This document shows positions 1 to 42,084 of a stretch of 42,084 bases of DNA, piece after piece. The position numbers and the translations under genes were made by a program. The stretch comes from Flavobacteriales bacterium (GTDB taxonomy: Bacteria > Bacteroidota > Bacteroidia > Flavobacteriales_G > Salibacteraceae). The notes beneath the pieces were generated by a model. It was not told the DNA's origin, made no database searches, and was given only the letters and a program-made list of their open reading frames with translations. Location: contig JAGQYO010000029.1 of NCBI GenBank assembly GCA_020435995.1, positions 1 to 42,084 of the forward strand. The letters are read 5' to 3'. Positions within the stretch are counted from its first letter, which is position 1. Each line of letters starts with the position of its first letter.

Positions 1-42
1 CTTCCAAGCTGAGGGTCGCGAGTTCGAATCTCGTCTTCCGCT
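1..42 (+). tRNA. tRNA-Gly (TCC), 5' truncated by window edge
   Basis: The 3' half of a tRNA is visible. The anticodon loop CTTCCAA gives anticodon TCC. It is followed by the 3' anticodon stem GCTGA, a 5-base variable loop, a T-arm GCGAG-TTCGAAT-CTCGT and the 3' acceptor strand CTTCCGC with discriminator T. CCA is not encoded. Gly-Thr-tuf-Trp-secE-nusG is the classic order upstream of the ribosomal protein and RNA polymerase genes, which supports the assignment. The 5' half lies outside the window. Confidence 0.9.
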
Positions 43-51
43 CTAATTTTT

Positions 52-123
<72 letters not shown>

Positions 124-194
124 CTGCCTTCAGGGTAATGGTAATGTATATATATTGAATTAAATAATAACAACTTCGAAAAAATTAAATAGCT

Positions 195-1382
195 ATGGCT
201 AAAGCAAATTTTGATCGTTCAAAGCCGCACTTAAATGTGGGAACTATTGGTCACGTAGACCACGGTAAGACTACGCTTACGGCTGCGATTACCAAAACAC
301 TTGCAGACAAAGGATTGTCTGAAGTAAGGAGTTTCGACTCTATTGACAACGCTCCTGAAGAGAAAGAACGTGGTATTACTATTAATACATCACACGTTGA
401 GTATCAAACGGCAAACAGACACTACGCGCATGTTGACTGTCCAGGTCACGCGGATTACGTGAAGAATATGGTTACTGGTGCGGCCCAAATGGACGGTGCA
501 ATACTTGTTGTTGCCTCTACTGATGGTCCTATGCCACAAACTAGGGAGCATATACTTCTTGCTCGTCAGGTTGGTGTTCCAAGAATAGTTGTATTCATGA
601 ATAAAGTGGATATGGTTGATGATGAGGAATTACTTGAATTAGTTGAAATGGAAATCAGAGAACTTCTTGATTTTTACGACTATGATGGTGATAACACGCC
701 AATCATTCAAGGGTCTGCTCTTGGTGCTTTAGAAGGAAAGCCAGAGTGGCAAGAAAAAGTAATGGAATTGATGGATGCGGTTGATACTTACATCGAAGAG
801 CCAGTGAGAGAAATGGACAAACCATTTTTGATGCCGGTTGAAGATGTATTCTCAATTACAGGTCGTGGAACTGTTGCTACTGGTCGTATCGAAACAGGTG
901 TTATTAACTCTGGAGAAGAGGTTGATATTATCGGATTTGGTGCTGAAAAAATGAAATCAGTAGTTACTGGAGTTGAAATGTTCCGTAAGATTCTTAATAG
1001 AGGTGAGGCTGGAGATAACGTAGGCTTGCTTTTAAGAGGAATTGAAAAAGAAGCTATTAGAAGAGGGATGGTTATTGCCAAGCCAGGTTCTATTACTCCT
1101 CACACTAAGTTTAAAGCTGAGGTTTATATCTTGAAGAAAGAAGAAGGTGGACGTCATACTCCATTTCACAACAGGTACCGTCCACAGTTCTACTTAAGAA
1201 CTACAGATGTTACAGGTGAAATCATTCTTCCAGCAGATCGCGAGATGGTTCTTCCTGGTGATAACCTAACAATTGAAGTGAACTTGATTGCTCCAGTTGC
1301 GGTTAACAAAGGGTTGAAATTTGCGATGAGAGAAGGTGGCCGTACTGTTGGTGCAGGTCAAATTACTGAAATCATCGAGTAA
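195..1382 (+). CDS. tuf: translation elongation factor Tu
   Basis: EF-Tu is the GTPase that delivers aminoacyl-tRNA to the ribosomal A site. At 395 residues it has the normal family length. The P-loop GHVDHGKT lies at residues 19-26, the switch I motif RGITI near 59-63, DCPGH at 81-85 and NKVD near 136. The C-terminal barrels carry typical EF-Tu sequence such as RTTDVTGEI. The start is the ATG after an A-rich leader (AATAGCTATGG) without a Shine-Dalgarno sequence, usual in Bacteroidota. The gene sits between tRNA-Thr and tRNA-Trp, the position of tufB in many bacteria, and is followed by a hairpin at 1397-1443. No TAnnTTTG promoter is visible in the 71-bp spacer after tRNA-Thr, so it may be transcribed together with the upstream tRNAs. 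Confidence 0.99.
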
Positions 1383-1396
1383 TAAAAATAAAAAGA

Positions 1397-1443
1397 AGAA
1401 AAGGAAAGGTGGCTTCTGTTTGAAGTTCACCTTTCATTTTCTA
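1397..1443 (+). terminator. Hairpin between tuf and tRNA-Trp, possible terminator or processing site
   Basis: The arms GAAAGGTG (1404-1411) and CACCTTTC (1428-1435) are perfectly complementary. They can be extended outward (AGAAAA/TTTTCT, one mismatch) and inward (CTTC/GAAG), with loop TGTTT. The 3' side is ATTTTCT, so there is a short U-rich tail. Since tRNA-Trp starts four bases later with no visible promoter, partial termination or RNase processing is as plausible as a full stop. Confidence 0.5.
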
Positions 1444-1446
1444 AAT

Positions 1447-1519
1447 ACGGGCGTAGCTCAGTTGGTAGAGCATTGGTCTCCAAAACCAAGGGCCGTGAGT
1501 TCGAATCTTACCGCCCGTG
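1447..1519 (+). tRNA. tRNA-Trp (CCA)
   Basis: The acceptor strands ACGGGCG and CGCCCGT pair perfectly, with discriminator G. The anticodon stem TTGGT/ACCAA encloses loop CTCCAAA, giving anticodon CCA (Trp). The T-loop is TTCGAAT. CCA is not encoded at the 3' end. It lies 14 bases before secE, the common bacterial arrangement tuf-trnW-secE-nusG. Confidence 0.96.
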
Positions 1520-1533
1520 CAACTGGAAATTAA

Positions 1534-1731
1534 ATGGAAGGAGTAAAACAATATATTAAGGAGTCTTACGACGAAATGGTTCATAAAGTGAGTTGGCCTA
1601 CTTGGCCCAATTTACAGAACAGTGCTGTGGTTGTTTTATTTGCCACTTTCGTATTCGCGGTAGTGATCTATATCATGGATTTGATGTTTGGTCAGTCTAT
1701 GGATGTGATTTATACCAAAATATTCAACTAA
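1534..1731 (+). CDS. secE: preprotein translocase subunit SecE
   Basis: SecE is the small essential subunit that clamps SecY in the Sec translocon of the inner membrane. The 65-residue protein has the short single-helix form: an amphipathic N-terminal helix, the conserved VSWPTWPNL segment near residues 19-27, then one transmembrane helix (about residues 29-51). It lies directly after tRNA-Trp and 11 bases before nusG, the near-universal neighbour. The leader has no Shine-Dalgarno sequence. Confidence 0.96.
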   Translation: MEGVKQYIKESYDEMVHKVSWPTWPNLQNSAVVVLFATFVFAVVIYIMDLMFGQSMDVIYTKIFN

Positions 1732-1742
1732 GATTAGGAGAA

Positions 1743-2294
1743 ATGGCAGAGGAAATAAAAAAACGCTGGTATGTTCTCCGTGCCATTAGTGGTAAGGAAA
1801 AGAAGGTAAAAGAATACATTGAGCTTGAGGTTGAAAGAATGAAAATGACAAGTTTCGTTTCTCAGGTTCTTATTCCTACCGAAAAAGTTTTCCAAATCAG
1901 AAATGGAAAGAAAGTAAGTAAAGAACGAAACTTTTTTCCAGGGTATGTACTGGTTGAGGCTTCGCTTGTTGGTGAAGTGCCGCACGTATTAAAAGCAATC
2001 CCGAATGTTATTGGATTTCTTGGAGGTGAAAAGGGTGGAGATCCCATGCCTTTAAGACTTTCAGAAGTTAATAGAATTTTAGGAAAGGTAGATGAGCTTG
2101 CCGAAAGCGACGAGACCATGAATATTCCTTTCCTTGTTGGAGAAACTGTTAAAGTTATTGACGGTCCATTCAACTCCTTTTCTGGTATGATCGAAGAGAT
2201 CAACGAAGAAAAGAAGAAACTCAAGGTAATGGTGAAGATATTTGGAAGAAAAACACCATTGGAATTGAGCTACATGCAAGTAGAAAAAGAGTAA
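1743..2294 (+). CDS. nusG: transcription termination/antitermination factor NusG
   Basis: NusG binds the RNA polymerase clamp, promotes processivity and links polymerase to Rho or the ribosome. The protein is 183 residues. The NGN domain starts with RWYVLRAISGKEKKV (about 8-22) and contains FFPGYVLVE. The C-terminal KOW domain contains VKVIDGPFNSFSG (about 132-144). An open frame reaches further upstream into secE in another phase, but the ATG at 1743, preceded by AGGAG, gives the family-typical MAEEIKKRW start and is chosen. It is probably cotranscribed with secE and the ribosomal protein genes. Confidence 0.97.
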   Translation: MAEEIKKRWYVLRAISGKEKKVKEYIELEVERMKMTSFVSQVLIPTEKVFQIRNGKKVSKERNFFPGYVLVEASLVGEVPHVLKAIPNVIGFLGGEKGGDPMPLRLSEVNRILGKVDELAESDETMNIPFLVGETVKVIDGPFNSFSGMIEEINEEKKKLKVMVKIFGRKTPLELSYMQVEKE

Positions 2295-2354
2295 TATCTG
2301 CTTCCAAGCATTAATATAAATGTTCATTAAAGAACGAGAGTTAAATCATTAATC

Positions 2355-2783
2355 ATGGCAAAAGAAATAAGTGGTCTGATTAAGTTGCAAATCCGAGGAG
2401 GTGCTGCGAATCCATCACCACCTGTTGGTCCTGCGTTAGGAGCAAAAGGTGTTAACATAATGGAATTCTGCAAGCAGTTTAATGGCCGAACTCAGGACAA
2501 AGCGGGAAAAGTATTGCCGGTGGTGATTACTGTTTATTCCGACAAGTCATTTGAGTTTGTTATTAAAACTCCCCCAGTGGCTGTGCAACTTTTGGAAGCT
2601 GCAAAATTGAAATCCGGTTCTTCAGAACCGAATAGAAAGAAAGTGGCTTCGTTGAGCATGGATGCAATTCGAAAGATAGCTGAGGATAAGATGCCTGATC
2701 TAAATTGTTTCACCGTTGATTCAGCTGTTGAAATGGTTGCTGGTACTGCACGCAGTATGGGAATAACCGTAAAACGCAAATAA
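2355..2783 (+). CDS. rplK: 50S ribosomal protein L11
   Basis: L11 binds 23S rRNA at the GTPase-associated centre and contributes to factor-dependent GTP hydrolysis; it is also needed for ribosome-dependent RelA activation. It is 142 residues, the normal length. The N-terminal domain carries [18 protein letters not shown] (about 22-39), the proline-rich thiostrepton-contact region. The C-terminal RNA-binding domain ends in [11 protein letters not shown]. It follows nusG after 60 bp and precedes rplA. Confidence 0.98.
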
Positions 2784-2805
2784 CAATCAAATAAGTTAAT
2801 TGAGA

Positions 2806-3495
2806 ATGGCTGTTTTAACAAAAAAACAAAAAGACGCGGTTTCTAAATATGATAGCACCAAAAAGTATTCTTTAAAGGAAACTTGTGCTCTCATTAAAGA
2901 AATATCTAATGCGAAGTTTGATGCAAGCGTTGATGTTGCAATTCGATTGGGTGTAGATCCACGAAAAGCAAATCAAATGGTGAGAGGAACGGTTTCGTTG
3001 CCTCATGGTACTGGAAAAGACACCAAGGTTCTAGTTTTATGTACTCCAGATAAGGAGGAAGAAGCTAAAGCTGCAGGTGCTGATTACGTGGGCCTTGATG
3101 AATACGTTGATAAGATTAAAGGCGGTTGGACCGATATCGATGTAATTATCACAATGCCTTCAGTGATGGGAAAGGTTGGTGCTTTAGGTAGAATATTAGG
3201 ACCTAGAGGATTGATGCCTAACCCTAAGACAGGAACTGTTACAATGGAAATTGGAAAAGCGGTTACCGAAGTTAAAGCGGGTAAAATTGACTTTAAAGTT
3301 GATAAGTATGGTATCATACACGCAAGCGTAGGTAAAGTATCTTTTGATGCTAGTAAACTTTTCGAAAACTCATCTGAGCTGATTCAAACTATCATTAAAC
3401 TCAAACCTGCTGCCTCTAAAGGTACTTATGTGAAAAGTGTCTTTATGTCTAGCACAATGAGCCCTAGTGTATCCATTGACGAAAAGTCAATATAG
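2806..3495 (+). CDS. rplA: 50S ribosomal protein L1
   Basis: L1 forms the mobile L1 stalk of the large subunit and, in many bacteria, represses its own operon by binding the mRNA. The protein is 229 residues from the ATG at 2806; a TTG two codons upstream is unlikely to be used because the family starts MAVLTKKQK. Recognisable segments are [20 protein letters not shown] and [15 protein letters not shown]. No obvious L1-binding mimic was identified upstream of rplK. Confidence 0.97.
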
Positions 3496-3521
3496 TTGGT
3501 TATCTCTTAAAAATAGAATCT

Positions 3522-4046
3522 ATGACAAGAGAAGAAAAAGCCAAGAGCATTCAGGAAATTTCCGAAAGGTTAATTAATTCTGAAGTAGTCTACCTAGCTG
3601 ATGTATCTGGGTTAAGCGCTGAAAAAACTTCTAAACTTAGAAGGCTTTGTTTCAATAGAAACGTTGGTATTAAAGTGGTAAAAAACACTTTATTACAAAA
3701 AGCTTTTGAAAGTATTGAAGGTAAAGATTTTAGTGGTTTATCTGGAGCATTAAAAGGTAATACTTCCATCATGACAACCAATGTAGGCAATGTGCCCGCT
3801 AAGTTGATCAAGGAATTTAGAGACAAATCTGATAAGCCACTATTAAAAGGTGCGTGGATTCAGGATACAGTATTTATTGGTGACAATCAGTTGGATACTT
3901 TGGCTACATTGAAGTCGAAGGAAGAACTTATCGGCGACATTATCATGTTGCTTCAGTCACCTGCTAAGAATGTTGTTTCGGCTCTTAGTTCTGGCGGAGG
4001 TAAACTCGCAGGAATAATAAAAACTTTATCTGAAAGACCCGAGTAA
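3522..4046 (+). CDS. rplJ: 50S ribosomal protein L10
   Basis: L10 anchors the L7/L12 dimers to the ribosomal stalk. The 174-residue length is normal. The N-terminal rRNA-binding domain includes VYLADVSGLSAEKTSKLRR and VVKNTLLQKA. The C-terminal helix after SPAKNVVSALSS is the expected L7/L12 docking site. The 26-bp spacer after rplA is too short for the long L10 leader known from enterobacteria, so autoregulation, if present, must work differently. Confidence 0.97.
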   Translation: MTREEKAKSIQEISERLINSEVVYLADVSGLSAEKTSKLRRLCFNRNVGIKVVKNTLLQKAFESIEGKDFSGLSGALKGNTSIMTTNVGNVPAKLIKEFRDKSDKPLLKGAWIQDTVFIGDNQLDTLATLKSKEELIGDIIMLLQSPAKNVVSALSSGGGKLAGIIKTLSERPE

Positions 4047-4102
4047 TTGTTGCTTGGTATTGAAAATTAATTAATTCGTTTAAAATTTAAAACTAAAATA
4101 AA

Positions 4103-4480
4103 ATGGCTGATTTAAAAGCTTTTGCAGAACAACTCGTAAACCTTACAGTAAAGGAAGTAAACGAGCTAGCAGGTATTCTTAAAGATGAGTACGGTATCGA
4201 ACCTGCTGCTGCAGCTGTAGCTGTTGCTGCTGCTGGTGGTGGTGATGCGGGTGCTGCTGCTGAAGAAAAAACAGAATTCGACGTAGTCCTAAAGTCTGGA
4301 GGCGCTAACAAACTTCAAGTTGTGAAGTTGGTTAAAGATCTTACAGGTCAAGGACTAAAAGAAGCTAAAGCCCTAGTTGATGGCGCGCCTAGCACAATTA
4401 AAGAAGGTGCTGCCAAAGATGAAGCTGAAGCACTTAAAGCTCAGCTTGAAGAAGTAGGAGCTGAAGTTGAGCTTAAGTAA
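4103..4480 (+). CDS. rplL: 50S ribosomal protein L7/L12
   Basis: L7/L12 is the multicopy acidic stalk protein that recruits translational GTPases. It is 125 residues. The N-terminal dimerisation and L10-binding helices are followed by an Ala/Gly-rich hinge ([20 protein letters not shown], about 36-55), then the C-terminal domain with [20 protein letters not shown]. The 56-bp leader is strongly AT-rich, ending in ACTAAAATAAA before ATG, consistent with high expression in Bacteroidota. A hairpin follows in the spacer before rpoB. Confidence 0.98.
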
Positions 4481-4504
4481 GCTCTTAATAGTATTTAATA
4501 ATGA

Positions 4505-4541
4505 AGTAAGGTTTAGGCTCTTTGTAGCCTAAACCCTTACT
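4505..4541 (+). promoter_or_regulatory. rplL-rpoB intergenic hairpin (attenuator or RNase site candidate)
   Basis: The left arm AGTAAGGTTTAGGCT and right arm AGCCTAAACCCTTACT are complementary except for one bulged base; the loop is CTTTGT. The hairpin lies 24 bases after rplL and 42 bases before rpoB, and its T-run is poor (TTGTTTA). In E. coli the same spacer contains a partial terminator and an RNase III site that lower rpoBC output relative to the ribosomal proteins. A similar role is inferred from position only. Confidence 0.65.
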
Positions 4542-4583
4542 TGTTTATAGCTATTAGGTTGTAAATTAAATTCCTTAAAATCC

Positions 4584-7500
4584 ATGAGTCGGCAGCAATT
4601 CGCGAAAGAAAGAATAAATTTTGGTACCACCCGTAACCAATTAAAATATCCAGATTTTTTGGATATTCAGTTAAAGTCTTTTCAAGACTTTTTTCAACTT
4701 GAAACAACGCCCGAAAATCGAGAGGCCGAAGGTCTATTCAAGGTGTTTAGCGAAAATTTCCCCATTACTGATGCACGAAACAATTTCGTTCTTGAGTTTT
4801 TGGATTATTTCGTAGACCCTCCTCGTTATTCAATTGAAGAAACAATTGATCGTGGTTTAACCTATAGCGTTCCGCTAAAAGCGAAACTTAAGCTGTATTG
4901 CACCGATCCCGAGCATGAGGACTTCGAAACAATTGTACAGGATGTGTATTTGGGTACAATCCCCTATATGTCGCCTAAAGGTTCATTTATAATAAATGGC
5001 GCCGAACGAGTTGTTGTATCTCAGTTGCATAGATCTCCTGGAGTATTCTTTGGTCATAGTTTCCACGCTAATGGCACAAAACTATATTCCGCAAGAGTTA
5101 TTCCTTTTAAAGGTTCATGGATTGAATTTGCTACAGATATTAATTCTGTAATGTACGCTTACATTGATAGAAAGAAGAAGTTACCAGTAACTACTTTACT
5201 TCGTTCTATTGGGTATGAAAGCGATAAAGATATTCTCGAAATATTTGATTTAGCGGATGAAATCAAAGTAAACAAAACCCAACTCAAAAAATCGAAAGGC
5301 AGAAGACTTGCAGCTCGTGTACTTAAAACCTGGTTTGAAGATTTCGTGGATGAGGATACAGGAGAAGTTGTATCTATTGAAAGAAACGAAGTAATCGTTG
5401 ATCGTGAAATCGTTCTTGAGGATGAGCACATCGATGAAATTCTTGATTCTGGAGTAAAGTCCATTCTTCTACACAAAGAAGATGCAAATGCTGCGGATTA
5501 CGCGATCATTTATAATACACTGCAAAAAGACCCTTCAAATTCAGAAATTGAAGCAGTTGAGCATATCTACCGAATATTACGTAACGCTGAACCACCAGAT
5601 GAGGAAACTGCTCGTGGTATCATCGATAAGTTATTTTTCTCAGATAAGAGATATGATTTGGGTGAGGTAGGTAGATACAGAATTAATAAAAAGCTAGGCT
5701 TGAATATCGATATGGATACCAAGATTCTTAGCAAACTAGATATTATTGAAATCATCAAATACCTGATTGAGCTTATTAACTCAAAGGCAGATGTTGATGA
5801 TATTGATCACCTTTCAAACAGAAGGGTAAGAACAGTAGGTGAGCAGTTATATGCTCAGTTTGGTGTTGGTCTTTCTAGAATGGCAAGAACCATTCGTGAA
5901 AGAATGAATGTGAGAGACAATGAGGTTTTTACACCAATTGATTTAATTAACGCCAAGACCTTGTCTTCCGTTATTAATTCCTTTTTTGGAACAAATCAGC
6001 TTTCACAATTCATGGATCAAACCAATTCTTTGGCTGAGGTAACTCACAAGCGAAGAATGTCAGCACTTGGACCTGGTGGTTTATCTAGAGAAAGAGCGGG
6101 ATTTGAGGTTCGTGACGTTCACTACACGCACTACGGTAGGTTATGTACGATCGAAACGCCTGAAGGACCAAATATCGGTTTGATTTCTTCTATGTGTGTT
6201 TATGCTAAGGTAAATAAGCTTGGGTTTATTGAAACACCTTATAGAAAAGTAGCTGCTGGTAAGGTAGATTTACAAGGTGATGTAGTTTATTTGGCCGCTG
6301 AGGAAGAAAACGGTATGACCATCGCGCAAGCCAATGCCATTATCGATGACAAAGGCCAGTTTGCAAATGAAAAAGTAAAAGCAAGATACGAAGGAGATTT
6401 CCCAGTAGTTGCGCCAGAATCGGTTTCATTAATGGACGTTGCGCCTAACCAAATTGCCTCTATCGCGGCTTCACTTATTCCATTTTTGGAACATGATGAT
6501 GCCAACAGAGCACTTATGGGATCTAACATGCAGCGTCAAGCTGTACCATTGCTTAAACCAGAAACTCCTATCGTAGGAACAGGTTTAGAAGAGCCACTAG
6601 CTCGGGATTCAAGAGTATTGATTTCTGCTGAAGGTGATGGAGTAGTGGAATATGTGGATTCAAGGGAAGTAAGGATTCTTTATGATCGCAATGATGAAGA
6701 GAATCTTGTCAATTTTGATGCGCCACTTAAGTCATATAACTTAATAAAGTTTGCCAAAACAAATCAGAGTACTTGCGTAAATCACAACCCAATTGTAAAG
6801 GTTGGAGAGCGAGTGAAGAAAGGACAAATCCTGGTTGAAGGTTATGCTACTCATGATGGCGAATTGGCACTTGGAAGAAACCTTATGGTGGCCTTTATGC
6901 CATGGAAAGGATATAACTTCGAGGATGCGATTGTAATTTCAGAAAACGTAGTTAAAGACGATATTTATACTTCGGTTCACGTTTCTGAATATTCATTAGA
7001 AGTGAGAGATACCAAACTTGGGTTGGAAGAACTTACTGCCGACATTCCTAATGTAAGCGAAGAGGCTACAAAAAATCTTGATGAAAACGGTCTTATCCGT
7101 ATTGGAACTCAAGTAAAAGAAGGAGATATTCTTATTGGAAAAATCACACCAAAAGGTGAGAGTGATCCTACTCCTGAAGAAAAGCTTTTAAGAGCAATTT
7201 TTGGAGATAAAGCTGGAGATGTTAAAGATGCTTCTTTGAAAGTTCCGCCTTCATCAGATGGTGTTGTAATCGAAAAGAAACTTTTCTCCAGAAAAATAAA
7301 AGACAGAAAGGCAAAAGCCGAGGAAAAACAACTTTTGGACGAAGTAGACGAAGTATTCAACAAAAGAATGGCGGAGCTCAAAGGCGTTTTGGTTGAGAAA
7401 TTATTCACTATTGTTACTGGTAAAACGTCTCAGGGTGTTTTCAATAATTTTAGAGAAGAGATTATCGCCAAGGGTACTAAGTTTACTTTGAAGCTTTTAA

Positions 7501-8396
7501 ATTCTGTTGATTATACGGATATTAGTGCATCTGGTTGGACTACTGATGATGATAAAAATCAATTGATCAAGACCCTACTTCACAATTTTCATATCAAAGC
7601 CAGCGAATTTATTGGCGATATGAAACGTGAGAAGTTTAAGATTTCGATTGGTGATGAATTGCCAGCAGGTATTGTTCAGTTAGCTAAAGTTTATTTGGCT
7701 ACTAAGCGAAAGCTTAAGGTTGGTGATAAAATGGCTGGACGACACGGAAACAAAGGTATTGTTGCCAAAATCGTTCGTCAAGAGGATATGCCTTTTATGG
7801 AAGATGGCACACCTGTGGATATCGTATTAAATCCACTTGGGGTACCTTCAAGGATGAACCTTGGTCAAATTTACGAAACGGTTCTTGGATGGGCTGGAAA
7901 AAGGCTTGGATTGAAATTCGCGACACCTATCTTTGATGGAGCAACGCTACAACAAATCGAGGATTACTCTAAAGAGGCTGGAATTCCAAAAATGGGAAGA
8001 ACATACCTGTACGATGGTGGAACTGGAGATAAATTTCATCAACCTGCTACGGTTGGTGTAATTTACATGCTTAAACTTCACCACTTGGTGGATGATAAGA
8101 TGCATGCAAGGTCTATTGGACCATATTCTCTTATTACACAGCAGCCATTGGGTGGTAAAGCACAGTTTGGAGGTCAAAGATTTGGTGAGATGGAAGTTTG
8201 GGCACTTGAGGCTTTTGGAGCTTCCAATATCCTACAGGAAATTCTTACTGTGAAATCTGATGACGTTATTGGAAGAGCTAAGGCTTACGAAAAAATCGTA
8301 AAAGGTGAAAATATGCCTATCCCTGGAATTCCAGAATCATTTAATGTATTGCTACATGAAATGAGAGGATTGTGTCTTAACATCACATTAGATTAA
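4584..8396 (+). CDS. rpoB: DNA-directed RNA polymerase subunit beta
   Basis: The beta subunit forms half of the RNA polymerase active cleft. It is 1270 residues, normal for Bacteroidota. The rifampicin-binding segment runs from about residue 468 ([11 protein letters not shown]) to the [13 protein letters not shown] motif near 495-507. The Gln, Asp, His, Arg and Ser positions associated with rifampicin sensitivity are unchanged. Also visible are the [12 protein letters not shown] catalytic-cleft motif and the C-terminal [20 protein letters not shown]. It lies 103 bp after rplL and 34 bp before rpoC. Starts at ATG in [14 protein letters not shown]. Confidence 0.99.
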
Positions 8397-8430
8397 ATCA
8401 AATTGTAATTAAACTTTAGATATAAAAAAC

Positions 8431-11400
8431 ATGGCGCTCAGAAAAGACGTTAAAGGAAACAGCGAGTTTAATAAGATTTCGATCGGTTTAGGTTCACCAG
8501 AAATGATACTCGAGCAATCGAGAGGTGAGGTTCTTAAACCCGAAACTATCAATTACCGGACTTATAAACCAGAAAGAGATGGTTTGTTCTGTGAAAGAAT
8601 ATTTGGTCCAGTAAAAGATTACGAATGCCACTGTGGTAAATACAAGAGAATCCGATATAAAGGAATTATCTGTGACCGTTGCGGTGTTGAAGTTACCGAG
8701 AAAAAAGTAAGACGAGAAAGAATGGGGCATATAGGACTTGTTGTTCCTGTTGCTCACATTTGGTACTTTAAATCTTTACCTAATAAAATTGGTTACTTGC
8801 TTGGATTACCTAGTAAGAAATTAGATGCTATTATCTATTATGAAAGATATGTTGTAATTCAGCCTGGAAATGCTGTGAATGCTGAAGGAGAGCCAGTTTT
8901 AAAGTTGGATTTTCTTACCGAAGAAGAGTACCTCGACATTTTAGATGCGCTTCCAAAGGAAAATCAGTATTTGGATGATTCTGACCCGAATAAGTTTATC
9001 GCTAAGATGGGTGCTGATGCATTGTTCGATCTTTTGGCTTCGGTAGAATTGGATAGCTTATCTTATGAATTGCGTCACAAGGCGAATACTGAAACTTCGC
9101 AGCAACGTAAGAATGAGGCCTTAAAAAGACTTCAGGTTGTTGAGGCTTTCAGAGAAGCAAATAGCCGAAAAGAAAATCGCCCTGAATGGATGATTGTAAA
9201 GGTTGTTCCCGTTATTCCACCTGAATTGCGTCCGTTAGTTCCCTTAGATGGTGGCCGATTTGCTACTTCAGATTTAAATGATTTGTACCGTAGGGTAATT
9301 ATTCGAAATAATCGTTTGAAGAGATTATTGGAGATAAAAGCACCTGAAGTGATTCTTAGAAACGAGAAGAGAATGCTTCAAGAAGCGGTTGATTCTTTAT
9401 TCGACAACTCTAGAAAATCTTCAGCGGTAAAAACAGAATCTAACAGAGCTTTAAAATCACTTTCAGATTCTTTAAAGGGTAAGCAAGGACGTTTTCGTCA
9501 GAACTTACTTGGAAAGAGGGTTGATTATTCAGCACGTTCTGTTATCGTTGTGGGTCCGGAATTGAAATTACACGAATGTGGAATTCCGAAGGGAATGGCA
9601 GCCGAGCTTTACAAGCCTTTTATCATCCGCAAGATGATTGAAAGAGGAATTGTAAAAACAGTAAAGTCGGCTAAAAAGATTGTTGACCGTAAAGAGCCTG
9701 TTGTTTGGGATATTCTTGAGAATGTACTTAAAGGTCATCCTGTTCTTTTGAATAGAGCACCAACTCTTCACCGTTTGGGTATTCAAGCTTTTCAACCAAA
9801 ATTGATTGAAGGAAAAGCAATTCAACTTCATCCACTTGTGTGTACAGCATTCAATGCGGATTTTGACGGTGACCAGATGGCAGTTCACTTACCATTGGGT
9901 AGTGCCGCAATTTTGGAAGCTCAGCTGTTAATGTTGGCCTCTCACAATATTTTGAATCCAGCGAATGGTGCTCCTATAGCAGTACCTTCTCAGGATATGG
10001 TCTTGGGTCTTTATTATATGACAAAGGCTCGTAAGTCTACCAAAGAATGGTTTATTAAGGGTGAAGGAAATATTTTTTATTCGCCTGAAGAGGTAAAGAT
10101 TGCTTTTAATGAAGGAAAGCTAGATTTACACGCAACTATTAAAGTAAAGACACACGATATGGTGAATGGTGAAGCGGTTAATCATATTATTGATACCACT
10201 TGTGGAAGGGTGCTTTTTAACGAAGTAGTTCCTAAATCTGTTGGTTATATCAATGATGTACTTACCAAAAAATCACTAAGAGATATTATTGGAGTTGTGT
10301 TAAAAGCAACGGGCTTTGCTAAAACCGCTGCTTTCTTAGATGACATTAAATCTCTTGGATTCTATATGGCATTCAAAGGTGGATTGTCATTCAACTTGGA
10401 TGATATTATCATTCCACCAGAAAAAGACATTCTTTTAGAAGCTGCTAACAAGGAAGTAGACAATGTACTCATGAACTATAACATGGGTCTGATTACTAAC
10501 AATGAAAGGTACAATCAGATAATTGATATCTGGACGCATACAAACTCTAAGTTGACTGCTACCTTAATGGATCGTTTACAAAATGATAACCAAGGTTTCA
10601 ATTCAATTTATATGATGTTTGATTCAGGTGCGAGGGGTTCGAAAGAACAGATTCGACAGCTGAGTGGAATGAGAGGTTTGATGGCAAAACCGAAGAAATC
10701 GGGTACTTCATCAGGTCAGGAAATTATTGAAAATCCAATTCTTTCTAACTTTAAAGAAGGGCTTTCTATCCTTGAGTATTTTATCTCTACGCACGGTGCT
10801 CGAAAGGGTCTTGCGGATACGGCACTTAAAACTGCAGATGCTGGTTACTTAACAAGACGATTAGTAGACGTATCTCAGGATGTTGTTATTACAGAAGAAG
10901 ATTGTGGAACCTTACGAGGGTTAACTGCAACTGCCCTTAAAAACAATGAAGAAATTGTTGAGCGACTTGCTGATCGAATCATTGGAAGAACCGCATTGGA
11001 GGATATTTATCACCCAGACACCGATGAGTTGATTATAGAATCAGGTGAGACAATTACTGATGAAATTGGAAAACTTATCGATTCATTAGGTATTGAAGAA
11101 GTCGAAATTCGTTCGGTACTTACTTGCGAAACGGGTAGAGGGGTTTGTGTTAAATGTTATGGCCGTAGCTTAGCTAGTGGCAAAATGGTTCAGAAAGGTG
11201 AAGCTGTTGGTGTAATTGCTGCGCAGTCCATTGGAGAACCTGGTACACAGCTTACGCTTCGAACGTTCCACGTTGGGGGTACCGCTTCTAATATTGCTTC
11301 CGCTTCTAAGATTATTTCTAGAAACGATGGTAAACTAGAAATCGATGAGCTAAAAACAGTAAAGAAAACGAACGATAAGGGTGTTGAAGTAGAATTGGTC

Positions 11401-12732
11401 ATCGGTCGATCTGCAGAAATGCGAGTGGTTGATGGCAAGGGCAATGTGCTTGCGACTAACATTATACCTTATGGTGCTGAATTGTTCATGACTTCAGGTT
11501 CTAAGCTGAAGAAAGGAGATACAATTTGTCAGTGGGATCCATATAACGCTGTTATCCTTACCGAATATGACGGAAAGATCGTTTTCGAGAACATCGAAAG
11601 GGGAATTACTTACAAGGAAGAATCCGATGAGCAAACTGGATTTACCGAAAAAGTAATTATGGAAAACAGGGACAAGAAAAAGAACCCTACAATTCATGTT
11701 CAGAATAGCAAAAACGAAATCCTTCGATCATACAGTATTCCAGTAGGAGCGCATATCATTATCGAAGATGGTGATAAGGTAACTGCAGGTACAATTTTGG
11801 TTAAAATTCCTCGTCAGTCTGGTAAAACAGGTGATATTACAGGAGGTCTTCCAAGGGTTACTGAACTTTTCGAAGCACGTAATCCTTCTAACCCAGCAGT
11901 GGTTTCCGAAATTGACGGAATCGTTTCTTTCGGTAAAATCAAACGTGGAAATAGAGAAGTTATCGTTGAATCACGTGGTGGTGTAATTAAGAAGTATTTG
12001 GTTTCTCTTTCACGTCATATCTTGGTTCAAGAAAATGATTATGTGAAGGCCGGAAATCCTCTATCTGATGGTGCTGTTACTCCTTCTGATATTCTTAATA
12101 TTAAAGGTACAACTGCGGTTCAGGAATATATCGTTAATGAAGTTCAAGAAGTTTACAGGCTACAAGGTGTGAAGATTAATGACAAGCACTTTGAGGTTAT
12201 CGTAAGACAAATGATGCGTAAGGTTGATATTAAGGATTCAGGTGATACCAGATTCTTGGAGAACCAGATCGTTAACAAGACTGAGTTCACTGAAGAGAAT
12301 GATGAAATTTACGGTAAGTGGATTATAGAAGAGGCTGGTGATTCTGATAAGTTTAAGGCTGGCCAAATTATCTCTCTCATCAACTTTAAGGATGAAAACG
12401 CACTCTTGGCTCGAAAAGAACTAAAAGTGATGGTTGGACGTGAGGCTCGCCCTGCAATAGGTCAAACGATCCTACAAGGTATTACAAGGGCTTCTCTACA
12501 GACTGATAGCTTTATTTCTGCAGCTTCCTTCCAAGAAACCACTAAGGTGCTTAATGAAGCGGCTGTAAGAGGTAAAGAGGATTTCTTGTTAGGACTGAAG
12601 GAAAATGTGATCGTTGGTCATAAGATACCAGCAGGAACTGGTCTTAGAGAGTATGATGATTACATTGTAGGATCGAAAGAGGAGTATGAAAAGCTCATCG
12701 GCGCTTCCGAATCAGAAATGATAATAGATTAA
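8431..12732 (+). CDS. rpoC: DNA-directed RNA polymerase subunit beta'
   Basis: The beta' subunit carries the catalytic Mg2+ site of RNA polymerase. It is 1433 residues. The N-terminal zinc finger uses C66, C68, C81 and C84. The invariant [11 protein letters not shown] starts at residue 475, with D477, D479 and D481 as metal ligands. The second zinc site contains [11 protein letters not shown] near residues 900-910. The trigger-loop region reads [18 protein letters not shown]. No intein or insertion was noticed. A strong terminator-like hairpin follows eight bases after the stop codon. Confidence 0.99.
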
Positions 12733-12740
12733 TTAAATTG

Positions 12741-12775
12741 AGAAAAGACCTTCATTTGAAGGTCTTTTCTTTTAT
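12741..12775 (+). terminator. Rho-independent terminator after rpoC
   Basis: AGAAAAGACCTTCA and TGAAGGTCTTTTCT form a perfect 14-bp inverted repeat with TT at the centre (in practice a four-base loop), followed by TTTTA. It starts eight bases after the rpoC stop codon and ends shortly before the DUF3467 gene, marking the end of the rpoBC transcript. Confidence 0.85.
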
Positions 12776-12786
12776 ATACCTGTCTA

Positions 12787-13110
12787 ATGGCTGAAGATAA
12801 AAAAGAAAAAGATGGTCAAATTAATATTGAATTGACCGAAGAAATTGCTGAAGGCACTTATTCTAACCTTGCGATTATAACCCATAGCACCAGCGAGTTT
12901 GTATTAGACTTCATTAACATTATGCCTGGAGTTCCGAAGGCGAAAGTCAAGTCAAGAATTGTGCTTACCCCACAACACGCCAAAAGACTAATGAATGCCC
13001 TGCACGATAATGTAGAGAAGTTCGAAAATATTCACGGAGAGATTCAGGATACTGGTCATCAAAATCCTCCAATTCCAATGAATTTTGGTGGACCTACGGG
13101 GCAGGCCTAA
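12787..13110 (+). CDS. DUF3467 domain-containing protein
   Basis: A 107-residue cytoplasmic protein without signal peptide or membrane segment. The central part (TYSNLAIITHSTSEFVLDF, IVLTPQHAKRLMNAL) matches the DUF3467 family, which I recall as common in Bacteroidota directly after rpoC; its function is unknown. The C-terminus is Pro/Gly-rich (NPPIPMNFGGPTGQA). The ATG lies only about 17 bases after the rpoC terminator and I see no consensus promoter between them, so expression may depend on terminator read-through or a promoter inside rpoC. Its stop codon overlaps the stop of the convergent patatin gene. Confidence 0.85.
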   Translation: MAEDKKEKDGQINIELTEEIAEGTYSNLAIITHSTSEFVLDFINIMPGVPKAKVKSRIVLTPQHAKRLMNALHDNVEKFENIHGEIQDTGHQNPPIPMNFGGPTGQA

Positions 13111-15416
13111 TAAAGTGCTTTTCGGTTGAATATGATGTAACCGAAGTGAAATAAAAAGGTCAATGGAGTCTTGTTCTCTGGCGCTATCTCAGGGGCATTG
13201 TAATAGTAGTTTAAGCCAACACTCAGAGGCCCAATAGGGGAATTATACACCAAGGTACTATTGGCTATTGAATAAATGCTGTTAAAACCTTCTTCCACGA
13301 TTTGTTGATCGCTGGCATCTCTAATTACTTTCTTGTAGGGTAGAAAAAGATAGGCTTCCACTCTAAAATCAAGGCTTTTTACAATTGATACAATGAATTT
13401 GTGGCCTAAACTCGTGTATTGGTATGCCCTAAATGATTCCAAAAACAAAGTCTTGCTTTCTGGGGTAGGCTGAAATGCAGGAGATTTAAGAATGCTTGCC
13501 GTATAGTTGCTAAGCAATGGAATGTTGCTGAAATAGGAATCAGAGTAAATGCCTAACCTCAATTTTCCTTTTCCCAAGTAATAATAATCTAAGAGTAGTT
13601 TCATATCAATCCATTCATGATGTGCGATTTTATTAGGTAGTGCAGATTTAAAGGTGGTACCTGGGTTGGTCTCTTCATCACCCACTGAATACCTCCCCAT
13701 TACATAAAAACGTAGTCCTTTGTTGGCATATTGAATGGAGTTTTGCGTATTAAAATCAATTTCCAGCAGAGTAGAGTTTGGCCGAAGAGTGGTTAAATCT
13801 GGAATGTCATCAGCAGTAAAGTCTTTGGTTTGATAATATTCGTCATTCATTTCTGCATAGGTATAGTTAGCCGTAATTTTACCCGAATTTCCAAGCGGCA
13901 TTCCAATCCCTAAACCTCCATAACTTTCTTTTTGAATTAAATAACTCGGTCGGTCTTCATCAAAAAAGAAGGATTTGCTTTTGAAATAATTCCAAGAATT
14001 AAATGTGAGAAATGCCTCTATCATAAAGGGAATCCTTGTAGGGAAATCTGCTCGGATGCTTCCCATTGCAGAGTTGTAAAACTTACCGAAATAAGTATTT
14101 CCCTTGAGTAACCAAGCATTTTTACCCCAAGGGCGAAAGGCCATACCAACATAAGCCGTTGAAATGGGTCTGTTCGATACCACTCCTCCAAATTCTGCTT
14201 TAAAAGGTTTTTCTTCGGTGGTATGTGCCGTTACTTCGTACAAGTTTGTTTTTGGGTTGAGTTTCAAAGAAGGAAAAATGGTGCGAATTCGACCATCACT
14301 AAGGGTTCTGAAGTAGTGTTTTCTAAAGTCGCTTAATGAATAGGTTTCAGCTTTGGGCCACAAACTTTTGGAAACGAACCGAGCCTTCCTAGGATTGACA
14401 TTTTCTACGGTTACATTTCCGATTACTTTTTCATGCATTTTGGCTCTAAAGGCCTTTCTGTTGTAATCCAATTGGTTACTAGTTCTTTCAGAAGCAATGT
14501 GTTTCTTGAGTTCGGTAATTTGTCTTAACGCAGTGTGGTATCCTGAATCAACAACTTCTTCCAAGTCTTTAAAATCAAAAGTTTGGTGATTGGTTTTTGG
14601 TTCTATAATCCAACCAGGGGTTTTTAAATCAAAATTGGTTTGACTGATGAGCATGGCCTTCACTTGGCTGATAAGATCATCTGATTTTGGCGGAGGGTCA
14701 TTAGAGGTAACTTTTACACCGATGATATAATCTGGACGGAAGGTATTTGTCATGAGCTCATGCGGAAAGTTGTTGTAAAGCCCACCATCGAATAAAACAC
14801 GGCCATTTACTTCCAACGGTATCAAATAAAATGGGTAAGTGAAGGAAGCTCTGATGGCCGTACCCAAATCACCATCCGAAAAAATATATTCTTCCTTTGA
14901 ATTTATATCGGCAGCTACACATCTGAATGGAATAAACAAGCTATCAAAACAATAATCAGAAGCAGAGGAAGCTCCAGAAAAAAGCTTTAACAACTCAAAA
15001 TCTACGGGTCCGGGTGAAATCAGATTTGTAGGCAAGGAATTGGACAGTGAAAAGTCTTTTGAGATGCCCAAATTGAGCATGGATGCATTTTGCTCATCAT
15101 TTTTAAAATAGAACCTATCCTTTGAATCAATTTCTCCAACTACCAGTTGTTTGAATAAGTCGGATAGAAAGAATTCTTTCATTTCTTGGGTGGTGTAGCC
15201 TGCAGCATACATTGCACCTACAAAGGCTCCCGACGATGTCCCTGTAATGTAGTCAATGGGGATGTTGTTCTCTTCTAAAGCTTGAATTACACCAATGTGA
15301 GCAAGCCCATTGGCACCACCACCACTTAGCACCAATCCTACCTTTTGGGAGAGTAGAAATTTCCCTGGTAACAGAGATAACAGAAGGGTTAAGCTAAATA
15401 AAAGTTTGATCTTCAT
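13107..15416 (-). CDS. Patatin-like phospholipase with C-terminal outer-membrane beta-barrel
   Basis: This 769-residue protein is predicted to be exported and sit in the outer membrane. A signal peptide (residues 1-23, ending LLSQ) precedes a patatin domain: oxyanion segment GGGANG (32-37), nucleophile Ser61 in GTSSG (59-63), and catalytic Asp210 in FDGG. Residues around 330-400 look like a POTRA-like linker. From about 400 to the end alternating hydrophobic strands suggest a BamA/TpsB-type barrel ending in an aromatic residue (ALY). The layout resembles PlpD-type (type Vd) phospholipases, but here the lipase may stay attached. The substrate is unknown. A TAACTTTG element lies 20 bases upstream of the start. 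Convergent with the DUF3467 gene, 4-bp stop overlap. Confidence 0.9.
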   Translation of the reverse strand: MKIKLLFSLTLLLSLLPGKFLLSQKVGLVLSGGGANGLAHIGVIQALEENNIPIDYITGTSSGAFVGAMYAAGYTTQEMKEFFLSDLFKQLVVGEIDSKDRFYFKNDEQNASMLNLGISKDFSLSNSLPTNLISPGPVDFELLKLFSGASSASDYCFDSLFIPFRCVAADINSKEEYIFSDGDLGTAIRASFTYPFYLIPLEVNGRVLFDGGLYNNFPHELMTNTFRPDYIIGVKVTSNDPPPKSDDLISQVKAMLISQTNFDLKTPGWIIEPKTNHQTFDFKDLEEVVDSGYHTALRQITELKKHIASERTSNQLDYNRKAFRAKMHEKVIGNVTVENVNPRKARFVSKSLWPKAETYSLSDFRKHYFRTLSDGRIRTIFPSLKLNPKTNLYEVTAHTTEEKPFKAEFGGVVSNRPISTAYVGMAFRPWGKNAWLLKGNTYFGKFYNSAMGSIRADFPTRIPFMIEAFLTFNSWNYFKSKSFFFDEDRPSYLIQKESYGGLGIGMPLGNSGKITANYTYAEMNDEYYQTKDFTADDIPDLTTLRPNSTLLEIDFNTQNSIQYANKGLRFYVMGRYSVGDEETNPGTTFKSALPNKIAHHEWIDMKLLLDYYYLGKGKLRLGIYSDSYFSNIPLLSNYTASILKSPAFQPTPESKTLFLESFRAYQYTSLGHKFIVSIVKSLDFRVEAYLFLPYKKVIRDASDQQIVEEGFNSIYSIANSTLVYNSPIGPLSVGLNYYYNAPEIAPENKTPLTFLFHFGYIIFNRKALY

Positions 15417-15435
15417 CCCTAATTTTGAATGTGAA

Positions 15436-15443
15436 CAAAGTTA
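15436..15443 (-). promoter_or_regulatory. Bacteroidota-type -7 promoter element for the patatin gene
   Basis: On the minus strand the sequence TAACTTTG matches the TAnnTTTG -7 consensus and ends 19 bases before the patatin start codon. A clear TTG at -33 is not present, so strength is uncertain. Confidence 0.5.
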
Positions 15444-15457
15444 TTTATTTGAACTAC

Positions 15458-16246
15458 CTATTGAAGCCTCTTATAAAGTGATGTAAAATAGTCAGATACC
15501 AGTAACAAACTTGATCCATACCAACTAAAGATTCTACCGTCAACAAGTTCAACTTTAGACATTGGCAACCACTCTTCAAACATGGTTTTATTCTTCGATT
15601 TAAAGGGGTATGGCTCTGAGCTGAGGAACACATAATCTACCTGCAACTCGGCAAGCTCTTTTCGACTTGTAATAGGATACCGCAAATCCGATTTGCTAAA
15701 AATATTTTGAAACCCCGCTTCAATCAACATAGAATTGATAAACGTGTTACCACCTGCTACCATGAGTGGGTCATTCCAAATTACGTAAGCGCAAGTTCCT
15801 TTAGCTTTCTCCTTCTTAAAAAAGCCAAATGAGTGCTCTATTTTAGAAACAAGATCACGGCTTTTTTTCTCTGTACTCGTTATTTTTCCAATATGGATAA
15901 TCGTTCTTAGCGAATCAGCGATGGTAACAACATCCGAAACGTAAACAGGACAATACTTTTGTAAATACGTTATCTGTTCTTTTTCATTCTCTTCCTTATT
16001 GGCGATGATTAAATCTGGTTTTAAGTCAAGAATTTGTTGAACGTTTAAGGTTTTTGTTCCACCAATGAGCTGCTTTGATTTTCGCCAATTTTTCGGATAG
16101 GCGCAAAAACTGGTTATTGCAACTACTTCGGTATCGAGCCCTAAATAGGAAAGAAGTTCTGTTTGAGACGGAACTGTAGAAATAATGCGTTGAAGCCGAA
16201 ATTTAAGGGCGATCTTATTGCCTAAATCATCAACCACCAAATTCAT
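15458..16246 (-). CDS. Helical-backbone metal receptor, BtuF/FhuD-like substrate-binding protein without signal peptide
   Basis: The 262 residues match the periplasmic-binding fold used for cobalamin, haem or ferric siderophores: RIISTVPSQTELLSYLGL (about 19-36), VVAITSFCAYP, a KPDLIIANKEEN segment, a long linker helix and a second lobe with AYVIWNDPLMVAGG. It starts MNLVVDDLGNKIAL with no hydrophobic leader, so the sequence predicts a cytoplasmic protein, unlike classic BtuF. No permease or ATPase gene is adjacent. Its ATG overlaps the stop of the upstream synthase gene as TAATG, indicating translational coupling. Whether it binds corrinoid or another ligand cannot be told from sequence. Confidence 0.82.
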   Translation of the reverse strand: MNLVVDDLGNKIALKFRLQRIISTVPSQTELLSYLGLDTEVVAITSFCAYPKNWRKSKQLIGGTKTLNVQQILDLKPDLIIANKEENEKEQITYLQKYCPVYVSDVVTIADSLRTIIHIGKITSTEKKSRDLVSKIEHSFGFFKKEKAKGTCAYVIWNDPLMVAGGNTFINSMLIEAGFQNIFSKSDLRYPITSRKELAELQVDYVFLSSEPYPFKSKNKTMFEEWLPMSKVELVDGRIFSWYGSSLLLVSDYFTSLYKRLQ

Positions 16247-17604
16247 TAGTGCAAAGCGTCTATGATGTCGTATTTGGTAATAATGTGAGGCTCATTGTTT
16301 TTATCCTTCACCAACACCGCCGCATTTTTTTTGTTGATCAACTTCGATACTTGCTCCACATTGGCATTGGCATCTACAAACGGAAACGGCGCTTGCATAA
16401 TATCTCTTACGCACTTTGATTTGATGCTTATATCTTCTAACAACTCACCAAAAAGATGCTGGTCTGAAATTGACCCAACAAATTTGCCCTCTTCCATAAC
16501 TGGAATCTGTGAAATTCCAAACTGTTTCATTTTTTGAATGACAGTTTCTACCGGCTCTCCCGCCTGAATAGTAACTAATTTCTTATCAATGTGTGGCATA
16601 ATTAAACCCAAGGCATTCGATTCTTTTTCTAAAAAGCCGCGATCTCTCATCCAATCGTCATTAAACATTTTACCTACATATCTACTACCGTGGTCGTGGA
16701 ATAATACCACCACTACATCGCTTTCCTTAAAGCGATTTTTCATTTGCAGGATGCCAGAAATTGCCGAACCCGCAGAATTTCCTACGAATAGACCTTCTTT
16801 TCTGGCCAAATGTCTGGTGAAAATAGCAGCATCCTTATCAGTTACTTTTTCAAAATGATCGATTACACCAAAATCAACATTTTTTGGAAGTATGTCTTCG
16901 CCAATTCCTTCAGTTACATAAGGGTAAATTTCTTTTTCGTCAAAGATGCCTGTTTCGTGATACTTTTTGAATACCGAACCATACGTGTCTATGCCTAGTA
17001 CTTGAATATTCGGGTTCTTTTCTTTAAGGTATTTACCCACTCCAGAGATGGTACCACCTGTACCCACCCCAACAACAAAATGGGTGATTTTGCCATCTGT
17101 TTGTTCCCAAATTTCTGGTCCTGTAGAAAGATAATGAGCCTTGGTGTTGGATGGGTTATCGTATTGATTAACATACAGGGAGTTGGGGATCTCGTTTGCC
17201 AATCGTTTTGCAACTGAATAGTAGGACCTTGGATCGTCGGGAGTGACATTGGTGGGGCAAACAATTACCTCAGCTCCCATAGCTCTTAGAATGTCCATTT
17301 TTTCCTTGCTCTGCTTGTCTGAAAGAGTACAAATTAATTTGTAGCCTTTAGAAATACAAGCCAGGGCCAATCCCATTCCTGTGTTTCCACTTGTGCCTTC
17401 AATTACAGTACCCCCGGGCTTAATTTTACCATCTTTTTCGGCATCTTCTATCATTTGAAGAGCCATGCGGTCTTTAACAGAGTTACCAGGGTTGGTAGTT
17501 TCCACCTTGGCCAAGAAGAGGCCTTTTAAATCTTTTGTAATGTGGTTGATTTTTACCAATGGAGTGTTTCCAATGGTGTCTAAAATATTTTCAAAATATT
17601 GCAT
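16246..17604 (-). CDS. PLP-dependent cystathionine beta-synthase / cysteine synthase with CBS domains
   Basis: A fold-type II PLP enzyme making cystathionine from serine and homocysteine, or cysteine from O-acetylserine and sulfide. It is 452 residues. The catalytic domain has IGNTPLVKI (11-19), the PLP lysine K44 in NSVKDR, and the phosphate-binding GTSGNTG loop near residues 69-75. The C-terminal ~120 residues form a CBS-domain pair (QAGEPVETVIQKMKQFGIS, then DIMQAPFPFVDANANVEQV), usually a regulatory nucleotide or SAM sensor. The domain layout favours cystathionine beta-synthase, but the choice of donor is not certain. A TACTTTTG promoter element lies 16 bases upstream. The next gene is coupled by TAATG. 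Confidence 0.9.
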   Translation of the reverse strand: MQYFENILDTIGNTPLVKINHITKDLKGLFLAKVETTNPGNSVKDRMALQMIEDAEKDGKIKPGGTVIEGTSGNTGMGLALACISKGYKLICTLSDKQSKEKMDILRAMGAEVIVCPTNVTPDDPRSYYSVAKRLANEIPNSLYVNQYDNPSNTKAHYLSTGPEIWEQTDGKITHFVVGVGTGGTISGVGKYLKEKNPNIQVLGIDTYGSVFKKYHETGIFDEKEIYPYVTEGIGEDILPKNVDFGVIDHFEKVTDKDAAIFTRHLARKEGLFVGNSAGSAISGILQMKNRFKESDVVVVLFHDHGSRYVGKMFNDDWMRDRGFLEKESNALGLIMPHIDKKLVTIQAGEPVETVIQKMKQFGISQIPVMEEGKFVGSISDQHLFGELLEDISIKSKCVRDIMQAPFPFVDANANVEQVSKLINKKNAAVLVKDKNNEPHIITKYDIIDALH

Positions 17605-17620
17605 TCACTGAATTTTCGGG

Positions 17621-17628
17621 CAAAAGTA
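17621..17628 (-). promoter_or_regulatory. -7 promoter element for the CBS-domain synthase gene
   Basis: Minus-strand TACTTTTG matches TAnnTTTG and ends 16 bases before the ATG, in the 31-bp spacer after the permease gene. No convincing -33 TTG is present. It suggests the synthase and binding-protein pair can be transcribed independently of the permease. Confidence 0.5.
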
Positions 17629-17635
17629 ACCAGAG

Positions 17636-18871
17636 CTAATTGAACTTAATGGATTTGCTGGGTGAAATGTTACTGATGATGGCGGTTGGAAAAATTAGAA
17701 TAATAAAACACAAGGTTAAAGTACCTAAGTTGAGCCAAACGAGATGCTGTAAATCAAGATGAATTGGAACGTGTTCAATATAATAACTCTCTTGGGGTAG
17801 CGTGATGGGTTTCAAATACTTTTGAATGAGGGCGAGTCCAATTCCCACAATGTTTCCTACCAATATCCCGATAACGGTAAGGTAGGTTCCCAAATAAAGA
17901 AAGATTTTTCGCAATGACCAATTTGTGCTTCCATTGGCCTTCATTACTCCTATAAAATTGGTTTTCTCTAAAATGAGAATCAAAATGACGGAAATAATGT
18001 TTACTCCGCTTACCAACAGTAGCAAAACAACAATGACAATTACATTCATATCCTGAAGTTCAAGCCAGCCAAATATTTCGAAGTACTGATCTTTTATAGA
18101 AACGGTGTTTAATTCTGGTGGAATATTGTGGTATAAAAACTCGTCCATTCTGAAAAGGTCATCATAGTCGTTGAGGAGTAACTCAAATCCGCTGATTTGG
18201 TTTTCCTCCCAGTTGTTGAGCTTTTGCACGTGTCGGATATCCATCAGTACGTATGTCTCATCCAATTGCTTCATGCCTGTGTGGTAGATGCCACACACAT
18301 TAAGTTTTCTGGGCCGTGATTTTCCATTTTGAACAAAATAAATCAAGAGGGGATCATTTAAGCTAATGTTCAGTTTTTTTGAAATTTCTCGAGAAATGAT
18401 TACATCATTTGATTTATCTGAGTTATTCCAGTCCAAGGTTTTACCCTCCACCAAGTTGTTTTTAAAAAAATCCCAATTAAAATCTTTGTAAACTCCTTTG
18501 GCAATCACACCCTGAATTTCATCGTCGGTTTTTATTATTCCTTCTTTTAAGGCATAAGCTTGAATTGATCTTACTTCTTCCAGTGTGTCGAGGTGAGGAT
18601 AAAATGGCTGGTTGATTAAAATTGGTTTGAAGTTGAGCGGATTGTCGAAGTTAAATTCGGTGATTTGAAGGTGGGACCCAAAGCCCACCACTTTGTTGCG
18701 GATTTCTTTTTGAAAGCCATTGACTATGGACATCGCCAAAATCATTACCGCCAATCCTAGAGAAATAGAACTCACTGTAATGCCCAAAATAATTTTTGTG
18801 CCTTTGCTCAAAGAGCCTCCGCCAGTTTGGGCTGAAACCAGCCGTTTGGCTATGAACATCTCGTAGTTCAC
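17636..18871 (-). CDS. LolC/LolE (FtsX-like) family ABC transporter permease
   Basis: An inner-membrane protein with the MacB/FtsX topology: one N-terminal helix (about residues 27-50, IILGITVSSISLGLAVMILAM), a large periplasmic domain of about 200 residues, then three helices (VIVIVVLLLLVSGVNIISVI; KIFLYLGTYLTVIGILVGNIVG; LNLGTLTLCFIILIFPTAI). The pattern matches lipoprotein-releasing permeases. The frame is open to an ATG at 18931, but the family begins near MNYEMFIAKRL, so the GTG at 18871 is chosen (ATG at 18859 is also possible). No ABC ATPase gene is adjacent, so its ATPase partner must be encoded elsewhere. It is divergent from the NamZ-like gene. Confidence 0.82.
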   Translation of the reverse strand: MNYEMFIAKRLVSAQTGGGSLSKGTKIILGITVSSISLGLAVMILAMSIVNGFQKEIRNKVVGFGSHLQITEFNFDNPLNFKPILINQPFYPHLDTLEEVRSIQAYALKEGIIKTDDEIQGVIAKGVYKDFNWDFFKNNLVEGKTLDWNNSDKSNDVIISREISKKLNISLNDPLLIYFVQNGKSRPRKLNVCGIYHTGMKQLDETYVLMDIRHVQKLNNWEENQISGFELLLNDYDDLFRMDEFLYHNIPPELNTVSIKDQYFEIFGWLELQDMNVIVIVVLLLLVSGVNIISVILILILEKTNFIGVMKANGSTNWSLRKIFLYLGTYLTVIGILVGNIVGIGLALIQKYLKPITLPQESYYIEHVPIHLDLQHLVWLNLGTLTLCFIILIFPTAIISNISPSKSIKFN

Positions 18872-18929
18872 AGAATAACCATACTTAAGCTGCAAAGGAA
18901 TGTAAAAAGGTCTAAAATTTGGGCTTTGC

Positions 18930-20141
18930 ATGAATATGCGTCTGATACTTACATTTCACCTCCTTTTTTTACATCTTGCTTATGGGCATGCACAGCAATC
19001 TGGGCCTGTGTTTTTCAAGACAGATAAGGTTGTTAAAGTGGGGGCTGTGCAGGTAGATGAATACCTTTATGACTTACAGGAAATGAAGGTGGGAGTGGTT
19101 GCTAACCAAAGTTCCTTGGCTAACGAAAAGCATTTAGTTGACCTCCTTATTGAGAACAATGTAAATTTAGTGAGGGTTTTTTCGCCCGAACATGGCTTTA
19201 GAGGTACTGAAGATGCTGGCAAAAAAATCGGAGACCAACGGGACGAAAAGACGGGATTAAAAATCATTAGCCTTTACGGAAAAAATAAAAAACCAAATTA
19301 TGACCAGATCATTGATCTCGATGTCATTGTATTCGACCTGCAAGATGTAGGTGTACGCTATTATACCTATATCTCAACTATGTTTTTGGTGATGCAAGCG
19401 TGTGCTGAGATGGAGAAAAAAATGATCGTACTAGATCGTCCAAATCCCAATGGGTTTTATGTGGACGGGCCAGTACTGGACCCCAAATTTTCTTCCTTCG
19501 TAGGGATGCATGAGGTACCACTTGTTCACGGAATGACCATAGGCGAATACGCAAGAATGATTAATGGAGAAGGATGGCTAGGCGATGGCTTAAAATGCAA
19601 CCTCAAGGTAATTACCTGCAAAAATTACGATCACAATGATTTTTTTAAGCTCAGGGTAAAGCCCAGCCCTAACTTACCAAATATGTCGTCCATATTTTTA
19701 TATCCATCTTTGGGTTTGTTCGAAGGAACTGTGGTAAGTGTTGGAAGGGGTACGGACAAGCCTTTTCAGCAAATTGGACATCCTAAGTATCCGTATGGAG
19801 ATACAAGCTTTGTCCCGAAAAGTGTAGAAGGTGCGCGCACGCCCAAATTAATGAACGAAGTGTGTTACGGATTTGACTTAGAGGATTTTGGACTAAATGA
19901 AATGCCTAGAATGGGAAAATTATACTTGCATTGGTTAATAAATATGTACGAGTCAATTCCAGACTCGGCCAACTTCTTCCTCGCCAATGGTTTTTTTGAT
20001 TTGCTGGCTGGCACAGATAGGCTCAGGCTTCAAATTATAGAAGGGAAAAAGGAAAAGGAAATCAGAGCTAGTTGGCAAGAAGATTTGGTCAATTTTAAGG
20101 GTATTCGCAAAAAATACCTGCTTTATGACGACTTTGAGTAA
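18930..20141 (+). CDS. DUF1343 (NamZ-like) exo-beta-N-acetylmuramidase, exported
   Basis: DUF1343 proteins such as NamZ remove terminal MurNAc from peptidoglycan fragments. The 403-residue protein has a signal peptide (hydrophobic LILTFHLLFLHLAYGHAQ, cleavage near Ala-Gln), then conserved family segments: VGVVANQSS, FSPEHGFRG containing the presumed catalytic Glu, DLQDVGVRYYTYISTM, VLDRPNPNG and EGTVVSVGRGTDKPFQQIG. ATG at 18930 or 18936 could be used; both keep the signal peptide. It likely works in periplasmic cell-wall recycling. Upstream it overlaps only the unlikely longer form of the divergent permease gene. Confidence 0.9.
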   Translation: MNMRLILTFHLLFLHLAYGHAQQSGPVFFKTDKVVKVGAVQVDEYLYDLQEMKVGVVANQSSLANEKHLVDLLIENNVNLVRVFSPEHGFRGTEDAGKKIGDQRDEKTGLKIISLYGKNKKPNYDQIIDLDVIVFDLQDVGVRYYTYISTMFLVMQACAEMEKKMIVLDRPNPNGFYVDGPVLDPKFSSFVGMHEVPLVHGMTIGEYARMINGEGWLGDGLKCNLKVITCKNYDHNDFFKLRVKPSPNLPNMSSIFLYPSLGLFEGTVVSVGRGTDKPFQQIGHPKYPYGDTSFVPKSVEGARTPKLMNEVCYGFDLEDFGLNEMPRMGKLYLHWLINMYESIPDSANFFLANGFFDLLAGTDRLRLQIIEGKKEKEIRASWQEDLVNFKGIRKKYLLYDDFE

Positions 20142-20272
20142 ATAGCTGCGCGCACCATACTTTATGAATTTGTCTATTCAACAATGCTTACTCATGCTAA
20201 GTTCAGTAATTCAACAAAAACAGCTAAAAGATTGAACTTAAAACTTAAAAAATATTTTCAAGGCTTATTTCA

Positions 20273-20304
20273 TTGAGTCCTTTTGAGGCTATGAGTTACC
20301 TTTG
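20273..20304 (+). promoter_or_regulatory. Bacteroidota sigma-A promoter for the DUF349 gene
   Basis: TTG at 20273-20275 is followed by 21 bases and TACCTTTG at 20297-20304. This matches the -33 TTG / -7 TAnnTTTG arrangement. The predicted transcript start lies about 30 bases upstream of the ATG at 20341. It is the best-formed promoter in the window. The 199-bp spacer 20142-20340 holds nothing else I can identify. Confidence 0.7.
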
Positions 20305-20340
20305 CCTTCTTGCTCCAACAGGGGCTCTTAATTGTTGAAA

Positions 20341-22119
20341 ATGAAAGAAGGGATTTATTCGAAGCTAAAAGCGCTTTTACGAGAGGATAAAATTCAGGAT
20401 GTTAAGTCCGAAATTGATATGTTGTTTAAAGAATATAACGTTGCCTTTGAAGAGAGTAAAAGGCAAATGTTGGAGGCTTTTACTTCTGATGGTGACAACC
20501 CAAATGATTTTGAAATGCCTTTGGATGAATTCGATCGAAAAATTGAGGATCTAAAGCAGTCTTATGCTACACGCCTAAAAGCACTTGAGGAACAACGAAA
20601 AAATGAAGAAAGGACCAACCTCGAAATCAAGCGAAATTTACTGGTAGAATTCAAAGAACTTATTGAGTCTGAAGAGAAAATCAACCTGGCATTTGAAAAG
20701 TATAATGAATTAAAAGAACGATGGGATAGTGTGGCCCGAGTTCCTGCTCACACCGTAAAGGAATTGCAGGAGGAATTTCGTCATTTAAATGAACAGTTTT
20801 TCTACAACATTCGAATTTACAGAGAGCTGCTCCAGCATGATTTTAAAAAGAACCTCGAAGCAAAGAATGACCTTGTTGCGAGAATGAATAGCTTGTTTAA
20901 AATAGACAATATCAAAGAGGTGGAAACGCTTCACAAGGCGTTTCAAATGGAGTGGGACCAAATTGGGCCCACATTCAAAGAAGATTGGGAGGAAGTAAAG
21001 AATAAGTTTTATGATACAACTCATCGCATTCAGGCTCGAATAAAAGATCACTATCAGAAAGTAAGGGATTCCTATAAGCAGAATTTAGAGAAAAAAGAGG
21101 CCATCGTAGATGAGGTAAAGGCTATTCTAGAGCAAAAGTTTGAATCGCTCAGTGATTGGAAAAAGGGAGAAAAAAAGATTGAGGAACTCAGGGGAGAATG
21201 GAAGAAAATTGGTTTTGCTACAAAAGGTAAAAACGATGAAGTGTGGAATAATTTTCGAGAAGTTACCCAACAATTTTTTCAAAATCGAAAGGAGTTTTTT
21301 GGCGAATTAAAGGATGTTCAAAAAGAAGCCAGTTCTGCTAAATTAAAACTGATTGAAGAAGCCAAAAGATTGGCTCAGATTCCGGATAACAAAGAGTCAT
21401 TTGATTGGAGAGGTCGTACGTCAGATTTCGTTAACCTTCAGAGAAAATGGAAGGAAGCTGGAAATTCTTTTCGAGGAGAAGAGCAAAAACTGTGGAAGAT
21501 TTTTCGAAAAGAATGTGATGGTTTCTTTAAAATGCGAGATGAATTTTGGGCGGGGGCTGCCGAGCGTGAAAAGGCAAATGCCGCATTGAAAAAAGAGTTG
21601 ATCGAGACGGTTGCCAAATGGAAAAAAACAGAAGATTTAGAAGCCAATAAAACTGCACTTCTCCATTTTGATAACCAATGGAAGGAAATAGGATTTGTTC
21701 CTAAAAATCAAATATCCAAACTGGAGGATGGTTATAAGAAGGCGATAGCCCAAGCATGGGAGTCATTAGGGCTCGACTCTAACGAAAGGGAGAAAATTAA
21801 GTTTGAGAATAAGATTGAAAACCTTCAATCCAATAACAATGCTGAAAAAAGCTTGAAATACGAATTAAGGGCGATAAGTGAGGCTATTTCTAAGCAAAAG
21901 GAGATGAAACTTCAATTGGAAAATAATTTAGGTTTTTTCTCGGGTAAAACTTCTAAGGCGAACCCACTTATGACCAATGTGCTGACCGAACTGGAAAATG
22001 TAACTTCTAAAATCGAAGAGCTACAAGAAAAGAAAAAACTACTCAACGTAGCTATTCGATCGCTAGAAAAAGAGCAAGAGGCTGAAGTTGAAACGGAAAA
22101 TAACATCGAAGAAAAATAG
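20341..22119 (+). CDS. DUF349 repeat protein, coiled coil
   Basis: A 592-residue, highly charged, helical protein without signal peptide or membrane segment. About five DUF349 units can be seen, each with a W-x-x-(I/V/A)G-type core: RWDSVARVPAHT, EWDQIGPTFKED, EWKKIGFATKGKNDEVW, KWKEAGNSFRGEEQKLW, QWKEIGFVPKNQ. The C-terminal 80 residues form a coiled coil (KKKLLNVAIRSLEKEQEAEVE). The function of the family is not established. The ATG at 20341 is preferred over a TTG three codons upstream. The next gene (E1 dehydrogenase) starts one base after the stop codon, so the two are translationally coupled. Confidence 0.85.
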   Translation: MKEGIYSKLKALLREDKIQDVKSEIDMLFKEYNVAFEESKRQMLEAFTSDGDNPNDFEMPLDEFDRKIEDLKQSYATRLKALEEQRKNEERTNLEIKRNLLVEFKELIESEEKINLAFEKYNELKERWDSVARVPAHTVKELQEEFRHLNEQFFYNIRIYRELLQHDFKKNLEAKNDLVARMNSLFKIDNIKEVETLHKAFQMEWDQIGPTFKEDWEEVKNKFYDTTHRIQARIKDHYQKVRDSYKQNLEKKEAIVDEVKAILEQKFESLSDWKKGEKKIEELRGEWKKIGFATKGKNDEVWNNFREVTQQFFQNRKEFFGELKDVQKEASSAKLKLIEEAKRLAQIPDNKESFDWRGRTSDFVNLQRKWKEAGNSFRGEEQKLWKIFRKECDGFFKMRDEFWAGAAEREKANAALKKELIETVAKWKKTEDLEANKTALLHFDNQWKEIGFVPKNQISKLEDGYKKAIAQAWESLGLDSNEREKIKFENKIENLQSNNNAEKSLKYELRAISEAISKQKEMKLQLENNLGFFSGKTSKANPLMTNVLTELENVTSKIEELQEKKKLLNVAIRSLEKEQEAEVETENNIEEK

Positions 22120-22120
22120 A

Positions 22121-24205
22121 ATGGTAGAAGCTACGGAACTGACTGCCAGTGTGGTTGATGTGCAGGTTGTTAAGCGCGCATTTGAACTCATGTGTACGGC
22201 TCGTGCTATGAGCGACAAATATGAGGAAAATGCAAAGGAAACATCCAAATATGTGCATGCAACTTCAAGGGGACATGAGGCAGTACAATTAGCGCTGGGA
22301 ATGCAACTCAAACCACAGGATTTTGTGGCCCCTTATTATCGGGATGATAGCATTTTGCTAGCTATTGGTATGAGGCCCTACGAACTTATGCTTCAACTTT
22401 TTGCAAAAAGGGATGATCCGTTTTCTGGTGGTAGAACATACTATAGCCATCCGAGCCTCAATCGGCCTAACATGCCTAAAATCCCTCATCAATCATCGGC
22501 TACTGGAATGCAGGCAATACCTATTACTGGAGTTGCAATGGGTATGCAGTACAAGGAGTTAATGGGATTTGTGGACGATTTTGGAGCCGAACGACCTGTG
22601 GCCGTTTGCTCCATAGGAGATGCTGCCACCACAGAGGGTGAGTATTCTGAGGCCCTACAAATGGCTGCCCTGAAGCAGTTTCCAATTCTTTACCTTGTGC
22701 AGGACAACGAGTGGGACATTTCGGCGAATGCCAAGGAAATCAGAGCGCAAAATGCTGCCGAGTATGCTAAAGGATTTCATGGAATCGAAGTGAGGTCCAT
22801 CGATGGCAATGATTTTTATCAATCATATACCACCATTCAGGAGATTTTAGGAACGATAAGAAAAGAGCGTAGGCCATTTTTATTACATGCCAAAGTTCCA
22901 CTATTGGGCCACCATACATCTGGTGTAAGACGAGAATGGTATAGGGATGATTTGGATGAACACAAATCCAGAGATCCGTTGCCTATTTTGTGGTCTCAAA
23001 TGCTGGCTTTGGGTTTTTTGGAATCTGATCTGCAAGGAATTTTTAATGAGCAGCGAAGATTGGTAGATGAGGATTTCGAATTAGCAAGAAATGCGGAAGA
23101 ACCTAGACCAGAAGACCTGTTCAATTACGATTTCGCACCAACACCCATCACCGAAGAAAAAGGAGAAAGAGCTCCAAAAGGGAAGGAGCCTACCGTAATG
23201 GTCGATTGCGCTTTATTCGCTGTGCAAGAGCTTATGTCTAAATATCCAGAATGCCTCCTTTATGGCCAAGATGTGGGAGGAAGACTTGGTGGAGTATTCC
23301 GAGAGGCGGCCACCTTGGCTCAAAAATTTGGAGACAACCGCGTGTTTAATACCCCGATTCAAGAGGCGTTTATTATTGGATCAACTGTGGGTATGTCGGC
23401 AGTAGGCCTAAAGCCCATTGTTGAGGTTCAATTTGCAGACTATATATGGCCTGGGTTAAACCAGCTTTTTACCGAGCTGAGCAGGTCGTTCTACTTATCA
23501 AACGGAAAGTGGCCAATAAGCGCGATCATTCGCGTTCCTATTGGAGCTTATGGTAGTGGTGGGCCTTATCATTCTTCCTCAGTCGAATCCATCTTGTCGA
23601 GCATTCGTGGAATTAAAGTGGCTTACCCAAGTACTGGGGCGGATTTAAAAGGGTTGATGAAATCGGCCTATTACGACCCCAATCCCGTGGTTATGCTTGA
23701 ACATAAGGGGCTGTATTGGTCAAAGATTAAGGGAACCGAAGGGGCAAAAACCATTGAGCCTGATGAAGATTATGTCATTCCGTTCGGAAAGGGAAGAGTG
23801 GCTTTGGATGCTGATAAAGAAAAAGTGGTGGAGGGCAACTCCATAGTTGTGGTTACCTACGGAATGGGCGTGTATTGGGCCAAAAATGCGGCAAAACAGT
23901 TCAAGGGCCAAGTAGAAATAGTTGATTTGCGTACCATTTATCCTTTGGACAATCAACTGGTTATGGAAACGGTTAAGCGCCACGGAAAGTGCCTGGTCGT
24001 CACCGAAGAGCCATTGCTTAATAGTTTTGCAATGAGCCTAGTAGGGGCTATTCAAAATGAGTGTTTTGAGTATTTAGATGCACCTGTAATGTCTATTGGT
24101 TCTGAAAATATGCCTGCGATTCCGCTTAACAACACCCTTGAAGTGGCAATGATTCCCAATGCGGACAAAGTTGCCCTTAAGATAAAAGAACTACTTAATT
24201 ACTAA
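22121..24205 (+). CDS. Fused E1 alpha/beta 2-oxoacid dehydrogenase (TPP-dependent)
   Basis: E1 of a branched-chain 2-oxoacid or related dehydrogenase complex, which decarboxylates the 2-oxoacid with thiamine diphosphate and transfers the acyl group to lipoyl-E2. The 694 residues hold an alpha-type half (to about 340) with the substrate segment FVAPYYRDDSIL and a TPP/Mg motif beginning GDAATTEGE near residue 166 and ending VQDNEWD, and a beta-type half (from about 350: LLYGQDVGGRLGGVF, GLKPIVEVQFADYIWPGLNQ). Separate subunits are common elsewhere; this fused form is frequent in Bacteroidota. An open frame extends 11 codons upstream, but the ATG at 22121 gives the natural start. No E2 or E3 gene is in the window, so substrate identity is open. 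Confidence 0.9.
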   Translation: MVEATELTASVVDVQVVKRAFELMCTARAMSDKYEENAKETSKYVHATSRGHEAVQLALGMQLKPQDFVAPYYRDDSILLAIGMRPYELMLQLFAKRDDPFSGGRTYYSHPSLNRPNMPKIPHQSSATGMQAIPITGVAMGMQYKELMGFVDDFGAERPVAVCSIGDAATTEGEYSEALQMAALKQFPILYLVQDNEWDISANAKEIRAQNAAEYAKGFHGIEVRSIDGNDFYQSYTTIQEILGTIRKERRPFLLHAKVPLLGHHTSGVRREWYRDDLDEHKSRDPLPILWSQMLALGFLESDLQGIFNEQRRLVDEDFELARNAEEPRPEDLFNYDFAPTPITEEKGERAPKGKEPTVMVDCALFAVQELMSKYPECLLYGQDVGGRLGGVFREAATLAQKFGDNRVFNTPIQEAFIIGSTVGMSAVGLKPIVEVQFADYIWPGLNQLFTELSRSFYLSNGKWPISAIIRVPIGAYGSGGPYHSSSVESILSSIRGIKVAYPSTGADLKGLMKSAYYDPNPVVMLEHKGLYWSKIKGTEGAKTIEPDEDYVIPFGKGRVALDADKEKVVEGNSIVVVTYGMGVYWAKNAAKQFKGQVEIVDLRTIYPLDNQLVMETVKRHGKCLVVTEEPLLNSFAMSLVGAIQNECFEYLDAPVMSIGSENMPAIPLNNTLEVAMIPNADKVALKIKELLNY

Positions 24206-24209
24206 TCCC

Positions 24210-24899
24210 ATGATGAACCGAACAAACATATCGGTTCTGTTTTTAATCTTCTGGGTTTGCGGAAGTGTCCATGCACAGTGGGTAAAGGAAGATGATTCAA
24301 GTAGTGTTTGGTTCGATGAAGGTATCTACTTATCTCAGGAAGCTTTTTTTTCAAATCAGCCAGATTTAATGTTTCCCAATAAGGAAGATTCTGATTGGAG
24401 ATTCCAAGATTCGCTATTTCGGCAGGGAATTGTTTACCGCATAGATCGACCTGAGATAAATGAAGGAAATTTTGATTTAAAGGCCCGTGCCATAGTGGGT
24501 AGAAAAGGAGATTCGCTTAAAGTAATTGCACTTAATAAGGTTTGGGGAGCATGTATTTTGGGCATTCCCTACATGCATCAAGAGAATTCAGTTCAAGGAA
24601 ATTTTATTAGAATCCCAGTTTTGGGCACTGTAAGCTACCTTAATTATGCGCTGCGAATTGAAGACAATTTTATGACTATGGATGCACGTATGGCCGGAGT
24701 TGGAGTTCAAACCGATTTTCTGCAGCTTATTGTCGATTTTAGCGGAAAGCGATTTTTAAAACATAACCGAAAAAACTTGGAGAAAATCCTTGAATCCGAC
24801 AAAAATCTATACCAGAAATACAAAATGGAAAAGGGAAAATCAAAGGCGATTTATAGGTACATAAAATTGTTTAATGAGGCTCATCCACTCACTTTTTAA
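24210..24899 (+). CDS. Exported protein of unknown function
   Basis: I do not recognise this 229-residue protein. It starts with a clear signal peptide (MMNRTNISVLFLIFWVCGSVHAQ, written here only as a type I signal ending VHA-Q), then a soluble, mostly beta-type domain with aromatic and acidic residues, including WRFQDSLFRQGIVYRID and LNKVWGACILGIPYMHQ. The C-terminal third is Lys-rich and helical (KHNRKNLEKILESDKNLY). No lipobox or type IX sorting domain is seen. It starts four bases after the E1 stop codon and is likely cotranscribed with it. Its stop lies three bases from the stop of the convergent thioesterase gene. Confidence 0.7.
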   Translation: MMNRTNISVLFLIFWVCGSVHAQWVKEDDSSSVWFDEGIYLSQEAFFSNQPDLMFPNKEDSDWRFQDSLFRQGIVYRIDRPEINEGNFDLKARAIVGRKGDSLKVIALNKVWGACILGIPYMHQENSVQGNFIRIPVLGTVSYLNYALRIEDNFMTMDARMAGVGVQTDFLQLIVDFSGKRFLKHNRKNLEKILESDKNLYQKYKMEKGKSKAIYRYIKLFNEAHPLTF

Positions 24900-24902
24900 G
24901 GA

Positions 24903-25331
24903 TTAATAGACTAGATGAGCGGGGTAACTTTTAAAGGTTCCCATTCCTTTTGCCACCATTTCATCCTTCACCTTTATCCAAGCTTCAGCAACCAAAATAC
25001 TTTTGCCTGCTTGAATAACCGTTCCTTCACCAAAGAGTAGGTCTCCAACTTTTATGGGCTTAAAAAAGTTGATTTTGAACTCAACCGTGCTCACAAACTT
25101 GCCATCAGATGCCACTTTTGAGAGCGCAGCCACACCCAAAAGGCCGTCCATCATGCTTGCCATTAACCCACCGTGGGCGACCCCTGGCAGTGCTTGAAAT
25201 TCTGGTTTTACCACCAGTTGATAGCGAATATGACCTTCCGAAATAATATCAAGTTGCTTACCGAGGAGTTTTCCGTATTCATTATTTGTATTGTAGTACT
25301 GGAGAAGTTCCTCCATCTTTTTGTTTTTCAT
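24903..25331 (-). CDS. PaaI-type hotdog-fold acyl-CoA thioesterase
   Basis: Small cytoplasmic thioesterase of the hotdog fold that hydrolyses acyl-CoA or aryl-CoA esters. It is 142 residues, normal for the family. The signature PGVAHGGLMASMMDGLLG (about 50-67) carries the HGG motif and following Asp. The next strand VEFKINFFKPIKVGDLL and the last strand SILVAEAWIKVKDE match the fold. The ATG at 25331 is used, with a second Met six codons in. It is divergent from yihY with a 42-bp spacer. The substrate cannot be named. Confidence 0.87.
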   Translation of the reverse strand: MKNKKMEELLQYYNTNNEYGKLLGKQLDIISEGHIRYQLVVKPEFQALPGVAHGGLMASMMDGLLGVAALSKVASDGKFVSTVEFKINFFKPIKVGDLLFGEGTVIQAGKSILVAEAWIKVKDEMVAKGMGTFKSYPAHLVY

Positions 25332-25361
25332 GAATTTAGATATTAATGCACTTTCATTTTA

Positions 25362-25369
25362 TAGATTTG
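25362..25369 (+). promoter_or_regulatory. -7 promoter element placed four bases before the yihY start codon
   Basis: TAGATTTG matches TAnnTTTG. The four bases AGCT separate it from the GTG start at 25374. A TGA in frame immediately upstream excludes an earlier start. The transcript would begin at or next to the start codon. No good -33 TTG is visible. Confidence 0.55.
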
Positions 25370-25373
25370 AGCT

Positions 25374-26669
25374 GTGATTGAAAAGATAAAAAAGTTTTTC
25401 GAAGAGGATATTTGGAATCTTGCGGGGCAAGTTCGGGGTATTCCTGGCCATGTTGTAAAATTGGTAACCATTTTATTTGTTGCTGGTCGGGATTTTATTG
25501 CAGATAAAGGCGGAATTAGGGCGTCAGCATTGACGTATTACTCCACGTTGTCCTTGGTGCCAGTATTGGCTTTAATATTTGGTATTGCAAAAGGATTTGG
25601 CTTAGAGGACAAACTGAAAGCTACAATTTTGGAAAGCTCCGATCAGAACCAAGAGATATTTTTAGTGGTCTTCAATTTTGCCGAAAACGCACTTAGGAAT
25701 GCCAAAGGAGGTGTAGTTGCGGGTATAGGGGTAGTTATACTTATATACACCTTACTTAATACCATTTCATTGGTTGAAGATTCGTTCAACGATATCTGGA
25801 ATGTAAAGAAGGCGCGAACTTGGTTAAGAAAATTTACCGACTATCTATCTATTACCCTTCTTGCTCCATTTATGCTGATTTTTTCGAGTAGTGTTACGGT
25901 ATTTATCTCGGCTAATGTGCACACCATCGCTGAAAAAGCTGGTGTAGAAGGCGTGGTGGATCCTGCAATTAACTGGGGAATTCAGCTCATTCCCTTTGTA
26001 CTTATTTGGCTTTTGTTTGCTGGGCTATATATGATAATGCCAAACAAAAAAGTAAATTTTTCGAGTGCTTTATTAGCTGCTGTGGTTGCCGGCTCACTTT
26101 ATCAGGGGGTCGAATGGTTGTATATCAGCTTTCAGATAGGAGTATCAAAGTACAACGCAATATATGGATCATTCGCGGCCTTACCATTGTTTTTAATTTG
26201 GGTTCAAACTTCTTGGAACATTGTACTTTTCGGTGCAGAAATCTCATACGCTCATCAAAATTTTGACGAGCTTATACTCGAAAAAAAGAAATCTGAATCG
26301 ACTCCCATTGCAAAATTCAAATTAAGCATCGTTGTTTTGCGGGCTTTGGTAACTCATTATTCTGACAAAGTTCCCTTTGTTAGCCCCGAGCAAATCGCAA
26401 GTGAAGCAAATATTCCTATTCACAAAACATTGTCCACTTTACACGACCTCGAGGCTTGTAATTTGGTGGTGAGCACAGACAATGGAAACACCTTGCTTTA
26501 CCAACCTGCCCGAGATAAAAGCCAGCTTGATATGGTATTTATCATCGAGTCACTTTTGGGCGACGCAGGTGAGGAACTCACCTCACACCCAGAAATTGAA
26601 ACGCTTTTATTGGAGCTTAAACAAGATTTATCCAAAAACTCAGGTAAACTGAAGGTTTTTGAAGTTTAA
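25374..26669 (+). CDS. YihY/BrkB family inner-membrane protein with C-terminal winged-helix-like domain
   Basis: A 431-residue integral membrane protein. The YihY core spans about residues 40-300 with six hydrophobic helices and the family motifs IRASALTYYSTLSLVPVLA and YNAIYGSFAALPLFLIWVQ. About 110 residues follow, which read as a helix-turn-helix-type domain (SPEQIASEANIPIHKTLSTL). YihY proteins were once called ribonuclease BN, which is incorrect; their true function is unknown. The start is GTG at 25374 because an in-frame stop precedes it. Probably transcribed from the TAGATTTG element four bases upstream. Its stop overlaps the convergent desaturase stop by four bases. Confidence 0.88.
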   Translation: MIEKIKKFFEEDIWNLAGQVRGIPGHVVKLVTILFVAGRDFIADKGGIRASALTYYSTLSLVPVLALIFGIAKGFGLEDKLKATILESSDQNQEIFLVVFNFAENALRNAKGGVVAGIGVVILIYTLLNTISLVEDSFNDIWNVKKARTWLRKFTDYLSITLLAPFMLIFSSSVTVFISANVHTIAEKAGVEGVVDPAINWGIQLIPFVLIWLLFAGLYMIMPNKKVNFSSALLAAVVAGSLYQGVEWLYISFQIGVSKYNAIYGSFAALPLFLIWVQTSWNIVLFGAEISYAHQNFDELILEKKKSESTPIAKFKLSIVVLRALVTHYSDKVPFVSPEQIASEANIPIHKTLSTLHDLEACNLVVSTDNGNTLLYQPARDKSQLDMVFIIESLLGDAGEELTSHPEIETLLLELKQDLSKNSGKLKVFEV

Positions 26670-27430
26670 TCTTTTTTCTTAAATATTGGTTCTACACGCT
26701 TTAGTTTGATAAATCCAACTTTGTGTGCAAAGAGCATGACTAAGTACAAGGGGTCTATTTCATGCCATCTTTGGCCACCAAAATTAGGGCTCCCACCTAG
26801 TTTGTGATGGTTGTTGTGATAGCTCTCACCCCACATAAGAAAATCGAATGGAAGTAAGTTTTTAGAAGTGTCGTTTACCTTGAAGTTGGTATATCCGTAC
26901 ACATGAGCACCCCAATTTATAATCGCTCCATGAATCGGAGCCATAAAAAGTGTAAGGGGTAAAAGCGCCCACAGCCAAGCCTGCCCTTCAGGAACAAAAG
27001 TGTAAAAGAACCAAACGTAAAGTACTCCCCACATCAAACGAGAAAACCAACCTCTCCCAAATTTATCGAAGGCATCCCAGCGCGGAACACCTTTGGTAAA
27101 TCGTTCCTCTACCTGTAGTGTCTCATTAGAGATAGCCGAATAATGAACTTTAGTTTTCCACATCATATTAAATACATTTTTGTCGTATTTTGGAGAATGT
27201 GGATCTTTTTCTGTATCGGGAAATGCGTGGTGCTCGCGGTGCATAACGCCATAGCCATAAGGGCTTAAGTAATTTGGACCCATAAATATCCAAGAAAGCA
27301 CAAACATGAGCTTTTCCTTAAATGGTGTTAGTTCGTATTGTGCATGAGCTGCATACCTATGATGAAACCCGGATTGAAACATTAAGCCTCCATACCAAGT
27401 GAATAGAAAAAACGCGAAAATGATTGCCAT
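26666..27430 (-). CDS. Membrane fatty-acid (acyl-CoA / acyl-lipid) desaturase
   Basis: A di-iron desaturase that introduces a double bond into acyl chains. The 254 residues contain the three histidine boxes: HRYAAH (24-29), HREHH (64-68) and HNNHH (205-209). Hydrophobic helices lie near residues 2-18, 40-55 and 130-175. It is the short form resembling stearoyl-CoA desaturase without a cytochrome b5 domain, so electrons must come from a separate protein. Position specificity cannot be read. A near-consensus TATCTTCG element lies 23 bases upstream. Likely role: membrane fluidity. Confidence 0.92.
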   Translation of the reverse strand: MAIIFAFFLFTWYGGLMFQSGFHHRYAAHAQYELTPFKEKLMFVLSWIFMGPNYLSPYGYGVMHREHHAFPDTEKDPHSPKYDKNVFNMMWKTKVHYSAISNETLQVEERFTKGVPRWDAFDKFGRGWFSRLMWGVLYVWFFYTFVPEGQAWLWALLPLTLFMAPIHGAIINWGAHVYGYTNFKVNDTSKNLLPFDFLMWGESYHNNHHKLGGSPNFGGQRWHEIDPLYLVMLFAHKVGFIKLKRVEPIFKKKD

Positions 27431-27453
27431 AATAACTGTGAATTTTTGAATTG

Positions 27454-27461
27454 CGAAGATA
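27454..27461 (-). promoter_or_regulatory. Possible -7 promoter element for the desaturase gene
   Basis: Minus-strand TATCTTCG differs from TAnnTTTG at one base and ends 23 bases upstream of the desaturase ATG. No clear -33 TTG is seen. It is the best candidate in this spacer. Confidence 0.4.
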
Positions 27462-27619
27462 CGCCATAAAGTTGTTTAGCTCTTAGGAGAATTTTCATAA
27501 ATCAATTTTGCCCGTTTGTGTAATGCAAACTACCGTTGGTAACTTAATGGGATTTTGAAGCCAACTATATAGGGGGTTGATGAGTCTTTACTGATGTGAA
27601 GACCACGGAAAATAATAAA

Positions 27620-27727
27620 ATGAGATACACACTGAAGCTAAACAGCAACACATTTATTTCTGTTAGAAATTTAGTGAAGGTGAAGTATTGGTTAAGGAAA
27701 TACCCTGATGCTAAATTGGTAGGATAG
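27620..27727 (+). CDS. Possible small basic protein (35 aa) in a 315-bp intergenic gap
   Basis: The gap 27431-27745 between the desaturase and OstA-like genes contains one short frame: ATG at 27620, TAG at 27725-27727, 35 codons. It begins MRYTLKLNSNTFISVRN and continues VKVKYWLRKYPD, so it is Lys/Arg-rich and has a plausible strand-then-helix pattern. The ATG follows an A-rich leader (GGAAAATAATAAA), typical for translated genes in this genome. I do not recognise a family and found no consensus promoter. It may be a real small protein or chance; the rest of the gap holds only the putative desaturase promoter. Confidence 0.35.
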   Translation: MRYTLKLNSNTFISVRNLVKVKYWLRKYPDAKLVG

Positions 27728-27745
27728 ATTGAAGAAGAGGAGCGG

Positions 27746-29362
27746 TTACTCTCCTTTCTGCACCTCTTCTTCTTCCTTCCAATTGAAAATATCTTCCTTG
27801 CGTTTGGGACGCTCGCTGTCGCGCCAACTAAAATCTTTTAAAAACATCATTCTAGGGGTCACATCTTTAAGCGGATATAAAGTAGCGGTTGGCTTTACCC
27901 TAAACACAATACTCGTTACCTCATTGCTATCCAAGTAGATGGTCATGTTCTGACAATCAGCCTTGTTCATTCCTAGGTACTCTCTCACTTGGCTGCTGTC
28001 CTTCTCTTCTTCTTTAGCAAAGTAGATGGTATTTCCGTTGTGGTTTACATTAACCTTACTCAGCTCCCCATTGGTAAAAAAACCAACCATGCTATCTCCT
28101 TTAATCTGATTGTATTTCTTGTATTGCCCGATCGAATCTTCTAGTGAAATGATAAATGCGTTGTTGTTCATGGTCATTCGTTCCAGCTCTCCATTGCTGC
28201 GGAAAACTTGAATAAAATCGCTAGTGATTTGGTTGGCCTCGCTCCATAATACTGGATCGTCATACATGTGAATGCTTGAATCCAAGTCTGAGAAGATCAA
28301 AGAGTCACACTTGCCTTGCATATCTGATTTGAAAAACTGAGCTTTTGGATAGGCATGCATGATGCGAAATTGCCGCGATGAGTCGAAGTGAGAGAACAAA
28401 GTGTCGGCATGAAGCACCATGCTATCGGTATCAAAAAACTGGGTTAAAATTGGTTTTCCTAAAACCAAAGAAGTGCTATCCTCTTGGTTATGCAACACAT
28501 AGTCACCTTGAACCATAAATTCATTTACGGTGTCCAACAGGGTCACGTTAAAAAACATTTCACCTATGTTTTTCTTTTGATCATACAAAATGCTATCGCC
28601 CCACAATTGTTGTTCGGCTGTAAAAATGTAAGAATTGAGAGTGAATTCGGACAATCCTGTTTTGTTATCAGACCACCCTTTTTCAGTATAAATATGGTTG
28701 CTATCGCTTATGATATGAGTTGGACCGAAAAAATAGGAGCGTTCTTTTTTCGTGTGATAGTGCATGGTATCGGTATTGATTTCATAGTCCGCAGTTTTTA
28801 GCACAACAGAATCCTTAAAACGCATTTCCGATAAGGATGAGTAGTAATCACCTTTTCGGCTCCAAAGAGAATCTTTTCCGTCATTCATAAGAATCAAACC
28901 TCCATTCCAATACCACGCGTGATTGGCGCTTCTATCAAAATTGAGAAACCGAGTGGTTAAGGTCATGTCTTCATTAACCATTTTAACGGACCCTCTCACT
29001 TCAGTAATTTTTTTGGTGCCATAATATTTTAGTGAATCCCCCCAAAGATCCATGTCCTCTGGGTCGGTTATGTGTACGTGACCAAAAGCACTCATATCGT
29101 TGGTAGCGTTATACACATACGCCGAGTCGCAGTACATAAGGGTGTTTTCGTGTTTTATTTTTACGTTTCCAATCAGCCGTTTTGCTTTCACACCGCCAAT
29201 TTCATCGTAGTAAAAATCATCGGCTTGTAGAATTTCTATTTTTTTTGATTCTTGCGAAATACCATGTAAGGATGCGAGCATGGTAAGCCAAAAAAGCCCC
29301 AAGAAAATGAATCTAGGGGCTTTGGTAATTTCTATGATTTTAGTTTTAGGCACTAACTGCAC
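27746..29362 (-). CDS. OstA/LptA-like protein, LPS transport type
   Basis: A 538-residue exported protein. A hydrophobic N-terminal segment (FIFLGLFWLTMLASLHGIS, about 19-37) is followed by OstA-type beta repeats: IEILQADDFYYDE, AKRLIGNVKIKHENTLMYCD, NATNDMSAFGHVHITD, MDLWGDSLKYYGTKKITEV. LptA and LptD-N domains of this type bridge lipopolysaccharide across the periplasm. It is much longer than LptA and has no barrel, a form I recall from Bacteroidota. The C-terminus is acidic (KEEEEVQKGE). The start is a GTG (29362, or 29353), overlapping the end of purA, which implies coupling; no ATG fits before the signal peptide. Confidence 0.85.
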   Translation of the reverse strand: MQLVPKTKIIEITKAPRFIFLGLFWLTMLASLHGISQESKKIEILQADDFYYDEIGGVKAKRLIGNVKIKHENTLMYCDSAYVYNATNDMSAFGHVHITDPEDMDLWGDSLKYYGTKKITEVRGSVKMVNEDMTLTTRFLNFDRSANHAWYWNGGLILMNDGKDSLWSRKGDYYSSLSEMRFKDSVVLKTADYEINTDTMHYHTKKERSYFFGPTHIISDSNHIYTEKGWSDNKTGLSEFTLNSYIFTAEQQLWGDSILYDQKKNIGEMFFNVTLLDTVNEFMVQGDYVLHNQEDSTSLVLGKPILTQFFDTDSMVLHADTLFSHFDSSRQFRIMHAYPKAQFFKSDMQGKCDSLIFSDLDSSIHMYDDPVLWSEANQITSDFIQVFRSNGELERMTMNNNAFIISLEDSIGQYKKYNQIKGDSMVGFFTNGELSKVNVNHNGNTIYFAKEEEKDSSQVREYLGMNKADCQNMTIYLDSNEVTSIVFRVKPTATLYPLKDVTPRMMFLKDFSWRDSERPKRKEDIFNWKEEEEVQKGE

Positions 29363-30629
29363 TTCTTATTAAGGTTTGTTTTCTATCGGGGCCTACAGAT
29401 ACAACTGTAATGGGCACATGTAGTTCTTTTTCTAAATAGGCTATATAACCCATCAGATTATCGGGTAGCTCTTGAATGTCTGAAAGCCCAGTTAAGTCCT
29501 TGTTCCATCCGGGCAACTCTATATACTGAGGTTTCAATTCCGACCCTACTACATCAAAAGGTACATAGTCTATTGTTTTTCCTTGATATTGGTATTGGGT
29601 ACAAACTTTAATGGTTTCGAAGCCGCTTAACACGTCGGCTTTTGTCATAATAAGCTGCGTTACCCCATTTACCATAATGGCATATTTTAATGCAGGAATA
29701 TCCATCCATCCACATCTTCTTGGTCTACCTGTGGTGGCGCCAAATTCATGTCCTTTTGCTCTTAATTCATCACCTGTGGTATCAAAAAGCTCCGTAGGGA
29801 ATGGGCCTGAGCCTACTCTGGTACAATACGCTTTAAAAATGCCATACACTTCACCGATTCGGTTTGGTGCAATTCCTAAGCCTGTACATGCGCCAGCGCA
29901 AATTGTATTAGAAGAAGTAACAAAAGGGTAGGAGCCAAAATCAATGTCTAATAAACTTCCCTGAGCTCCCTCTGCTAGAATGGCTTCTTCATTGGTGAGG
30001 TGTTGGTTAATTACATGTTCGCTATCAATAAATTGAAGTGACTTAATTTTTTCAATTCCGCCAAACCATTCTTTTTCCATTTCATCAAGGGTGGTGACAT
30101 CGAAATCGAAATGCGCCAATAACTGAAGGTGTTTTTCCTTGAGTCTGTTATAGCGATCGATAAAATTTACAGATTCTACATCGCCTATTCTGAGTCCATT
30201 TCTACCGGTTTTATCCATATAGGTGGGGCCAATTCCTTTTAATGTGGAACCAATTTTATCGATGCCTTTGGCGGCTTCTGATGCTGCATCCAAAAGTTTG
30301 TGGGTAGGAAGTATTAAATGAGCTTTTCTCGAAATAAGTAAATTGCTTTGGTATGAGCAATCTAAGTTGTCTAAAGCCAGTAATTCTTTCTTTAAAATGA
30401 TGGGGTCAATTACTACCCCATTGCCTACAATATTGACTGCATCGGGATGAAAAATACCTGAGGGAATCGTGTGCAATACGTGCTTTATACCATTGAATTC
30501 TAGGGTGTGTCCCGCGTTAGGACCCCCTTGAAAACGCGCAATTACCTTGTATTTTGGAGTCAACACGTCTACAATTTTTCCCTTCCCTTCATCTCCCCAT
30601 TGAAGACCTAACAATACGTCTACTTTCAT
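29346..30629 (-). CDS. purA: Adenylosuccinate synthetase
   Basis: PurA joins IMP and aspartate using GTP, the first committed step to AMP. It is 427 residues, the usual length. The N-terminal LGLQWGDEGKGK (about 7-18) contains the GTP and IMP contact loop with catalytic Asp; GPNAGHT (about 37-43) carries the catalytic His. FVTSSNTICAGACTGLG and the ATTGRPRRCGW loop are also visible. It starts 17 bases after fur and overlaps the OstA-like gene by 17 bases. In E. coli PurA is inhibited by ppGpp, so lying downstream of relA/spoT may be meaningful. Confidence 0.98.
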   Translation of the reverse strand: MKVDVLLGLQWGDEGKGKIVDVLTPKYKVIARFQGGPNAGHTLEFNGIKHVLHTIPSGIFHPDAVNIVGNGVVIDPIILKKELLALDNLDCSYQSNLLISRKAHLILPTHKLLDAASEAAKGIDKIGSTLKGIGPTYMDKTGRNGLRIGDVESVNFIDRYNRLKEKHLQLLAHFDFDVTTLDEMEKEWFGGIEKIKSLQFIDSEHVINQHLTNEEAILAEGAQGSLLDIDFGSYPFVTSSNTICAGACTGLGIAPNRIGEVYGIFKAYCTRVGSGPFPTELFDTTGDELRAKGHEFGATTGRPRRCGWMDIPALKYAIMVNGVTQLIMTKADVLSGFETIKVCTQYQYQGKTIDYVPFDVVGSELKPQYIELPGWNKDLTGLSDIQELPDNLMGYIAYLEKELHVPITVVSVGPDRKQTLIRSAVSA

Positions 30630-30646
30630 ATCTGTTTTGGCAATAT

Positions 30647-31093
30647 TTATTTACAGTTGTTGTTGCATTCACCATAAAAATTTAGCGAATGATGTAAGAT
30701 TTTTATTCCGAGTTGTTGTTCAAGTGTGGTTTTAATTTGTTGCACTCGCGGGTCGCAAAATTCGATAACCTTGTTGCAATTGGTGCATATAATATGGTCG
30801 TGTTGTCGGTAGCCATGCGATTTCTCAAACTGAGAAATTTTTTTACCAAACTGATGTTTTCTAATCAAATGGCACTCCATCAATAAGTCGATGGTATTGT
30901 ACAACGTTGCGCGGCTCACTCTGTATTTCTTATTCTTCATAAGCACATACAGCGTTTCCACGTCAAAATGTTCTTTTAACGAGTAAATTTCATCGAGTAT
31001 AGCGAAGCGTTCCGGCGTTTTGCGGTGTCCATTTTGCTTTAGAAAAGCAGCAAAAATTCGTTTTACTTCTTCCGTTGTTTCAGTAGAAATCAC
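30647..31093 (-). CDS. Fur-family metal-responsive transcriptional repressor
   Basis: A 148-residue dimeric DNA-binding protein. The winged helix includes [13 protein letters not shown] and the recognition helix [15 protein letters not shown] (about 59-73). The metal segment is HDHIIC (98-103). C103, C106, C143 and C147 probably bind structural zinc. Which member (Fur, PerR or Zur) cannot be decided. The start is GTG at 31093; an in-frame TAG closes the frame upstream. A near-consensus TACTTTTA at 31111-31118 could be its -7. It is followed after 17 bases by purA and lies downstream of relA/spoT on the same strand. Confidence 0.92.
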
Positions 31094-31175
31094 TTTGGGC
31101 TATTAAAGTGTAAAAGTAAAATTAATTGTCCGTTGGTCGGGCCGCAAACCCTTGGAGATAAAGGAGTTTTTAACA

Positions 31176-33380
31176 TTAATTGGAGGCATCGAGCCGCATC
31201 ACAGAATGAACCCCCTCCGTGCTTTGAATTTTATTCATCAAATTATTGAGGTGGTTGGCATCAGTTACATAGGCCCTTATTTCTCCATCAAAAATTCCAT
31301 CTTCAGATTCGAAGTTGATCGATCGCATATTGACATTCATAGATTGGCTTATGATGTTGGTAATTTCATTTACAAGCCCAAGACGGTCGATTCCTTTTAT
31401 TTTAATGCCAGCCATAAATGCCAGTGAGTGGTTGCTAATCCATTTTGCTTCAATAATGCGGTAGTGGTGACTAGATTGTAATTCTACCGTTTTGGGACAA
31501 TTGGTTCTGTGTATTTTAATGATGTTGTTTTTTCCGATAAAACCAAATACCTTGTCTCCAGGAATGGGATTGCAGCACTCAGCAAGCTGATAATCAACGT
31601 GATGTTCTTCATCAAAACCTTGTACATCAGCCACCCCACCAATGTTGGTGATAATCGAATTTTTGGCCTTTCTAAAATTGTTTTTAATGAGTCCTTTTTC
31701 GACCTTCAGTTTTTTTAATAAGTCAAAATCGAGCTTGCCATTTTTGGTTTGATAGTATAAATCATCTAGACTCGAAAGCAAGTAAAAATAGGCCACTTTG
31801 TACAAGTTGTCGTTGTTGATTTTGATACCGAGCTCCCTCATTTTTTCGCGAAGTATGGTTCGACCTACTACAGCCAGCTTCTTTTTTTCGTTTTTTACGT
31901 AATCTTTGATTTTGGATTTTGCCTTCGCCGTCACTACAAATTTGAGCCAGTCCTCATTTGGTCGACCTTTTTGAGAGGTGATAATTTCCACCTGTGCACC
32001 CGATTTCAGAACATGACTTAGGGGTACAAGTTTGTTGTTGACCTTGGCGCCAATACAGTTTTTCCCTACTTGGCTGTGGATTTCAAAAGCAAAATCAACG
32101 GGAGTAGAGTTTATGGGCAAGGAAACCACGTCACCTTTTGGTGTGAAGGTGATAATTTCATCTTCAAACAAATTGAGTTTGAAATCGGATAAATAATCTT
32201 CAGAATGAACGTCTTCGTTTTCTATGGTTTCCCTTATTCTTTCAATCCAAGCATCAACGGCATGTTCTGCACCCTTCGATTTGTATTTCCAATGTGAAGC
32301 ATAGCCATTTTCAGCAATATCGTCCATTCTTTTGCTGCGTATTTGAACCTCCACCCACTTGCCTGTTGGGCTCATTACGGTTATATGCAACGATTCGTAC
32401 CCATTGGCCTTTGGCGTCGAAATCCAATCTCGCAATCGATCTGGGTTGGGTTTGTAAAAATCTGTAACCAAGGAGTATGTTTTCCAGCAATCGGCTTTTT
32501 CATCTTTTGGCTCCGAGTTCAAAATAATGCGAACCGCAAGTAGGTCAAAAACTTCTTCAAATGGAATTCCTTGCTTCCGCATCTTTTGATAAATCGAGAA
32601 AATAGACTTCGTTCTACCAAGTATTTGATAATCCATTGAAGCATTTACCAAAGCTCTATCAATCGGTAATATGAAGCGGTTAAGAAATCGAGTTCTTACT
32701 GCCTTAGATTTTTGTAATTTATATTTTATATCCTTATAGGCTTCTGGTTCTAAGTATTTTAGACTTAGATCTTCCATTTCGGATTTTATGTTATAGAGGC
32801 CAAGTCGGTGGGCTAGCGGAGCGTATAAGTAGAGGGTTTCTGAGGCAATTTTTCGAGATTTATCTTCTCGCATTGAACCAAGGGTCCGCATGTTGTGAAG
32901 CCTATCGGCGAGTTTGATCAGAATTACCCTCACGTCTTCCGATAAGGTCAGAATAAGTTTTTTGAAATTCTCAGCTTGTAGGTTGGTATTAGAATCAAAA
33001 AGCTCTGATATTTTGGTTAATCCATCGATGATAGTTGCCACCCTTGGGTCAAATAGTTCGGCAATATCACTTAAGGTAATATCGGTGTCTTCTACCACAT
33101 CGTGTAGCAGTGCGCAAACAATGCCAATCGTGCCTACGCCAATATCTTCTTTAGCAATTTTTGCTACTGCAATTGGATGAAAAATATAGGGCTCACCAGA
33201 TTTTCGCCTCACCCCAGAGTGTGCTTCTAGTGCCACATCAAAAGCCCGTCGGATTTGGCTTTTATCTTTTTCATTAATCGGATTCTTTCCTGGTTTAAGT
33301 AAATCACGGTATGCACGCAAAATATCGCGTCTCTCCTTTTTTAAAGAGTCTTCAGAGATTTCTTCTTCTGCCCAATCCAT
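31176..33380 (-). CDS. Bifunctional (p)ppGpp synthetase/hydrolase, RelA/SpoT family
   Basis: This Rel-type enzyme makes and degrades the alarmone (p)ppGpp. The 734 residues show the full long-RSH order. The HD hydrolase domain has H54, H68 and the H93-D94 pair in LLHDVVEDTD. The synthetase region contains IFSIYQKMRKQG and FDLLAVRIILNS. A TGS domain (EDEIITFTPKGDVVSLP) and C-terminal ACT domain (GLVNEITNIISQSMNVNMRS) follow. An intact HD motif predicts working hydrolase. The ATG at 33380 is the first start after an in-frame stop and lies four bases after a TAACTTTG element. Downstream are fur and purA. Confidence 0.95.
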   Translation of the reverse strand: MDWAEEEISEDSLKKERRDILRAYRDLLKPGKNPINEKDKSQIRRAFDVALEAHSGVRRKSGEPYIFHPIAVAKIAKEDIGVGTIGIVCALLHDVVEDTDITLSDIAELFDPRVATIIDGLTKISELFDSNTNLQAENFKKLILTLSEDVRVILIKLADRLHNMRTLGSMREDKSRKIASETLYLYAPLAHRLGLYNIKSEMEDLSLKYLEPEAYKDIKYKLQKSKAVRTRFLNRFILPIDRALVNASMDYQILGRTKSIFSIYQKMRKQGIPFEEVFDLLAVRIILNSEPKDEKADCWKTYSLVTDFYKPNPDRLRDWISTPKANGYESLHITVMSPTGKWVEVQIRSKRMDDIAENGYASHWKYKSKGAEHAVDAWIERIRETIENEDVHSEDYLSDFKLNLFEDEIITFTPKGDVVSLPINSTPVDFAFEIHSQVGKNCIGAKVNNKLVPLSHVLKSGAQVEIITSQKGRPNEDWLKFVVTAKAKSKIKDYVKNEKKKLAVVGRTILREKMRELGIKINNDNLYKVAYFYLLSSLDDLYYQTKNGKLDFDLLKKLKVEKGLIKNNFRKAKNSIITNIGGVADVQGFDEEHHVDYQLAECCNPIPGDKVFGFIGKNNIIKIHRTNCPKTVELQSSHHYRIIEAKWISNHSLAFMAGIKIKGIDRLGLVNEITNIISQSMNVNMRSINFESEDGIFDGEIRAYVTDANHLNNLMNKIQSTEGVHSVMRLDASN

Positions 33381-33384
33381 GTTG

Positions 33385-33392
33385 CAAAGTTA
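33385..33392 (-). promoter_or_regulatory. -7 promoter element placed four bases before the relA/spoT start codon
   Basis: Minus-strand TAACTTTG matches TAnnTTTG. The spacer to the ATG is CAAC. The frame upstream is closed by the TAA at the start of the element itself. The transcript should begin at about the start codon. The -33 region is not obvious. Confidence 0.6.
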
Positions 33393-33532
33393 ATTACAGA
33401 TTTAGACCATTAGCCAGATCGTAAATCCATTTAATAAAGTCGAAATTCGGTATATAAATTGAAAACTTGCCAAGGGTTTTTCGATTTTAAAAAGAATTTC
33501 AGAATTGCTGGAATTTCACCAAACCTTTAATG

Positions 33533-33540
33533 TAGATTTG
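33533..33540 (+). promoter_or_regulatory. -7 promoter element placed four bases before the exported dikinase-like gene
   Basis: TAGATTTG matches TAnnTTTG; the spacer ATGA leads to the ATG at 33545, whose frame is closed by the TGA at 33542-33544. A TTG lies 25 bases upstream of the element (33505-33507), a little far for a -33 box. This forms a divergent promoter pair with relA/spoT across 164 bp. Confidence 0.55.
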
Positions 33541-33544
33541 ATGA

Positions 33545-36466
33545 ATGGCGTTGAAACATGGTAAATTGAACACTAAAAATCTAAAGGTTTTATTGGTTTT
33601 ATTGGTTTTCCAAATCTTTCTCTATGGGCAGAAACCGTATGAAGCAATTCAGGTGAAAGAGTTGGTAGCTAAGTTCAAAGCAGACCCAAAAGGGCCGTAT
33701 AGGGATATTCGTTGGTTTTGCAAGGATGGCACTACCGTAGGGCCGCAAGAGCGATGTGTTGAAAAAGGGGGTGTGCAACGGGCTCGGTATAAGGATGAGG
33801 TCGTGCAATTGGCGGTAAAACATCATATTTATTTAGGGCAAATTCTTTCCACAACGGATTACAGCGAATTCTGGGATGAAGGGCATCAAAACAGCCGATT
33901 TATTCAATTTCAATTAGAAAGTTATTTACGAGCTTATGACAATGGCTGGGTTAATCGAAAAGCGCAGTACTACAGAGGTGCTTTTCAAATTGAAGACGAG
34001 GAAGAATGGGGGCGGAAATTCTTTGAGTGGCTTTTGAAAGACAAGAAAGTGCTGGAGCAAAAGTTTTTAATTGTCCGACTTGCAGGTAAAGAAATTCCCC
34101 ATGCGAAAACTACAAATACAGCCATGAAAGTCAGGGCATTGTCCAAAGAACTGGCGGATGAATACGCCGCATTTATGAACTTGAGGATTAAAATTCATGG
34201 AAGCCCAGATGAAGGGGACATCAAGCGGGTGGGTGATTTTCTGAGGGCTAATAAATCAAAATTATCAGAGGATCAAGTAACGAAATTTGAATCTCTTATA
34301 GAGCAAATGCGGACGCTTTATAAACCAGTTTCTTTAGAAGAGTTTAAAACCTTGGTGTCGACCTTATCGGATCATTCGCTGGTAAAAATAGCGTTGACTG
34401 AATTTACGAAAGGTTATTCTGAGATAGATGTAAATGATACAAAAAGAAAATGTGAGTTTATGGCCAACCATGCATATTCCCTTCGGCTTATTCTGCTGGG
34501 TGATCTAACGAGTTTAGAAAGGTTGGCTGGCTTAGATGCAGGGTTGAAAATGGAGTCGTTGCTTATGTTGGAATCGTCCAAATGGAAGCCTGCAACTTTG
34601 CTGGAGTTATATGATAAAACAAACATGCTTGCCCGAGCAGCTGCGGCTTTTGGATACCTAGAACTGTGGGAATACAAAGAGCTGTCAAAGGATTTTGATT
34701 TAAAAAACGCTACAGATATTTCGATGGACGGATTAAAGAAGTTGGCTTGGCGCAGTCAGAAAGCTGTGGAGTGGTCAACATCCTCTATTGCTGCCCAATA
34801 CCACAAAGAAATGATGGTTTTCAAGACATTCGAGCCCATAGTAGAAGGTTTTGTTGATGAAAAAGTGAGGGCTTCCATTTTGCTGCAACTTGGAAGTAGT
34901 GCTTCGTATCTTGGAAATTTTGTAGCTAAAAACACCGGTATTTCTCATGAAGTTCCCGCCATCTCAAATCCCAGTTCGATAAGGGGATTGAACCCCGGAT
35001 ATGCCAAAGGAACTCTGATAGTAACCAAAGATATTGGCGATTTGGAAGTTAATTCCAATCACATTTATGTGTTTTCTAATCCACCAGCAGATTTAAAGCC
35101 AGTAGTCGGAATTGCAACTGTTTCAGAGGGAAACTTGGTTTCGCACGTTCAACTGCTCGCGCGAAACTTGGGAATCCCCAATGCAGTTTTGTCTGGGGAA
35201 AATTTGGAAGATTTGAAGAAACTAAACAACACGGAAGTTTTCTATGCCGTATCGCCCGGAGGAAAAGTAGTGCTGAAAAATGCATCGGAGATGACGGCCA
35301 TCGAAAAAGCACTTTTTGCAGTAAAAAAAAGATCGGTTGATATGATCACGGTACCCGTAGATAATATTGAAATAAAATCTCCTAGGCTGCTCAATCTAAA
35401 TGCGGTAAATGCAAGTCATTCAGGAAAAATGTGCGGCCCTAAAGCCGCCAATTTAGGACAACTCAAAAAGAATTTTCCAGAGCAGGTGGTAGAGGGAATT
35501 GTAATTCCTTTTTCTGTGTTCAAGCAACATTTTGATCAATTGATGCCCTTAAGAGAGATTACCTATTGGGAATTTCTAACCCAGACTTTTGAGCGATCCA
35601 GACAGCTAAGTGAAGAGGGTAAATCCGACCTAGAAATCGAAAGTTTTATTCTTAAACAATTATCAGAATTGCGAACAGCTATACTTGCGATGCCGTTAAT
35701 TCCTGAGTTTGTAGCCAGCCTAAAACAAATGTTTAAAGAAGTGCTGGGGGAAGAGTTTGGCGACATTCCCGTGTTTTTAAGAAGCGATACCAACATGGAG
35801 GATTTGAATGATTTTACGGGAGCTGGTCTCAACCTTACACTATTTAATGTGAGGGATAGTGAGAAAATTCTGACGGGCATAAAAGAAGTTTGGGCTTCGC
35901 CTTATAGCGAGAGGAGTTATAAATGGAGGCAGCGTTATTTGCTGAATCCTGAGAATGTATTTCCCTCCATTTTAATTATTCCAAGCGTAGATGTAGACGC
36001 ATCTGGTGTAATGATCACCAAAGGAATTCAATCAGAGAATGCGAGGGCGGTAACAGTCGCCTTTAATCGGGGAGTAGGGGGTGCTGTGGAAGGGCAAATG
36101 AGCGAAATGTGGGAAATTGAGGAAGGCGATAAATTCCAGTTAATAGGCCCATGTAGGGAAAAAACCGCCACCACATTGCCGAAAATCGGAGGCAAGGGAA
36201 TTTCGCAGCACGAATTGAATTCATCGATACTAAGCCCCAAGGAATTAAATGCTATGGCGGCGATGGCTGATCAAATGCGAAAAACACTTCCCATCTCTGG
36301 CATGCAAGGCCCGTATGACGTGGAGCTTGGCTTTAAAAACGGAAAAATGTGGCTTTTTCAAGTTCGGCCCTTTGTTGAAAACAAAAAGGCCTTGTCTTCG
36401 GATTATCTCAATTCTTTAAACCCCGTTATTCAAGAGAAAATGATTCCGCTCTCAACAACTTTGTAA
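33545..36466 (+). CDS. Exported PEP synthase/pyruvate phosphate dikinase-type protein with glucan-water-dikinase-like domain order
   Basis: A 973-residue protein. It begins with a signal peptide (basic n-region, core VLLVLLVFQIFLYG, cleavage near Gly-Gln at about 28). About 450 residues of unknown, mostly helical sequence follow, with two early cysteines (FCKDGTTVGPQERC). Then comes a phosphohistidine swivel domain with H534 in SHVQLLARNLGIPNAVL, and a C-terminal PPDK-type ATP-grasp domain (about 630-955: GPKAANLGQL, FLRSDTNMEDL, FNRGVGGAVEGQ, WLFQVRPF). The swivel precedes the ATP-grasp, and there is no PEP TIM barrel; this is the order of plant glucan water dikinases, not of PEP synthase. 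Export is unexpected for an ATP enzyme. The SxxK hydrolase gene starts two bases downstream. Confidence 0.85.
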   Translation: MALKHGKLNTKNLKVLLVLLVFQIFLYGQKPYEAIQVKELVAKFKADPKGPYRDIRWFCKDGTTVGPQERCVEKGGVQRARYKDEVVQLAVKHHIYLGQILSTTDYSEFWDEGHQNSRFIQFQLESYLRAYDNGWVNRKAQYYRGAFQIEDEEEWGRKFFEWLLKDKKVLEQKFLIVRLAGKEIPHAKTTNTAMKVRALSKELADEYAAFMNLRIKIHGSPDEGDIKRVGDFLRANKSKLSEDQVTKFESLIEQMRTLYKPVSLEEFKTLVSTLSDHSLVKIALTEFTKGYSEIDVNDTKRKCEFMANHAYSLRLILLGDLTSLERLAGLDAGLKMESLLMLESSKWKPATLLELYDKTNMLARAAAAFGYLELWEYKELSKDFDLKNATDISMDGLKKLAWRSQKAVEWSTSSIAAQYHKEMMVFKTFEPIVEGFVDEKVRASILLQLGSSASYLGNFVAKNTGISHEVPAISNPSSIRGLNPGYAKGTLIVTKDIGDLEVNSNHIYVFSNPPADLKPVVGIATVSEGNLVSHVQLLARNLGIPNAVLSGENLEDLKKLNNTEVFYAVSPGGKVVLKNASEMTAIEKALFAVKKRSVDMITVPVDNIEIKSPRLLNLNAVNASHSGKMCGPKAANLGQLKKNFPEQVVEGIVIPFSVFKQHFDQLMPLREITYWEFLTQTFERSRQLSEEGKSDLEIESFILKQLSELRTAILAMPLIPEFVASLKQMFKEVLGEEFGDIPVFLRSDTNMEDLNDFTGAGLNLTLFNVRDSEKILTGIKEVWASPYSERSYKWRQRYLLNPENVFPSILIIPSVDVDASGVMITKGIQSENARAVTVAFNRGVGGAVEGQMSEMWEIEEGDKFQLIGPCREKTATTLPKIGGKGISQHELNSSILSPKELNAMAAMADQMRKTLPISGMQGPYDVELGFKNGKMWLFQVRPFVENKKALSSDYLNSLNPVIQEKMIPLSTTL

Positions 36467-36468
36467 GT

Positions 36469-37710
36469 ATGAAAATAAAATTGTGGATTTCGATAGTTTT
36501 AGTTTTACTGTGTTTTTCATTTACTCCCTATCCGATTGATGGCTACGAAGTAAGTGGTATAAAACGGCTAAAATATGTGCAACTCGTTCAGCAGGGGACT
36601 ATAAAAGGAACCATGCCTATTACTGGCGCCCAAAAGTCGATTAAAGACATCAAACTCCAATTGGTGGGGCGAAATATCTCAGGAATTCCAACTGCTGATG
36701 CTGAGCTTCAAAAGTCATTGAATAGTTTGTTCCCTTCTTTGCACGAGAGTTATTCCATCGCCGTTTTGGATATTTCATTAGGCAAACCAGTTCGCTACGC
36801 ATCTCGAAAGGAAACTGGACAATACCAACCTGGTAGTGTAGGCAAATTGGCTGTTGCTTTTGGTTTGTTTGAAGAGTTGAAAAAGATTTATCCCGATTCG
36901 TATAAAAAAAGGCAGGACCTACTGCGTACAAAGATTGTTAGAGCAGGCAAATGGGCTTTGACGGATGGCCATACCGTACCGTTTTTTGACCTTGAAACAC
37001 AAAAGCTAAGTAAACGAGCTGTTGCTGAGCCTGATGAGTTTTCCTTATTTGAATGGCTCGATCACATGATTTCGGTGAGTAACAATGGGGCGGCTAGCAT
37101 CGTATGGCGCGAAGCAATTTTAATGCGTGCATTTGGTAAATCGTATCCGATGCTAACCGAAGAAAAGGCTACGGAATATTTTAAAAACACACCTAAATCT
37201 CAACTTTCTGAGTTGGCCATAGATGTAGTTAATACGCCTATGCGAAATATGGGAATTACGGAAGACGAATGGAGGTTGGGCACTTTGTTTACTAAAGGCG
37301 CGGGGTCTTACATTCCACCAAAAGGTGGTAGCACAGGTTCGCCCTTGGGGGTTATGAAATTTTTAATTGCGCTTGAAAGTGGAAAAATTGTGGATAAGGA
37401 GAGTAGTCTAGAAATCAAGCGGTTAATGTACCAAACCGATAGAAGAATTAGGTATGCTACGGCACCAGCATTGGCCTCTGCAGCGGTTTATTTTAAAAGT
37501 GGAAGTTTGTATAAATGCCAACCTGAGGAAGGCTATACGTGTGCCAAGTACAAGGGAAATGTTAGAAATTTTATGAATTCTGTGGCGATCGTAGAACATA
37601 CGGATGGCGCTACTTATATGGTAGTTTTAATGAGCAATGTGTTGTACAAAAACTCGGCGAATGACCACCAAGCATTGGCCAGCAGTATCGATCGAATTAT
37701 CAGGAAATAG
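36469..37710 (+). CDS. Exported SxxK serine hydrolase, class A beta-lactamase/penicillin-binding fold
   Basis: A 413-residue protein with an N-terminal signal sequence or anchor (LWISIVLVLLCFSFTPY). The three motifs of the penicillin-interacting fold are present: S123-V-G-K126 (SxxK), S204-N-N206 (SDN-like) and K343-S-G345 (KTG-like). Cys15 in the leader lacks a convincing lipobox. Two cysteines lie near residues 349-357 (CQPEEGYTC). The extended spacing between motifs and the presence of SNN rather than SDN suggest a carboxypeptidase/esterase-like role rather than a resistance enzyme, but this is inference. It starts two bases after the dikinase-like gene stop, so both form one operon. It is convergent with the transporter gene. 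Confidence 0.85.
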   Translation: MKIKLWISIVLVLLCFSFTPYPIDGYEVSGIKRLKYVQLVQQGTIKGTMPITGAQKSIKDIKLQLVGRNISGIPTADAELQKSLNSLFPSLHESYSIAVLDISLGKPVRYASRKETGQYQPGSVGKLAVAFGLFEELKKIYPDSYKKRQDLLRTKIVRAGKWALTDGHTVPFFDLETQKLSKRAVAEPDEFSLFEWLDHMISVSNNGAASIVWREAILMRAFGKSYPMLTEEKATEYFKNTPKSQLSELAIDVVNTPMRNMGITEDEWRLGTLFTKGAGSYIPPKGGSTGSPLGVMKFLIALESGKIVDKESSLEIKRLMYQTDRRIRYATAPALASAAVYFKSGSLYKCQPEEGYTCAKYKGNVRNFMNSVAIVEHTDGATYMVVLMSNVLYKNSANDHQALASSIDRIIRK

Positions 37711-37720
37711 CTAGCTATTT
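37705..37720. terminator. Perfect 16-bp palindrome containing both convergent stop codons
   Basis: AAATAGCTAGCTATTT is self-complementary and holds TAG of the hydrolase gene (37708-37710) and TAG of the transporter gene on the minus strand (37717-37715). On the + strand it is followed by TTCTT after an uninterrupted T-run, so it could act as a weak terminator there; on the minus strand the T-run is shorter. The stem is AT-rich and only about six base pairs outside a CTAG loop. Confidence 0.45.
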
Positions 37721-40531
37721 TTCTTCCAGAGATTTTAAAGTCCAAGAGGCGGCCTCTCTAACGGCGTTGAAAGGGCTATTTAAATGTGGTTTAATCAGGG
37801 GTAAAAACGAGGGATCTTTGATTTCTCGCATGAGGTTAAATACCACCACTTTCAGCCTTGGGTCGCGACCTTTAAGTAAAATCTTAAAACATTTAAATTC
37901 ATCTGGCACCTCCATTTTCAACACGGAAATAGCCTGTTTTGTGATGCCATCCATCATGGCGGTTTCAGCTACAGGAATAAGATATTTTTTAAGGTTAGGT
38001 TCAAGTAGGTTATCTAAAAATTCCACGGAGTGTGACCGAATGTCTTGGTTCACGTTTTTAATGCCCAAATACGCTGGTATCACATCTTCTGGTGGGTATT
38101 TTAAACCTAGCAATCTAAAAATCCTTTCGAGGGTAGCATCGAGTCTGCTTTCAAGGAGAGAAATTAGTTTTTCTCTCAATTCGTACACCTTGTTTAATTG
38201 ATCTTTTGGCAGCAGCTCGTTCTGCTTGTACATCACAGCAAGTATGTTTCTATAAATTTCAATTTCATCGAAAATGAGTTGAAGGAGTCTTTTGTGTTTG
38301 ATTCTTAAAAAAGGAGCATCTTTTTGCATTTGATTTAGGGCTCGGAGTGTTTCCAATCGCAAGGTCACATCTGGTGATTCGAGCAAATTGAACAATGCAT
38401 CTACAGAAGCTTGAAACGGAATACCGGAAAGCACTTCTGGAATCTGCCGAATTACCTCTAGTTCAGTCGTGTGGCTTTTTGAAAAGGCAAGAAGATCGGG
38501 AATAATTCCTAATCCGTAAAATTGGAGGGATGAAATAGAGGCAGCTTTCAGTTCTTTTTCTTTTATCGATGATAAGAGGGTATGTATGTATTTGGGTTGT
38601 AGTGAGTATCCTGCCGCATAAATGGCATTTTTTCTTATTTCTGCGTCCTCGTCCAATAAAGCTTCGTCAATAATCCAATACAAGCTTTCCATTTGAGCCA
38701 GACCAGTGGCTTTTAAGATCATGATTTTGTAATGTATCCGCTCTTCCATCGCATCGCACATATTCATAAATTCTATCTTCATTTGAAGAAGCTCTTTGAA
38801 TTTTAAGTGCTTTTTCATTTCCCCGTTGCTCCTTATTTCCTGCGCGATTCCGAGCATGGCAACGTTGCTTATTTCTGGGTTTTCATGATGCAGATATTTT
38901 TTAATGGTCAACATTTTATTGTCTCTGGTTTGTTTTACAAGTTGAGAAAAAGCGGCAACTTTCATTTCTGAAGTACCAACCTCAATAAACTGTTCCAGCT
39001 TCTCATTAGATACCACCTTGTTGAGAGCGTAAATACAGCGAAATGCCGCCAACTGAACGATGGCTGACGGATGGTCTAACATTTTGTCTACTACCTTATA
39101 AATTCCTTTGTCAGGTACATGTTCAACTTGCTCTAATACCCATTGAATTTGTTTTTCTGTACCTGATTCTAATACACGCTTTAGCCCGCTAATTACAGAT
39201 GTACTTGTGAAATCGGTATAATCTACGTGGACATCCTTTTCTTTTAAGGCTATTTTTTCTCTAAATGAATTGAGGTATTCACGCCTAATTCTAAACGCTA
39301 CCCACAACCATAAAGCGAGGATTACAAGCACCAAAACTGTAACCGCACGAATTGATAAGTCAAATCCATTTATTAGAAAAATAAGAAGTAATCCACTGAT
39401 TCCGGTCGCTGACATATCGATAAATACATCTATAAAACTTTTGGTCTGACTTTTTATATTTTCTGGAATGGGCAGAGCCATGAGTTCTGTTGCTGCTTTG
39501 TTGATCGATTGTTTTACAGAAATATCCCACATTTTGAGGAATATAACTATCGATAGGAAGGGGGCCACCATAAGCATGATTGAGCCTAAAACGAGACCTC
39601 CAGGTAAAATCAGTAAGGAGGAACCAACACCATATTTACCTACTACACGATGCGTAATAAAAAGCTGAATGATAAGCGAAATCACATTAAATGTAGAAAA
39701 CCAAAATCCAAAAAAACCAGTGAGTTCACTGGTATTGCTATAAGTTTGAGCTGCTATACTACTAAACTGGAACTCAACTAGTTTAGCAACGATTACACTT
39801 AAACCTATGATTAGGGCCAAAAAGGTCAAGTGTTTGGATTTGCTAATAAGCCAAATGGGATGTTCTCCTCGTTCTGGTAATCGCTTCGATTGTTGGTATC
39901 TGTTGAGGGTTTTAATATGTTTTTTCCAAATCGTATTATAAACTGGAATGCAAGCAGCTAACGCTAAACCAGCAACCCAGAGAAGTTTTGGGCCATCTAT
40001 GAACGATGAGAGGATTGAAGTTACATATCCTCCAGCTACACCGCCGGCAATTGCACCAGCACCTATCAATCCTAATAATCGTTTTGCTTCACGCGGGTTG
40101 AAGGCCAAATTGGCCATTACCCAAAATTGTGATACAACCAGCACTCCGAAATTTGCAGTAGCCACATAGAAAATGTACAGAACGGGCTTTACAGCAATTT
40201 GAAAAGAAAGGAGGAGAGAGACTGTAATTAATGAAATTATAGCGATATATAGCGTAAGGGTGTTTACCCTACGAAGGGATCTCCCGTGTAGGGCTTTGGA
40301 ATAAAGTGTAGATACAGCCATAGCAAATATGGCCACCAATACAAATACTAAGGGGAGTTTTTCTATACCTATTACGGCTAAGAATTGCGCGTTAACAACG
40401 GGCTTAATGATGAGAAGAGCAAAAACAATTAGGAAAATATTGAGTTGCATAAGGAACACCCTTTGGTATTCCCCGTCTCTTAAATCCCAGGTTTTTCGAA
40501 TAAAATCTTTTGCTATTTCTCTGTAGTTCAT
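37715..40531 (-). CDS. NTT-type nucleotide transporter (ADP/ATP carrier-like, MFS fold) fused to HEAT repeats
   Basis: A 938-residue inner-membrane protein. Residues about 22-410 hold roughly ten to twelve transmembrane helices with the fold of the ATP/ADP antiporter (Npt/TLC) family, such as VFLMQLNIFLIVFALLIIKP and FNPREAKRLLGLIGAGAIAG and SIVIFLKMWDISVKQSINKA. From about 440 to 938 the sequence is a run of HEAT-like helical repeats (HPSAIVQLAAFRCIYALNK, DEDAEIRKNAIYAAGYS, VTLRLETLRALNQM), presumably cytosolic. NTT-HEAT fusions are known from free-living bacteria; their substrates are not established. The gene starts 14 bases after the second SxxK hydrolase gene on the same strand. Confidence 0.82.
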   Translation of the reverse strand: MNYREIAKDFIRKTWDLRDGEYQRVFLMQLNIFLIVFALLIIKPVVNAQFLAVIGIEKLPLVFVLVAIFAMAVSTLYSKALHGRSLRRVNTLTLYIAIISLITVSLLLSFQIAVKPVLYIFYVATANFGVLVVSQFWVMANLAFNPREAKRLLGLIGAGAIAGGVAGGYVTSILSSFIDGPKLLWVAGLALAACIPVYNTIWKKHIKTLNRYQQSKRLPERGEHPIWLISKSKHLTFLALIIGLSVIVAKLVEFQFSSIAAQTYSNTSELTGFFGFWFSTFNVISLIIQLFITHRVVGKYGVGSSLLILPGGLVLGSIMLMVAPFLSIVIFLKMWDISVKQSINKAATELMALPIPENIKSQTKSFIDVFIDMSATGISGLLLIFLINGFDLSIRAVTVLVLVILALWLWVAFRIRREYLNSFREKIALKEKDVHVDYTDFTSTSVISGLKRVLESGTEKQIQWVLEQVEHVPDKGIYKVVDKMLDHPSAIVQLAAFRCIYALNKVVSNEKLEQFIEVGTSEMKVAAFSQLVKQTRDNKMLTIKKYLHHENPEISNVAMLGIAQEIRSNGEMKKHLKFKELLQMKIEFMNMCDAMEERIHYKIMILKATGLAQMESLYWIIDEALLDEDAEIRKNAIYAAGYSLQPKYIHTLLSSIKEKELKAASISSLQFYGLGIIPDLLAFSKSHTTELEVIRQIPEVLSGIPFQASVDALFNLLESPDVTLRLETLRALNQMQKDAPFLRIKHKRLLQLIFDEIEIYRNILAVMYKQNELLPKDQLNKVYELREKLISLLESRLDATLERIFRLLGLKYPPEDVIPAYLGIKNVNQDIRSHSVEFLDNLLEPNLKKYLIPVAETAMMDGITKQAISVLKMEVPDEFKCFKILLKGRDPRLKVVVFNLMREIKDPSFLPLIKPHLNSPFNAVREAASWTLKSLEEK

Positions 40532-40545
40532 TATAGAACTTAGCC

Positions 40546-41538
40546 TTAAACAGGTTTTAATCTACGATCAATTTCCTTAGATAATGCACGCATGAGTTTT
40601 TCACCTTCACCATCTTCACACATGGCTACAATAATATACCTTCTCCAATCAGGTCCCCAAATTAATGCGGAGTCGGCATGAAAATCTTTCCATGAACCAG
40701 ATTTTCTAAAAACTTTAGCCTTAGGAGCCACTTGGTCCATGGTATTCACAAACTTGTGATGCAGTTCAGGATTTCCCAAATAGCCAAGCATTTCTTTAGA
40801 TCGATCAAAGGTTACTAATTGTCCAAAAGCAAGGAGATAATAGTACCTACACACTTGTGTTGGACTTGCCGCATGGCTGATGTTTTTCATCGGATCGCCT
40901 CTTCTTGGGCCTGTGCTGGCATATCTTTTTCCAACCCAAAGTCCACCTCCTTTCTCTTGGTCGTAAAATTCGTACCTAGGGTCTTGCATTACTTTCTGGA
41001 TTCTGTCCAACCCCACTATATCAATCACTTTGGTAGTAGAGGCGTTGTTGCTTTTTGCAATCATTTGTCTTAAGTCTTGTTGCAATTCAGGGGTTTCTTC
41101 TAAATCACCTTTTTCCATGGCATCAACTGCGGTGAGCAATACTGCAATTTTTGGCAAACTGGCTGCGTACATCATGTTATCGCCATTTTTATGGGCAAAT
41201 TTCACAGCGTAAGGATTTCTCATATCCACCAATCCAATTCCCAATTTTTTGTTGGCAACCAATCTTTTCCATTTTGGGTTTTTGTTTACAACGTCATCGA
41301 GTATATGCTGTAGCCGTGGATTTTCTAATTCTCGCAAAGGCTTTATGAGAGAATCTGGAACCCGTAAAGGAAGTTCGCTAAGGCTGAGAGGTTCTGGAGC
41401 AATTGGTTCTTCATCAAACAAACCCAACAGGTATTTGGCTCCCATTCCACCGCCGAGAAGCAGAAGAACAACCATCGAAAACGTTCTTAATTTACTTCCC
41501 ATTTTTGGAATAAATATGCGTTGAACCGATAGAATCAT
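40546..41538 (-). CDS. Membrane-anchored SxxK serine hydrolase, class A beta-lactamase fold
   Basis: A 330-residue protein with an N-terminal transmembrane anchor (about 22-40: MVVLLLLGGGMGAKYLLG). Motifs of the penicillin-interacting fold: S127-L-P-K130 (SxxK), S163-N-N165 (SDN-like) and K279-S-G281 (KTG-like, in RKSGSW). Numbering is from the ATG at 41538; an in-frame ATG at 41502 (MGSKLRTFS) is an equally good start. No Glu166-type omega loop of true class A beta-lactamases was identified with confidence, so peptidase or esterase activity on cell-wall material is more likely than antibiotic resistance. It shares motif choices (SNN, KSG) with the hydrolase at 36469-37710 but little overall sequence. 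Confidence 0.85.
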   Translation of the reverse strand: MILSVQRIFIPKMGSKLRTFSMVVLLLLGGGMGAKYLLGLFDEEPIAPEPLSLSELPLRVPDSLIKPLRELENPRLQHILDDVVNKNPKWKRLVANKKLGIGLVDMRNPYAVKFAHKNGDNMMYAASLPKIAVLLTAVDAMEKGDLEETPELQQDLRQMIAKSNNASTTKVIDIVGLDRIQKVMQDPRYEFYDQEKGGGLWVGKRYASTGPRRGDPMKNISHAASPTQVCRYYYLLAFGQLVTFDRSKEMLGYLGNPELHHKFVNTMDQVAPKAKVFRKSGSWKDFHADSALIWGPDWRRYIIVAMCEDGEGEKLMRALSKEIDRRLKPV

Positions 41539-41564
41539 ATAAATAAGTTATGAAAAACATGACG

Positions 41565-41592
41565 CGAAATTACATCGCGGTAGTCAGCGCAA
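41565..41592 (-). promoter_or_regulatory. Promoter for the hydrolase-transporter gene pair
   Basis: On the minus strand TTG (41592-41590) is followed by 17 bases and TAATTTCG (41572-41565), one base off TAnnTTTG. The element ends 26 bases upstream of the ATG at 41538. Spacing is within the range for this promoter class. Confidence 0.5.
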
Positions 41593-41665
41593 TCATTCTT
41601 TCTAAATAATTAACTATTAGGAGGTTTGGGCTGAGTTATTTAGAGGGAGTTGAAATTAGAGTTGT

Positions 41666-41709
41666 GAATTTTGAATGTAGAATTTTGATTGGCCTTCAAT
41701 TCAAAATTC
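41666..41709. repeat. Inverted repeat downstream of the type IX-secreted gene
   Basis: GAATTTTGAAT (41666-41676) and ATTCAAAATTC (41699-41709) are perfect 11-base complements, separated by 22 bases; a further partial copy, GAATTTTGA, lies at 41680-41688. It is 38 bases after the stop of the minus-strand sorting-domain gene, so it could act as a terminator or mRNA stabiliser. It is AT-rich and could also be slippage-derived. The rest of the 209-bp gap 41539-41747 shows only the promoter above. Confidence 0.45.
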
Positions 41710-41747
41710 AATTAACCACGAGCCTTTTAAAATTCCCACTTCAAAAC

Positions 41748-42084
41748 TCACTCGACAACCAGTCTCTTAAAAACCGTCTCACTCTCACAATACAAGCCAA
41801 GCAAATAAGTACCGGAGGCAAGATGTAGATTCACTTCAGGCGATTGCCAGAAAAACGGATCCTCTTTCCAGTGTGATACGTCTGTTTGGTAAACCAACCC
41901 ACCAACCGAGTTGAAGATTTTAATCTCTCGAACTTGATTGTCGTTGTTTTGGGCAAGGACAAAGAAGGGCTGGGTTGGTTGGGTATTATTGGATTGAATA
42001 ACTGGATTAGGCCTGATCTCAAAATCGCACAATCGAGGAGGTAGGTTTTTGTTTTTGAGGACGTCGATTTCTTGGATGGCGGTG
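41748..42084 (-). CDS. Type IX secretion system-exported protein, C-terminal part only
   Basis: The frame is open to the right edge of the window, so only the last 111 or so codons of a longer gene are seen. The sequence has a type A T9SS sorting domain: RPNPV near its start, a middle strand VREIKIFNSVGGLVYQTDVS, then LHLASGTYLLGLYCESETVFKRLVVE-type end (shown here in parts: SGTYLLGLY and KRLVVE). Such domains direct proteins through the type IX pore and are removed or lipid-anchored at the surface. The passenger domain, and therefore the function, lies outside the window. Confidence 0.85.
   Translation of the reverse strand, partial: TAIQEIDVLKNKNLPPRLCDFEIRPNPVIQSNNTQPTQPFFVLAQNNDNQVREIKIFNSVGGLVYQTDVSHWKEDPFFWQSPEVNLHLASGTYLLGLYCESETVFKRLVVE

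Follow-up and report, generated by a model that had tools for sequence, protein, structure and literature searches.

A predicted exported dikinase linked to an ATP/ADP-carrier-family protein and two serine enzymes in Bacteroidota: a possible phosphotransfer module outside the cytoplasm

Gene content of the locus

Here we analysed a stretch of 42,084 nucleotides (the window) from a Bacteroidota genome assembled to 3.76 Mb in 207 contigs, and followed up one gene in it, located at 33545..36466 on the forward strand. This ORF of 973 amino acids has an ATG start, is single-copy in the genome and matches the Pfam family PPDK_N (PF01326; E 8e-25); we refer to its product, a putative exported swivel-first dikinase, as the dikinase. 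Two bases past its stop codon begins the gene for serine enzyme 1 (36469..37710, forward strand, 413 amino acids), a secreted SxxK protein of the Beta-lactamase2 fold (PF13354, E 1.2e-8) with the motifs SVGK, SNN and KSG and an invariant YPIDG downstream of its hydrophobic N-terminus. Two further genes lie on the opposite strand and face this pair. The first (37715..40531, reverse strand, 938 amino acids), called NTT-HEAT here, fuses a membrane domain of the NTT (TLC, ATP/ADP carrier) family (PF03219, E 4e-7, 29.6 bits against a cut-off of 21) to HEAT repeats; its best transporter match in the PDB is the chloroplast ADP,ATP carrier 9j3j (AtNTT1, E 8e-9), and its membrane domain also matches CpNTT1 (9j3n). 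The second encodes serine enzyme 2 (40546..41538, reverse strand, 330 amino acids), an SxxK protein with a hydrophobic N-terminal segment, a Beta-lactamase2 match (PF13354, E 4.6e-17) and the motifs SLPK, SNN and KSG. The SxxK, SxN and K(S/T)G motifs are kept in both serine enzymes across 22 and 21 members, respectively. The two serine enzymes and the carrier did not figure in the earlier note on this DNA, which was concerned with the dikinase.

Searches of the PDB with the serine enzymes returned nothing useful, the dikinase and the serine enzymes were unmatched in defence libraries, and a scan for promoters and terminators found sites no more frequently than in shuffled sequence. Elsewhere in the window, at 13107-15416 on the reverse strand, an exported patatin-like protein is encoded downstream of rpoC (motifs GGGANGLAHIG and GTSSG, recognised by eye).

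Export signal, domain order and catalytic residues of the dikinase

The first 28 residues of the dikinase (33545..33628, forward strand) resemble a signal peptide in a hydrophobicity scan, with a charged n-region followed by a hydrophobic stretch that ends in FLYG before a Q, cleavage presumably falling between LLVLLVFQIFLYG and QKP. The same pattern was found in 22 of the 23 full-length members of the family, and in the lone exception (L040) the ORF start is over-extended and the hydrophobic stretch is located further in. The signal-like N-terminus, claimed as a signal peptide in the earlier note, is shared across the family and strongly suggests that the dikinase is sent out of the cytoplasm.

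Structure models place behind this signal an N-terminal domain (residues 30-466; 33632..34942, forward strand) made of a small beta part, holding the Cys residues C59 and C71, and then helices. The earlier note had called this part unrecognisable and so it proved: modelled alone (pLDDT 81.8) it gave no Foldseek match with E < 0.09, the best candidate of a second look was a cyclic beta-1,2-glucan synthase domain (Z 9.7, rmsd 11.6), and the remaining ones were helical-repeat or 14-3-3 proteins with Z < 8, all of which we judged uninformative. By analogy with rifampin phosphotransferase (RPH) and PEP synthase (PEPS), the domain may be the one that holds the acceptor substrate.

The swivel (phosphohistidine) domain follows at about residues 476-591 (34970..35317, forward strand), with the putative catalytic H534 in GNLVSHVQLLARNLGIPN. 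It was recognised by a profile match to the PEPS swivel; the Pfam match to PEP-utilizers (PF00391) is sub-threshold in the window protein (residues 518-556, E 0.036) and weak in all 11 of the family members searched, the best E of 0.007 being below the cut-off too. The ATP-grasp domain comes last (residues 611-947; 35375..36385, forward strand), carrying K633, R746, T765, E927, Q939 and R941, and the PPDK_N match covers residues 630-950. The best profile match among PDB chains was PEP synthase 8a8e (E 1.9e-27), to the ATP-grasp domain of which (105-366) dikinase residues 697-951 align, while residues 476-557 align to its swivel (383-467). Because the first domain of a single PEPS chain is thus matched by the C-terminal part of the dikinase and the second by its middle, the domain order is inverted, bearing out the order proposed in the earlier note. 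In the AlphaFold model (mean pLDDT 76.7) residues 611-947 superpose on the ATP-grasp domain of RPH (5hv1) with Z 33.1 and rmsd 2.3 A over 306 residues, and on 2ols with Z 29.8; the swivel part 512-550 is of low confidence. A PEP/pyruvate-binding TIM barrel, also said to be missing, was matched by no Pfam family.

The predicted catalytic residues are intact throughout the family. Identity to the window protein is mostly 41-49% across the 23 full-length members, and H534, K633, R746, T765, E927, Q939 and R941 are invariant in all of them, as are C59 and C71. In RPH, mutagenesis has shown that Lys22, Arg117 and Thr136 matter and that the phosphate is carried on His825 (PMC4844700); these positions correspond to K633, R746, T765 and H534 of the window dikinase. 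ATP binding and a phosphohistidine relay are therefore well supported as predicted properties of the dikinase. The ATP-grasp and swivel domains might instead have been repurposed as an envelope sensor of ATP or another ligand, or as a scaffold, without dikinase turnover. Doubtful ATP supply for an exported protein and the low-confidence model of the swivel would fit that reading, but loss of catalysis would not predict that phosphohistidine and ATP residues stay fully conserved in 23 divergent sequences, and we regard it as improbable.

Relation to known dikinases

The dikinase shares with RPH and with PEPS/PPDK the ATP-grasp fold, the catalytic Lys, Arg and Thr and the swivel His, so that a phosphorelay in which ATP is converted to AMP and Pi would be expected. 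A PPDK-type ATP-grasp domain with its nucleotide-binding residues and a swivel with the catalytic His, the marks of a PPDK/PEPS-type dikinase, are both present. The dikinase differs from RPH and PEPS in having the swivel first, an export signal and a new helical N-terminal domain, and it lacks both the TIM barrel of PEPS/PPDK and the RIF-binding domain of RPH. We consequently rejected PEP synthase or PPDK proper (inverted order, no barrel match in Pfam), and no better whole-length match to PEPS, such as the earlier note would have counted against its reading, was found. Nor did the homologues lack the export signal or lose H534 or the ATP-binding residues, the other two findings that the note had named as refuting it. 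Rifampin phosphotransferase was rejected on the inverted order and on the NCBIfam model RIF_Ptrans_rph, which scored 50 bits against a cut-off of 999.

In plant glucan, water dikinases (GWD, and PWD) the swivel precedes a C-terminal ATP-grasp domain, and the earlier note had stressed this likeness. Part of that comparison stood: the dikinase has the same order, the SHV...ARN motif and no TIM barrel. A specific kinship did not emerge, as the GWD phosphohistidine model (GWD1_pHisD, PF22973) matched just one of 11 members, with a non-significant E of 0.055, and no starch-binding module (CBM45 or CBM20) was matched in Pfam at E up to 5 in the same number of members. The dikinase further differs from GWD/PWD by its signal peptide and its N-terminal helical domain, and we view the likeness as a resemblance that may be convergent. 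That the protein is a true GWD phosphorylating secreted or algal alpha-glucan, an idea that gains some appeal from the many hosts that are polysaccharide-degrading marine Bacteroidota, seems to us very improbable given the PF22973 result, an N-terminal domain that matches no carbohydrate module, and partners that are SxxK enzymes rather than glycosidases or SusCD. No GWD structure was found in the literature searched (PMC12892837).

A second, shorter exported family of about 625 amino acids occurs at seven loci (L002, L003, L024-L028) and at L042:7884-9761 (reverse strand) and L041:2245-4137 (reverse strand). Like the dikinase it is found in Bacteroidota and has a signal peptide and a swivel followed by PPDK_N; unlike it, it has a different N-terminal part and no cassette neighbours, and identity between the two is about 25-29%. 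Its match to GWD1_pHisD (E 0.002-0.02) is weak and below the cut-off, if somewhat better than that of the dikinase. Our literature search, for which most subscription journals were outside reach, found no description of the dikinase family or of its link to NTT proteins.

Conservation and co-occurrence of the four genes

Full-length homologues of the dikinase are present in 13 of 395 Bacteroidota genomes, belonging to 12 genera (five more genomes in this tally have the short family only), and in 12 named loci, including Lewinella, Neolewinella, Aquimarina and Nonlabens; Aquimarina brevivitae and Nonlabens ulvanivorans are examples of species with the cassette. In two Nonlabens assemblies (L054:7992-10900 and L056:7977-10914, both forward strand) the frame is broken into two ORFs, through a frameshift or a sequencing error. 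Among 42 genomes of the order to which the window belongs, the full-length protein is encoded in one alone, that of the window itself, and such a patchy distribution is consistent with horizontal transfer or with repeated loss.

The set of dikinase, serine enzyme 1, NTT-HEAT and serine enzyme 2 recurs across the loci compared. In each of the 22 loci where they are linked, dikinase and serine enzyme 1 share a strand, and the gap between them is -4 to +23 bases, except for one over-extended ORF model. Clustering of all neighbouring ORFs identified no fifth conserved gene save between close relatives. Searching with each protein, we found the dikinase and the two serine enzymes in the identical 13 genomes among the 395, and in one of these (G219) all four genes are present though unlinked, one being on another contig. 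The chance of such an identical set is about 1e-24 if genomes are assumed to be independent, which they are not; counted by genus (12 of 171) it is about 1e-18, kinship being uncorrected. The genomes with the set span seven families, most members of which are without it. NTT proteins of the cassette type are present in 11 of the 13 dikinase genomes and in none of the 382 others; the two dikinase genomes that lack them (G224 and G240) have more distant NTT relatives, the sole NTT of G224 being a distant, HEAT-less protein encoded far from the cassette.

The four genes are thus tightly linked, both in the genome and phyletically. The least probable of the readings considered here is that a secreted RPH-like antibiotic-inactivating phosphotransferase forms a resistance island with two beta-lactamase-like enzymes. 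The ATP-grasp domain is structurally closest to that of RPH (Z 33), the partners have a beta-lactamase fold and the distribution is patchy. The sets are nevertheless chromosomal and conserved over deep divergence, the order departs from that of RPH with no RIF-binding domain, and neither serine enzyme matched class A beta-lactamase models above cut-off; among 72,556 plasmids there was no close match to the dikinase, only ATP-grasp-level similarity of less than 30% identity to PEPS-like genes.

A possible ATP-fuelled module and the question of its ATP supply

On the usual view the periplasm contains no ATP, and envelope chemistry is hence thought to use pre-activated substrates or other energy. 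The earlier note had pointed out that an exported dikinase would need an extracytoplasmic source of ATP or a different phosphodonor, unless its fold has been repurposed; for an ATP source the NTT-family carrier gene of the cassette now offers a candidate. We propose, with about as much belief as doubt, that the four genes form an extracytoplasmic phosphotransfer module fuelled by ATP. In this module NTT-HEAT, in the inner membrane, would bring ATP into the periplasm and take back the spent nucleotide. Within the exported dikinase, the ATP-grasp domain would convert ATP to AMP and Pi and transfer the beta-phosphate onto His534 in the swivel, which would then deliver it to an acceptor bound in the N-terminal helical domain. 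Both SxxK serine enzymes would act outside the cytoplasm on the substrate of the dikinase or on its product, a shared substrate being what the perfect co-occurrence suggests to us. SxxK enzymes commonly act on envelope polymers, and our guess for the common target is on that ground an envelope component, either peptidoglycan-like or an exopolymer. Because an exported dikinase is locked phyletically to a protein of the ATP/ADP carrier family, ATP-driven chemistry in the envelope becomes directly testable.

The main reservation concerns the carrier. Like plastid and parasite NTT carriers, NTT-HEAT has a TLC membrane domain, and its fusion to HEAT repeats is that of a published NTT-HEAT class, the functions of which in free-living bacteria have been described as unknown (PMC5381601); were our proposal true, it would give these fusions a role. 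Transport by AtNTT1 of Arabidopsis needs four charged residues, K155, E245, E385 and K527, of which K527 is thought to be important for nucleoside triphosphates (PMC4256464). Unlike AtNTT1, the cassette NTT, a fixed partner of an exported dikinase, has V, I or A for K155, A, S or G for E245 and T or G for K527, E385 alone being kept as D or E. With three of the four residues altered, the substrate may not be ATP, and ATP transport is suggested by the family and the genomic context instead of by the binding site.

An active dikinase could accordingly stand beside a carrier of something else, be it another nucleotide, AMP, phosphate, or a precursor or product of the pathway, with periplasmic ATP arriving by other means or with a phosphodonor other than ATP. 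The lost AtNTT1 residues, K527 in particular, and the uncharacterised functions of NTT-HEAT proteins both lend themselves to this alternative, which we consider unlikely but serious; against it, the fully conserved ATP-grasp site makes a nucleotide donor likely, and the exported putative phosphotransferases that are paired with NTT genes come from two unrelated families. The supply of ATP to the periplasm by NTT-HEAT is thus supported by two independent genomic associations and weakened by the altered binding residues.

A second NTT-HEAT class and a kinase-motif lipoprotein

The second of these associations comes from an independent test, in which relatives of NTT-HEAT were examined in genomes without the dikinase. 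A second NTT-HEAT class, which shares 26-29% identity with the cassette NTT and has R at K155 and Q at K527, was found in 10 genomes, and in all 10 of them it is accompanied by a lipoprotein of about 570-600 amino acids that was present in only one of the 42 other genomes searched. The lipoprotein gene (for example L063:10951-12657, forward; L058:2627-4363, reverse; L062:3719-5404, reverse; and L087:4878-6728, forward) adjoins an NTT gene and usually also a gene for an Omp85-family protein. Motifs resembling those of kinases are invariant in its product, namely IKxD with PEL after it, NDxDRRxxNT and D(F/M)GxTLG; together with weak Pfam matches to HipA-like kinases (E 0.03-0.08), they make it look like an undescribed exported kinase.

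In the one extra genome (G413) the lipoprotein is paired with a cassette NTT, and in G240, which lacks the cassette NTT, the dikinase is paired with the second class, as though either carrier could take the place of the other. The pairing of second-class NTT and lipoprotein supports a role in ATP supply for the NTTs that stand beside exported phosphotransferases. Extending this to a general scheme in Bacteroidota is a tentative step about which we have somewhat more doubt than belief. In such a scheme NTT carriers would move ATP outward through the inner membrane for use by exported phosphotransferases with two or more unrelated folds, represented by the swivel-first dikinase and, elsewhere, by the HipA/Fam20-like lipoprotein. 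Other NTT classes in the phylum adjoin signalling or unrelated genes, so a role in ATP supply would not hold for every NTT-HEAT protein. In L063 the gene for the putative kinase lipoprotein has as its neighbour one for a metallophosphoesterase lipoprotein (L063:12679-13830, forward strand), possibly an opposing phosphatase.
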